NCBI GenBank assembly: GCA_019400425.1
Contig: JAFREE010000006.1
Coordinates: 124,001 to 188,000, forward strand
Source: Hymenochaete sp. R1
Lineage: Eukaryota; Basidiomycota; Agaricomycetes; Hymenochaetales; Hymenochaetaceae
Length of the DNA stretch: 64,000 bases
Direction of reading: 5' to 3'
Positions 1-64,000 of this stretch are shown here, piece by piece; positions within the stretch are counted from its first letter, which is position 1; each line of letters starts with the position of its first letter. The translations under genes were made by a program, and so were the position numbers. The notes under the pieces are model-generated. The model was not told where the DNA came from. It did not search any database and saw only the letters and a list, made by a program, of their open reading frames with translations.

Positions 1-1110
1 TCGCTTGGCACCAATGCTGAACGTAAGGACAAGGGCAAATTAAGACCCACGGCCGACAGCAACGACGAAGACCCCGCTTCTACCACAGCCAACGCTGACA
101 CTCAGACTGAGGCACCCCCAACACCACCCACGCCTGCTGCTGCTCTAGCCACGACCCTTCTTACTCGCTCTCTCCCCTTGCTCACTCATCCTTCCCTGTC
201 CATCCGTACACGCGTTCTCTCCCTCCTCACTTACGCTCTCCTTAGTCCTTCCCTCTCCTCGTTCTCGTCTCCGAGCTCGTACCTCCCACAAATCCATCGT
301 GCATGGCCATTCATTTTAAACCGTCTCAAGGAAGGGCTTTCCCCGACCTCACTCTCCTCTACAACGGTGGGGAATGAACAGGTCGTTTGCGCGGCTGCTT
401 CCCTCGTCGAAGCTCTCGTAAAAACACAAGGGGGCTTCGTAGGCCGAAAAGTGTGGGAGGATGTCTGGCCTATCTTCCGTTCTCTCCTCTCGGAACTTGA
501 TAAGAACGACAGAGAGAGCGCACTTGCTCGACGACCCCGTCCCGGTGCGAATGGCGTGACGGGCATAGGGACATCATCGCGCTATACTTTCTCACACCGA
601 CTCTACATCGCTATGATACGTACCATGACTGTCGTTTACTCACAATCCTATTCGAGAATACGAAAGATAAAGGGGAGGGACGATGGTGGAGAAATTCGTA
701 TACCTGACGACGTAACTTGGGACATCCTTCTGGCTTTTCGGCGATTCCTCTCGAGCTCGGCTCATGAGGAGCTGCAAGCTGCTGCCAGGGGGTTATATAT
801 CGCTATCGCTGGTGGCAGCTGCAGTGATCGCGAGGAGGGACGAAACATGGGCGGAGGAAACGTAGATGCGGTCTGGTTAGTACTGGTTTCGACGGGAGGG
901 GGTGCGAATGAGAGTGGAGATAGCGGTGATGAAGTCAGCGACGGTGAAAAGTATGCTAGTGGAGGCCGGAAATCTAGTGTCGCTGCCTCCGTTAGAGCTG
1001 AGACTGGTGTAAAGTGCCTCGAAGAACCACAATGGGATATTGGGCGGAACACTGATCTCATATTGATAGAAATCGAAGCCAGAGACCGAATGGATAAAAA
1101 GGCATTGTAA
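1..1110 (+). CDS. TTI1: TTI1-like protein, C-terminal part (5' truncated by window edge)
   Basis: The reading frame is open from base 1 to a TAA at 1108-1110 with no upstream start, so only the last 369 residues are present. An alanine- and proline-rich stretch is followed by helical HEAT-like repeats, including the segments LPQIHRAWPFILNRL and FVGRKVWEDVWPIFRSLL, which match the pattern of the C-terminal repeats of TTI1. In eukaryotes TTI1 works with TEL2 and TTI2 as an Hsp90 co-chaperone complex that stabilises PI3K-like kinases (TOR, ATM, ATR). The last ~80 residues are glycine- and serine-rich and poorly conserved. The gene is convergent with the dCMP deaminase gene, 256 bp away. The family call comes from the repeat pattern only, and another HEAT protein is possible. 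Confidence 0.7.
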   Translation, partial: SLGTNAERKDKGKLRPTADSNDEDPASTTANADTQTEAPPTPPTPAAALATTLLTRSLPLLTHPSLSIRTRVLSLLTYALLSPSLSSFSSPSSYLPQIHRAWPFILNRLKEGLSPTSLSSTTVGNEQVVCAAASLVEALVKTQGGFVGRKVWEDVWPIFRSLLSELDKNDRESALARRPRPGANGVTGIGTSSRYTFSHRLYIAMIRTMTVVYSQSYSRIRKIKGRDDGGEIRIPDDVTWDILLAFRRFLSSSAHEELQAAARGLYIAIAGGSCSDREEGRNMGGGNVDAVWLVLVSTGGGANESGDSGDEVSDGEKYASGGRKSSVAASVRAETGVKCLEEPQWDIGRNTDLILIEIEARDRMDKKAL

Positions 1111-1366
1111 TAATATATGTTGCTGGCAGTCTATGCATTGAAAACTTGTATGGTACACGAGTCGAGATCTGAAAGCAAGATTTTTTTGCACGAATGAGTG
1201 GGTTATCATAGAAATGAAATCAAGATGGAGGTTAGTAAACGGAAAGATACACGTAACAAAATGACAACAGATTACTACAACATGTCAGAGAGAGAATGAA
1301 CCCAGGTTTTTGAAAAGAAACCAATGAAATACTGAAAAAAAGATGGCCTAGTAGTCCTACTGCATT

Positions 1367-2983
1367 TCAGCCTGGCGGTGAGTACTGTCGTAATTTGACC
1401 CCCGCCATCTCAAACACACGCGCGGACGAAGCATCCCTGTCAGCAGTTATGTCAGTGATAGACCCATCGACACGGAGCGACAATCGCGAAAAAAAAGACG
1501 GGATATTCGTAGTGAAAAAGGGACAAACATCTTGTAGCTGAGGTTGTATACGACTTCCCTGACTCCATTCTGCACGATTTTGATCGTGCATTTCAAGCAA
1601 GGACACCTGATATTAACACATACCGTAGCATAAACAACCAATGCATTATGTCAATAGTTCCCGCCCAATAACTTCAAGAACACGCACGTATTGCAATAAA
1701 TTATTGCCCCTTGCCCTACCCTCTCCTTCCCAGCCTCCAGCAACGCATTTTCCTCGGCGTGGATACATAAACACTCTTCGAATCCTTCCTTGCTACCCAC
1801 TGAACCCTCGTTACACCGTCTGCATCCGCCTTCGTTGCAGTTTGGGACGCCATATGGTGTTCCGTTATATCCTGTCGAGATGATCTTACGGTCTCGGACG
1901 AGAATGGCGCCGACACGGCGTTTCATGCAGTTGGAGCGATGAGAAGCCAGGGAAGCAAGTTTCTGTTATAAAAATGAAGGATTGAGGTGCAAAATTCATG
2001 CCAAGAAAGTTCAGGAGAAATAATATACCATGAAGTAGGAATCCCATCCGGGTCTCAGTCGATCCATGTTCAACAAGTTGATGGACTCAAGATGGGTGAA
2101 CAGTCCGTCGAAGTCGGGGAATGCGTTGAGTACGTTAACGTGACATAGGTGATGGCTTGCAAACAGATACGATGAAGTTACTTGTTCAGAATTAGCTCCA
2201 AATACTAGCCGGTCATCTTCTTCGATGAATTGTTCTAATGAAAGAGGGTTCGCTTGCGTCTGAATCTGCAGCGGACCCACTGAGTCTGTATGGGTTGGTC
2301 TAGGAATCTCACAGCCGTCAGGTGTATTAGGTATCGATGGTGATGTCATAGATGAATGATGCGTTCGGCTACCCAAAAAATTTACGGTGTCACTAAGGAA
2401 CGTGAATTTACTTGCAGATAAAGGGGGTGGGGAAGACTTCTTAGCGTACACCATACTCCTATAACGCGCGAACCTCGCCATAACAGGTGCATCGACGTTC
2501 ACAAGGAGCACGCTCGGACGTTTCAAAAACATCTCGAGCACCGAGCGCGTCGTGATGTCTTCAGTCACGAAGTTTTCGCGCCAATGTCTGGTAATGTGAT
2601 CGAGGAGGCGTACGGGATCCGTGAAGCCGAGAGCTCCATCGAGGTCTGGTGGGAGCGCTGAGGGAGAGTGTGGGTCGGCTATGTTGGTAGTTGAGCTGGA
2701 CGTCTGTGAGAGTAATGAGAGTGGGCGCTTTGAAGTACCTCTGAGTTCTAAATTCACAATGCTTGTCGATGGGTCCCTTGGAAGCTGCGATTCAGGATAT
2801 GCATCCTCTGCCTACGAACGATAGAGTCAGAATGAATATCAAAGCGGCGAGAATGTTTATTACCGATTGTTTCAGTGATGGTGTTGTCATTACGAGCCGG
2901 ACATGCTTGAAATTCCGCTCGATGAGGAACTGCTTGACGGTCGACTTGCCCGCTGCTCGCGTACCGATAATCACAATGAACAT
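1367..2983 (-). CDS. DCD1: Deoxycytidylate (dCMP) deaminase, five exons, 441 aa
   Basis: Exons, read on the minus strand: 2983-2864, 2811-2029, 1962-1688, 1606-1529, 1436-1367. The join closes in frame at 441 residues. The C-terminal half is a zinc deaminase: GYNGTPYGVPNC, then HAEEN (zinc His and catalytic Glu near residues 368-370) and CPCLKC (two zinc Cys), ending GVKLRQYSPPG. It would convert dCMP to dUMP for dTTP synthesis. The N-terminus carries a P-loop-like GTRAAGKST, as in fungal Dcd1 proteins. Between the two lies about 260 residues, partly serine-rich and low in conservation, making the protein longer than the ~312 residues of yeast Dcd1. The start is the first ATG, directly before the P-loop. 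The deaminase family is near certain; exon 2 is the least constrained part. Confidence 0.93.
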
Positions 2984-3609
2984 CTTGCGAAGCGACCAAA
3001 TCAGACCAAATCAAGCTTCTGTTCAGGGCGTTTAATTGGTGAGAAGGGTTTGAAAAGAATATCAACGAAGAGCGACTCGGGCGACAAAGGCCAAGGTCGA
3101 CGTTGACTACTTTGCACTGGCGGCAAGCTAAGCTAAGCTTTAGCGCTAGCGAGAAATAACAAAGATCCTGGACACGCAAAGTCGCGTGACTGTGAGACGT
3201 TTTTACCGTATCCGTATCTATCATTCTAATTTTGTGTTTGAGTCGAATTGAACAGACAGAAAATTTAAACCAACTGTCTTCTTCCTCTCATAGGCGGACT
3301 CGTAACTTCGCAGCCTGGTATCATCTTCTTTAGCCCGTCGTCGTTGAAGCTCATCCACATCTGCACACTTTTTCGGAACTTATAAATGAGAAAAATAGAC
3401 ATGTTATTCTGAAACGCCTCAGTTATCCGCAACGAAAGACTCGAACGTGGTAAACTACGACTCTTCTATACTTGAAGTCGCGATAAAATCTACGAATTAG
3501 GCTAATTGAACCGTCAGTGACTCAGTAAGATCAGATCAGCTGTGAACAGATACGTTGACTCATGGGGTACACAAGGTACTGGAGAGCTTCAAACGCGCCG
3601 AGCGTGCTA

Positions 3610-4536
3610 CTACTTCGGAGCTGATGCTCTACTGGAAGACGCCTTGGGGATTCCTATTTCCGAGGAAACTTCGTCCTGCCACTTAATTGCTTCGAAGTGA
3701 GAACATGCCGCTTTGATAACATGATCCAGCCTTGAGTTTCCTATTACATCGTTCACTTGCTCTTGGCCGAGGGCCGAATACGGGGCTTCAGGAAGGGGTG
3801 TAGCAGAAGGAGACTGTGATAATGAATCGAGCACTTCCACACCAAGGATGACCAGGTAGTCTCTAATAGCCCGCGGATCCGCACTTGGGAACGTAGTCCT
3901 CAAGAACTCGGCTTCGCGATCATAGTCGAAACGGACGGTGGCCAAATCACTTGGATCAAATATCGTCTTCCAGATAGCCTTATGTACCTTTTTCTGCGCT
4001 GCATCGAGCTCACCGCCACTGCTCGCCTTGCAGTCAGAAAGAAATTCGGAATATCTCTTGGCCAGCAGAAAAGCACGCGCGTTCTTCAGTTTTATGACCC
4101 GTGCATCTAGATCGCGTTGTTCTTGTTCGATTTCTTGTATCCTAGCCTCCATCTGCCGGGACTTATGGGATTGTGGACGCAACAAGTCCAGCTGCACCGA
4201 TAGACCGATCTCGCGCATTTTAGTGTGATAAATGAAGCGACTGACAATTGTCTTCGAATTCGCACTGAGATACTCTGCCGAGTACTTTGCCGATGCATCC
4301 ACGAGAGCCGTCATGTCTTGCTCGATTGCAATGCCCTCTTCTATCTTTCCAGTTGGCATGTCCAATTCGCCGAATGCGTTGGAACCTGTGGGAATGTGAT
4401 CGGACCCATCAATTCCGCTGGAGCGGGCTACGGTCTTTGTCTTCTTTGGTTCGCGGGTCCCCTGCTGAGTGCTAGATCGGTCTGCTGCTTCGTCCTGACT
4501 TCTTCGGCGTTTCTGTGATCCTTGTTTAGACGACAT
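3610..4536 (-). CDS. Uncharacterised intronless nuclear-type protein, 308 aa
   Basis: A single uninterrupted frame from ATG 4536 to TAG 3610. I recognise no family. The N-terminus has two basic clusters, KRRRS (residues ~9-13) and KKTKT (31-35), a plausible bipartite nuclear localisation signal. Residues ~127-162 look like a coiled coil rich in E, Q, R and L. The C-terminal half is mixed helical without a recognisable motif, and the tail is Ser/Ala-rich. The layout (basic N-terminus, disordered linker, helical body, no introns) resembles the genes at 7301, 31472 and 33827, although I see no clear sequence identity in the body. It is divergent from POP3 with a 495 bp spacer. Codon use and an intact 308-codon frame support a real gene. 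Confidence 0.65.
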   Translation of the reverse strand: MSSKQGSQKRRRSQDEAADRSSTQQGTREPKKTKTVARSSGIDGSDHIPTGSNAFGELDMPTGKIEEGIAIEQDMTALVDASAKYSAEYLSANSKTIVSRFIYHTKMREIGLSVQLDLLRPQSHKSRQMEARIQEIEQEQRDLDARVIKLKNARAFLLAKRYSEFLSDCKASSGGELDAAQKKVHKAIWKTIFDPSDLATVRFDYDREAEFLRTTFPSADPRAIRDYLVILGVEVLDSLSQSPSATPLPEAPYSALGQEQVNDVIGNSRLDHVIKAACSHFEAIKWQDEVSSEIGIPKASSSRASAPK

Positions 4537-5031
4537 GATGGTTGGTGGTCAAAGAGGGGAGCTCGCTGTGGCGAGAGGAGCCTTGACTTTGCTCGGGTTT
4601 CTTCCAAAGTCGGGCTTGAAATCGAACGCAAAGTCTCGCGGGATTCCTGTCAATAGATTGAACAGGGCTCCTTTTCAGTTACGGGTCGAGAAACTTGCAG
4701 TTGATGAGTTAAAAAAAAGGTAAGAAGCTAACATCCAACAGAGAATCGATACAACATAACGGACTGACTGATAAACTGTGTGTGCATGATCCACCGATTA
4801 CACGCTGTAAGATACCAATTAAGAAGTCGAGTTAGTAATTATTCAATTAATAATGAATAATACTGTAAATGAGAGTCTTGAGAGCGAGAAGTTGAGCGTG
4901 TGCTCAATTCAGCTTACTTTCTGACCGACTCACCCGTGCATTCAACTGATACGTAGCGATATGAATGGTGACGGCCGCTCTTGACATGACATGTCTCGGT
5001 TCTTTACTTACCACCACGACGCGACGACGCC

Positions 5032-6172
5032 ATGGTCCAAGGCTCGAATAACCCACTAATCGTTCGCATTCACAGCAAACAGTCTCAGCGACGCTCGACA
5101 TCGGCGAATGCCAAAGCAAAGGGGAAAGAAAAAGAGAAGAGCAATATCGAAAGCAAGCTATGCTTCAAAAGCGTCTTGACAAACCCCTTCGACGTACGAT
5201 GGTGCGTAGACAATCTGCATAACATTCACAAAGATCATCATCCATCCGTACAGGCCAAACATCCCTTTAAACGTCCAGAATGCCATCCTCGCTCGAACTA
5301 TCGAACTCCTCCAGCCTATCGGGACCCGCTTCCTCTCTCGTCAACGGCGTGGACAGGACAAGCAAGCTGCACCAGTTGTCGATCCTCTTGAGAATGTCTC
5401 TGGCTTTCGTTTCGGTCTCAACTCGGTAGCGAAGCAGCTCGAGGCGCAGATAGACCATGCGCGAAAACAAATCTACTTTGAATCTGCTTCGAAGGCGTCC
5501 AACTCGCAAACGGCAGGACCCGATGAGACGACAACGACCCGCGGTGACCAAACACCTGATACGACGCTCGTTCTCGTCTGTCGACACGACATTTCACCAC
5601 CGCTTCTCATTCAGCATATCCCTTACCTCGTTGCTGGCTGCAACTCCAGTGTGACCGCTCACAATTCCATGCCGTTTGTCAAGCTCGTCCCATTACCAAA
5701 AGGCGCAGAAGAAGCTCTGGCCAAGGCTTGCGGTATCAAGCGTCTCTCTGTTATATCACTCAACGTGCGTCATTTTTTTTTTCAAAAATAAATCTTTCAT
5801 TCAATTCTTATGATGCAGGCAAAATTGACAAACGACCCCGTCCTTGAGCCATTAGTGTCGTCCATTCAACCCATCGTCGCCCCGTACCTTGTTGGTCTTC
5901 CCACTCTCAGCGCATGCATCACCCAACCAAGGAACACCCACAAAGAAAAGGCAGAGACATCATTGGCGTCTTTGAATCTTCATCCTCAAACACAATTGAA
6001 AGCTATACCAAAACGCCTCACACCGACACACGTCAAGCAGCTTCGGACAATAGCGCCAAAGGACATGCGTGCAGCTAAGGTCGCTCGTACGAAGGCTCGG
6101 GAAGCAGCGAAGGCTCGCCGGAAAGAGAGATGCGGAAAGAAAGCAGGCGAGAAGACTAACGGAGGGCCATGA
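5032..6172 (+). CDS. POP3: RNase P/MRP subunit POP3-like, three exons, 344 aa
   Basis: Exons 5032-5201, 5254-5764, 5819-6172. Splicing joins VLTNPFDVRW to PNIPLNVQNAIL, which recreates the N-terminal pattern of Pop3 proteins (FK.VL.NPF..W P.VP...Q). Pop3 is a small L7Ae-like protein subunit of RNase P and RNase MRP, which process pre-tRNA and pre-rRNA. The central region includes LVLVCRHDISPPLLIQHIPYL and FVKLVPLPKGAEEALAKACG, typical of the L7Ae-type fold. The last ~60 residues are strongly basic (Lys/Arg/Ala-rich), suiting RNA binding. The protein is longer than yeast Pop3 (~195 aa), mainly through a low-complexity segment and the basic tail. Both introns have GTGCGT donors. Confidence 0.8.
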
Positions 6173-7300
6173 CTCGGATGCTGGCAACAGATGCACGGAG
6201 GTCATCGTACGGTGTGTAATTGGACTTCATGCTCGTTCCTTCGCTGCAGCTAACCCGCCTTTCCGCAGATGGTCTCAAGAGTAATCCTCCTCTCTCGCAA
6301 AATTATCCCGTCAGTGAGACTGGTAGCGTTATCCCTATCCTATTTCCGATCGCACAGAGCAAACGCCCGCTTCATTATGCACCATTTATTACTAAGCGCT
6401 TCTTGACCTTGTTCAAACTAAGGTCCAGTTCGAGTTGCGTTGTCGCTGGCGACGCCATGATTACGTTCATTTATTCTTACGCTTTAGCGCAAACCAACTT
6501 TCCTCCGCATATGATGACCTGCAAGGCGTGCGAACGCATTGTCAGAACAAACGCAGAAAAGCCAATCATCCTGGCATCCTCAGTGATAACGCGACTCACC
6601 TCACCGAACTGATCATAAGCTACGCGCTGGCATCGGGATCCGTCGGATTGCTGGCTGAGAACCTTTGCTAGTGATCAAGATAGTGGCGACGCGCATACGC
6701 AACGTAACGTACGCGTCCATTTTCGCTTTTCTGCAAAAGCTCATTGTCGTACCCGATAAGACTTCCACAGAGCGAACGAGCGTTATTCCAAGGGGTACAT
6801 TGGGAAATATATGTAACCGTGAGTCGGAGCAAAATTATGTTAAATTAGTCAAATATACCACTTAGTCCGAACCATTGAAAATGCATTATTGCACTAGGGT
6901 CAAATGGGGAATCTCCGTCTGTCTGATGACAGCTGGAAATCCTATCTCGGCGACTTTGTGGGCCAGGATGAAGTGATACTTATTCTGAAGGCGAAGAGGC
7001 GTGATTGGTTTTTATTTTCATTCCGACCTTGCTTCGTAGCGATGCCTAACTTCGTAGTTGCCCTACTAGCGTGCTGCGCAATGCCGCACCATTTGCGGTA
7101 CTAGGATTGGTTAGATTCATATTCAACCACATAGCAAAGCAACTAACCCACGGCAATGACGCATTCAGCAAACTGACCCACGATCGGGAATGCGTTATTG
7201 AGCAAAGCCAGCGTGTGAATTTTTGACATGGCGGTCTATAAGAACTGTTGGTGTTCTCTTTCCTCCCTCTCCCTCCTTCACAACTCGGACTACAACTAAC
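6173..7300. other. Intergenic, no supported gene
   Basis: About 1.1 kb between POP3 and the 7301 gene. Short open frames occur (for example 6220-6612, +) but show no conserved motif, convincing splice pattern or composition like the neighbours. A TATA-like TCTATAAG lies at ~7233-7240, about 60 bp before ATG 7301. Confidence 0.5.
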
Positions 7301-8110
7301 ATGGCAGATTCATCAGGCAACAAGCGACCCCATTCTGAGTCACCACAATATGACAAGGGAAAGAAGGTGAAGCTCGATGACGATGTCCTGTTTACCCCGA
7401 GCGAGTTCCCTGAGCTTCAAGATCTAGAGAAAAGCATCAATCAGGGCGTGCTCGACGCCTTTGATTCCCAGGATAAGGAAGAACTGCGTGGAAACGTGGT
7501 ACCCGAGTCCTTGCAGAGTTTATACGAAAGTTATCAAGCGAAAGTCAGGATCATTCCCCCTTCTGAACGCCCTAGCGAGTTGATGACCGCCTTCTGGAAT
7601 GTTCGATGCCTCGCAATGTTCGGAAAAATCGTCAATCGCCTTCTGTATCTGAGGCACTTGACCAAATCGGGAGCCCATGAAAGTACTGCTCAACTTACTC
7701 TCCTTGAGACATTTTGCAGGGAAGACTTTTCAGGCTGTAAAAAGGAGCCTCAGTTCTACAAACGAATCGTTGCTGAATGGGTCGCTGGCAACGACGAGTA
7801 TCTTCGCGGCATTGGCACGACGCCTGAGAGTGCGCAGGCTCTTCTGATGAATCCCTTTGTGAAGGGAAATCTACTCCCCGGCACCTGGGTGGAAGAGTCG
7901 TCTTGGAAGACGACCATCATTGGAAATACAAATCTTCCTATTTACATTCGCCTTTGGCTAGCGTATGAAGAAGTCCTATATCTCTCCGGAGGCAAGGGCT
8001 CGGGAAAACCCAAGGCGAATAGTGCGAACAAGGATGGTCGCGGTCGACCACGAAATTCTACCGGTGGTGGCAGCGGCAAGTCTGGGGGCACATCTACCCA
8101 AGGTGCATGA
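7301..8110 (+). CDS. Uncharacterised intronless protein with c-Myc-type NLS and RGRPR motif, 269 aa
   Basis: The frame is open upstream of 7301, but the first ATG is at 7301 (ACTAACATGG context, a pyrimidine-rich leader and a TATA-like box ~60 bp upstream), so I take that start. The N-terminus reads NKRPHSESPQYDKGKKVKLD, with a KKVKLD cluster like the c-Myc nuclear signal. The body is helical, with LYESYQAKVRIIP and LPIYIRLWLAYEEVL. The C-terminus is Gly/Ser-rich and contains DGRGRPRN, an AT-hook-like core (RGRP). I recognise no family. The N-terminal design matches the tandem paralogues at 31.5-34.9 kb, where KRIKLIN and KRVKLIN fill the same place. A nuclear or chromatin role is inference only. 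Confidence 0.65.
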   Translation: MADSSGNKRPHSESPQYDKGKKVKLDDDVLFTPSEFPELQDLEKSINQGVLDAFDSQDKEELRGNVVPESLQSLYESYQAKVRIIPPSERPSELMTAFWNVRCLAMFGKIVNRLLYLRHLTKSGAHESTAQLTLLETFCREDFSGCKKEPQFYKRIVAEWVAGNDEYLRGIGTTPESAQALLMNPFVKGNLLPGTWVEESSWKTTIIGNTNLPIYIRLWLAYEEVLYLSGGKGSGKPKANSANKDGRGRPRNSTGGGSGKSGGTSTQGA

Positions 8111-8807
8111 GAACGGATATAACCTTGTCTTCCGTACCCTGACCTTGTAGATAAATAATTTTGGCCTCGATACTGTCAATGAGATGGTTCGATAGTAATA
8201 ATAGACATGGCTGCAAATACTAGTGATTGGATATACACAAGTGGAATCTTAGTGGACAGTAAAAGAAAGCAAGAGAGATGGTCTATAGAAGGGTGAGAGA
8301 GCAAATGTTACTGATCACTCTAGTACTTTCAAGTTGAACCACTTTCATCCCAGTACTTCCGACATATTTGCATTTCACCTTAAATAGCGTTCCTTATCCG
8401 TTTTTCTTCTTGGCATTGAAGAGCTCAGAGCTGAGCCTTTCTAAGTTCAACGGCGTGCCAGTGGCAACTCCGAGTCAGTATCATATCATTATACAGCACT
8501 ACTTCTACTGTTCCTCGTGTACAATTTTACTCTGACTCAGAAGCGAGCAGCAATTTGCGGTTGTTCGTGTTCGACCCTTTTTTTTGACGAACAACTGGGC
8601 CGGAAAAAGTAATTGCTTATTGCCCCGCTTCAAGTATGACCTGGAGTTTCCTCGTCAACTCCGTGTTTGCTCAATGCTACGGGTATTTAGCGGATTGGCG
8701 ACAAATAACGATACCGTGAAGGGTAGTGACATGCCAAAGCAAGGGACGAAATATACATGTACATGTACATACGCATATACGATATAAATAAAGGAAATTT
8801 GTGGAAA
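8111..8807. other. Convergent 3' regions, no gene seen
   Basis: Spacer between the tail-to-tail 7301 gene and the NLR gene. AT-rich, with a short (TACATG)n-like stretch near 8753-8768 and a poly-T run near 8578. Nothing coding is supported. Confidence 0.5.
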
Positions 8808-11800
8808 TCACGAAGCCCATATTTGAGACCAGTCGCTCCCATGATATAGCTTACTCCAGTCGATTCGTACTGGGTGGTCTTCGTCTTTCATCGAGATACA
8901 CTGCAGACTCATGTCCAATATTGCATTGCGATACTGTCCGGGTACCCACAGTAACAACTCCCCTGTCGTCGATCGGATCCACCCGTCTTCTGACATGCTC
9001 GTAGGGATTTGGTCGGGACCTATCACTTCGCATCCGCTCACAGACAAGTTCGGCTCCCAAAAGAATGATTGCGAATCCCACACGCGAATAGTTTTATCGT
9101 CACCACCGGTGACGATCCGAGAGCCGTCGGACGAAACGGACATGGTTCGAATCAAATAAGTATGGCGGCTTAACACACGTCCTAATGGATCGCCATTGTA
9201 TGGATCGAACGCTCGAATAGTAAGATCACTTGGCTGCGATGTCGAAAAAATGCGTTTGCTATCTGGTGAAAAAGAGATAGAAGCAAGACCAGCAGGCCGC
9301 TCGCAGAGAAGCCGCCTTTCTTGAACATCCCATACTTGTATACGCTCGTCCCGAAAACCAACAGCAAAAAGTTTCTGGTCGGGAGAAAAGGCGGTGCGTG
9401 AGACCCTAGACATCGAATCGAACATGGTAAGCTCCATAAAGGGCTCTCCTGATGTTTCACCGGAGTTGAGATTCCATAAACGTATTTTGTCATCGTCTGA
9501 AGCAAACACGATGATTGAATCGTCCGCAAAAAATGACACCAGTTTAATGCTACCGGCGAGTCCTTGTAGAGACCCCATCATACGGGTGCAAGAAGTGGTG
9601 TTCCAGATCGTTACTGTCGAGTCCTCGTTTCCAGCCACGAATTTCGTTCCGTCGCGCGAGAATGCGACACATGTAACTCCTTTGCGTTCCCAGATACTAT
9701 CTCGTGCATCTGCGTGCCACAATCGCGAGACCATCGCTCGATCTGTGTATCTAACTGCAATGTATCTCCAATCAGGTGAAAAGGAGGCGAAAGAAAACGA
9801 GTCAGAGGTTGAATGTTCTAATTTGAATCCATCTATGTGATTGCCAGAATGGGAATCCCATATTTGAATGTTTCCATCCATGCAAAAAGACATGATACGG
9901 TCTCCATCTGGAGAAAATGTCACACACATGACTGCATTCGTTGGACCAATTCGATGTGGATGAACTAAGCCCCCTTGAAAGATGTCGAGTACTTTGATAC
10001 TAATACCGTCCGTCGAGATGAGCCTGGTACTGTCTGAGGAAAAAAGCACCTGGTGGCTGCGAAACTCATGACGAGCCACCAGAGACAGCGTCAAGCTGTT
10101 CCATATACAGATGCAAGTTTCGCTTCCCGATGCGATATACTGTTCGTCCGGAGAGAGTGTTACGGATCGGACGCCTTTGCCAGCATCCAGTGGCTCGCCA
10201 ACTCCCCTACCTTTTACGCTGTCCCACACACGCACCGCCTCATCTTCCGCGATGAAGACGACCAGAGAAACAGTCGAAGAGAACGCGATACCGGCACCAA
10301 AGGAAGTTTGGTAGGCAACGGGAAAACACATCTCCAGTTTGCCAGACTGGACATTCCAGACGCGGACAGTTCCATCTCGCGATGTAGATGTAAGACATCT
10401 GCCCTCAAAGGAGAATATCACGGATAGTACGACATTTGTATGGCCCACGAGTTCTAAAGTGCACGTTTTTGTAACCAGATCCCACAATCTAATTGTTTCG
10501 TCACTTGAACCTGAGGCTAGCAGATGTCCTCCAGGTGCAAAGGCAAGAGTTCGAATACCATCGGAGTGCCCGAGCAACGGACAGTTGCAAGGAAGATGTG
10601 TTTCGGCGTCCCATAAAAAAATGGAAGGATCGCGGAGAGAACCTGAGGCCAACATTTGGCCATCAGGAGAAAATGCAATGGCATTGATCTCACTATCATG
10701 CGTCTCGATCCTTTTACCAACTTGTGTACCCAATTGTAGATCCCAAAAGACGATGTCACCTTCATCAAAATAAGAAACGGCATACCTGCCGTGAGGCGAA
10801 ACGGTTAAACCACTCGTCCATAAGCCAGTGAATATATCCAGTATAAAAGGAGAAGAATGATTGATGGGACGAGAGAGCACACTTGAACGGATGAAATCGA
10901 CTTTTCGTCCACCCCAGATTGAGCCTTGAGGAAACCACGCCAAAGCAGATATATAAAGATGGGGGGTACTGAAGGAAATAGGGGCGAATGAACGGTCCAG
11001 GAAGAGTCTAACCTCGGACGCCAAAACGATTACTTCATTCCCGGAAGTATCAGCCTTTATCTCAGTCAGACTATCGTACATTCTAAAACAATCATGGACA
11101 TACCTTTGGACCCGAACTCACTTTTACTAGTTTCTGTCTCGCGGTTTGCAAAATGCCGAGGAGACTCATGGCTTCGAGCCAAAATAATGCAAGGGGGGTG
11201 CCTAGCAATTGTTGTACCATGGCTATCGTTCTCGTATCCTGAACGCCTGCGGGGTTCGATTGAAGGTGATTCACCCAATATTCGCAGCTGTAACGAAGTT
11301 CCGGGGAGATATTCTGCAAAATGCGTTCGTCGAGATCGGATACCTCGCTGTTTGGGATGCCCGACGTATTAAGGTTACAGATGTTGAATTTCAGACCTGA
11401 AGGTACAGCTTTCTGGCGTTTGGCATTACGGGTGCCTTTCTCCATGATTTCGAGACATCCTATTGTCACGTTTGATTGCAGAACGGAAGGATCTGTGAAA
11501 TAATCTTGACACCGTGACTTCCTTGACAAGAAGTCGAGGAACGAAATATGATAAACACGAACGAGGCCATCACGACCTATGACCAGCACTGGCAAAAGAT
11601 TCTTGAATACTGTTTCGAATTCCCTTTCTAACACTAGAAGTGACGGTGGAAGAAATGCATAGATGGCGGTAACGGGAAGGAGTGCGTTGGAAGACGTGAT
11701 GAGGATGAAGCCTACAATAAATCGTACGATATCTTTCCCGGTTTTTGTTGAACCCGACGCGTTCTCCAGTACAGCCCGATATATGTTATCCAGAGCGGCT

Positions 11801-13938
11801 TCCGATTCCACGATGTTCCTAGATTTGAGGATGCAGTCTAAGACTTCGAGTTTTCCGACTTCCACTTTTACGGTGAACTCGACAACGGTGTAAATCCATA
11901 TGAAGAGGCCCTGAGACTTTTTGACTAGCAATCTCTTGTCATCGCCATCAATGAAACCCTGGAGGTCTGCTAATTGGCCACCCTCCGAGAACTGTGTTTC
12001 GACATACGCCTCGATATCGTCGTGCGCATCGTATTGAAATAGATCCCGTTCAGTTATCTTTTCACCCAACGTTTCCATCCGCTTTCGAATGCCGGGTAGA
12101 TCGCGACTGGTAATGAAGAAGGACACCCATGGAGCAAGATCGACTATCTCAGCCAAGATTCTGGATACTGCTTCACTATTTCTGCATTCGTCGAGCGCGT
12201 CAAGAACGAAAACCACTGGGTTCGCAACAGATGCACCCCCGATTTCCTTGAGAGGCTCCTTCAGAAGGAGTTCGAACTGCGTTCTCAAATCATCGTTAAC
12301 GAAAACGTCGGGCCTCCGAAGCGCCCGTAAAAGGCATTCTTTGTATTTTAAGCTCGCTTGTGCCAGGTGAAAAGCGATAGACCGAATCAGATGGACAGGG
12401 TCACGTCGAGCATCCCAATCTCCTTTGCAGAAGAATGATCCTGCTAATCGCTTCTTAAGAAGGCGGGACACAGTAGCGGCTATTGTGCTTTTTCCGCATC
12501 CCGCAACTCCGTAGAGCCAGAAGAGCCTTGATGCTTTCGAGTTATCGTTAACCCATTGCTGAATTTCTTGAAGTATCGCTAGTCGGGTTCCATCCAGACA
12601 CTCCGCTTTTCCAGTAAACAGGCTCCCTTTAGGAGGGACGATCGACCGGAGGAGCTTTCCCTCCGCCTTCTCATCGTGGCTATTACGCATACAATCCAAC
12701 GTCTCGTTCACTGTCACCACGCCCTCTTGAATTTCGTTGAGGAAGGCATCCCGAATGATTTCCTTGTGTTTCCTGAGGTCGCGTTCCAGATTCTCCGTAT
12801 GTGCGGTTCTCGATCGGGAAAAGAGCTTGCTTATAATGACTGAAAACAAAATTATCAAATACAGTATGTTCAAATACAAGCTTGCTGCTTACCTTTCTTT
12901 GGCTGGGAGTAGTACATAGAGATCTCTTGCGCTGCTTTGATTACTAGCTCAATCAATGTATCCAGGGCACTTTGGACGTTAGAGGTTTTAAAGTTCTTCT
13001 TGGTTTCCAAAACAGCTTCCACTTCTCGTACAAGGTCCATGGTAATGTCGACCACTCTTGTGTATATCAATGGAATATTTTCAATTCGCTAGCGGAAAAT
13101 GAGGACTTGCGTCATATGTGAAGGGGATACGCACGTCGAAAACTGCACGGATGATGGAGACAGCTGCTTTGGCCTCTGCTCTCAGCTAAGTGAATATCAA
13201 TGAACGAATGTAGTGTTTTATTTGTAGTGGGTTTCTCACCTCGCCTACGCTCGCTCCGATGTCCATCAATAATTTTAAGCTCTGGGTTCCCATCTCAAGG
13301 TAATGCATCATTTCTTCCTTGGACTTCAATGCCTCTACAGCATGCTGGAGACGAAACCCAGCAACGAAAGAGCCCTGGAATAATGTGTTGAGAGAGCTTT
13401 CTTATGATGAGAGTATAGTGTCGTCGCACCGTGCGTATCTCGCCCAGCTTGACTTTCACATCCATATCATATTCTACGAAGTCAAGTTCAAGACTCTGAC
13501 TATCTGAGTCATGGAAAGTTAAACGCTAACCTGGGACTACTTTCAGGTCGTTCCAGCCGTCGTCGTTGGACGAGATGGTCAGCTTTGAAGAGGGTACGTT
13601 CTTCTGCTTCTTGTCATAGCGAAAAACTTGGACGGACGGCGGCGAATCTATTTTGACGAATCTATCGATATTGGTTAAGTAGTTTCAGGGTATGTCGTTT
13701 GAAGGACCGTACGTCTTCAGGTCAATGGTGGCCTGGTTTGACTTGACTATCGTCTCGAAAGTTTCTATGGTGCCTGTGTGGTGTCGAATAACCACTCTAA
13801 ACTTGGATCGACATCGATTATCCGTGATGGAAATCTGCCTTACTTCGACAAAGCTTTCCAAGATCAGCTTTGAAGAGTAGTTGTCTTTAAACGTACTTAC
13901 CGAAGATGCTCGGAGGCTTCCTCCTCAACAATGGACAT
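8808..13938 (-). CDS. NACHT-WD40 NLR / STAND receptor, nine exons, 1,567 aa
   Basis: Exons on the minus strand: 13938-13901, 13838-13713, 13661-13531, 13473-13430, 13374-13240, 13185-13135, 13088-12893, 12839-11104, 11054-8808; total 4,704 nt. Residues ~1-120 form a beta-rich, C2-like region; ~120-240 are helical. NACHT follows, with Walker A GVAGCGKST (351-359), Walker B VFVLDALDEC (~450-459) and a sensor-like FFITSRDLP. A helical winged region ends near 819. The C-terminus carries roughly a dozen WD40 repeats, some degenerate, many with intact DxxIRLWDL-type strands. In fungi this architecture (HET-E/HET-D-like) mediates allorecognition or innate immunity: WD40 senses, NACHT oligomerises, the N-terminus signals. 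I infer that role. The 49 nt intron 11103-11055 (GTATGT...CTGAC...AAG) is needed to join NACHT to WD40; its 3' end is the weakest splice call. Confidence 0.88.
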
Positions 13939-14285
13939 AATGAAGGCGCAGGAAAGGACTGGGAGTAACAGTACCAGACGCCGGTGAACGCAACACTAGT
14001 ACTATGGGAACAGCTAGGGTCTCTCATGTTCGGCCTCCTTCTTCGCGATGTATTTGCTCTTATCATCCCAGACCAACGTCATCAACTCGCTGCCAGTGTG
14101 ATGCCAGAGCGTGGCTGTTGCTGTTGATGTCGAAGCGTAGATAAAACTAAGTGAGTCGGAGAATCGGGATTCACGGATCCTGGGATTTTTACCACGTGCT
14201 CTTGAACGGCTTTCTTCAAATCAAATTACAAAAATATTAATATTAATACTTTCAAGTTTAAGTCACCACTTAATAACCACAGACG

Positions 14286-15472
<1,187 letters not shown>

Positions 15473-15728
15473 ATTTGACTTCTGGTTTCCTCGATCTCGT
15501 TTCGTTATTTCTCACTCTGTTTCCTGCGTGTTGTATTGGTATCGCGAATCAAATTTTGGATGACAATAACAGTTACATGATCTTGGTCGAAGGCAAGGTG
15601 CACGAGGGAAATGAGGTTTGGTGAGTGAAATAGAATTTCAGAACTGAATTGGAATTCTGGAAGGAGTGTCATTTTCTGCTGTCCTCAATAATTGGTTCGA
15701 GGGCTCACCAACGTTGTGATTGGGGTGA

Positions 15729-15920
15729 TCAAGATATGACGCAGTAAGTACCGCTCGTCCCACCTCCAGGCTGTTCTTCTTCGACTGGTAATGATCCTGT
15801 CGATTCATCATTGCTAGCTGCCTTGGAATTTGCGTAGATTATCGCGTGCAAATTATTGGTCATGGTTGCAGGTGTGTTTTTGACGAAAACAGTGAAAGTG
15901 ATTGGCGTGAAATTATCCAT
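15729..15920 (-). CDS. Candidate lipopeptide mating-pheromone precursor (CaaX), 63 aa
   Basis: A single-exon frame from ATG 15920 to TGA 15729. The start MDNFTPITFT resembles the MD.FT. start common to Agaricomycete pheromone precursors. The end is GGGTSGTYCVIS followed directly by the stop, so Cys60-Val-Ile-Ser is a CaaX box for farnesylation and carboxymethylation. Acidic residues VEEEQ (46-50) lie ~10 residues before the Cys, where such precursors are cut. Length 63 fits the family (about 50-70 aa). A TATATAAG box lies ~91-98 bp upstream of the ATG. In basidiomycetes these peptides signal to STE3-type receptors; none is seen in this window, so this may be an unlinked pheromone gene or the edge of a B-type locus. 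Function is inferred from architecture alone; chance is possible for so short a frame. Confidence 0.68.
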   Translation of the reverse strand: MDNFTPITFTVFVKNTPATMTNNLHAIIYANSKAASNDESTGSLPVEEEQPGGGTSGTYCVIS

Positions 15921-16949
15921 TGTTGTAAACTCAAGCACGTTGAAGGAGATGGATAGTAAGTTGGAAGGTGAGCTGCAGCGTTGTGTTCTTGAACTCTACA
16001 AGCAAACTCGCTTATATACGTTTTAGTAAAGGCTAAATAGATTTCTTCTCCCGTTTACAGAAATCCCAGATCCCTCTTCTCGGCGATTGTCAATCTAAAG
16101 CAAACTACTGATCCATCTTCTGACATTGTAACGTCAATGCCAACGTGTCTTCTCCCCCTTTTACTCATCAGATCCAGGCTCAGATACGTTGCTACGACAC
16201 CACAAAGGCGAAGAATTCCATGGACTACAATCACGTCGAGCATTTTTTTTTACGAAAGTGACAGTCGTTATGAGATTTTGGAGGCGATCAGGAGAAGGTG
16301 AGACCTCATGTCCGACGAGGGGGACGATGTGCGTCTATTTCTTAAGTTTGTAAGCGGTATGACCGAAAACCCATCGTGCCGTAACTCTACAGATCTCTCC
16401 GAGGTCAATGCTGCGAACAGTACCCTCGGCGGTGTTTGGAACTGAGGAGATCTGGATCATGTACATCTAAGACGTTTCAGGAAAATGCATAATAGCTATT
16501 ACTCATTTTATATAGGTCTTTTGAATGAGCCTTTCTTACAACGATCTTATGGCGATCTTTCATTTTTTTTTCGCGAAAATGAGATCCAGTGAGGAGCATC
16601 GAGCAGCAAGAAGCATAGGCCGCCTGAGGTGTACAAATAGCTGTGCTTAGTAAATGAAACTCCGACGACGCGGTGTAGCCAGTGCAGGCCTACCACTGTA
16701 CCAGCCACTCGACCATTAATATTTCATTTCAAACAGGAATCTCGACTTGAACACTAGATATCCTACAAAACTCCTCATTCGTCAGCTTGAACCGATTTGA
16801 GTCTACTATAATACACCCGCGTCTCTCCTCTTCTTCTGAGCTGGTAAAGAATTTACTTCAAATCGCCCAATTGCCTGCCGTCACTGCCAGTGTTAGTACA
16901 TCTCTCCTGCAAGTTCATTTCCAGAGAGCGCAGAAAGTGTACTGTACGG
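15921..16949. other. Intergenic between pheromone-like and AIM3/BBC1-like genes
   Basis: About 1 kb. Apart from the TATA box I see only short frames without motifs. I looked for further C-terminal CaaX frames by eye and found none convincing, but frames below 60 codons were not examined exhaustively. Confidence 0.4.
16011..16018 (-). promoter_or_regulatory. TATA box of the pheromone-like gene
   Basis: TATATAAG on the minus strand, 91-98 bp upstream of ATG 15920, followed by a C/T-rich leader. The spacing is suitable for a highly transcribed short gene. Confidence 0.5.
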
Positions 16950-18810
16950 ATGCCTTTCAATGGTATGACTCTTTCATTGTTGTCTTTCTGCAGCAACAAT
17001 AACTGTAATTGCTCGTGCAACTTTCAGTCGCCTCAATCAAAGACAAGGCCGTTTCGGCCAAAAATGCTACAATGACCAAAGTCCACGACACCCGAGACAA
17101 GTACTCCAGCACACCCATGGCCCAGACAAAGTTCGCAAACGATGGTTATGGAATCGACCACAGGAAATCCCCACCGCCGCCCCCGCCCCCGACGCGATCC
17201 TACAGAAGCTCTCATGCGGGTTCATCAAGCGTCTCCAGCCTTCCGAGGTCTTCAGAGGACGGCGCGCCTGTCACCCCTGCCAGAACGGGACCTCCGCCCC
17301 CTGTAAATAGGGGAGCGAAACCCGTGTCAGCGAAGTCGAGTTCAGATAGCGTATCGTCGCTATCGAGACCCGCTCCTCCCTCAAGAGTATCTTCTGTACT
17401 TGACCGTGCAAAGGCATTTGGATCTGCAGAGTCGCTCGGTTCCTCAGCGCCACACCGTCCTTCTGCACCTCCTATACGAAAGGACGATAACACTACGAGC
17501 ATTGATACGATAGATTGGGCAAATTTGAGCTCAGGAGATAAGCAAGAGTTCTTTCGATGGCTCGATGAGTTCTTCAGCAGGTTCCTTAACACAAAGGGTA
17601 GCGTTCGGAGCAGCGATGCTTATGAGAACGAGAAATTTTCGGTGATCGTTGATCCTCCTCCTGCACCGTCCGTATCCGAATCAAAAGTGCAAGGTCAAGG
17701 TCCTCCAGTGAGTTGTTTTCAGCGCTATAAACCATATTGGCAATTGTCACTTAGACTTGTATAAGCCTGTGGTGAAGTCTTGGTCCAAACCCAAGCTGGA
17801 AAGGGTCAACTCGGATGGTACGCTTGTATATCATTTGCACTTCTAGTCAACTGATGAAACTTCCTGAAGGTGACTTCGGTAGCTCGTATCCTCCTCCAAC
17901 GACTCACGGAAGCCAAGGTTTAGATTTAGTACATTATTTCCATCCGTCCACGCACTGGGCAGATGCCTGGTACGCTCAGAACGCACCGAGTCCACCGCCA
18001 CTCCAAGAAAACTCACAAAGAATTTCAAAAGGTCAATTTGTAACAAGGGGAGACACGAAATCTGTCTCGCACGCAGCGCTCTTCTCCGATCTCAGTACCG
18101 CCTGGGTTTCTGTATCCTTCTCAGCGTCTAACCCTTCTATTATACGATCGCGCACGGGTCAATACCTTCCTCCGCCTTCTTCTCTGTCGAAAGCTGTACT
18201 TGAAGAAGCTAGCGCGACATATGGAGAGTCGATCGCAAGCTTCGCGGAGAGCTTCATTGGATCAGGCACATTCTGCGCGCGAGGCGAGTGTTGGGACCTA
18301 GCCTCCGAAGCACTCAAATATGTCACGTCGTTTGATTACATTGACAAACCTGTGTCGAGTATCAGCCGCACTCATGGACATCTTATCTTTAGCGGGAAAG
18401 CAATGGGGAAGGGGATGCAGGTGGGAAAGTGGAGGGGTGGGGATGACCGTGTAAGAAGGGGGGATATCGTTGAGTGGAGGTCCGTCAGGATCAATTTCGT
18501 GGGAGCGCCAATGGGAAGCTATGCGATATTGGGGGATCCAGAACATACAGCCATTATTACAAGGGACTCAATACCGCAATGCACTGAAGGCGAGTTGAGG
18601 GATGGAATGAATTTGAAACCGAGCGCGATAGGAAGTCTGGAAGTCGTTGAACAGAGTGTTAGCCAGCCGCCTGAGCCGAAGAAACAGGAATATGACATGG
18701 AGGCGTTCGAACAAGGGGAAGTGTGGATTTATAGGCCTATTTCGATGGCAACCTATCTCGGCTTTGACGATTTGGATGTGAATGCTCCTGCGCATGCTCT
18801 TTCCGTTTAA
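16950..18810 (+). CDS. AIM3/BBC1-like actin-patch protein, four exons, 561 aa
   Basis: Exons 16950-16962 (only 13 nt), 17028-17707, 17766-17817, 17870-18810; the join closes in frame. The N-terminus MPFNVASIKDKAVSAKN resembles the short helical start of fungal AIM3 proteins. Residues ~40-170 are Pro/Ser-rich, with a run of seven prolines (PPPPPPP) and PPPPVNRG, likely SH3 ligands. The C-terminal ~290 residues form a folded domain with GTFCARGECWDLASEAL and THGHLIFSG, like the cysteine-proteinase-fold domain shared by AIM3 and BBC1/MTI1. These proteins bind actin-patch and myosin-I regulators in endocytosis. No SH3 domain is present, unlike Bbc1. The third exon uses a TAAG acceptor chosen by phase. 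Confidence 0.62.
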
Positions 18811-18967
18811 AATGTCCATTTATCTTTGAATAAACTCAGACAAATGTTAAAAAGGTGGTGGTCTGCCATGCTTTCCGAACATTCTATACTTTAATTATTC
18901 GAGTGAGAGGTACAGGTCGGAAAATACTCTCCCCTTCGCAGGCAAGTCCAACATCGACTTGATTGGC

Positions 18968-19557
18968 TCAGTGGTGGTGCGCCTCAGGTTTCGGGAGGTC
19001 AGCCTCAAGAAAGGCCAAGAACTCCTTCGCGCCAGCGCCCGCATCATCAGCAATTTCTGCGGCAGCGGCCTTGGTGGTGGAAGCTGCAGCGAGCGTGGGT
19101 TCAGCAGCATCATACGCGGCGAGTTCTGAAGCGAGGTCTACGGGCGGGGAAGGGGCCTTTGGTGCAGACGGGGCAGAGAACGATTTGACAACGCCTACAT
19201 GAGCATCCTTGGCCTTTTTGTGAGTAAAGACAATATACGAGTCAAACGTAGGTTTAGCGGAGGTAACGCTGAGGAAATTGAAGAACACATACGGCTGGTG
19301 CAGGCTTGTATGACCTGATTTCATTGAGGTAAAGCTCCTGAACGAGGTCTAAAACAAAGCACGTATAATTTTAGATTCTCTCCTTCAATGAACAAGTGCT
19401 GTTAAGAACCTTTGCGAGCGACGGAGGAACAGGCGAATGAGCGGCTTTGGCTTTGGGCCAAGCGGGCCTATAGACGTTCTATATCAACAAGACACTCAAC
19501 ACCTCAACACTAACATAGGCTCACCACACGCGTCGAGTTTCTAAAAAAGGCAGACAT
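18968..19557 (-). CDS. ATP14: F1Fo ATP synthase subunit h, four exons, 130 aa
   Basis: Exons on the minus strand: 19557-19525, 19467-19410, 19348-19293, 19213-18968. The N-terminus MSAFFRNSTRVARLAQSQSR is Arg/Ser-rich without acids, a mitochondrial presequence, followed by SFACSSVARKDLVQELYLNE and IRSYKPAPA, the conserved core of subunit h (Atp14). The C-terminus is Ala-rich and ends EFLAFLEADLPKPEAHHH, also typical. The protein belongs to the peripheral stalk of mitochondrial ATP synthase. The gene is head to head with the gene for the inhibitor of the same enzyme. Confidence 0.93.
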
Positions 19558-19767
19558 CGTCGGTGTCGTCTACAACAGCGACAAGAACGGTCAGAGTGGA
19601 GGACAAGGTAATGTGAAAGACGAGGCGAAATTCGAGCAAAGCCAACGACACGAAAGAGAATTGTGACAGGTGATCACATTGTCACGCCCCAAGCCGAGCT
19701 CACCCACTGCTCGTCAGCGAGCGGAACGAAGGAAATGGGAAATCCCCAAACTCAATCATTAACCACC
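19558..19767. promoter_or_regulatory. Shared divergent promoter of ATP14 and INH1
   Basis: 210 bp separate the two start codons, so both genes must be driven from here. It contains an imperfect dyad at 19661-19685, TTGTGACAGGTGATCACATT followed by GTCAC, with inverted TGTGA/TCACA and GTGAC/GTCAC arms. This could be a transcription-factor site; no known factor is assigned. Confidence 0.55.
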
Positions 19768-20298
19768 ATGCTCACTGCTACCATCCGTTCTACCACTATG
19801 GCCGCTCGTAGGCTTCCTGCGACTCTCCCTGCGTCTTCGCGCCTAATGACTGCGCGTTGGTACTCTGAGGGAGACGTTGCGCGTTCCCGGGAATTCTCGT
19901 GCGTCTTATTGTTTTCTTTTCTTGAACATTTTCGTAGCGTGAACTAAATTTGCAACTTTTTGAATATTCAGGAACAAGGAAAAGGCCCACGAAAGTATGT
20001 TGTGCTTTCTTTCCGTTCACTAGTCAAGTGCGCTTACAGTGATTCAGACCAGTACATCAAACAGCATGAAGCTGAGCAGTTGAAGAAGCTCCGTGCTTCG
20101 GTGCGTCAAATGTCCTTTCTCTCCACTCAAACTCACTTAGCGTCTTTTTCAATAGATTCAGGCCAAGAAGGCCGAGCTTGTGAGATTTTTTGTTCGAATA
20201 TTTTATGGACGGGCGCTGAGATAACCGTTCCCTGCCCTTAGGAAGCCCTAGAGAAGGAGCACGCCGAAACCACCGAGAAGATCGAGAAGAGCAAGTAA
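19768..20298 (+). CDS. INH1: Mitochondrial ATPase inhibitor IF1, five exons, 95 aa
   Basis: Exons 19768-19898, 19972-19994, 20048-20100, 20156-20179, 20242-20298. The N-terminus MLTATIRSTTMAARRL is a mitochondrial presequence. The mature part contains EGDVARSREFSNKEKAHENQ and YIKQHEAEQLKKLRA, the inhibitory helix of the IATP family, then a heptad-rich C-terminal coiled coil ending EKIEKSK. The protein binds F1 when the membrane potential falls and stops ATP hydrolysis. The exons are very small (23, 53 and 24 nt), and splicing is needed to read the family motif. Confidence 0.93.
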
Positions 20299-20797
20299 AC
20301 TGTCTTGACCTTCAACGAGTTCGTCACATTGCATTCTCTTATATTCATGTCCCGGTTGTTCATGTCATAAGATATTTTTAGTTGTATCTCGTTACGAACC
20401 GTAGACAGAGCAATATTCACATGTGAACCGAACACTCAAATCAAGTTTCAATTAGCATAATTTCACTTCTCGGAATATCTTGCTTAGGCTGAGTGAGAAT
20501 TATCATTATGAGCAAGCTGAATCGTGCTGGGGATCTATCTTTACATAAAGCGTGGATTTTTGAGTGAGGATGAAGTAGAAAAGGGATGAGGGATAGCTGT
20601 TGAGTGGTAAAAGGCAATGTCGTGTGCAGAGGACAGGGGGGATGCATTTTGGACTAATGAAAGAAAATCTACCGTAAGGTAATATAATGTAAGATGATAT
20701 AAATGCAAGAAAATGCAACGAGCAGCAGGGTCAAGTAGTAACAAAAATCCGGTAGAGAAAAAAAAATAAGGGGTCGGGAGAGTCGCAAACGAAGAAC
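20299..20797. other. Convergent 3' region of INH1 and RPO41
   Basis: AT-rich tail-to-tail spacer. Nothing coding is supported; poly-A runs near 20758-20767. Confidence 0.5.
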
Positions 20798-23700
20798 TTA
20801 TGAGAAGAAATACTTCGATCTCTTGATCGTCTTCACGTCGAATTCGCCTTTCTGTGGCAGCGGCGGCAGCAGATCCACAAGGCGTACGAATTTGCTGAGC
20901 ACGTTCGCGTGTGCCATCTTCTCCTTTTCAGTCTTCAACGATTCCCACTCCGAATTCTCCTCCTTGCTTCCGTCCTCGTCTGACGCCTTCTCGAGCTCTT
21001 CAGAAGTAATATCCACGGCAGGCTCGGCTTCGACACCATCACCCTTCGAAACGTCGACTTCCACGCCTTCAAGGGTGATCTCCTCACCTTCGAGCTCCGA
21101 CAAGTCCTTCTCTGATTCAGCGGACCGCTTGACCACAGCAAATGAAGGCGGGAGCTTGATCTTACTCGACAAGCTGGTCGATTTTAGGGAGATGGTAGGG
21201 ACGTAAAAGTCCTTGTACCGGTCGATGAATTCTTGGCGAAGGCGAGCGAGTACGTTGGATTCGTGAAGCGCAATGAATGTATCGCGGATCGTCTCATTCA
21301 TCTGCTCGATGGAGCCGGCATGTGTCCAGTAGGAGTCGTGCACGCTAGCGAAGGTGATCTCGTTCCTTGCACACTCGAGAGCGGTGAGAAGCATGTGCGT
21401 GGCATCTAGACTGTGGATGAAGTTTGGCGGAAAGGCTGTTGCTTGCTTCATTGCGTTCACCTCCGAAGGGGCGTTCGGGTCAGATATAAAGACGGTCTGG
21501 ATACTCGTCGCTACTTGCCTGCGCTTCGTCTTCCGGTAAGGCTGGACGATAGGCAAGCCCAGCGGGGTCGTCCAAACGACACTGGCCATCTGTTCTTTCG
21601 AAAGACGTGACATCTGCATGAGTTTCTTTTCGTCCTTTTCCGAAAAGTCGGCGGGCAACTTCTTTCTATAATCTCTCTTCATCGCTGCGTCAATGCGATC
21701 ATGAGGAATCGACTTTGCAATCAAACGGGCAGAGATATTCAACCAGGTCTGGATCTCCTTCGCACCTGCGAACAGGTTCCCGATACACTGGATAACTTTC
21801 TTTGCAAGATAGGATGCGGCTTTCCAACATTCGATGACAGGGATATCGCCACGGTCCTTAAGTTGCCTCTCAATCTGCGCGCGGGCACCGATAAAGGTGA
21901 CGCCGTAGACCGTAGTCATGACCGTCTGTTTCACGACTTTACGAGCAATCTTTCCCTGGAGCATCAGAGCATATTTGTCGCCGGTCGCAGCATCCTTTCT
22001 GATAACCTCCTCTACCATCTCCGCCACGTGCGTATAAACGTCAGCAGGACGGTCCGTGACATCTAAATTGACTTGTCGCGCTCCCATAGCGTCTCCACCG
22101 AGAGCAGCGTAGTGCTGAAGACCGTTACACGTACCGTCCTGATGGACCGGTAAGCAGGATTTATAATCTTCGGGCTTCTCCAACTGCAATGCATTGCGTA
22201 GTTCCTTGCACGTGGCGAGACATTGCCAAGGGTCATCGGCTTTCATCCACCATTGTCTCCCACCAAGAGGATTTTCGGCACTATCGAAAATATCCTCTAA
22301 ATTATTTTGTACAAATTGAAGACGTTCGTCGAAATTTCCTTTGTCGAAACCGTATAAATTCGCGAGGTGGATTTTCAACCATCGAAGGCCCGTTGCTCCC
22401 AAAGGCTTGGCTTCCGCAAACATGAGAAGTCCTCGACTCAGATCGTCGCCGATATGGTTCAAATGGGGAGGAATAGGGTAAGCACGGCCTCTGAAATCGA
22501 TGTTGTGGGGGAAGTACATGTTGTCTGCAAGGAACTTTCCAGCGCAATGTAATGAGCCGACGTGAAAGATAAAGATAAACAGGTTAACTTCACTCACGGC
22601 CCTGGCGATTTCCACCTTGTAATTGACATTACATCTAGTCGAATGGTTGTTCGCCTTATCCTGTTGCCATTCCCTCCACTCCGCGATATAGTTAGATTTA
22701 CTCCTGACGTTCGTGTCGTGATCGTCCGGTTTGACTGGCTCAGGCACTTCGTAGACTGATCCAGGTATCTTCAAGAACTTCTTGCCGGAGTTCCATACCT
22801 CGAGAACCACGTCAAATACGTCACGGTTCACTTTCCATGGTGTACTCCCGAGAACATCCAATCCAGAGAAAACGTGTTCCATATGCCCTTGCTGTGAAGC
22901 GTGCCTAAGATAGGTCTGTTGCTCTTGGGTGTCTTTCAATCGCATTACAGCACCTACGATCGACGAAATTGAGGAAAAATTCAGACATTTACAAAATAAA
23001 GAATATAAGAAAAATCCACGTACTTCTGTTGTAGATATAGCCCCCTTCGTCGATGTTTATCCAAGGCTTAGGCCTGGTCAACATTGGCAAGTGCCGCGGG
23101 TGAAGGGTGACTTTGATATCATCTCTTGACAGTCGGTCTGCCACCGTAGGGTTGAGTCGGATAACACCTAACCTATGGCCACGGATGTATTCGTACGAGT
23201 GACAAAAGGCTGGCTGCATCTCAGAACTACCGTAATGTCAATCAGAAACTTGTTTACTACGTAGAATGCGTGAAATTTGACGTTGATATACTAACATTTC
23301 TTCGCCGGTTTCTTTATCTTTGGCCGTCCGCTGAACCATTGCAACCTCCATCAGACAATGAACGAGGAAGCTACCGACTCGAGCACGAATAGCATGACTC
23401 CAGTCACTGGTCCACTCTTGATTTTCCACGACATACTGCGACGCTTTTCGCCTCCATTCAACGAGATCCTGATAAGCGCGATTTGTGAAATAGCTCGCAT
23501 CATTCGCTCGACTTGGGGTAGTTGCGACGGCAACGTTGTTTTTCTTCAGAACTTGAGCTTTATACTCCAATTCAACTGCCTTGCCTACAGTTAGAAGTGC
23601 GCGGGCAGTTTTCATGCCCTCGCTAACACCGCCGGTACCTTGCAGCCTCATGAGTTCCAAAATAGTGATAAGTGATAGCTTCTCAGGCCGAAGAAGAGAA

Positions 23701-25240
23701 AGAAACGGTGCTAGGCGGGACCGGTCCACTGAGTCCTGCTTTTCTTTCGCTATTTCAAGACGAGAAATTTTAAAATCGAGCGATAGAAAAAAGAAAAACC
23801 GAATGGACAACGCACGTATTTCCTTCTCATCCTCCACAAGGTTCTCTATCTCAGCTTTCAACCTGCGTTGCAGCTTTTCATTCCACTCGAACATCCATCC
23901 CTGGAGTTGCGCCGATAACAGTTTTGGTGCGTTTCCAACAGCTTCTTCGAGCTTCTCCGCTTCGTGCTGAAGCCGCGCTTTCGCAAGATCATAAACTGAA
24001 GTCTCCAAGAACTTTTGTCGATTGGCAATGTCATCGGGTAAAACTCGATGCGCGAGAGCAACCTGCGCAAGATGTCTACGGAGATTCGCAATATTGAAGG
24101 GCGTCGCATCTTCTCTGGCTTCCGCGGCCCTCTTTTCTTCCATCAGATTATCCACAAATTCCTCGGGAAGATCACCAGCAGTCGGTAAAGACGCACTCCT
24201 CTGAGAAAGGCGGTCAATTGAGGTTTCTAAGAAGTGACGTAAATGGGTTTAAATATACCTTCTGTGTCATTACTGGCTTTACCTCGGGCACGCCTTCCAA
24301 AGGGTCGTCTCCAAGCTCCTGAGCTTGGCCAAGTTGGGTGATAATTTCGAATATACCCAGCTCTACTGCCTTTCTGGATAGGTGCTGCACAAGTTCACCC
24401 GATTCCTCTGCCGAAAGGGATTTGTCTGCAAGCACAGCGAGAATTCCAACATCTCGATGGAGGATAACTCGTAATAGATCTTCAAGAGGATATTCATTTT
24501 CCACATTCGCAATTATATGACCCTTATGCTTCCTGCGAAAAGGTTAAGGACAGGAATAAACCCATTGCTAAGGGACTGGCTCACTTTAACCAGGTTTTTA
24601 GCATAATCGCGAAAGTGCCTGCAGACGGTTCCGCTTTTTCTTTTCCATTGTCCATATCAGAGAATAACTGCCAGGAGCGAGTCAACCATACACCAGGATC
24701 GTCGGAAATTTCTCCGGGTACGGGGTCCGCCTGAGCCATACTGAGATATGCCTCGAGAAGCAAGTTGTATACTCGCGGATGCAAAACAGCGTCTGCGGAA
24801 GGTGATGATCGTAGCATGTCAAACACATACTGCGCCCTCTTCACGTCGAAACAATTATGCAGACACGCGTCAATGACTGAAAGGGAGTCTTGTACGGGTG
24901 TACCGGGGAATACAAGTTCACGCAAGGGAGAAGAAGCGTCGCTAGGGGCGGGAGTCGGTAAAAGAGTGTACGGAGCAGGTCGTCGGAGGAAGCCTGAAAG
25001 ACTCTCGTTCCGCTCTTGGCGAGCTGCACTACTACTCCCAGGGATCTGAGACTGCCTCTGGCTCTCCAATTCGAAGCTGTATTCATTCCGCTTCAGTGAA
25101 GAGGTCGCAAGAGCGGGCGCCTGGGCTCTTCGAGAAGGGGTAGTATAGAAACGAGCGGGTCGAGGGAGGCTCTGGCGAGAGCAGGACAATAAAGCCGTCT
25201 CAAGCCTCCTCGATGTCGAGCGTCTGGTCAAGGGAATCAT
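20798..25240 (-). CDS. RPO41: Mitochondrial DNA-directed RNA polymerase, seven exons, 1,354 aa
   Basis: Exons on the minus strand: 25240-24585, 24532-24259, 24200-23816, 23749-23296, 23226-23024, 22953-22598, 22534-20798. Length almost equals yeast Rpo41 (1,351 aa). An Arg-rich presequence is followed by a PPR-like N-terminal extension (~120-230, then helical to ~550). The T7-like single-subunit polymerase core includes [52 protein letters not shown] and FASVHDSYWTHA, carrying the catalytic Asp residues. It transcribes the mitochondrial genome. The tail between the thumb and the C-terminal KRSKYFFS has an acidic insert (~100 residues). Two introns (23815-23750 and 22597-22535) are multiples of three without stops and would be invisible to an ORF scan; conserved neighbouring residues show they are spliced. 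Confidence 0.96.
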
Positions 25241-25746
25241 GGTCGTGCTCTACGTCGACGCCAACGACGCCGAAGATATTATCACGGTTTATAGAGAAAG
25301 CCGAATGCGAATGGCACTCACAAACGGGAGAAAAAGTCGGATGCAAAACGCCGATCACTTGACATGTGACTTTGAGTGTCCATTTGTCCTGCCGGGACGT
25401 TCAGTTCAGCTTCAAAAGCCAACGCTTTCTCAACACTCAACACGACCACGACCACACACGACGCCTTAGACTTTACGATTTGTTACGACATCTTGCTTTA
25501 TTTCTTGTTTTCGCCAAAAATTTTGTCCACTAATCCAGAGGCAGGATTCCTTATATTTATATTATTATAGAAAGCTTCCGCGGACCTTTGGGTAGCTCTC
25601 CTACCGTACTTGCTCGAGTTATTGTAGGCTCTGAGCACGCATTTTTCTTGGTACGCGCACACCTTCCATTCGATTCATACCATGTTTCTCACAGAGACCC
25701 CGTTTATAGGCTACTAAATTCGGCTTTCGACTTCCTTAGTTACTTA
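25241..25746. other. Divergent spacer between RPO41 and BTB gene
   Basis: About 500 bp holding both promoters. AT-rich in the part nearer the BTB gene. I see no clear regulatory motif and no gene. Confidence 0.45.
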
Positions 25747-26945
25747 ATGGCAACCCAGTCCAACCCTATCTCCAAATCGCCATCACCAACCCAGCTTTCT
25801 ATACATTCCACGGATAATGAGCGATATACCATCTATGTCCGGGATGAAGAATTTGTTCTCCGCAAATCTCAACTTGAATTTGACTCGTGAGCAGTAACTG
25901 TCTCCGTCAAACTATTCTTAACAATATTTTATAGGCCAAACTACTTTACATCTCTCTTTTTCGGAGGTTTTGCAGAACGAGGGACATCGTTCGTCCAACT
26001 GGACCGCAACCCCGACTTATTCGCCATTATCGTTGAGTATATGAGCGGCTACTCGATCCTTCCCTTGTCTGAGCGAGCCTTGCCACGAACCATGGACACC
26101 AAGAGCGCTCTTCGCAATCTCGCCTTGGACGCTGCTTTCTACGGCCTCTCGCGCCTTCACTCCATGATCACAGAACCACGCCAACCCACTGCGAACTTCC
26201 GATGGACTGGTTTCTCAGCACATGTCGTGAGGTTTGAGGACGTATTAAACGGTAAACTACCCGCCAATATCAACTATACCACATCTGGGCTATGTTCTTT
26301 TGATTGTGGTGCTGTTAAGCCCGTGATCATTTTCGGCACAAATATGGCGTTGAAGTTCGTCAAATCCTCCTCAACGTCCTTGGTCGTGTCACTGACTCTT
26401 CTCGACATTTTCAAAGCTTTGTTGGCAATCGTGATTTGGATAAGAACGGCAGACCGGACGCGGGTGATGCAACCGCCACTTACCAACTATACCTCTCCTC
26501 TTCAACAAAAGCCCAGCTCCAACGACAGCCATACTCCGCTTTTGAATACTCAGACAATGATCCCTCTGCGCTTGTCGTATCCGTCTTTCCCGAGTCCCGT
26601 CTTCAGATAGATAACTCCCACGTCCGCTTCGAACATTTTGCGCATTGGTGGCGAAACCGTCGAACCCCAAGGATTGACTACATCATTACTAGAGACCAGC
26701 GTGATGCCGAGGCTGTGTTTGATGATGCGTTCCCGAGCCCTTTCGAAGACATGCCAGCGAGGGGAGAGTGGTGCGATCGGAATGAGTTCAGCCTCTGGGG
26801 GGATGAATTACTGTTTATCATCACAGCAAGAGGGTTCATTGCTGGAACACTGCAGTTGCACGTCAAGCTCTTGGATGTAAAAGCAAGAACGAAGTCGGCC
26901 GTTCTGGATACATTAAGGCCGCTTGCTGTCACAAATGATTCCTAA
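25747..26945 (+). CDS. BTB/POZ domain protein, three exons, 360 aa
   Basis: Exons 25747-25886, 25935-26251, 26320-26945. Residues ~25-130 form a BTB/T1-like fold: YTIYVRDEEFVLRKSQLEF, then PNYFTSLFFGGFAE, and LFAIIVEYMSGYSILPL, the helices typical of BTB proteins in Agaricomycetes. The C-terminal half has no domain I recognise; it contains VEVRQILLNVLG and FEDMPARGEWCDRNEFSLWG. BTB domains dimerise and often link substrates to Cullin-3 ligases. The second intron (26252-26319, GTAAAC...TTAAG) was chosen because it alone keeps phase between the two long frames; its 3' border is the weakest point. Confidence 0.8.
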
Positions 26946-27328
26946 AGATTGACTTGATATATACCCACTGTGACCTTGTATCGAATAACTTCATATTTAT
27001 ATACATGATTCGTTTGTATCCTTTGTAGATCTTGCTTTGAGAACATAAATCGACTTTTCTGATTCCACAGATTATGATCACATACGGCCTTGAGATAACG
27101 ATACTTATAATTTTAAAAAAAAAACAGCAAGGGCGAGAGCGAAAGAAATTAGTTTAGATGAAAACGTGCTGAAGATCAGAAAAAAAAAGTGTTTGCATAC
27201 ATGTATCAGTGTTTTAAATCCAACCATAAAAAAGACGAACGCCTTGCCATGTTCGTTCTTGTCCTCATTCCAGACCTGTGAAGTAGTTTATTACTAGTAA
27301 CTTGGTAAAGAAACAAGGCAGCTCAAAG
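26946..27328. other. Convergent 3' region, no gene seen
   Basis: AT-rich spacer between BTB and RTT106 genes with poly-A stretches near 27113-27125 and 27180-27188. Nothing else is visible. Confidence 0.5.
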
Positions 27329-28870
27329 TCAATCCAGCTCATCGTAGTCCTCTTCTTCGGCGTCCGCCTCTCCGTCTATGTCATTCGTGACCATCCGAAC
27401 CGCAGAATCCATGGCGGCCTTGCTCATTTTGGGCATTGCACCTGGTCGCATCAAAGGGTGGCGAGCCGGATCGAGTTTTGCGTCCTCTTCCATATCGTCA
27501 TTTTCGCTAGCGCTGCCGTCGTCTCTGGAACTTCCGTGTCCACTCCCGCCATCACCATCTCCACCGTCCTCATCGTTATCGCTCTCACTCGTAGGCTCTC
27601 CGCCATCTGAGTCGCTGTCAATCACGAAGTCTTCGTCGCTCTCGTCGCTGTCTTTGTCTTCGTCCGGTTCCGGCTCTACAATGGCCTTTCCTTTCCCCTT
27701 CACATCTGCGGAGCGGATGCCGTCCTCCGTCGACCGCGACTTCCCGAAATAATTTCGGTACTTTCGTATCCATGCGTTGACATTCTCCGACTCCCGACCG
27801 TCAATCATAGCAAATTCGACTTCTTCCCCGTCGCCTGCGTCGCCGTCACCTATATCTTCTTCGCCGCTTGAAGGATCTGGAACGGAACCTCGACGACGTA
27901 CGAACATGGATACTGTGCGGCCTGTTGCACTCAGTGTTTTGACTCCTCCAAGACCTGGTGTATCGCTATCTGGAGCGAGATCTTCCAGTGCAAAAAACTC
28001 GCATGGTTTGCTGTTTGCCCATAGAATTCCTGTGGGTAGTAAGCATAGGAGACCCTCCTTGGCACCTCGGTAAGCTTCGACACAGGGCTGACCACTTGCA
28101 GACTTAAAGGCCGCTGCTCCTTTTTCTACAATGTGACGCTCCACGCGTTTAGGAAGTTGTGATAAAAACTGTTGTAATAGGGGCAGAGTTTCGGATCCCT
28201 TTGGGTGCACTCTTGCAATACCACTTTCGCTTGTTTTGAACTCTTCCTTTCCACCAGGAGTTGCCTTCTCAATGTTGAGAGCCAGCTGTAATTGAGCTGT
28301 TGCATCCGAGGATTTGGATACGGTGTCCGCACATATCATGACCATAGTCCATTGCTCCTTGTTTTTATTCTTGGCAATATTAGAGATCAAGAACGCCCTT
28401 GTAATGTTCGAAACAGGTATTCGAGCTTCCAGTGCGAAGCTTGACGGGTTTGTTAAGCGTATCGATTCCTTGGTAATTGACAGCGCGACTTTCTTGCGGA
28501 CTGGTGACGTGACGGAGATGCTTTGGAATGTGAACAATGATTCGCTGTCTTGCTCCTTATCGGAGTCTGGAATCAATTTTGCTTTCTTGCTGACGCCGTT
28601 CGTTGACGCTACACCAGTCTCTTCGTCGTTCCGGACCCGTTTCTTTCCAAGTGATGAGTCAAGAAGCAATAATCTTTCCCTAAGACGTGCTTGACTGGCA
28701 AGCCAGGCTTCATTATGACCCTTTAAATGATCTGGACACTGAGCCTCGACACAGAAGCGCACCAAGGTGTCCAGTTCCAGTCTGGAATACTCATCAAAAG
28801 ATGCGAGCAGGTTGCTAAGGGTTGCTGGTAGGGTCAAGGCGACTGCATCCACGTAGGGTGTTTCGGACAT
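27329..28870 (-). CDS. RTT106: Histone chaperone RTT106-like, single exon, 513 aa
   Basis: Start taken at ATG 28870 (MSETPYVDAV); the frame upstream has no ATG. The middle (~110-390) has two PH-like modules with ISVTSPVRKKVALSITKESI, FLISNIAKNKNKEQWTMVMI, the second entered at QPCVEAYRGAKEGLLCLLPT and closed by WIRKYRNYFG. This is the tandem-PH Rttp106 domain, which binds H3-H4 with acetylated H3K56 and also recognises DNA. The last ~120 residues are very acidic (long Asp/Glu/Ser runs), typical of histone chaperones. In yeast Rtt106 acts in replication-coupled nucleosome assembly and silencing. The gene is head to head with the RING-CH gene, 277 bp apart. Pob3/SSRP1 share the fold, but the layout fits Rtt106 better. 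Confidence 0.88.
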   Translation of the reverse strand: MSETPYVDAVALTLPATLSNLLASFDEYSRLELDTLVRFCVEAQCPDHLKGHNEAWLASQARLRERLLLLDSSLGKKRVRNDEETGVASTNGVSKKAKLIPDSDKEQDSESLFTFQSISVTSPVRKKVALSITKESIRLTNPSSFALEARIPVSNITRAFLISNIAKNKNKEQWTMVMICADTVSKSSDATAQLQLALNIEKATPGGKEEFKTSESGIARVHPKGSETLPLLQQFLSQLPKRVERHIVEKGAAAFKSASGQPCVEAYRGAKEGLLCLLPTGILWANSKPCEFFALEDLAPDSDTPGLGGVKTLSATGRTVSMFVRRRGSVPDPSSGEEDIGDGDAGDGEEVEFAMIDGRESENVNAWIRKYRNYFGKSRSTEDGIRSADVKGKGKAIVEPEPDEDKDSDESDEDFVIDSDSDGGEPTSESDNDEDGGDGDGGSGHGSSRDDGSASENDDMEEDAKLDPARHPLMRPGAMPKMSKAAMDSAVRMVTNDIDGEADAEEEDYDELD

Positions 28871-29147
28871 TTGTTTGAAAAGCTGCGGCACAGAGCCATT
28901 CCAAAACTTTAGCAAAATCAATTATGACTACAATTGGTTACGACTCAACATGTCGAAGTGACCTTGAGTTTCGGGTTGCAAAAAGAGCGGGCAAGTGATC
29001 GTATTTGTCGAAGGACCAACCTCTGAACTCGAAGGAGGCTGCGTGCATCGCAGCAAACAAGTCTGTTACATTAGTCACAGCGTGCGGTCACAGTTATGAC
29101 GTTGCGTGACTGGGAATTGAAGCTGTCGCTGTTGCCCCCATACCGCA

Positions 29148-30984
29148 ATGCGAAGGATTCCGACCGTGAACGACCTTAGGGTATGTCACTTACCTCGTCG
29201 TTGTACCCAGGTCTCTTAAAAATTGTCTCAGGTCAAGCTTTGCTTCATATGTCGGGAAGAAGAAGAACATGACAGTAAGCGCAGCCATCCTGTTGGCTAT
29301 GATGCGCTCCAGTGCTCAATTCAACGCTAGAACCTCCAGAACCCCCGAGACGCTGGATACATCCTTGCAAGTGCACCCTTATTGCCCACGAAGATTGCCT
29401 TCTCGAATGGGTTCGGATAGCAGAATCGAATCCGGACCAGAAAACTTCCAAAGTCCGTAAATGTCCCCAGTGCGACGAGAAGTACGTGATTGTGAGCGAC
29501 AATTCGACATCTCTCACATTAGTGAATCACATCTACACGATCGTAGGGCTTGGGGGCCATGCTGTCGTCCTCGTCGGTGCTGCCGCTGGTGTTTTATCCG
29601 CGTGTGCTGGCTTGGTGATCTTGGGTATCACGTACGGGTCGCACGCAACCTTCAATCTCCTTGGGTCCGAGTTGTATGAGCTTCTCATAGGGGACGACTT
29701 CGAGAAATGGCCAACGATAGCCCATATAAACTTCCCGCTTATACCTCTGGGCATTCTGCTCGGGCGCTTTCAAGGGTTTGAAAATACCTTTTTCTTGGGG
29801 ACCTTATTTTCTCTATGGCCGTCGATGTCAGCGAGAGAATCGAATAGTCCAGGATTATGGGGCTTCTTCAGCAATGTCTCAAACCTACATCGACATGCTG
29901 TATTCATCAGGGAACCTACTTACGCGCACAAAATCTTTGGAGGTGCAATTCGAGATGCGGTCTTCAGTTGGCCGCCTTCCCCCGTGATGATGACCTTCGG
30001 ACTGCGCGTCATCCCTAATCTATATCATCGGGCTGTGAAGAAAGTTAGCCGCCTAGTGCTTGGGGATGCGGTGTACAATCAGGTTTCCGCGCAGCCAACA
30101 CGTGCGTTAATCGAAGTTCAGATAAATGGCCACCAGCATCATCACGACAATGATATACAAGAGCAAGAAGCAGATGCACCTCAACTACCTGCCGAAGCGC
30201 CTCAGATTCAAGACGATCATAACGTAAGATTGGAGCTTGGAGAAGGGGATGCGGGTAGACCACAGGCTAATGGCAATGAACTTGAGCGCCAGGAGGAGAG
30301 GGTAGCAGTACCAGCTGTCAACGAGGATGGAAACAATCAAGGACAGCCAAACGCCGACGCCGACCGCGAGCAGGAAAGAGACGGGGCATTGCGTTTGCGC
30401 GCAAACGGATTTCGCCTTGGGGTCCTTTTTGGCGGAGCATTGCTCATGCCTTCCATAGCCTCCATCGCCGGTTCCATTTTATTGCGTCTCGCCATTCCTG
30501 GAGGTAACACTTCCCAGAGACAACTTGATTTCATTGGATACTCCCTTTTACATCCGCGCCGTCTCTTATGCCGTTTCTTAGGCGTCAAGCCACCTGGTTC
30601 AGCTGTCAGACATTCTATCGTCGATATGTATACCCTGAGGAACGGAATGGGGCCTTTTGAGACTACTCGGGTGATGCTGGCGCTCACAACCCGTGTTTTA
30701 TTAGTTGGCACACCGATGTGGACTTCTGCCGACCCCGTTTGGTAAGTTCAACATTCTTAATATAACTGCGCAAGCCTGTTTTCTCATTCTACGGTCTATT
30801 CAGGTGGCGTAATGCAGTCGGTCTTGGCCTGACTGTCGTTGCGAAAGACGCATTCTTCCTTTGGCGCCGATATTTGTCACAGAAGGAAGTTCTTTCTCGG
30901 AGAATCAAAGACAGACCCTTCGAAGGCATCGATCCTTCGGAACTGGACCTTAAACCTCTCAACTTGTACGACGTGGATGACTGA
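29148..30984 (+). CDS. RING-CH (MARCH-type) membrane E3 ubiquitin ligase, four exons, 555 aa
   Basis: Exons 29148-29180, 29232-29274, 29331-30741, 30804-30984. Splicing assembles a C4HC3 RING-CH finger: CFIC (Cys15, Cys18), PCKC (38, 40), AHEDC (His45, Cys48) and CPQC. Two hydrophobic segments follow at once (~85-140), including VVLVGAAAGVLSACAGLVIL, and further membrane segments lie near the C-terminus around FGGALLMPSIASIAGSILL and WWRNAVGLGLTVVAKDAFFL. Between them is a hydrophilic stretch with His, Gln and Glu runs (~280-365). Such proteins ubiquitinate membrane substrates in endomembranes. It is shorter than Doa10/MARCH6 and resembles smaller fungal RING-CH proteins. The upstream ATG at 29097 runs into an in-frame TAG, so 29148 was chosen. 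Confidence 0.9.
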
Positions 30985-31471
30985 TTCATTGTGGACGACG
31001 GCGTGCATAGGACTATTTGATGATGTCGTGCGTTCTCTTTAGCGCATGTATTAGACAAGAGAGAGAGGAGGGAAGAGGGGTGGGGATAAAATATCACGCA
31101 TTTTACATTATCGGCAAAGTTTTCTTTTCTCAGATCTCACAATCATCTTTTGTTGATAGTCTCCTCTAGCATCCATTTTGCTTAATACTAAGCGGCGTAA
31201 GCCTTCATTAAATTTATGAGAAAAATGAGGCTCCCCTTGCCCCTCTTAGTGTCATTGAACGGTCAAATTGCTTTTTGGGTTTCGCTCGCCATTAACAAAG
31301 TACGTTTCTAGCGGCTTTGCTCCGAGCAACAATCAATCGCTTCTTTGATACTCCACTTGCCATTTGCATCTTCCTTTCTTTCTGATTCCACAGTAAGCTT
31401 CAGACGGCCCTATCCGTCGAGTTCGTCACCAAGTTCACTCCCATACCTGGTATTCTACAAAGGCATCCCAA
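30985..31471. other. Intergenic, promoter side of the first tandem paralogue
   Basis: No gene seen. The last ~120 bp before ATG 31472 are pyrimidine-rich and resemble in composition the leader of the second paralogue before 33827. Confidence 0.45.
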
Positions 31472-32560
31472 ATGACGAGTAGGAAGCGTGCCCACGCCGA
31501 TCGTCCCCTCCCCCAATCCGAAAGCATTCTTGAGGATTCCCCTGCTGCTACTGCAGATTCGCACAGAGCTGAGTCCGAGGGAATCGAGACCACCGGAGAA
31601 CCTCCCAAGAGAATCAAGCTTATCAATACCCGAGGCGACTTTGAAGCTGCAGGCTCTGCAACACCTCTCAATGAAGAGGGCGTAGCGTTTCTGACGGCCG
31701 CGATCGGTACATGGCAAACCAGGACTGTCGTTCGCAGTAATGTGACGAAAGCACACGTGGCACAGCTTGTCGATAAGATCGACGATATTGAACCACGAAT
31801 CGACCCAGAAGATCTCAATCAGCTGGCAGGAGACGACAAAGCATTTTACATTGAGTTGTGTACAAAATTGAAGCCAACGAATGTGCTTTACAATAGTGCG
31901 ATGCTCAGCCTTTTGTCAACCCACGGATCAATGAAGGGATTTATCGAGAATACCCGGAAAGGCCTTATTGGACGCTGGGAGGCAATCAAGCAGGATGCAT
32001 CGGCAATGCCCGAACGTTTGCGCATTCGGGATGTGTTGAACGTCTTGGAGGATGCCGAGCACCTCACTTCCGCACACGTTCATGTATGTCTCCTCGCCTG
32101 TAACGTCTATACGCTGGATAATGGGGACAAGATACACAAGAAAAGTTTAATAAGAAAATATAGCTACGCTAGGGATCATCATACAGAGGCAAAGACAGCT
32201 CTTCTAGTTTTAGCATCAAAACAATTAGACAGATGGGCTCTTGAAACTAACTATGTCGGCGACAAGACTGGTATCATTCGCGCATTTCTGATGAAAGGAC
32301 TCGACGATCTGAAGAAAGAGATGCAACAGTTGTCATCCACTTTGCATCTCCAGCCCATCAGTAATGCAGCCGTCCAATTGCATGATACCTCATTGATTGA
32401 CCGCTCCTCCAAAGTTAGGAAGATGTGCTGCGATCTGCGCCACGTAACTGCGAAGCTTCTTACAGCCTTTCGCAATCATAAATACGAGGTTAGGGACGAG
32501 GAATTTTCATTGCAAGTGCAGGCTGACGAGTTGGTAGACATTCCAACCGGCGTGCAGTAA
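31472..32560 (+). CDS. Uncharacterised tandem paralogue A, intronless, 362 aa
   Basis: One uninterrupted frame. I recognise no family. The N-terminus MTSRKRAHADRPLPQSES and the cluster PPKRIKLIN (~44-52) make a bipartite or c-Myc-like nuclear signal around a disordered linker. The rest is helical. It aligns along its whole length with the gene at 33827: for example LNQLAGDDKAFY versus LNQLEGDDKAYF, LEDAEHLTSAHVH versus MEDAEHRVSFNNH, LDRWALETNYVGD versus LDRWAQETVYVGD, and SLIDRSSKVRKMCCDL versus TFIERFSEIRKSCLDL. The two genes therefore come from one duplication and have since diverged strongly. Preserved frames and preserved blocks in both copies argue for selection. The function is unknown; nuclear location is inferred. 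Confidence 0.78.
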   Translation: MTSRKRAHADRPLPQSESILEDSPAATADSHRAESEGIETTGEPPKRIKLINTRGDFEAAGSATPLNEEGVAFLTAAIGTWQTRTVVRSNVTKAHVAQLVDKIDDIEPRIDPEDLNQLAGDDKAFYIELCTKLKPTNVLYNSAMLSLLSTHGSMKGFIENTRKGLIGRWEAIKQDASAMPERLRIRDVLNVLEDAEHLTSAHVHVCLLACNVYTLDNGDKIHKKSLIRKYSYARDHHTEAKTALLVLASKQLDRWALETNYVGDKTGIIRAFLMKGLDDLKKEMQQLSSTLHLQPISNAAVQLHDTSLIDRSSKVRKMCCDLRHVTAKLLTAFRNHKYEVRDEEFSLQVQADELVDIPTGVQ

Positions 32561-32883
32561 AGTTTGTACTTGTCTAATGATTCCTTTATTGAGACGAGTA
32601 CCGGTAATAACAATATCTTTTGGTCAGAATAAACCGATCACATGCAATAGTATTGCGTTTTCGTAATAACCGTGACTCCTCTTGATTGGCTGGAAAAGCT
32701 TGAAAACCTTTATGAAAACCAGTACTAGTAGTCACTGATTCAATGAAGAGTGATAAAAATCAGCTTGAATGCTCATGTGGGATTTTATTATTTGGCGGGA
32801 GCTTGGTTGAAAGCGCAAGATGCCCGCAAAGCCGCTACTTCTTCCGTTCCGTTTGTTGCACTTTTTATTTCTTTCTCAGTTTC

Positions 32884-32901
32884 TGCCAGTGCGCACTGGC
32901 A
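32884..32901. repeat. 18 bp perfect palindrome
   Basis: TGCCAGTGCGCACTGGCA equals its own reverse complement. It lies 13 bp from a larger inverted repeat, between the tandem paralogues. Confidence 0.85.
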
Positions 32902-32914
32902 TCGCATGGTGGTG

Positions 32915-32962
32915 CCGTATCCGGATTCGGCCGGTGGTACCGGCTCCGGCTTCGGGATACGG
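32915..32962. repeat. Imperfect GC-rich inverted repeat centred on GGTACC
   Basis: CCGTATCC at the left end pairs with GGATACGG at the right; the inner arms (GGATTCGGCCGGT and ACCGGCTCCGGCTTCG) pair with a few mismatches and a small length offset around the central GGTACC. It could form a hairpin or bind a dimeric zinc-cluster factor, whose sites are often CGG/CCG dyads. Confidence 0.65.
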
Positions 32963-33826
32963 GGATGAACTTGTCCGAGCAAAAAAGTCTTTCCGCGTGT
33001 CTATCGGAGTTCTGCCTTCGTTCACCATCGTTATCGCTGGATCCATATCCAGTTTTCACATCATTCACCATGAATGTATATACGCACCAAGTGTCACTGT
33101 CTTAGCACTTCGACCCCCGACATGGGATTTCTGCTGTCAGATGAATTCCCTAACAATAGCCGTTGAGTCGCCAAACGCAATATTAAACCAATATGTAGTT
33201 CCAGTCCGACCGTGACGAACAGGATCGTGTCAGTTTCGAGCGATTCGAGTCCTCACTTGGCAATCGCTGTGAAGTCGTATCGCTGGATTGCTTCGATTAC
33301 ATCCTACCCTCATGGTAATGGTTTGTCGTTCTTCATCCTCTGTGTTCCACAAAGGTCGATTAATCGTATTACAGTATACGAATGGCATTACCTTAATCTA
33401 CGCTTCACCGCTTGGGACGAATGTCGCTAGTTTTATCGCTGTGCTCGCCATTAAGCAGGAACAGAAAGATGATGGGTGGCCCGGGAAATTTCGATAAGTG
33501 CCGCCTTTTCGTAGAGACGCGAGAACAGAAAGAGCTCATTATTTGGGATTTCCGTCTCAGGTGATTTTTGACTTCGTTCATATCATCCCAAACAATTGAT
33601 CCCTGGTAGTCAATTTTGCTCCTTAAGTAAGCCGCCTATTACCAGAAGCCTAGTACACTCCGAGCAATGTTACTCTGCATGAAAAGTGTCTACTACTCGC
33701 CTCGTATTTTGCGTCTTCGCCCCCTCTTCTTACCACAGCAAGTTCCAGTCCCACCCGCCTGTTGAGCACTTCAAGTTCCCGTCCAAATTCGTTACCTATA
33801 TCCCGTACTCTATATAGGCATACAAT

Positions 33827-34918
33827 ATGCCGAGCCAGAAACGCACTCGCAGCAGAAGTCCCCAACCCGAGAGCTCTCGCGCTGGAAATCCTGCCGGCAT
33901 CGCAGGGTCTCATGGTGCTCAATCCGATAGAATCAATTCTGCAGGAGGACCTACCAAGAGAGTCAAGCTCATTAATTCCTCGACCAGTGCCCAGAACAAC
34001 AGCTTGCAGGCTCCTATCGATGACCAAAGCGAGACGGCATTCAAAGATGCAATTGCTACGTGGCGTAATAAGACTGTGTGTCGCAACAACATTTTGAAGG
34101 CATGTTTGACACAAGCTATTTGCCGGGTTGACAACCTCAAAACACGGATTGATAGGCACGCTCTCAATCAGCTAGAAGGCGATGACAAAGCTTATTTCGA
34201 GGACTCCAGTACGAAGTTTCGCGACCAGAAAGCGTTTTTTGCAAGTTTCAGTGGCTCCCTTACGTCGAATCAGCGGGCAATGGACAAATTTCTCAAGACA
34301 ACTCGTGAAGGTTTGCAGGGGCGTTTAAATGCTATTATGCACGACGACTCGGAGGAAACCGAACGCTCGCGTATCCAAAACATCATGAACTTCATGGAGG
34401 ATGCGGAGCACCGAGTCTCTTTCAACAATCATCTGTGCTATCTCGCCTGTAGCTGCTACACGCTCGAGTCCGAGTCCGTGAGTTCTTCTGATGCTTTGAA
34501 ACTTCGATACGCTACGTCCAAAAAACATCACGAAGGAGCAAAGCTTGCGCTACTAAGGTTGGCAGCAAAGGAGCTTGACAGGTGGGCCCAGGAAACCGTC
34601 TATGTTGGCGACAACCTCGGACTCATGTGTGCCTTACTCGGAAAAGGCGTCGACGACCTGAAGATCAAATTGGGACAATTGGACAGCACTTTGCGCCTCA
34701 GTTCCGATCATGACAGCCAAATCCATGACTCTACCTTTATTGAACGCTTTTCAGAAATCAGGAAGTCGTGTCTTGACTTGCACTTGGTGACCGCGGAGCT
34801 TCTTGAAGCTTATCGCAAATTTGGTCTCGAGGTGAATGATAAAGATTTCTCCTTGCATGTAGATCTTCGTGATACAGAAGGTGTCCAAGTTGTTGGGCAG
34901 AGAATTGCTTTCGTGTAA
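33827..34918 (+). CDS. Uncharacterised tandem paralogue B, intronless, 363 aa
   Basis: Second copy of the gene at 31472, same strand, 1.27 kb downstream. MPSQKRTRSRSPQPESSR starts the protein and TKRVKLINSS (~43-52) gives a c-Myc-like nuclear signal. The helical body keeps the blocks shared with copy A (LNQLEGDDKAYF, MEDAEHRVSF, LACSCYTLES, KELDRWAQETVYVGDN, KGVDDLKIKLGQLDSTLRL and KDFSLHVD). Cysteines are more frequent than in copy A. The family is unknown. Both copies lack introns, while the conserved genes around them mostly have several, which suits a young or retro-derived lineage gene; this is inference. The leader contains CTATATAGG close to the ATG. Confidence 0.78.
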   Translation: MPSQKRTRSRSPQPESSRAGNPAGIAGSHGAQSDRINSAGGPTKRVKLINSSTSAQNNSLQAPIDDQSETAFKDAIATWRNKTVCRNNILKACLTQAICRVDNLKTRIDRHALNQLEGDDKAYFEDSSTKFRDQKAFFASFSGSLTSNQRAMDKFLKTTREGLQGRLNAIMHDDSEETERSRIQNIMNFMEDAEHRVSFNNHLCYLACSCYTLESESVSSSDALKLRYATSKKHHEGAKLALLRLAAKELDRWAQETVYVGDNLGLMCALLGKGVDDLKIKLGQLDSTLRLSSDHDSQIHDSTFIERFSEIRKSCLDLHLVTAELLEAYRKFGLEVNDKDFSLHVDLRDTEGVQVVGQRIAFV

Positions 34919-35310
34919 TTCTACCTGGGCGAGGATGAGTACTGGTCAAAGCAATAACATTCAATTACAGATAATCAATCTCTAGTAGTGCTAGTAGCGC
35001 ATTTCTTCCTCTTGAAGTTTATTTCTACTGGCCCCGGTATAAATTCGAACGTATCAGATGCGTTTGACATGTCCTGAATTTTCTTGCTATCTGAATCGTC
35101 TAAAGAATACATGAAAACTCGTTGGTGTCGGGTAGCTGATTCTGAGCCATGAGCGGTATATGAAGGGTATATAACTGAGATACTGGAAAACAAGCTCCGG
35201 GAGCAAAACATGTAAATAAATGTCAAGCATGGATATGAACTTTGTGGGGTGGCCATAGATGAAATGTGTGGATGAAAAGAAAACTTTAAAAATGGGCCAT
35301 ATGGGAAAGT
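34919..35310. other. Convergent spacer, no gene seen
   Basis: Between paralogue B (+) and the DUF6699-like gene (-). Short minus-strand frames have no motif. Confidence 0.45.
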
Positions 35311-35901
35311 TCACCGCTGCACCTCAATGTCCCGAATAATTAACGTTGGGGTAGAAAGGTGCCGATCGTATCCTTCAAGCCCTCCAAATGCACAGTACCC
35401 ACAAACCCCTTTCACATAATCGATCCTGCGTATGGGCTCCCTCCTCGGATCCAATCCCAGTAATCGACATCGTTCTGCATGCGCCCAAGAGGCCTTCTCG
35501 TTGTTCGTCCTCGACATCATTTGTTCGTCAGGATCCATCTGCTGCTGCAAGCCCTCGTAGACTCCCACCACTACATCTTCGCACGTTACCGCGTCACCGT
35601 TCTGCGCATGGGGAGGGCCCCGGTGTTGGATGTCAAACGCCCAGCACCGATTTATGCGCTTGTCGTATTTGAATAGAACGCACATCCGGTTTGTTCGTGG
35701 GAGTACGGCGGGGATGTATTGAACGTAGTAATTGAAATGGTATGGAAAGTTGTAGCGAAATCGTGACTCGAGGTTGCCTGCATGAAGACCTCGCGGGTCG
35801 AATCGCATGTCCCAGTAGGCTCGAGGGTTGTTCCAGAGTCTTTCGGAGCGGTACGACTCAGGGTCTAGATCTTTGTGCATACGAGGTCTGGCGCAAGTCA
35901 T
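35311..35901 (-). CDS. DUF6699-like protein, single exon, 196 aa
   Basis: Start taken at ATG 35901 because the longer frame lacks another ATG and a TATA-like TATATATTC lies ~36-44 bp upstream. The protein has W-N-P-R-A-Y-WDMRFDPRG near the N-terminus, a beta-rich centre with FDIQHRGPPHAQNGDAVTCE, then DVVVGVYEGLQQ, a helical EKASWAHAERCRLLG and a closing RRIDYVKGVCGYCAFGGLEG. This pattern (proline-rich entry, VT..DV...Y..L, R.DFL....FGGL) matches the fungal DUF6699 family, abundant in Agaricomycetes with unknown function. I see no signal peptide or membrane segment. Confidence 0.62.
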   Translation of the reverse strand: MTCARPRMHKDLDPESYRSERLWNNPRAYWDMRFDPRGLHAGNLESRFRYNFPYHFNYYVQYIPAVLPRTNRMCVLFKYDKRINRCWAFDIQHRGPPHAQNGDAVTCEDVVVGVYEGLQQQMDPDEQMMSRTNNEKASWAHAERCRLLGLDPRREPIRRIDYVKGVCGYCAFGGLEGYDRHLSTPTLIIRDIEVQR

Positions 35902-37167
35902 GTTGGATTCGTAAAACGGATAAGCAGAGGAGAGTGAATATATAGCTTTTAAAATGAAAGGAGGACGGCTGCTAGTCGAGCTTGGGTTACTCAAACTTGA
36001 GTGTTACTCGTAGAGTCATTGCAACGAATCTTTATAGAGCTCTGGCACGAGGCAGGCTCACGCTCCCCTAAATCTCCCGTGCAGGGCATCCAGAGTCAAC
36101 CAGGCTTCTTAGAAGCTCGGGACCCTTACGCAGGTCTCGATGAAAACTGAATCGGAGGCTCATACTATTCAGGCCTAAGCACTTCGGCGAAGCAAGGTGA
36201 CCTGTGAGTCTGCCAGTAATGATGGATGATCGTGGTAAGCGTTGTCTTTTGTTCTCGATTGGTATCCATGTAGAGGGGCCTACGCACTATCCTAGGGTAG
36301 AAACAGGTATCTAAGTCATGAAGCGCCGTTCGAATGCCTTTCGGATATTGATTGTTCGAAGCGGTGAATTGCGACAACCCGCCCTATAGAAATTAGCAAG
36401 CCTTCAATTTTCGATCCCAGATAGCTAGTAAGCGATAATTGACTTACCCTTCAAATTGGCATATATCACCGCCATTTTGATGCTATGATGGCGGACCTAA
36501 AGGAGTCACATACCGTTGGTGGGCAATGCTCGATTACTCGTGGCGAAAAAGAACAATAATTTCCACAAGCGTGCGATATATCGACAACAAGCGAGCAACT
36601 TTTGCGAGCGCTGGACCCACAAACACAGAATTTAGTGCGAAGTCCACCGAAAAATGGACAATCTTGCACATCAACGAACACAAGCAAAAGCCAAAAAAAA
36701 TGAAAGGCGTTCATTGTCAAACAAAGGTTTCCTCATGCAAACGGCGTGTTGCTCGATAATGAAGAGTCCCGAATACAACGCGTAACAGATAAGCAGCGAA
36801 CTCTATGCAAATATTAATGGTGAAAAAAATGAGCACCATTCGAAAGCTTGGCTCAAGAAAGGCCTTCGAGCACGGAATAGGCCCGCGTATAATTCCTGCA
36901 CAGAAGCAAGGATGTCCCACTTCCTCTCAAAACGGACCAATGCACACACAGGAAATTCACGCAAGGGCCCTAAGCATGAGTGGCCGACGTTTTCGAAATT
37001 ATCATTCCGTTCGTACAGCAAGAAGCGCTCGAGTTCGCTGCTGGCCTTCCCACATTGAAGGAACATGTAGCCCCAGACCCTTCGCCCGCATAGTATCGCC
37101 GATACGTGATTGCTTCTCGGAAAACAGGCCAGCGGAGCCTCTGCACGATACATCGACATGTACCTGA
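35902..37167. other. Intergenic, no supported gene
   Basis: About 1.27 kb. The open frame at 36803-37195 (-) overlaps the end of the DUF1365 gene in another frame and lacks a recognisable domain; other frames are shorter. Possibly relic sequence. Nothing can be assigned. Confidence 0.45.
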
Positions 37168-38959
37168 TCACTTCTGCTGCTGCTGCTTCCTCCATTCTTC
37201 ATCTGCTCGCTTCCACAGGCCCCAAGGTTCCGTTCCGGGCACGAAGCGCGCACCTAGTCCCATGAAGACGAATTTCTCTATATATGTGATGATGATAAAC
37301 GTAAGCACAGCAAGGGTGTTGAGGAAGACGTAGCGGAACTCTGTGAAGGCTGTGGTGCAGTGTTTAGAAGGAACATCGAGCGGATGAGGGCATGTGATTC
37401 GAAAGGCGAGATCAGTCTTAATGCCTTTGGGGAAGGGAATTTCACGGATATATTGATTCAGCAATTGCGTGAGAGCAACGAAAGTATAGGTGGACTGTGG
37501 TCCGTAGAAAAGGAACCTGAATTGATCTACTCCTTGGAACTCGAGGAGGTGTTCTGCGGACTGTGCAAGGAACAAAGTATGTTGAAAGGAAGGGCTGACA
37601 AGGAACAGGAGAAAAGCTCGCGAGGAGCGTACGGTGATACCGCACGGTTCGCGTGATTCGATCGGGACTCCACTCAATGGGAAGGTTTTGCGTCCATATT
37701 GTGGGTTCGTGGATTCGACGTGCACTTTGGTCCCCATCACGTATGCCGCTCTTTCAAGAAAATCTTCGAATACCGAGCGAGCACGACGCTCAAGTAAGCC
37801 TTCACTTTGCCAGGCGACACTGCCGCCAACCCCGATTTCAGTTCCTTGTCGTTGAACTGGATTAGAACCCTGAGGCGCTCGTTCCTCTAGTGATGGCGAA
37901 GGTGCTCGGGGTTCCGGACGAGGATAGACATTTAGCCCACGGTGGAACTGAAGGCGAAATGCTTCGTATGCGATGCGAGGAAAGGTAAGAAGTAGCGAGA
38001 ATGGGTAATGAAATGCGAGGGTCGCGAGAAGGTTCCGACCAGTCAGTGGATTGGATCTCATTGTGGTAAGACAGGCTGTGAGCTTCAACTGAGAAGGCTG
38101 TGTTTCGTCTTCCAGGGTGTATAATTGAATGAGCGTCCGGGGAAGAACGCCAGAAGCCGCATGGTCAACGTTGTTATCTTCTTCTGAGGTAAATATTGGT
38201 GGAGGTGCGGGGGGCGCTGCGATCGAGCATTTGTAGAAACCGGACCTATCGTTGAAGGGTGAAACGTGAAATTGGCGAGGAAATGTCCAAGAAAAATCAT
38301 ATCCTGGACAGGGTTTGTTATCCTCATGGTCTGCCCCAGTACGTAGAACATAGACATGCTGCTCGCCAAAAGTATTATGCACCTACATCGTTACCGTTCC
38401 GAGCCTTAAACAAGTATGCGGGCGTTCACAGTGAGATAAAACTCACCTCGAGCACGACTATCCAAACTGTTTCTTCATCTTTCTTGTAGCAATAATAAAC
38501 CGTCAATGGGTTGATGCCTTCCACGCCCATATAACTCGGCATGGTCAGCATCCACACACCAGCCAGTAGTTCCGAATCGTGACCAAAGCGACGCAAAACC
38601 TGCACGAGTTTCCGTCTTATAGTAGTAAACCGCTCCTTTCCGTCATGCGAAGTTAGACCACCCCTGCTTAATCGTGCGCCCACGTTTAGTTCCACCTCAA
38701 CATCTTGCAAATAAGCCCCAGGTCGTATACGCGCCAAACGCACTCTCGAGAATCGCGTGTCGGATGGGTTATATCCGAAAAGAGCGCTGCCTCCTATGTC
38801 TAGTGCGTGCGATTCTAGATGAGAGAGCGAGAGAAGGAGCGAGAGCGTCGGATAAGTGAACGAGTGTGCGGACTCCTTGGGCAGATGTCGTGCGTGCCAG
38901 ACTTTACTCTCGAGAATGTATGCCGCAGACATATGCCGTGAGTCTGCGTCTTCGCTCAT
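37168..38959 (-). CDS. DUF1365 family protein, two exons, 575 aa
   Basis: Exons on the minus strand: 38959-38447 and 38382-37168. The start ILESKVWHARHLPKESAHSF matches the entry of DUF1365 (VWH.R..P..H.F.Y), followed by LLAGVWMLTMPSYMGVEGIN and, across the splice, VVLEVHNTFGEQHVYVL, the conserved N.FGE.H.Y.L block. KPCPGYDFSWTFPRQFHVSPF is also typical. A membrane-like segment near the C-terminus (VFLNTLAVLTFIIITYIEKF) and another around LATLAFHYPFSLLLTF suggest membrane association. The role is unknown; bacterial relatives lie next to cyclopropane-fatty-acid synthases and FAD oxidases, which hints at lipid metabolism. ATG 38959 is the first ATG after an in-frame TAG; an extra upstream exon cannot be excluded. 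Confidence 0.83.
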
Positions 38960-39322
38960 GGACAGCGTCGCGGTTTGAGACTGAGCTTGCCAATGGTCCT
39001 AGGGCTGGCATGTTGTCACGGTATCGTGTTACGATCGCGACGTCGTCGCTGACGCTTCTGGCGACGGGTGATGGTGATGACGGTTGTTGGGAGAATTTGG
39101 AGGGACGATCGTGAAGTATAAATTTGACGCGCATCGCGAGTTACAATCGCTTCGAACAAACAGTACTTACTCCAGTACCGGTGATATTGAGAGTAGTGCA
39201 TAGATTGCAATTATCCAAACATACAATACGTAGAATGCAAGGGGGTGATTCAGCTAGAAATACATTATTATGTTATGGAAGGTGCATTTTAATGGATAAA
39301 GAGTAAATGTGTTGCAATGCTA
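38960..39322. other. Spacer between HSP78 3' end and DUF1365 5' end
   Basis: Both flanking genes are on the minus strand. It should hold the DUF1365 promoter and the HSP78 terminator. Short minus-strand frames have no motif. Confidence 0.45.
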
Positions 39323-42300
39323 TCAGTCTTTTCCTTCCTCAACGAGCGAGCCTGATGATGCATCTGCACCGACTGCATGATCTTCTGGATGATTTTCTTG
39401 GAATTCGAGGTGCTTTCCATCTGCTGCTACGCGAATCTTCACAATATCGCCGTTCCTGTACACATTTTAATCAGTATGCGGGCCCTGTAGAAGTGAAAAA
39501 GAAAGAAGCGAACCTGATAGTCCCGTTCAGCAATTTCTGCGCGAGCGGGAAAAGCACCTCCGTCCTGACAACTCTCGCTATCGCCCGTGCCCCATAGACA
39601 TCAGAATATCCCCGGTCAGCGAGCCATTGCCTCGCATCGTTGTCCACTTCCATAGTCATCCGCCTGTCCTTAAGTCTGGAAGCCACATCAGCAAGCCTAA
39701 GATCTACGACGGAGACAATGGATGCACGGGAGAGTCTGTTGAAGACGACAGTAGCGTCGAGGCGATTGAGGAGCTCGGGAGGGAAGTATTGCTCTGTACG
39801 TTCTATGACTGCGTTGCACGTTTCGGGGGTGACGATGCCATCGCTTGAAGTCGAGGTCTCCTCCGCAAGGATGTCGCTGCCGAGATTACTCGTGAGACAG
39901 ATGATCGTATTCTACGATAACAAATGGTATTAGTATTCCGGTACGAGATATATGGCGGCAGGATCATATCACACCTTGAAGTCCACCTTCCGCCCTTGGC
40001 TGTCGGTTACACTGCCCTCATCAAGAATTTGCAGGAGAATCATTGCTACGTCCTATTACATAATATTAACATCAATTCTAAGAAATAAAGAAAGAGAAAT
40101 GAACGAACTTTGTGCGCCTTCTCCAGTTCATCCAATAAAATGACCGCATACGGCTTCCTTCGTACAGCTTCGGTTAATTGACCACCCTCTTCAAAGCCGA
40201 CGTATCCCGGAGCAGCGCCGATGAGGCGCGAGATTGTATGACGGTCATGATATTCAGACATATTAATGTTGATGCTGTAGAAAAAATAAGAAATGTATAA
40301 AGAAAAAAGTTCTAAGCACTCACAGACCGCGTTGTTCGTCGTCGAACAAAAACCCAGCCAGAGCTTTGCACAATTCTGTCTGAAATGAAGGTGAGTGCTC
40401 TGGGTATCACATATACCGGGTTAATCTGCTCACCTTCCCGACACCTGTAGGTCCGAGGAAAAGAAATGAGGCGACCGGCCGATTGGGAGGTTGCAAACCA
40501 GCTCGAGAAAGGCGAACGGCATCGCTAATGGCCTTGACTACGTGATCCTGACCGATAACGCGTTGCCGGATAGCGTCCTCCATCTAATCCACAACCAAAT
40601 CAGATATCGCTCTCGACTACATCATATAATGCGCTTACATGGACTAATTTTTCCCTCTCGCCCTTCAGTAAGCTCTGAACGGGAATACCGGTGGACCGCG
40701 CAACGACTCTAGCGACATCATCACTAGTGACACGATCGTGAAGCATGGGAAGCGGTGAGTCTGCATCCGCTCCATCCTGCTTCGAGGCCTCCTGCTCGCT
40801 CGGGATTTGCCTCATAAGCTCCGGAATCGTCCCAAACCTCAACCGCGAAGCCTTCTCATACAGACCCTCCCGCTGCGCCACCTCGAGTTCGTGCTTCGCC
40901 ACCTCAAGTCTCTCTTTCGCTTCTTTGATCTGGTTGATCCTCGCCCGCTCCTTCTGCCAAATTTCTGTCAATTCATCCGACAGTCTTCGTTGCTCCGCCA
41001 ACTCCGCCTCCACCACTGCGCGTCTCTCAACTGAGAACACGTCCGACTCGTTCTTAAGCGATTCGTGTTCGATTTGAAGTGTGACAATGGCGCGTTGAAG
41101 AGCTTCGAGTTTGTCCGGTTTCGACTCTTGTGCGAGGCGGAGGGAGGAGGCAGCTTCGTCGATAAGGTCAATGGCTTTGTCTGGGAGAAAACGATCAGAG
41201 ATGTATCGTGCACCGTAGACTGCAGAAGTCACAAGTGCGGCATCAGAGATCTCGACTCCGTGATGGACTTCGTAACGGGACTTGAGACCGCGGAGGATGG
41301 AGATAGTTGCTTCGACGGTGGGCTCGTCGATTGAGACAGGTTGGAAGCGGCGCTCTAGCGCAGCATCCTTGCCTATTGTTTTCCTATATTCATCCGCTGT
41401 ATGACGTTAGCTGAATGTTGACACTAAGATCTTCTGAAAGCTCACGCGTTGTTGCACCAACAAGCTGGAGACCTCGAGCCAAAGCAGGTTTTATCATTTG
41501 GCCTGCGTCAATTGAACCTTCAGCTTTCCCTAACTGAAACAGGGTATCTGCGAGCTATTTAGTAACACCATAAAATCTGGGGTATGTTTAGCAAGACTTA
41601 CGGAGCTCGTCTATGAAACATATGACTTGTCCAGCCTGTACATAATGAGGGAAAACATTCTTGAAAGAGGCTTTCGGAGCTTACCTCTTCTTCGATGTCC
41701 TTAACGAGAGCCTTGAATTTCTCTTCGAAAGCACCACGAATTCCAGATCCTGCCATAACCGCGGCCAGATCTAACGCCAGGACGCGCTTGTCCTGCAAGG
41801 ACTGTGAGATAGTCAGAGAGAGGTAAGGAGAACATGTTGAGATGAAGGACCCGCCTCTGGAACCTCCTTTGATACGATCCTGCTTGCGAGTCCCTCCAAA
41901 ATTGCAGTCTTTCCAACTCCAGGAGGACCAATGAGCTAGGGGAGATGTATTAGACGTCTTGCCAGCAGATACTACAGCTCAACCTACCACTGGGTTCGAT
42001 TTTGTTCTTCTTGATAATACTTTTTCAAGTCTAGTGAGCTCTTAATACAGCCGAGTTGACGACATACTTACTTTGGATAGTTCGTCTTATTTCTATAGGA
42101 TGAATCTGGTCGTCAGGATAGAACTTTTGTATACCGAAGCTGATACCACGCACCTTCGTCTCTTCCTATGACAGGATCCAGTTTACCGTCTTTAGCAAGC
42201 TGAGTTAGATCTACGCTCTGAAAAGCCTTTGTTGAATTCTTTCAAAGAATCGAAATAAATGACGCAACGCACATATTCCTTCAGTGCCTCTCCCTTTTGG

Positions 42301-42527
42301 TGCTGCGGCTTAAATCCAGCAAACCCGGGAAAGCCGCCCTGCCCCCCTCCTGGGCCTTGAGCATAATGTCTTGAGAACTGTATACATGGACGCGTGGAGA
42401 CGGCTAGGTGGCTTAGTGCCGCTGGAGTTCGTCGAGACAGACCATGATTTGCAAACCCACCAAAACGACGGACGGCGGTTGGCGGTTGGGGAAAGCGAAT
42501 AGGTAAAGTGGTTCTGGTTCTAAGCAT
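39323..42527 (-). CDS. HSP78: Mitochondrial Hsp100 chaperone HSP78 (ClpB-type), fifteen exons, 814 aa
   Basis: Exons on the minus strand: 42527-42273, 42217-42154, 42092-42072, 42019-41988, 41935-41855, 41801-41685, 41635-41602, 41547-41446, 41396-40639, 40583-40434, 40379-40324, 40274-40109, 40052-39975, 39911-39514, 39455-39323. The length matches yeast Hsp78 (811 aa). An Arg-rich presequence ([14 protein letters not shown]) leads straight into AAA1; the ClpB N-domain is missing, as in Hsp78. AAA1 Walker A GPPGVGKT and Walker [10 protein letters not shown], the coiled-coil M-domain (~350-470), then AAA2 Walker A GPTGVGKT and sensor LTSNLGSD are all present. It disaggregates matrix proteins with mitochondrial Hsp70. 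Intron 41854-41802 begins with GC instead of GT. The gene is head to head with UTP10. Confidence 0.97.
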
Positions 42528-42806
42528 GTACTTTTCGATCGTATGTAAAGGAAGCAAGCGTAGAAGCCAAGCAGCAAAACGGAGCGATATTTATGAACGG
42601 AAGACAAGCGCGGAAGAAAGCTCGAGAGCATTCCGGACTTGGCTTTGGCTTCGGCGGCAGACGAGTGTCGATCATATCGATCGTCTACATCTGCATAAGC
42701 GCTCACGGAAGCGAAACCTTTTGGACGCGCCTCGAAAAATGTTTGCAAGGTTCCTTTCCGAGTCCGCCAAACTTTTCTGAGGCTGAGGAGCGCTTTCACA
42801 CCCACT
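42528..42806. promoter_or_regulatory. Shared divergent promoter of HSP78 and UTP10
   Basis: 279 bp between the start codons of a stress chaperone and a ribosome biogenesis factor. I looked for heat-shock elements; there are isolated TTC/GAA triplets (for example TTCTGGTTC near 42513) but no perfect nGAAnnTTCnnGAA array. Confidence 0.45.
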
Positions 42807-45800
42807 ATGCCTTCGTCGCTAGCCGCCCAGCTAGCCAAAGGCGTATCACTCAATGCCCCCCTTCTCTCAGAAACCTCGAGGAAGAAACACTTTGCTTCAT
42901 CTTCTTACTTGTTCTCAGCCTCGACAAAAGGACAAATCGACGACCTCGACTCTATCCACGCTCTCGCCGAAAGCGCATTAGTCCAGCTCAACCATGTTTT
43001 CCCCACTCAAGAATGCTTCTCGCCAAAATCCTCATCATATCGAGCTCTATTTTCCCAACGGGCCAGAGACACTGATAGAACACTGCTTACGAAGGACGCT
43101 ACGGACCAGCTGAACACTGCCATAAAAACCTGTCTATGCGCTCTTGGTCCATGCCTCATGGAAGACCAGGCGGGAAGGATCATCGAATGGCTTGTCAGGC
43201 GGTTTCGAATCAATGAATTTAACGTACCCGACATTTTGGTTCTCTTTCTTCCATATCATGAATCACCCCACTTCGCAAAGATGGTCTCGATCCTCTCTAT
43301 CGAACCGAACACAGCGTGGTCATTCATGGCTGGGTTCAAAGTATCTGGAAAGGCGATACCGAGATCGGCCCTCGTAACGGAAATGCTGCACAATAGAGGG
43401 CTCGCGAGATTCGTGGTCGCTATATTACCGGATACTCTGTCTGACAACAACGGGGTGGACGTACATAGGACACTTGCATACTTCAACACGGCCGTCATGA
43501 TGGAGTTCATTTCTAGAGCAGAGCCCAGGCATTTGGATCCCGCTGCATTGGCTTTCATCGTTCCGGCTCTCACAGCCTTGCTGGAGGTGAAAGAACGCGT
43601 CTTCTTGAAGGACTTGATTGTGAGTACATTCGTTTTCTTTTGGCTCCATGGTTTCTGAATGAATTCTCTAGCTTAGCGGCTTTGTCCTTCTGTCTGCATT
43701 GTCGCAAAAAGTTACCTTTACCATGCAGGCTCAAAAAAGCATCCTGACGGCCATGATTCACTCTGCTAGTAAAAGCGGAGTCGTAGATGCTTACCAACTT
43801 TTCACGGCTAGCGTCTCTTTTGCGAGGCCTCAAGAGCCTGTTGATTCCCTATCCCGAAATGTTGCGAAAGAGCTCCTATCGCTTCCGTGAGCTTTACAAG
43901 TTTTCTGCAAGTGCGTCTTATTAATCGTGACTTGTTTAGTGGGTGCGAAGAGGCATTGCAAGCAAGCCTGGAGTACGCTGGCATTGAAAAGATTCTGATA
44001 CCCCTTGTTCCAACACTCATCACGATCGAAAATAATGCTATCGTGGAGATCTTGATCTCTAGCAAGAGGACGCCAAAGATCGTTCTTGAGGCAGTAGCAC
44101 AGCAACTTGTTCTGAGTGCCGATGGCAATAGCAGCCGTACTTTGTCCACCATGCATCAGCGTCATCTGGGACTTCTCCAGTCTTCCATCGACGCCGTAGC
44201 TGGAAAAGATGATGCACTCAAAGAAAAACTCGTGCAAGAAATACATAAGTTGTCGGCGGTAGGTTATCATCATTCCTGAGCTTGTTACTAATATTTACAT
44301 GTTTATTCATAGCCCGCCTTTGCTGGTAACATCATCAAGGGCGTTATCATAAACTCCAGTAACGCTGATGCGTCTGTCCGTATCTCTGCCGTCCAAAATA
44401 TCGCCCGATTAACCGAAGACGCCAACCATCCCATTGACAATGATGATCGCGAAGCCCTCGAGACTGCGCTTGTGGATCGCTTGTATGATGGAAACACATC
44501 CGTCCTTGAAGCCGTTTACTCCAATCCGAAACTCATTGCGAGATTGGTAGCCAAGTCCGATGTACTCCCTGCACTAGCAACATCGTTACTGGAACAAGGC
44601 CTTTCGAGGAACATCCTCCGTGCTCACCTCAATTTTTACTGTAACAAATTCGTGGAGCTGTACCCGGAAGAAACGCAGAAAGTTGTACAGTCTTTGGTGG
44701 TGCCCAATTTACTTTGTACGAAGCCTCGTGCAAAGACGTGCGCTGTGGTGTGGGAGACGATCATTGGATCGCGTCTGGGGCAAACACCGTTATTCGATGG
44801 ATTGAATGAAATTTTCGAATGGAATAAGGATGACAGCGCAAAGCTTAACGAGAGATTGGCTGTTAAGTTCTCTGGTATGTGTCGCTTTCTCGTTAATTCT
44901 TTGTGGTACCATCTCATTGTCGGTGCAGAGAACCTCAGAAATTCAACTGCATTACCGGCTTACATAGACGGCCTCTGCTCACACGCATCCAGGGATTCCG
45001 ACTCTCACGCACGCATCACAGCATGGCTCATCCTTCGCTACCTCTTACCCTCCCTGAAAGCCGAAACCCGCCTCGCTACGGTTTGCCAAATCTTTGGTAA
45101 AGGCGTTCTGGGTAGAATCATTGAGAGAGGACATTCAATTGTTGATGGACTAGACGATGACGAAGCACTGTCAAAAGCGATTGTATCAAAACCGAGTAGC
45201 GGCGCTACGACAAGCAAGTTGCAGTTGTCAGTTCTTATGTCCCTTATACAGGCTATGGGATGGAAAGATAAGAAACTTGCATGGTTTGAATCCACGTCAT
45301 CCGTAAGAGTCCCTTTGAGATCTCTTTCTCGGTGTCGCTAACTGAATGTAGCAGAATGCAGACTTACAATTACTAAAAGATTACTATGTCCTCATCGCCA
45401 ACCTGCCCTCCCCGAAAAACAAGTTTACCAACCCAATCTTCAAGTTCTTTTCTTCGCTTGGTACAGATGCCCTCCTTTTCCTCTCCGATATCTGGACGTC
45501 CCCTCCCTCCTTCGACGATGTCGACCACGAAACGATCTCATACATCGCACTTCGCCATGCGTTAGCGTTCATACATGCTCAGAGTGGGGGGCAAATACAA
45601 GATATGCAAGTAATTGTACCCGCATTGTTAGCGCCGTTGCAATCTTTTGATAGAAATGTGCGATTGGCGGCGATGCAATGCGTAAGAGCGTTGGCAGATC
45701 TGGGGAATAGTGAGAAGCCAAAAGCCATTTATGGATTTGATATGGTGTACGGGCCGGCCTCCGGTAAGTAAAGTCTACCCAGACTTTTAGTGTATGATTA

Positions 45801-48800
45801 AACTAGTAACTGTTCTTAGAGAAATTACAGTATCTTGATTGGGTGGACGAGATCAAGTTTCTTCGGACTCTCTCAGAATACAGTGACCACCTGGTAAACG
45901 ACCCCGATCTCATCACGACTGTCCTCTCAGAGACACTTTCTCAGGCGACTGCAAAGAATAAAAAGGACGTAAAGTATGTTTCGTTTTATCTCCTATTTTT
46001 TCTTGGTGAAATTCAACTTCCTTTCTATCCAGGCAACGTCGATGCATTTTGTACTTCCTTCTTTCTCATGTCGTATCTTGTCCACGACAATCCCTTCAAA
46101 TAGCAATTATGAAAGCCTTGGACAGAGTCTCTGACCCTGGCAAGCTCCAGATGCTCTTGCCACTCATTCAGGGGAGAGTTGAGGCGACTACTTTCAATGC
46201 CGATGACGAGCTGCTCAAGTACTTGCTGTCTGCTTTCGATAAGTCGGCTGCGAAAGAGCTCAATGATGAAAGCAACAAGTCGTGGGTGTCGTATATCCAT
46301 GCGCTAGAGGCTTTGCACTCTATTGGTTCGTACTGCGCCCCTCTCCCAATAGGTTATTAACTTCCTTCTCATTCATTTATTTTATAGCGAAAATGTCCCC
46401 CGCATGGTTATGCATCTGCAAGAACCTCCGTGATTCATTGTTTGGTGCTCTTTCATCCAAGCGCCAACTGGAAGTATCCCTCAAATTAATTGAGTGGGGA
46501 TCAAACGGCGAAGACGAGGTGCGTCAGGATATTATTTCGTGTGCTACATTTGCTTATTAGCACCGTGAAGCTTGGTATCAAGAACTTACTCCGCGAGAAG
46601 ATAAGTAAACCCTTGCTCATAAACGGTATCCTGCAGTCTCTACTCTCAGGATTAGAGAAATCGACTGCAAGGAGAAACAAGAAGGCTAAAGTTGACACGT
46701 AAGTTATCGCTCTTCTGTCCATGACCCCAGCATATCTGAATCCGTTTTTCTACAGAGCAGCATCGGAGGATATCACTGCACTGTCGCGGCTCTCGCTCGT
46801 CCTAGAGATTCTTGTGTCTCAGACCTTGCCCGGTTCGCTTGAAATCGTCTCAGGATGCCTGGAGGCTTTGAACCGAGTCATCTCGTCGTCGCTTGATACC
46901 GCGGATTCAAATGTTGTTTACATCGAGCAATTGCTCATGAGCTGTTTGGAATCTTCAGCATCACAGATCAAGGTTTGTTATGCCCACATAACTTACTAAA
47001 CAAAGTCTGATTGTTGTTATAGGAAATGCCGAATCTCACACCAAACGTGATTCGGTTTGACGTTCTGGTCGAGTTGATGAGAAGTACGCGCATCTTCGAC
47101 TATTATATATCCATACTCAGGGACTGACATATTCATTCCAGCATCACAAAATCCACAAACATTCCAGCAAGCACTCGTGCTTATGGCAACACTCGCACGA
47201 CTCAACCCGACGTCAGTCTTGCAATACGTCATGCCCATATTTACTTTCATGGGAAGCAACGTCTTCCACAGAGATGACGTGTATAGCTTCAAGGTCATCC
47301 AGAAGGTATTTCATTACCAAATTCGGACATAAAATAGCTTTTTTGACGTTCATTGAAGACGATGGATTGCATCGTACCAGTAGCGGCGTCTTCGTTGAAA
47401 GACAAACACAAGGACACTCTCGACCTTTTTCTAAACTCGCGAAACCTCCTTCGGACTTTCACTGACGCTCAGAATCATATTCCCAGACATCGACGGACAA
47501 GGTATGCTACCCCTTTTTTTATATCAAGACTATATTCTCAACCTCAATTCCAGCTTTTTCTCTCATTTGGTAGACGTCCTCAATCCGGCAGACTATCTGG
47601 CACCAGTCGTCTTACTATTGTCCGATAAAGCTACAAGTCGAGTCTGTAAACAGGACTTTGCAGAGGCACAATCAACTTTAGCTCTGCCATTGAGTATCAT
47701 GCAACATTATGACACTGATACGAGGGTCTCGGTATGCTTTCAACAATTTCTTCTATCCAATTATAGCTTATTTGCATATAGTCACTCCGAGAAGTACTAG
47801 GAGAAGTCGGGAGGCTTCTGGTCGCTCTTGGTGACCCCAAACGTAGTAAGGAGGCTTTTCTCGACTCCATCGTGTGAGTACGGCACCCAAGATAACCTAG
47901 CGCCATACTAATTGTGTTGTCAGTGCGGAAGAACATTCTGTCTCTGCGGCGCTTCTTCGTAAACGCCAATGCCAAACACTGCTTATTTTTACTGGACACG
48001 CAGTGAAACAACTGTCACAAAAGAAAGGCGGAAGCGATTTAGAAAGTGGAAAACTTAGGGATATCATACAATCGCTTCTGGGCTTGGCAACAAACGTCAA
48101 TACTCAGCAAGCTGGAGAAGACCTCACATCAATCTCTCAATCCGCACGGTGGGCGCTCATGCAGTCTATGAATATCCTGTCGGTTTCCTATTTCACGACT
48201 GTGGTGTTGGACATGCTTAGTAGTGATGACCCAAATGTGGGTGCATTGACTGCATGTAGACTGTCTTTGGCTAACGTAGCAGCGACAGATTTCACGAGGC
48301 GCTTTCGAATTGCTCAGTGCCCGTGTCCCTGCCATACTCGCTGAGGCCCGAGAATCAGCCTCCCCCACTGCGGCGCAAATTATAATTAGGACCTTGGAGA
48401 TCATTCCTAAATTACGAGATCAAGGCCTGATTGTTGAGGCGATGAAGGCGCTTATGGCTATTGGATCTTCGGCACGCGCGAAGGAAGAGTCGGCACTAGG
48501 GAACGCTCTACCAGTGGTTGTTGACACAATAAAGGCATATCCCAACATGACTGAAGCCATAGCAGTGGTTTCAGTACTTATGTTCGTCCTCCTTCAAAAT
48601 CACCGTGCCATAGTCTGACACGTTGAAACAGCTTGAAACTCGGGCCTCGAGTAATCAGCCACCTCTCATCGATCGTCGAGATGTGCATCTCAGTCCTAAA
48701 GCTAAATCAAAAAGAATCCGACCTCAGCGGTCCTGCGGCAGCCGCATTCGATGCTTTGTTCGGTTTGATGCGCAGTATCCCTACATTCTGGGGGGCGCGT

Positions 48801-50308
48801 GATATTATACGATTGATCGAGTTTTCTTTGGACTCGAGTACAGCTGGGGCGTCCGCGTTAGCGACGCACCTTACTAAACTGACCAAGTTCATGGCAAAGC
48901 AACTATCTAGCAAGGTGTTACTTTCGGCCTTGATTCAGTCGTGGCCTGCGGTGGATACCGCTGTAACGCAGGTACGTTCGAATCAAAACGAATTCAACAT
49001 CAGCACCCACTGATGATCTCGTACAATACGCAGAAAAATGCTGTTCGCCTTGGACATTTCTACGATATGTTCAGAATTTGTCTGCGTCACATTACGCGCC
49101 CGGATATCCTCGCAAACGTGAAGGTCCTCTACAGCCACTTTATCGATGGGCTAGGTCTGAGGGAAAAGTTAGGTGGTGATGATATGACAACTGTCCGTAC
49201 TTTCCTCATGCATCATACTTTTCCCGACTTGTCTGACTTGTACGCAGCTTGAGGACAAGATAATCGCGGCTTTTATTGAGCTTGTTGTTAAACTCAACGA
49301 GACGGCGTTCCAACCTCTGTTTAGAAGGATGTGTGATTGGAGTTTTGGTGATGCTTCTTGTAAGTCCTCTTTTTCTTCATGAAATGGTTCCCAAGCTTAT
49401 CTCACCTTTTTCAGCTGCCGCTAGAATAGTCACTTTCTGTCGCACATACTCAGCTCTCCTTGACCTGTTCAAGGTAAGAGCAACGATAGATAATCAGCGA
49501 CGGAACCACAATCAACTGATGAATGGTTGTATGCTTTTAGGAACTAATGACCCCATTCATGTCACTCTTGCTCATCCACTTCGTTGAGCTGCTCCAAGCC
49601 TTTGAAAAGAAAGAAAAAGCGGACAAAGATCTTTGGTTCGCAGCTCTCCAGACGCTCTCGAAAAGCTTCGCAGTAGACGACGGAGGTACGCACCTCCTCC
49701 CCCTCCCTTCATCTTTCTCCCATATAAACTCTATTCTCACACCAAACCACCCCCTCCTACAGTATACTGGCGCGACGACCGCCTCCGACAAATCTTCCCC
49801 CCTCTCATCGCCCAAATCCCAATCTGCGCCTCCCTCCTCCGTCTCTCCGCATCCACGTCTCCCGTCCTGTCCCAAACTGAAGTTACCGGCCGTCAACTGC
49901 TCTCTGAGTCTTTGAGCGGCATGCTCGAGTGCGTGGAAGACGATGCTGTGATCAAGTCTAGCAATTTGCTAGTGCTCATGCATACGCGCTCGGAAGAGGT
50001 ACGCGTGAGGCTCCTTGCGCTGCAGTGTGCGGTGGCGATGTGGGAGGCGCACGGGAACAAGTTACGAGGTAACGTCTTTTCATTCTCATTCTCTTCGATT
50101 TTTTCTTCTCTCTTTTTTTCCTTCAAGCAGAGTTATCTAAAAAAGCTGACTCGTCTCTTTCTTTCTCTTTGCCAATACAGGATACGGAGTGGAGACGGCG
50201 ACGTTCGTCATGGAATGCGCCGAGGACGAGAACGACGAGGTCGTGCGGGTGTGCAGACGGCTGCGGGACGCGGTGGAGGCGGTGTCGGGCAAGATCGACG
50301 GGCTCTGA
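42807..50308 (+). CDS. UTP10: U3 snoRNP (SSU processome) HEAT-repeat protein UTP10/HEATR1, many exons
   Basis: The span runs from ATG 42807 (MPSSLAAQLAKGVSLNAPLL) to TGA 50308 (SGKIDGL). Successive open segments in shifting frames are joined by typical short introns; exon 1 ends near 43620 (GTGAGT donor). I did not fix every join; I estimate about twenty exons and roughly 2,000 residues, the usual size. The N-terminus matches the Utp10 entry (LL...SRKKHFASSSYLFS, FRINEFNVPDILVLFLPYHE). The rest is HEAT-like helices, and the end ETATFVMECAEDENDEVVRV is the BP28-type C-terminus. Utp10 belongs to the t-UTP subcomplex, binds nascent pre-rRNA in the nucleolus and is needed for 18S rRNA maturation. 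It complements the nearby DIM1 function. Confidence 0.93.
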
Positions 50309-51216
50309 CTCTGACTCCGGCTTTGGCCTCACTCCGATTTCAATAGGAGTGTTCTCGTGGACTCGTGTAGCAAGTAACAAGTATAAAAGAGATCATCGTT
50401 CCTTTATATACTTTAGTTGATCTGTTGTCCAGTACCAGTACTCATACGTCGTGTCATGCGTTCTCTAGCAGCGTGTACATGTACGTGTATAATGTATCTG
50501 AAGTTTAAGTTCAGATGGCTAAACCCCGTCCTAGCAGCCTGTTATAATATTAATGTACTTGTGCTATATCACCGAGTTATAACATAAAGCTGCGTTGTGT
50601 TTTGTGGATTTCAGACTTGGAGGGTAGACATGGCACCAGCTGGGTATTACCGACTTCACATACGTGCATAACGTATGCTCGTAAAAGTAATATTCGTATA
50701 TATTAATGATATAGTATACGTGCTTTCGTTGATACATGCAACAGAAAGAAAGGGGGCGGGAGGGATGGCTCGGAAGACGATGGCATCCGGGGAACGTTCA
50801 TTGGCAACAACCGTGTCAGCGTATGAGAGAGTATGGAAAGAAATGGGTTTGAAATGAAGATGGAGTCGAGCGTCGGCGGACAATGGACAGGATGATGGGA
50901 CGTGAAATGATCTAGGGATCCTCTTGGAAGTTGGAGTGAGTGTGAGTGGGCACCGTGAGGCATAGATTTTGGTCGCAACAGCCACGCTCGGTAGCCGTCG
51001 GTAGCCGAAGTCGACGCGACACGCAGTTTATATCTCACGCTCATTTACTACACCGCACCGCCGCCTTCCCACCCACTCCCGCGCGGTCGAACTGGAACGC
51101 CCACCCCCACCTATCGGTGACCAGCGACTAGGCTCTAAAAAGTTGAATACTCACTAGTACTCTGTCTCTATCCTCACTCTCCGCCTTTTTTTTGATAAAA
51201 CCCACATACTATCCCA
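50309..51216. other. Intergenic between UTP10 and SRPBCC gene
   Basis: About 0.9 kb. The first part is AT-rich 3' sequence, the last ~80 bp pyrimidine-rich leader. A minus-strand frame at 50703-51044 has no motif. No gene is supported. Confidence 0.45.
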
Positions 51217-52169
51217 ATGTCAGAAACATCTCCACCCGAAAGCGAGTACCCATCCGGCCTGTTTCATATCCGTCTCGTGCGTGACATCGACGCGCCAATC
51301 GAGCGCGTATGGGACGTGTTGACGGATTTGGAGAGGTATCATGAATGGTGTGTGTCTATTATGTCCTGTTCTGTTCCGTTCCATCGTTATCAGAGATGAA
51401 GACGTTGAGCTGTGCGCGGGACATAAGAGAGGGCACTAACTCTGTAACTTTTGATGTTTATCAGGAATTCGTTCGTGTGAGTGAGTCAGATCTGATGTTT
51501 GGGTTTGAAGTCGGGAGGAGAGAAATAGGGTTGAGATAGCCGGTGTGAGCGTAGTGTGGGGAGTGGGGAGGGAGGGACACAGAGAAAAGAGAAACAGAAA
51601 GCACATGTGCGCGACTCGATCCGATCCAAATCGACGAACGCTCAAGTTTAGTTTCTGCTCCTGTTTCCGGCATTTCGTCGGATTCGGTATTCGCGACCAC
51701 GTATATTTCGCTTCATTCAACGGCTATCAGCGTCAGACTTACACACAAGCACTGTTACAGGCCAAAGATGACGATCACCGACGCGACAAAGAAGAAAGAC
51801 GGAGTGCAGAAACTGGTCGTGGGGAAACATCTGCTCATGGAATGTTATATCCCGCCGCAGGCTGATGCAAGGCAAAGAGGAAAGGCGACGATGTCGTTTG
51901 AGGAGATCACAAGGGTCGATGAGGGCAAGCATGAGCTCGGGTGGAAGAGCGTTGATTACCCGTCGTGGGCATTGAGGGCTGAGCGTGTGCAGAGGTTGAG
52001 GGATATTGGAGGGGGGAAGACGCGGTATGAGACGTATGAGGCGTTTGGGGGACCGTTGGCGTATGTGTTAAGGGCGTTGATGAAGGGAAAGCTGGAGACA
52101 TGTTTTGCGCAAATGGCAGATGGTTTGGAGACGATCATCAGTAGCAGTAGCAGTAGTAGCAATTTGTAG
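51217..52169 (+). CDS. SRPBCC (START/polyketide-cyclase-like) domain protein, three exons, 183 aa
   Basis: Exons 51217-51347, 51465-51476, 51761-52169. The middle exon is only 12 nt and completes the motif: HIRLVRDIDAPIERVWDVLTD, LERYHEW, then NSFVPKM. This is the classic SRPBCC start (I.AP...VW.VL.D...Y..WNPF). The rest gives strands GKATMSFEEITRVDEGKHEL and the long C-terminal helix LRALMKGKLETCFAQMADGL. The fold binds a hydrophobic ligand; this fungal branch has no assigned substrate. The tail is a run of serines from AGT/AGC repeats. The second intron (51477-51760, 284 nt) is several times longer than others here. Splice choice rests on phase and on the conserved W-N-x-F. Confidence 0.82.
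51558..51576 (+). other. Potential G-quadruplex in an intron
   Basis: Four G-runs, GGGG-AGT-GGGG-A-GGG-A-GGG, on the sense strand of the 284 nt intron of the SRPBCC gene, so it would also be present in the pre-mRNA. Confidence 0.55.
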
Positions 52170-52347
52170 CCAATTATGTCTGAAATTACTCGAAAAAGTC
52201 TAGATTGTCATTATTTTATCTCCATAAACAGCCAAAATTCTTCTAAAAGAAGACGAAATGGCATTAGCCTGTTCTTCTCATCGTCTCGACGTCGTCTGTC
52301 TGTCCTGTCTTCTCGCTTTGGCCATCATCCCACCCTTCCCTCTCCCT

Positions 52348-52378
52348 CGTCGTCGTCGTCGTCGCCGTCGTCGTTGTC
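52348..52378 (+). repeat. CGT trinucleotide-rich microsatellite
   Basis: An almost pure (CGT)n tract, interrupted by CGC and TTG, about 65-95 bp before the PAK-family kinase start, probably in its leader. Confidence 0.7.
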
Positions 52379-52441
52379 GCTGGTCGATACATAGTCACTT
52401 TGAGCTCTGGATTGGATTAGAGAAACGCGTCCATCGCCGCC

Positions 52442-55400
52442 ATGGACTCTTGCGGTCAACAGCAGCAGCAGCAGCCAAAGTTCTCGTCTCGCTTCTCATC
52501 ATTCAACAATGTCTTCTCCAAATTGTCCTCAAAGCCGCCCCGCCCTCCGCCGAAAGACCAATGGTACCTCCACCCAGGCTCAAAGTCCTCCATCTCTCTC
52601 GCACCCTCACACTCCCTTTCAGTAAATACCCCCACAATATCCTCATCTTCCCATGAAACACTCCATTTCCGCACACAGCCTACTCCCCCGCTTAACATCT
52701 CCACCATCGCAGCAACCAAGTCCCATTCTGATCTTTCTCGCACAATGACTCCTACCTCTACTCGCAGTCGCGCTACGATGGCAACGACAAACACGCAGAC
52801 GACGACAGAAATGAGCTCCTTTCGGAGGGGTATTTCAAAGATCTCGAGCTCGTTGGGCAGGCGCTCCAGTCGGAAACTCCTTTTCTCTCGCTCGAACGCG
52901 TCGCACACGACACTTGGTATCGACTCCATACCGTCGTCTGACGACGTTGGGATCTATGATTCGCCCGTTACCGACGAAGACACGTCGAAGCCTTGGAACT
53001 TCAAAGTGCGTCGATTCGGCCTCTTCTATCATTCTTTCTTTTTTTGTTGACCCGGTATCTGTACGGCCGTTCGCCTGCAGCACAATCTACACGTCGACGA
53101 AGAGTGCGTCCGTTCCGCTCGCCTCTGGCTTTTGTTTTGTTTCGAAAAACTAAATTTCGCGTCCTTTCACACAGCTTAAACGGTCTCCCGCCGGAATGGT
53201 TGCACAAACTACGCGACAGCGGCATGAAAGACATCGACATCGCGTCCATCACCTCCCGCCGTAACCGTACGACTTATCTCAAACAACATCCAGACCTCTC
53301 CCCAGACTCCCTCCGCCCCAGCAGTAGGACAAACTCTCCCTTCTCTCCTGTCTCCCCCTCATCCGTTGCATCCCCCGCATCGCCTCTCACTTCGAACCCA
53401 CTTCCAGCGTCATCGTTGCCAACCCGGTCCACGTCTCTCCGGCGACCTTACGGCCCGGGCCCGGGGTCACACTCAAGCCGGTCATCAGACTCGACGGGGA
53501 CTACACCGTCGCTGTCGACCAGTAGCCCATCGGTTTCCGAGGAAGACGAAGAGGGCGATCCTAGTACCGCCACCGCACAACAGTTCACGATCCCCGTACG
53601 CGGGGACTTGCCCTATTCAGAAAGCGATCGTGAGTCTGGACGACATCCACGCACGCGGACGCCGCCGAGTCGATCGGCGACGGCCACGACAGCGACGTTC
53701 AGAGTAATGAATGCGGGCCCGCCGTCACCCCCGCCGGCGTATGACCCTGTGTCGCCTGATATGCCTCAAGCGCAGGTGCATGTGTCTGATGAGAAGACGC
53801 GACTATCGATGACGAGACCTGAAGTTTCGGATTTGGGGATGGAACGGCGCTCGGAGGAGACGTTGACGCCTGAGGTGATGCTGAGGGGTGAACGACAAGG
53901 TGACTGGGATCGGGATCGGATGCAGATAGCAACAGATGGGGAGGCGCCCACGATTATTCGTACCTCGAGCCCGTCGAACGATGAAGAGGAGGATAGACAG
54001 GACGGAGTAGAGTCCCGTTTTCCGGTTTCGCGTGCGTCCGCGCTGCCGCCGCGGCTTTCCCTTCATCAGGACGACCTCAGCAGTTGGACAGAATCCTTGT
54101 TCTCATCGCTTGATACGCCCAAAGAGGAAGCGGATGAGTCTGGTCTGGGCTTCGGTCTTGGGGGAGGAGGTACAAGTACAAGCATAGAAACAGAAGGGAA
54201 ACAAATGAAGAAGACGACGGTGTCGCCTTTGGTGTTGACACATCGCAAGGGGATGCCGAACGTGATGATAGAGACGGAGGACGAGGAGGCGGAGGCTTCT
54301 TCGAATCCGAATTCATCAGAAGTCTCCCTGTTAAATCGACACGGGTCGACGACGCCGTTATTTGACGAGGTACTCCAGCTTGTCCAGCAGCCACCGGGCA
54401 CAGCGGCGTCGCAAGCGCATTCGGACTCGCCGCCTCTAACTTCCACTTATCCTTACCTTCCCAACTCCAATGCATCCGCCTCCAGCGCCCCCACTTCGTC
54501 CTCGCCCATTCCATCTCCCGTCCCATCCCCATCCAACTCCTCGTCCTCCCATGCCTCTCACGGCACCTCCAACGTCGGCAACCAATACGACTTCCTCAAC
54601 ACCAATTATGACCCTTACCGCAACTCCAGCGCCTCCGCTTCTTCACAGCCAAGCAACGGAAGCAGCCGAGACTCCCAAATGACAATCTCAAATCACGGCC
54701 ACGGTGACAATGATAATGACGATGCGAATCCGGATAGGTGGAGTCGCGTGACGACGGCGACGACGAGGACTGTGCGGGACGTGCGGGAGGCGACGATCGT
54801 GCATGTACGGAAGGCAAGCGTGGGGAACGCGATGACAATCCCCGCTCCGGCTCCGACACTCGCTCCTACCAGAGGAGGATCGACCTCGGCCTCGACTTCT
54901 GCGGCTCCTTCGCCCGTTCTAACAGTTAGTGTCGAGGGCGTCAATGCGTCGGGTCCGGAGGAAGGGCAAAGGATGGCACGTCCAAACATGACCGTTGGTG
55001 GAGGTGGAGGTGCTGGTTCTGGTACTGCTCTCATACCGGAAACGCGACCACTGAGCACTGCGAGCAGCGATGGACAGTCTTCACCCTCTGCCGACGACTT
55101 CCCGTTACCGCCTCCTTCGGCTGGGGCTGCGGAAGGCTCGTTTGCAGGGTCTCCGATGTCGACTACGTTCTCGGTGAGGTCGGGGTCGGCGCTGCCGTAC
55201 GCTGCTGCTCGCAGTCCGGGGCTTGAGTCGATGACAGCGACGGCGACAAACGGGCCTCCAACTGCTCGATCGTCGCATTCAAGTTCCGGTTCCAGGTCTG
55301 GATCCGGGTCGGCCGGGTCGAGTGAGAGTACGGATACGAGTAGTTCGCAAGTTCACACCATCTCGGTAACGTCGTACTCTGACGCCGACGAGGGGTGTAC

Positions 55401-57488
55401 GAACGAGAACGCAAACAACAAGAGCAGCAACGGCAATAAGAAACCAGCCCATCTGAAGATGTTTTACGCCAAAACCACGTCCGCCCCTCTCACATCGCCC
55501 GGGCATACGAGATTCCAAAATGGGTCGGAACGGCTGCAGCAGCCACAGCTCTCCCCTGCGCCTTCCTCTCTATGGGGGTCCGTGTCCGAGAGCGAGAACG
55601 GGATCGTCCTGGACGTAGAGCCTATCGGGATGGTTCCCCGACCTCTCACCTCGCCCTCGCCCAGTATGAGTCTCAGTGTGAACGGTCTTCGTTCGAGTCC
55701 TTCGTCGAAAGGCGATCAGCGGAAGAGCAGGCTGAGCGCAGGAGGGGCGAGCATGATGGACTGGTTGATGGATATGGACTCGCCGTCGCCGAGGCCAGAG
55801 GAGATGACGGGACCTGCGTTGAGAGATTCGGTGACGATGCATAGTATGCTGGGGAGTGCGGGTGCTTGTGTAGGTGCGGGGGAATCGAATTCACCGAGGT
55901 CGCCTAATACGCGTGTTATGGCGCAAGGGGCTGGTTCGGATTTGACTGCGAGCCTGGGAGCGAACGGGAATTCTATGTCACCTAAACGACCTGCTATCCA
56001 GACAAATGGGTTCGGTGGGTCGAACGCGAACGCGAACGGGAATGCCGACAGGAGGAAATCGACGACACAATTCCTGTCTCCATCCCCCGCCTCTGGGTCT
56101 GCTTCCGAGTCAACGACCCCCTCCACTTCGTCTCCATCTCCGTCCCCCTTGGCGAGATACAGAGGCTGGGTATCGGAGGTTCTAGCCCCACTCGAGGAGT
56201 TCATCGATCACACCGTCGAGCCGCAGACGCTCTTCTCGGACCTACAGGAGATCGCAGAGGGCGAGTCTGGCTCCGTATTCGCAGCCACCCTCGTTGCGCT
56301 CCCCCCTCGCTCGTCCCGTACACCTTCCTACATCCGTTCCTCTTCCTCCTCTTCAGCATACACTCGGACCGTTGGCTCGCTCGTCGCTATCAAGCACGTC
56401 CCCCTCATCCCCGGCGGCTCGTCGAAGCTAGAGGACTTACGGAAGGAGATGATGCTGATGGGGCAGGTGCGGCACGCGAATGTATTGAGCGTGGAGGCGA
56501 TGTATGTGGACTTGGTGGAAGACGCACTGTGGATTGAGATGGAGCTGATGGAGAGGAGCTTGGCGGATGTGTTGGCTGCGCTCGCGGGAGCAAGCGAGGA
56601 GGAGGGGTCTGAGGGGGGAATGCTTGGGGAGGGTGTGGTGGCGAGGTTTATGAGTGACGTGAGTGCTCTTCTCTGGGTTTTTTTTCTTAAACTTTTCCAA
56701 GGAGTTGACGGAGTTGACGATGCCAATGCTGATCTTGGATTCTCTCTTTGCTTTGTGATTGTGTAGTTATTAAATGCCCTTGCGTACCTCCAAGAACAAG
56801 GCATCGTCCATCGTGATATCCGTTCAGACAACCTCTTGATCAATAGCTCAGGGGTTCTCAAAATAAGTGAGTCCTAATCAAATGAATGCTCTTCTTTCTA
56901 ACTCCGTCTCACGTTACTCACACAATCACTCTTCCTTCTATATCCCCCAACCCAGCCGACTTCTCCCATGCCCTTCTCCTCGACGCGTCCCATCCAACCT
57001 GCACAGAGCCCGCAGGCGTCATCTACTGGCAAGCCCCCGAGATGCGCACTCTCGGTACTCCATACAACGCCCTGAAAGTCGACGTCTGGTCCGCAGGCGC
57101 GACCGCGTGGGAGATGGCAGAGTCGAACCCGCCGTTCTTTGACTTTGACGTGGAGGCGGGTGATGTGAGGGCGCTGCCGGTGAGGTGGCCCGCGTTGAGC
57201 GGGATGGGAAGGTTTTCGGCGGCGTTTGAGGAGTTCTTAGGGCTTTGTTCGAATGAGCCGCGGGAGAGGCCGGGGGCTGAGGAGCTTTTGAAGGTACGTT
57301 TTCGATTTTTTTTTTGCTCGCTCGAGGACGTCGTGAACTGACGCTATAATTTTCATTATCAGACACCTTTCATCACCTCTGCGTGCGACCGGTCTCATAT
57401 TGTCGATATTCTGAGGCAGTGCAGGGATATCGAGGAGCGCATGCAACGGCGCACGAGCGGCGAGTCGGAAGGGACTGTTCTTTCGTAG
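52442..57488 (+). CDS. Divergent PAK-family (STE20-type) Ser/Thr kinase, six exons, 1,544 aa
   Basis: Exons 52442-53005, 53081-53103, 53175-56658, 56767-56866, 56956-57293, 57363-57488. A CRIB/p21-binding-like segment crosses the first two splices: KPWNFKHNLHVDE, then [14 protein letters not shown] (~184-215). About 1,000 residues of Ser/Pro/Thr-rich, probably disordered sequence follow. The kinase domain is C-terminal: glycine loop [13 protein letters not shown] lysine VAIKHV (Lys ~1269), HRDIRSDN (His ~1372), metal motif DFS (~1392) in place of [23 protein letters not shown] kinases act below Cdc42/Rac in polarity and mating; the Cdc42 link is inferred. The linker and the DFS make STE20 or CLA4 orthology unsure. 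Start ATG 52442 precedes a Gln run. Codon use in exon 3 is GC-rich, producing many antisense open frames. Confidence 0.88.
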
Positions 57489-59209
57489 TCTCGTAATAGC
57501 CTTTCTTTACCACTCCAGACTCTTCGTATCCTCGCTTCTCCCTTCTAATCGTTCTCCTTAACATCAATTCTTTTGTTCCATCTTTTTTTTCGTTCGTTCG
57601 TTCGTTCCAATCTATTCGTCCGCGGACTCGGAGGCTTTTCCAGGATTTTTTTTCTTCTCTCTTCTTTTGTTTTACGCCTCACAAATACTTACAGTTCTCT
57701 GGACGCAAGATGCAGGATTTAGGATGCTGAATGGGATTCGCTTTTTCTCTCTCTCTCGTTTCTTTTGATATATCATATAGTTTTTGACCATGACTACGAT
57801 TATGATATACCCACAGGGACTCTTCGACCCCGACCCCGATTTCGACTTTGGCTTCGAATGCGACTCGACTTCGCGAAACATACTCACGTCTTCCCGAATT
57901 CTCACTCCTTCGTTTGTTCCCTCACGTTATTTTCTTTCAGGACTTCTTCTCCTCTAGGTTCATGATTCATATGCTCCTTATTTTCTAATATCCCTTCTCG
58001 CCCTCTTTTTTCATCTTCTTTTCATGCCTCTTAACCCTCTCCGCCCCTTTCTTTTCTCCCGTGTTATGTTTTACACTCATGTCATGCACGATCAGTACTG
58101 GGTCAGAGTCGAAGCCCGAGTCTGCCTTTTTGTCCGTTTCGACCTTTTCTTGCTTTCGAAACTCGAGTTCCCCACCTCTCTTCGCGTTACATTGCTTTTT
58201 TGCTTTTTTTTTCGTTCTTTTGTCCCTCACGTCATTTGTTCACCTTTTCTTTTTACGGTCACGTTCACTGCTTTCTCTTTCTTTCCTTCTATTTATTTTC
58301 TCTCTCATTTTCATTCTCATACATCTCTGTCTTTTAGCGTACGTACGGAAGGGGAACATAGCTATTCATATAACTTTTTTCTCTCTTTTCGTGTTTCTCT
58401 GTTCTTCGGCAGATTTGTGTGAGGACGTGTGTATCAGGTCACGGAGCCAGCAGAGTCAAGAAAACTTAAGGAAGAATACTCAAGCCGTATAAGGCATACT
58501 ATTGCCACCACCCAGTATACCCCAAGAAATTGTTGGTCTTCTATGCAACTCACGAAGCAACTGCCAGTTTTTCGCTTAATTAAAAAGGGTCCATTGTTGA
58601 ATTATCGTTCGCCTCCGACAGCTACTCCAGACCGAAACCTTAGACGATGTCCCCTCCCCGCCCCCCTCCCTCTTCCATTCCCCGAGGTTGCCTGACCACG
58701 CAACGTAGTAATTACATCAACCCAAGCACAGCCGGCATTTGCACGTTCGGTTTGGACTCAAAAATCTATTCAATCTTAATGAAGTCATTTTCTAACTATC
58801 AACCATTCTACATGGTGTATCGGTGTGTTGTGTTGCTTAGATTAGCATTGATGGCGGGTTCCGAAGCCGGCGTGGTAGGCGTCTGGAAGAGGTACATGAA
58901 CATTGATGCTTAGCACTGATATGATACATTGATATGTTGAAGTCTGCGTGGCCATAGCAGACAGGTCCTTTGAATACACCGCACGGGCTGTTGTGAATTG
59001 TGGTAGCAAAGCAACGGGGAAATGCATGCAGAGAGCGGGAAGTGTACAAGACGCCCGAAGTGCGTCATCGTGAAGAAAGCAGATAAATTTAGATTCCTTT
59101 CGAGGGTTTCGAGAGCAAATGAGTGTAAATGCCACGAGAATACGAGAATACGAGACTCTCAATACTGTGAAACCGAATGCGGAGTCCCGAATCGAGACTG
59201 GGACGTGGA
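57489..59209. other. 1.7 kb pyrimidine-rich 3' flank, no gene seen
   Basis: Downstream of the kinase gene the plus strand is unusually rich in T and C, most strongly 57940-58400, and holds a (CGTT)4 tract at 57591-57606. Open frames such as 58024-58422 arise from this bias and translate to Phe/Ser/Leu-rich low complexity. I see no supported gene. Some of it may be a long 3' UTR. Confidence 0.5.
57591..57606 (+). repeat. (CGTT)4 microsatellite
   Basis: Four perfect tandem CGTT units in the kinase 3' flank. Confidence 0.8.
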
Positions 59210-61179
59210 TCACGAAAGGAAGTCCAACTCGTCCAAATCACTATCTACGGCCTTGATCGGAGAACTCATCATTGTCGTCGTCGTCAGCAAGTGCGCAAAC
59301 CTCTCGGGTTTGTTCGCTTTCGGCCACCGTCGAGCCTGGGCCATCGGCTGAGCGTTTGGTCTCAGGCTCGCATTTTCTTTCGCGTTGGAGTCGGGATGGA
59401 GGTTCTCCTTTACCGTCGTTCCTGATATAGAGTCTACGTCCACGTTTGTAAACCTAACTTTAGACTTGGAGGGAGGGGTATGAGGGACCTCGCTGGGGGG
59501 CGCAGCTATGGCTGCGGGGGAAGTTGGTGGCTCTGAGATGGACTCTGAGATGTGTGGTTTCGGTTTTGGTTTGAAAGATGTGCTCGTGTCACTGGAAGGT
59601 CTGTAGAACCAGAGGAAATGGACAAGTCAGAAGAAAAAAAAATAGACGCATCATTTGGAATGAAAGGGGATGGATCCATACTTTTTCTCTGTACCCTTTC
59701 GCCCCTTTTGACCCGGACCCAACTTCCTGGAATTAGGTTTCTTTCGCTCGCTCCCTGCTGCTGCTTTCTTCTGGGCTTTAGACTTTTTGGTCGGTTTTCG
59801 TCCTTTATCTCCGTCTTCGTGCGCATGTTCTCCATGCTCCTGGTCCTGGCGCGTACTATTAGGAGCCTCATCTACCAATGTATCAGACTCGTCCCCATCC
59901 TTAAGCTGTGCGACCCCCGGCCGTTTCCGCTTCGCTTTCCCTGCTACTGTCTTCTTCTGTATGGGTTTCTGTTGTGGCTTACGGTAAGGCTCAGTTTCAG
60001 CTTCTTCCTGTACCGTTTCGAGGGGTGTTTTTGGAAATAATGAAGGGCCCGGATCCTTGTTTGCGTCTACAGGGAATTTGACCAAGTCATCGTTGACAGC
60101 ACCACCACCACCAGAAGACCTTGCATCCGAGTCGTCCTTACTGGACCCGCCATTAGCCTTCAAATTTGCAGACTTGGATGTGGGCTCCATTTCCTTGTCC
60201 TTGCCAGCGTTGGTTCTCGACTCGGAAGCGAAGGTCCCCCGAGACTCCTCTTTTTTTGACTCCGAAGTCTTGCTTTTGCCTTTACTCTGGGTTTTCGCCT
60301 CCGTACTCTTCGTCTTCGTTCCCGCCTTACTTAGCGCCCGCCTCAGAGCTTCCTTCTCTCCTGTCTTTTCGACTTGAGCATCATGGGACACACTGGTTTT
60401 GGCGTTCTTCCTGGCTCGTTTCGGTGGTGATGGTGCATCATGATCGTGTTGCCCGACGGGCAAACTATCGGTCTCATCGCGTTTTCTCTTGGGAGAGAGC
60501 GGCTTCTGAGATTTAGTGATGGATGTAGACACTACGGCGTTTGACGATGCTGGATAAGTATATGAGTTTGAGTCCGTGAAATCGAAGAAAGAAAGAGGAA
60601 CGGATAGACTGACCGGAAGTTGTTTTCTTACGTTCTCGTTCTCTTCCTTTGGGTTTGCTGGGTTTCGAGGAGGATGCGAGTTTCGCGTCTGTATCTGAAA
60701 GTAGTAGCAATACGAAATAGCATGAGATTGAAGTCGTAAAACGCCAACGGCCGGCATAACCTCTCACCTTTCTGCGTTCTCCCTCCCGAGCCTTCTTCAC
60801 CACCCAACTCACTATCATCCACCAGTACCTTTCCACTCTTCCTCTTCCTCTTTTTTCCCACATCCACATCAATATCTCCGTTTTTCGCCTTCCCCTTCGT
60901 GTGCGCTCTCGAGTTGGAAGCACTGGCGTTGCCCACCATCCTCGATTTTTTAGCTTTCGATGGTGACCGTCCCGTCACATCCCGGCTCATTAACATGTCA
61001 ATCAACGGATTATGTTCGGCAGGCTTGAATATGCCACCTCGATCTCTCTGCTTGGCCTTCACGCGCGCCAGGCGTTTTTCGCGGGATTCCTCGATATTGG
61101 TCTTGGGGTCTTGGTCTGTAGGTTGGGCATCAAGTTGTGGTTGTGGTGGGGGTCCGGTTTTCTGAAGCTCTGGAGGCAT
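59210..61179 (-). CDS. Uncharacterised lysine-rich nuclear protein with two KEN boxes, four exons, 577 aa
   Basis: Exons on the minus strand: 61179-60768, 60694-60632, 60549-59682, 59600-59210. I recognise no family. Residues ~35-75 hold an ordered-looking block, GIFKPAEHNPLIDMLMSRDV, followed by basic clusters (KKRKRKSGK; SPKRKRDE; PPKRARKN; KAKRKRPG), so nuclear location is very likely. The centre is Lys/Ser/Glu-rich low complexity, and residues ~395-445 are extremely basic. The C-terminal part has SKSKVRFTNVDVDS, then KENL (512) and KENA (522), two KEN boxes ten residues apart, and ends in acidic DSDLDELDFLS. KEN boxes are recognition signals of the APC/C ubiquitin ligase, so cell-cycle-regulated destruction is a reasonable inference. 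SPK/TP sites would suit CDK phosphorylation. Confidence 0.75.
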
Positions 61180-61940
61180 TTCACTAGATAAGAGTTGGAG
61201 GCTGAACAGATGGAGGTTGGAGGTTGAACGAGGTGAAGGAGATGGATGGGAGTTGTGGGTTTAGGTGTATAGGTATGGATGATGGCGAACGGATGGACGC
61301 GCCGAAGTGATGCCGGTTCACCCAGTTGGTTCCGGTTCCAGAATGTCATGTGATCGCGTCACATAAGCTCTTGCATCTCTTTCCGGCTTCCCGATCCACG
61401 GCAACGGTCAATTATTACGGCTTAACATAAACCTTGATGAGAAGCCGTTACCCGACTTGAGCAAGTCAGAGCAATTGGTTGAGGGGATGTTATAGGGATC
61501 TATTCTCAAGAATAGGAGCAAAAAATAAACATACATATGTACGAGGAGGTAAGCTAAGCGTCTAACTTGAAGTGAAAGGAAGTGCAAGGGCGAAAAAAAA
61601 GTCTTCCTCAAGACCGGAGAAGGTTACACATTGTACTAATACTTGGGGCGATATACTTTGCATTAGCGTTAGCCATTGTTTGAGAATCCTTTCAGACGTT
61701 ACGTAGGACAGACGCAACATAAATAGACGCGAAACGAAATAGAGAGAAAAAGAGACTTGAAGAACGGCGAAGGTGGAAGAAGAGCAGAAGTGGAAAAATT
61801 GAAAGGAACAGGAAATAGCCATTTGAAAATAACGAATATGGCATTGAAATCTGAAATAAAATAGCAAATGGAACAATAAGATAATTCAGACAGAGCAGGA
61901 CCAGGACCAGGACCAGGGCACAACACTGACTCGACAATCG
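61180..61940. other. Spacer between SET2 3' end and the KEN-box gene
   Basis: Both neighbours are on the minus strand, so it should hold the SET2 terminator and the KEN-box gene promoter. AT-rich; only short motif-free frames. A (CAGGAC)3 tract lies at 61896-61919. Confidence 0.5.
61896..61919 (+). repeat. CAGGAC hexanucleotide repeat
   Basis: Three perfect CAGGAC units and one variant CAGGGC just 3' of the SET2 stop codon. Confidence 0.8.
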
Positions 61941-64000
61941 TCATTGATCCATCCGATTCTGAGTCTCCCTCGGCGACGGTGTCGTTGAGCCCGGGGGCAC
62001 AGACGCAATCGTCGGCACGCTACTCGACGCCGATATAGACCTTCTCGCCTCCAACCATGCCCCCACACTCTTCCGCTTCCCCGCTCCCACTCCCGCCTCC
62101 ATATCCGGAATTAAATCCTGACCAGCGACAACATTACCACTACTATCCTTCTCCTGCACTGCATCTCCCACTGTCGCCGAGTCAAGCGAAGAAACGTGAC
62201 TCGCCCGCACCCTCGTCCTCGGGTCCTGGTCAGGATCAAGATCGACGTCGAGGTCCTGCCCCACGACGGAGATGGCGGGTTCTAGGGATGGTCTTTGGGC
62301 TTCTGACGCTGGTGAAGGGTCGCCCGATTTCTCGTCCTCTTCTTCGTCTTCAGTATCAGAGCCATAGTCGCCAGAGTCCTCGTCCATGTCTTCTTCGCCG
62401 CCTCCTAGATCGAGTGCTTCTTCCAGCGACATCCCCGCCCCTTCACCGCCGCTTTCGCCGATGAGGCTCGGTGTGGAGCTCTCGGGGCGTAAGGGGGACT
62501 CGGGGAACTGAAATGGCGTCGAGGCGGAGGAGGATGCAGTCGCTGAAGTAGATGATTTCCGACTCTTGCTCTTATCTTTCTTGTCCTTTTCCTTGGAGAG
62601 CTTGTAGAGGAGTTTCTTAATCCAGTCGTTCGCGAACTGTTTCATCTTGGAAGCCTTCGCCTCAGGGAGCTTGTCAAGCGTGCCTGCGGCGTACCAGCTG
62701 GACTTCTTCTCCTTTTCAGTGAGGATGTCCGTGAGCTATAGTTTTTTGCATAGTCAGTCTGCGATTCACCTCATGCTGACATGCAGGAACAAAAGAGAAA
62801 AGGCATGCTACTCACTTCCTTCGCTCTTTTCTTAAACGTCTCCTTATCCAGCTTGTGTCTCGCATGGTGATTCATCTGCCTCACGCACACCTCTCCGATC
62901 AGTTTCTGCAACCTCTTCACCTTCGCTGCCTCCTTCTGGTCCGCCGTCATGCTCTTCCTCTCCTTCCTCTTCTCCTTCTTCCTCCTCTTTGCCTCCTCTT
63001 TCTCCGCCTTCTTCGCCGCCATTATGATCTCCGCCGCTTTCGCTGCCTCCTGCCGCCGCCGGTCGTCCTCTGCCCTCATCCGTGCCTGCAAGATTATGTC
63101 CTCCACCGAGACTTGCGGAGGCGCAGGAATCTTCGAAGTACCGCTCTCCTTGTCTTTGCGATCCTTCCCGGGGCGCATTTCGTCATCGTCGGGGCCTCGT
63201 GAATTCGATTTCGTAGGTTTGACGGCGGTACGACCCAGAGGAACAAATACAGGTGCGGCCAAACCTCCGGTGTCAAAATACTCGGCCCAAGCTTCATTCT
63301 TCCGACGTTTATTTGGGGGACATAGCTCGCTGACGATGGGATCAGGTGTCAGTGAACTGGCTTCGGTTCCATCCTTCATTCAAACTTGTTAGATCGTTTA
63401 CAATTTAATATTCAAAGCGACGGTGTACCTCCTTCAGCCGTTTCGGTATCCGGTATCCGGTGATCAAGTTCTTCCAGGACTCCAACAACTGGAAAGAACA
63501 TCATGTCAGAACAGTAACTTACATAGATTGTAATCGTCCCATACTTCTTTTGCAAGCGTGTTGACTTTCTCGTTCTCCGCTTCCGCGAGCTTCTCAACAG
63601 CTGCTTCGAGTTGCGAGTCCTCGACTTTATTTCGATGCGTGAGAGGCCATACACGCAAGCTATCTAAAACCTGAAAAAAAGCATATTTTAGTTAAGGTAT
63701 TGGCCTTAAGGAATAAGGTCACCTACTGTCATGCAGACTTCCATATCTGTCAGATTTTCATTGAGGACATAGCGCATGAGACTGCAACCACGTAAACGCA
63801 TGAATTGCCGGAGCGGTACAGCATCGTCCGTAAGCTAATTGGTAGGTAACATGCCGCATCACTGAGTAATTTCTGTGCGAAAAAAGTCCTGATAAAATAC
63901 CACTCACCCGCAAACGACCCAGCAACCGAATGAGCACTGTCCGACTACGCGTATTTGAAAGAGCCTGTACGACCTTGGGTACATCCTTGGCCGTGATCGG
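61941..64000 (-). CDS. SET2: Histone H3-K36 methyltransferase SET2, C-terminal part (5' end beyond window)
   Basis: Exons on the minus strand: >64000-63908, 63834-63727, 63670-63545, 63488-63429, 63373-62816, 62735-61941; 579 residues are present. The AWS-SET-postSET catalytic core must lie to the right of the window. Seen here is the TFIIS-N/LW-like region of fungal Set2 (LTDDAVPLRQFMRLRGC, VLDSLRVWPLTHRNKVEDSQ, and LLESWKNLITGYRIPKRLKE with its YRIPK signature), a charged coiled coil (~EKEEAKRRKKEKRKERK), then the SRI domain split by an intron: LIGEVCVRQMNHHARHKLDK plus LTDILTEKEKKSSWYAAGTL and WIKKLLYKLSKEK. SRI binds the phosphorylated CTD of RNA polymerase II. After it comes an unusual ~230-residue acidic, Ser-rich tail. 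The join 63545/63488 uses a GTATGG donor; it alone keeps the YRIPK frame. Confidence 0.93.

Follow-up and report, generated by a model that had tools for sequence, protein, structure and literature searches.

A putative non-mating-type pheromone precursor gene and its dispersed relatives in Hymenochaete sp. R1

A frame of 63 codons in the genome of Hymenochaete sp. R1 is best read as a working lipopeptide pheromone-like precursor gene of the Agaricomycete class, with a non-mating-type signal as its likeliest role; we put the probability of this reading at roughly 0.75. The frame lies in the window, a stretch of 64 kb (C293:124001-188000), and the search was extended to the assembly of this one genome (27.8 Mb, 27,796,547 bases, 336 contigs). 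The reading starts from what was observed directly, namely the frame, its family match, its motifs, a TATA box, paralogs and the positions of receptor genes. The gene adds a member to a known, poorly understood class of precursors. More interesting than the single gene is the genome-wide picture of seven candidate precursors, two receptors and no cassette.

The precursor frame and its surroundings

Features of the window are as follows.
15729..15920, (-): pheromone-precursor-like CDS, 63 aa and TGA stop, from translation, PF08015 match and family profile search of the genome
15909..15920, (-): N-terminal MDxF motif; M1, D2 and F4 invariant across 19 aligned precursors
15774..15788, (-): PVEEE, acidic presumed maturation site 5′ of the mature peptide; P45 invariant in the 19 sequences
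15741..15773, (-): predicted mature peptide QPGGGTSGTYC, with a putative exact N-terminus; Gly-rich like the published non-mating-type consensus
15732..15743, (-): CVIS, C-terminal CaaX prenylation signal with the stop directly after; Y-C-V invariant in the 19 sequences
16011..16018, (-): TATATAAG, TATA box, -98 to -91 from the ATG; a TATA box is also found 5′ of five of the six other precursor genes
14548..15472, (+): rRNA adenine dimethylase (Dim1-like) gene, tail to tail; PF00398, E 2e-35 on 14714-15469
17009..18810, (+): AIM3/BBC1-like gene, head to head; PF25459, E 6.9e-48 on 17776-18807

The frame at 15729-15920 is intact and translates as MDNFTPITFTVFVKNTPATMTNNLHAIIYANSKAASNDESTGSLPVEEEQPGGGTSGTYCVIS up to its stop, with the plan MDNFT...PVEEE-QPGGGTSGTYC-VIS-stop over 63 codons. 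The sequence-only reading had described it in these terms (MDNFT at the start, acidic residues before the peptide, CVIS before the stop), and translation confirmed the description, the TGA following the CaaX box immediately. The nearest in-frame stop on the 5′ side is at -78, and no ATG occurs in between. The EEE of the presumed maturation site (residues 47-49) precedes the CaaX Cys (residue 60) within a spacing of 10-15 residues, a value taken from Rhizopogon, where the motif is ER. Charged dipeptides including EE are listed as processing sites in PMC8305134. Four of the 11 residues of the predicted mature peptide are Gly, and its likeness to the consensus given in the same source was judged by eye.

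The peptide matches PF08015 (‘Fungal mating-type pheromone’) over residues 1-62 with 32.1 bits and an E value of 2.5e-7, above the curated cut-off of 22, and is thus a member of this family by that cut-off. Together with motif comparison and the paralogs, the match supports the earlier assignment to the Agaricomycete-type lipopeptide precursors. A search with an alignment of five paralogs returned 15 proteins at E <=10, with E values from 1.2e-11 to 0.39 (8 of 15 at <=1e-3). Twelve of them, all but P0126, P0133 and P0135, were combined with the seven precursors of this genome in the 19-sequence alignment. In these 12 outside sequences MDxF, the Pro and YCV are conserved and the acidic site has the form xxxE or xxxD; the 12 include a ‘pheromone-like peptide’ of Fomitiporia mediterranea and two Tricholomella proteins named ‘Pheromone’; in 10 of the 12, YCV occurs twice, corresponding to two units. 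Among five precursors of the Hymenochaete genome itself, both P45 and E49 are invariant. When five of the 15 relatives were scanned with Pfam, P0123 and P0131 scored above the PF08015 cut-off and P0122, P0129 and P0136 below it.

The TATA box had been noticed at about 91-98 bp upstream and was located on the minus strand at 16018-16011. Six of the seven precursor genes carry TATA[AT]A[AGT] within 250 bp 5′ of the ATG (at -98, -147, -156, -210, -193 and, in the C68 gene, -174), the background being 102 of 1384 stretches of 250 bp from this part of the contig and three others. The C168 gene is the one without this pattern; inspection by eye showed only a site resembling TATTTAAG.

The start of the Dim1-like gene at 14548 is that of a frame read by eye, and its exons are approximate; the frame at 17009-17761 has no Pfam match and was assigned to the AIM3/BBC1-like gene through its position only. 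About 3 kb away from the precursor gene, adjacent minus-strand frames at 8811-12888 encode a long WD40 propeller and an NPHP3_N/NACHT ATPase; judged by these domains, they form a putative NLR-like NACHT-WD40 gene. An open stretch of 1268 codons at 52960-56763 (+) matches protein kinases weakly, with a score under the Pfam cut-off, and appears STE20/PAK-like by eye; G+C is 0.567 at 52-56 kb versus 0.459-0.505 elsewhere. Motifs resembling 5′ splice sites (GTGAG/GTACG/GTAAG-like) were seen by eye after some stops, at 15690-15729 and 3′ of other precursor genes, and may fit the 3′-UTR introns of Agaricus (PMC8305134).

Precursor and receptor genes in the genome

The further precursor genes and the receptor genes are listed with the search that found them or the gene model.
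C293:192827-193042, (-): precursor, 71 aa, two units; PF08015
C52: precursor, 46 aa; PF08015
C325: precursor, 40 aa; PF08015
C295 (local L022:4926-5147), (+): precursor, 73 aa, two units; PF08015
C68:118261-118389, (+): precursor, 42 aa; Y-C-V-[IVM]-x-stop pattern
C168 near 119569, (+): precursor, 47 aa; Y-C-V-[IVM]-x-stop pattern
C293:208826-210311, (+): STE3, first; open multi-exon model, 457 aa
C293:211608-213688, (+): STE3-B, second; open multi-exon model, 634 aa

Profile and pattern searches thus place at least seven precursor genes on six contigs. The window gene had been called an orphan, a term that needs qualifying because at least six other precursor genes exist in the genome. The gene forms no tight cassette with STE3, the nearest copy lying 68.9 kb away. 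The PF08015 search of the genome gave five places, all of them precursor frames, and the Y-C-V-[IVM]-x-stop pattern gave eight, which are the same five, the C68 and C168 genes and the end of a 134-codon open stretch on C328 that lacks MDxF and is not a precursor. A wider pattern gave 14 places, the same seven precursors and seven others, none of which is a precursor: L034, L035 and L039 have no stop at the end, and L036, L037, L038 and L040 are ends of open stretches without an MDxF start. The bare pattern ATG-GAY-NNN-TTY was uninformative, with 1012 places versus 445 in the reversed control, and two further protein queries of the genome added no precursor. Seven is a lower bound, since precursors with other CaaX letters outside the scanned part of C293 would escape these searches. 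Mushroom pheromone precursors are often missed, and here PF08015 listed five of the seven, missing those on C68 and C168, so that annotation by PF08015 alone may overlook such genes. The Sanghuangporus sanghuang genome paper likewise reports an STE3 pair but states that no precursor could be identified (PMC8537844).

MDxF, P[VT]xxE and, close to the C-terminus, YCV are common to all seven precursors, and the set is Tyr-Cys-ending and mostly Gly-rich, a single Gly being present in two of its nine units. Two precursors, at C293:192.8 kb and on C295, consist of two units each with an internal CaaX-like CVVA/CVVS; by its sequence, the first unit could be prenylated solely after an internal cut. 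A blastn comparison of the DNA around five of the seven genes (those other than C68 and C168) showed no mutual similarity beyond one coding match of 67 bp between C293:192.8 kb and C295. Because the surrounding DNA is dissimilar, the five compared genes are not allelic copies of each other.

No STE3 match was found inside the 64-kb window by PF02076 search, as the sequence-only reading had stated. In the whole genome, PF02076 and two protein searches found two STE3 genes, which are adjacent and lie on the contig of the window, 69-72 kb to the right of the window gene and beginning 21 kb beyond the window end. The closest STE3 relatives among the best 120 of 1126 listed matches share 59% identity and come from Sanghuangporus, Coniferiporia and Phellopilus, which points to a probable member of Hymenochaetaceae. 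The second STE3 has diverged strongly, carries a tail of about 330 residues and may not be a mating receptor. At 13-18 kb past the pair lie a PBD domain and kinase pieces in the same orientation, and Ribosomal_S19, which are read from these domains as a putative Cla4/PAK kinase and a putative mitochondrial RSM19. PAK and RSM19, the two flanking genes compared here, belong with DML1, RIC1 and SNF2 to the flanks of Trichaptum MATB (PMC8970355), and in S. sanghuang CLA4 is 6.97 kb from the STE3 pair (PMC8537844). The STE3 region is therefore MAT-B-like, as its PAK/CLA4 and RSM19 flanks match known MATB. A frame near STE3 that was read by eye as a PH domain has no Pfam match.

The adjoining part of the contig was searched for both STE3 and CaaX frames. 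At C293:188-248 kb, the scan for intronless frames gave a single credible CaaX precursor, the two-unit gene at 192.8 kb, which is 15.8 kb away from STE3; none was found within 15 kb of the pair. A 30-aa frame ending in CFCG at C293:211840-211932, antisense to intron 1/exon 2 of STE3-B, was set aside, as it lacks both MDxF and YCV and its CaaX is poor. Between the window gene and STE3 lie genes for AIM3/BBC1-like, phage-type (mitochondrial) RNA polymerase, Rtt106-like, RNA polymerase I A49 and Vps36 proteins. Homeobox (HD) genes occur on C201 in opposite orientation, beside an M3 peptidase (MIP-type) gene, and one further homeobox gene is on C68. The sequence-only reading had offered an unlinked pheromone or the edge of a mating locus, and each is partly borne out: a MAT-B-like STE3 pair is on the same contig, but at 69 kb it is far for a classical cassette.

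Possible roles of the precursor gene

We infer that the gene is expressed and that its product is lipidated, processed and bound by a receptor in a role other than mating, along the following lines. Its own TATA promoter, between the Dim1-like and BBC1-like genes, would drive transcription. In the 63-aa precursor, the Cys of CVIS would be prenylated, probably with a farnesyl group, after which the VIS tail would be removed and the Cys then methylated. A cut near PVEEE would take off the N-terminal part to give approximately QPGGGTSGTYC(farnesyl)-OMe, and the lipidated peptide would be exported. Candidate receptors for the dispersed peptides are the STE3 pair, the only receptors found. Every cell would make the same peptides, and STE3 signalling would be stimulated without a choice between self and non-self, as proposed for bipolar Agaricus.

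In our reading, a role in determining mating type is less likely for the window gene than a non-mating-type role. The gene lies away from the receptors and has several dispersed paralogs, and both this position and the peptide QPGGGTSGTYC fit the non-mating description of A. bisporus (PMC8305134), a status carried over from other species by analogy. Against it, two of the seven precursor genes are on the STE3 contig, which may reflect leftover or active linkage and would leave room for a part in mating. The gene could then be a genuine mating-type pheromone within an enlarged MAT-B, in which recombination is suppressed over at least 70 kb and alleles differ between mating types. The two STE3 genes, the only ones found, are on its contig with another precursor gene in between, and random placement would put the STE3 pair on any of the six precursor contigs in about 4% of cases (1,174,866 of 27,796,547 bases); the value of 0.0039 for two of seven precursor genes on C293 overstates the linkage because the window had been picked first. 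Also in favour of this reading, matB alleles of Pleurotus span 45 to 150 kb (PMC13108863). The intervening stretch, however, carries ordinary genes, the peptide resembles the Gly-rich class termed non-mating-type in other species, and the intronless scan found no precursor next to the receptor, so that an enlarged MAT-B seems unlikely.

More improbable is a decaying or silent paralog, left over from duplication and giving no product. The N-terminal half of the window peptide is the longest of the set, exceeding that of the single-unit paralogs by about 20 residues in the alignment, and a protein search with the single sequence found no homologue (a PDB search with the peptide gave no match either). 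Yet the frame is intact, its motifs are common to the family and its TATA box is of the consensus form. A chance open frame beginning MDNF and ending CVIS is scarcely credible. Short frames occur often, 63 of >=40 aa overlapping 13-19 kb of the window, and strict CaaX ORFs of 25-110 aa arose at a mean of 0.55 per window when the 64 kb were resampled 40 times with a first-order Markov model. However, none of the 40 resampled windows had one with an MDxF start, whereas the real window has exactly one strict CaaX ORF, and it starts with MDxF; a looser CaaX pattern (25-130 aa) gave three frames, the other two without MDxF. This explanation is already contradicted by the family match (E 2.5e-7) and the paralogs, which share the internal motif with the outside sequences, and the frame is very probably a real gene.

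Beyond the non-mating-type role of the window gene, we tentatively raise the possibility that the pheromone/receptor system as a whole has been taken apart, with an STE3 pair without an adjacent precursor and at least seven dispersed precursors. If all cells made the same peptides and STE3 were self-stimulated, the HD locus alone would set mating type, and the two-unit Tyr-Cys-ending precursor might be an old signal of Hymenochaetales and Agaricales that does not serve mate choice. With seven candidate precursors and two receptors in a small genome, it becomes testable which ligands, if any, still act on STE3 without a cassette-like locus.

Comparison with known precursors

The unit plan of Pro, acidic site, Gly-rich stretch and TYCV is shared with the Tricholomella constricta ‘Pheromone’ proteins P0131/P0134 and the unnamed P0122-P0125. 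Tricholomella-type precursors have two units, like those at C293:192.8 kb and on C295, whereas the window gene has one. Tandem units within one precursor are found in red yeasts. No description of Agaricomycete precursors with two units turned up in the literature searched, which is weak evidence of absence. The ‘pheromone-like peptide’ of F. mediterranea (P0129), a species placed in Hymenochaetales (PMC8970355, PMC10410303), is a single unit like the window peptide and ends in GGSGTYCVIT, but it is 39 aa long, is 50% identical across 51% of the query and scores 15.3 bits, under the PF08015 cut-off.

The MD start, acidic maturation site and CaaX are also found in the MAT-B precursors Phe3 of Trichaptum (PMC8970355) and phb of Rhizopogon (PMC5473757). 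These two adjoin STE3, whereas the window gene is 69 kb off and Gly-rich. F. mediterranea and ‘Phyrrhoderma’ species are called bipolar and Trichaptum tetrapolar (PMC8970355); in papers on S. sanghuang (PMC8537844) and Inonotus obliquus, tetrapolarity was inferred from separate contigs.

The closest parallel in role is offered by bipolar Agaricus bisporus, which has four dispersed Gly-rich precursors, at least three of them expressed (PMC8305134), whereas the window gene is known from sequence. Three of the four resemble the non-mating-type peptides that Coprinopsis and Laccaria have, GGGSGNGAYC and GGGSGNNAYC (PMC8305134), and Pycnoporus cinnabarinus likewise has four precursors resembling presumed non-mating ones (PMC4101180). 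The window gene differs from the Agaricus genes in length (63 versus 44-54 aa) and in peptide (GGGTSGTYC versus GGGSGNGAYC). Like the non-mating-type precursors of Agaricus, none of which was found linked to a MAT-B-type receptor, it is one of several dispersed genes and encodes a short precursor with MDxF, a charged site, a Gly-rich peptide of about 11-13 aa, the Y-C consensus end and CaaX; for the A. bisporus precursors, activation of STE3 independent of mating has been suggested (PMC8305134).
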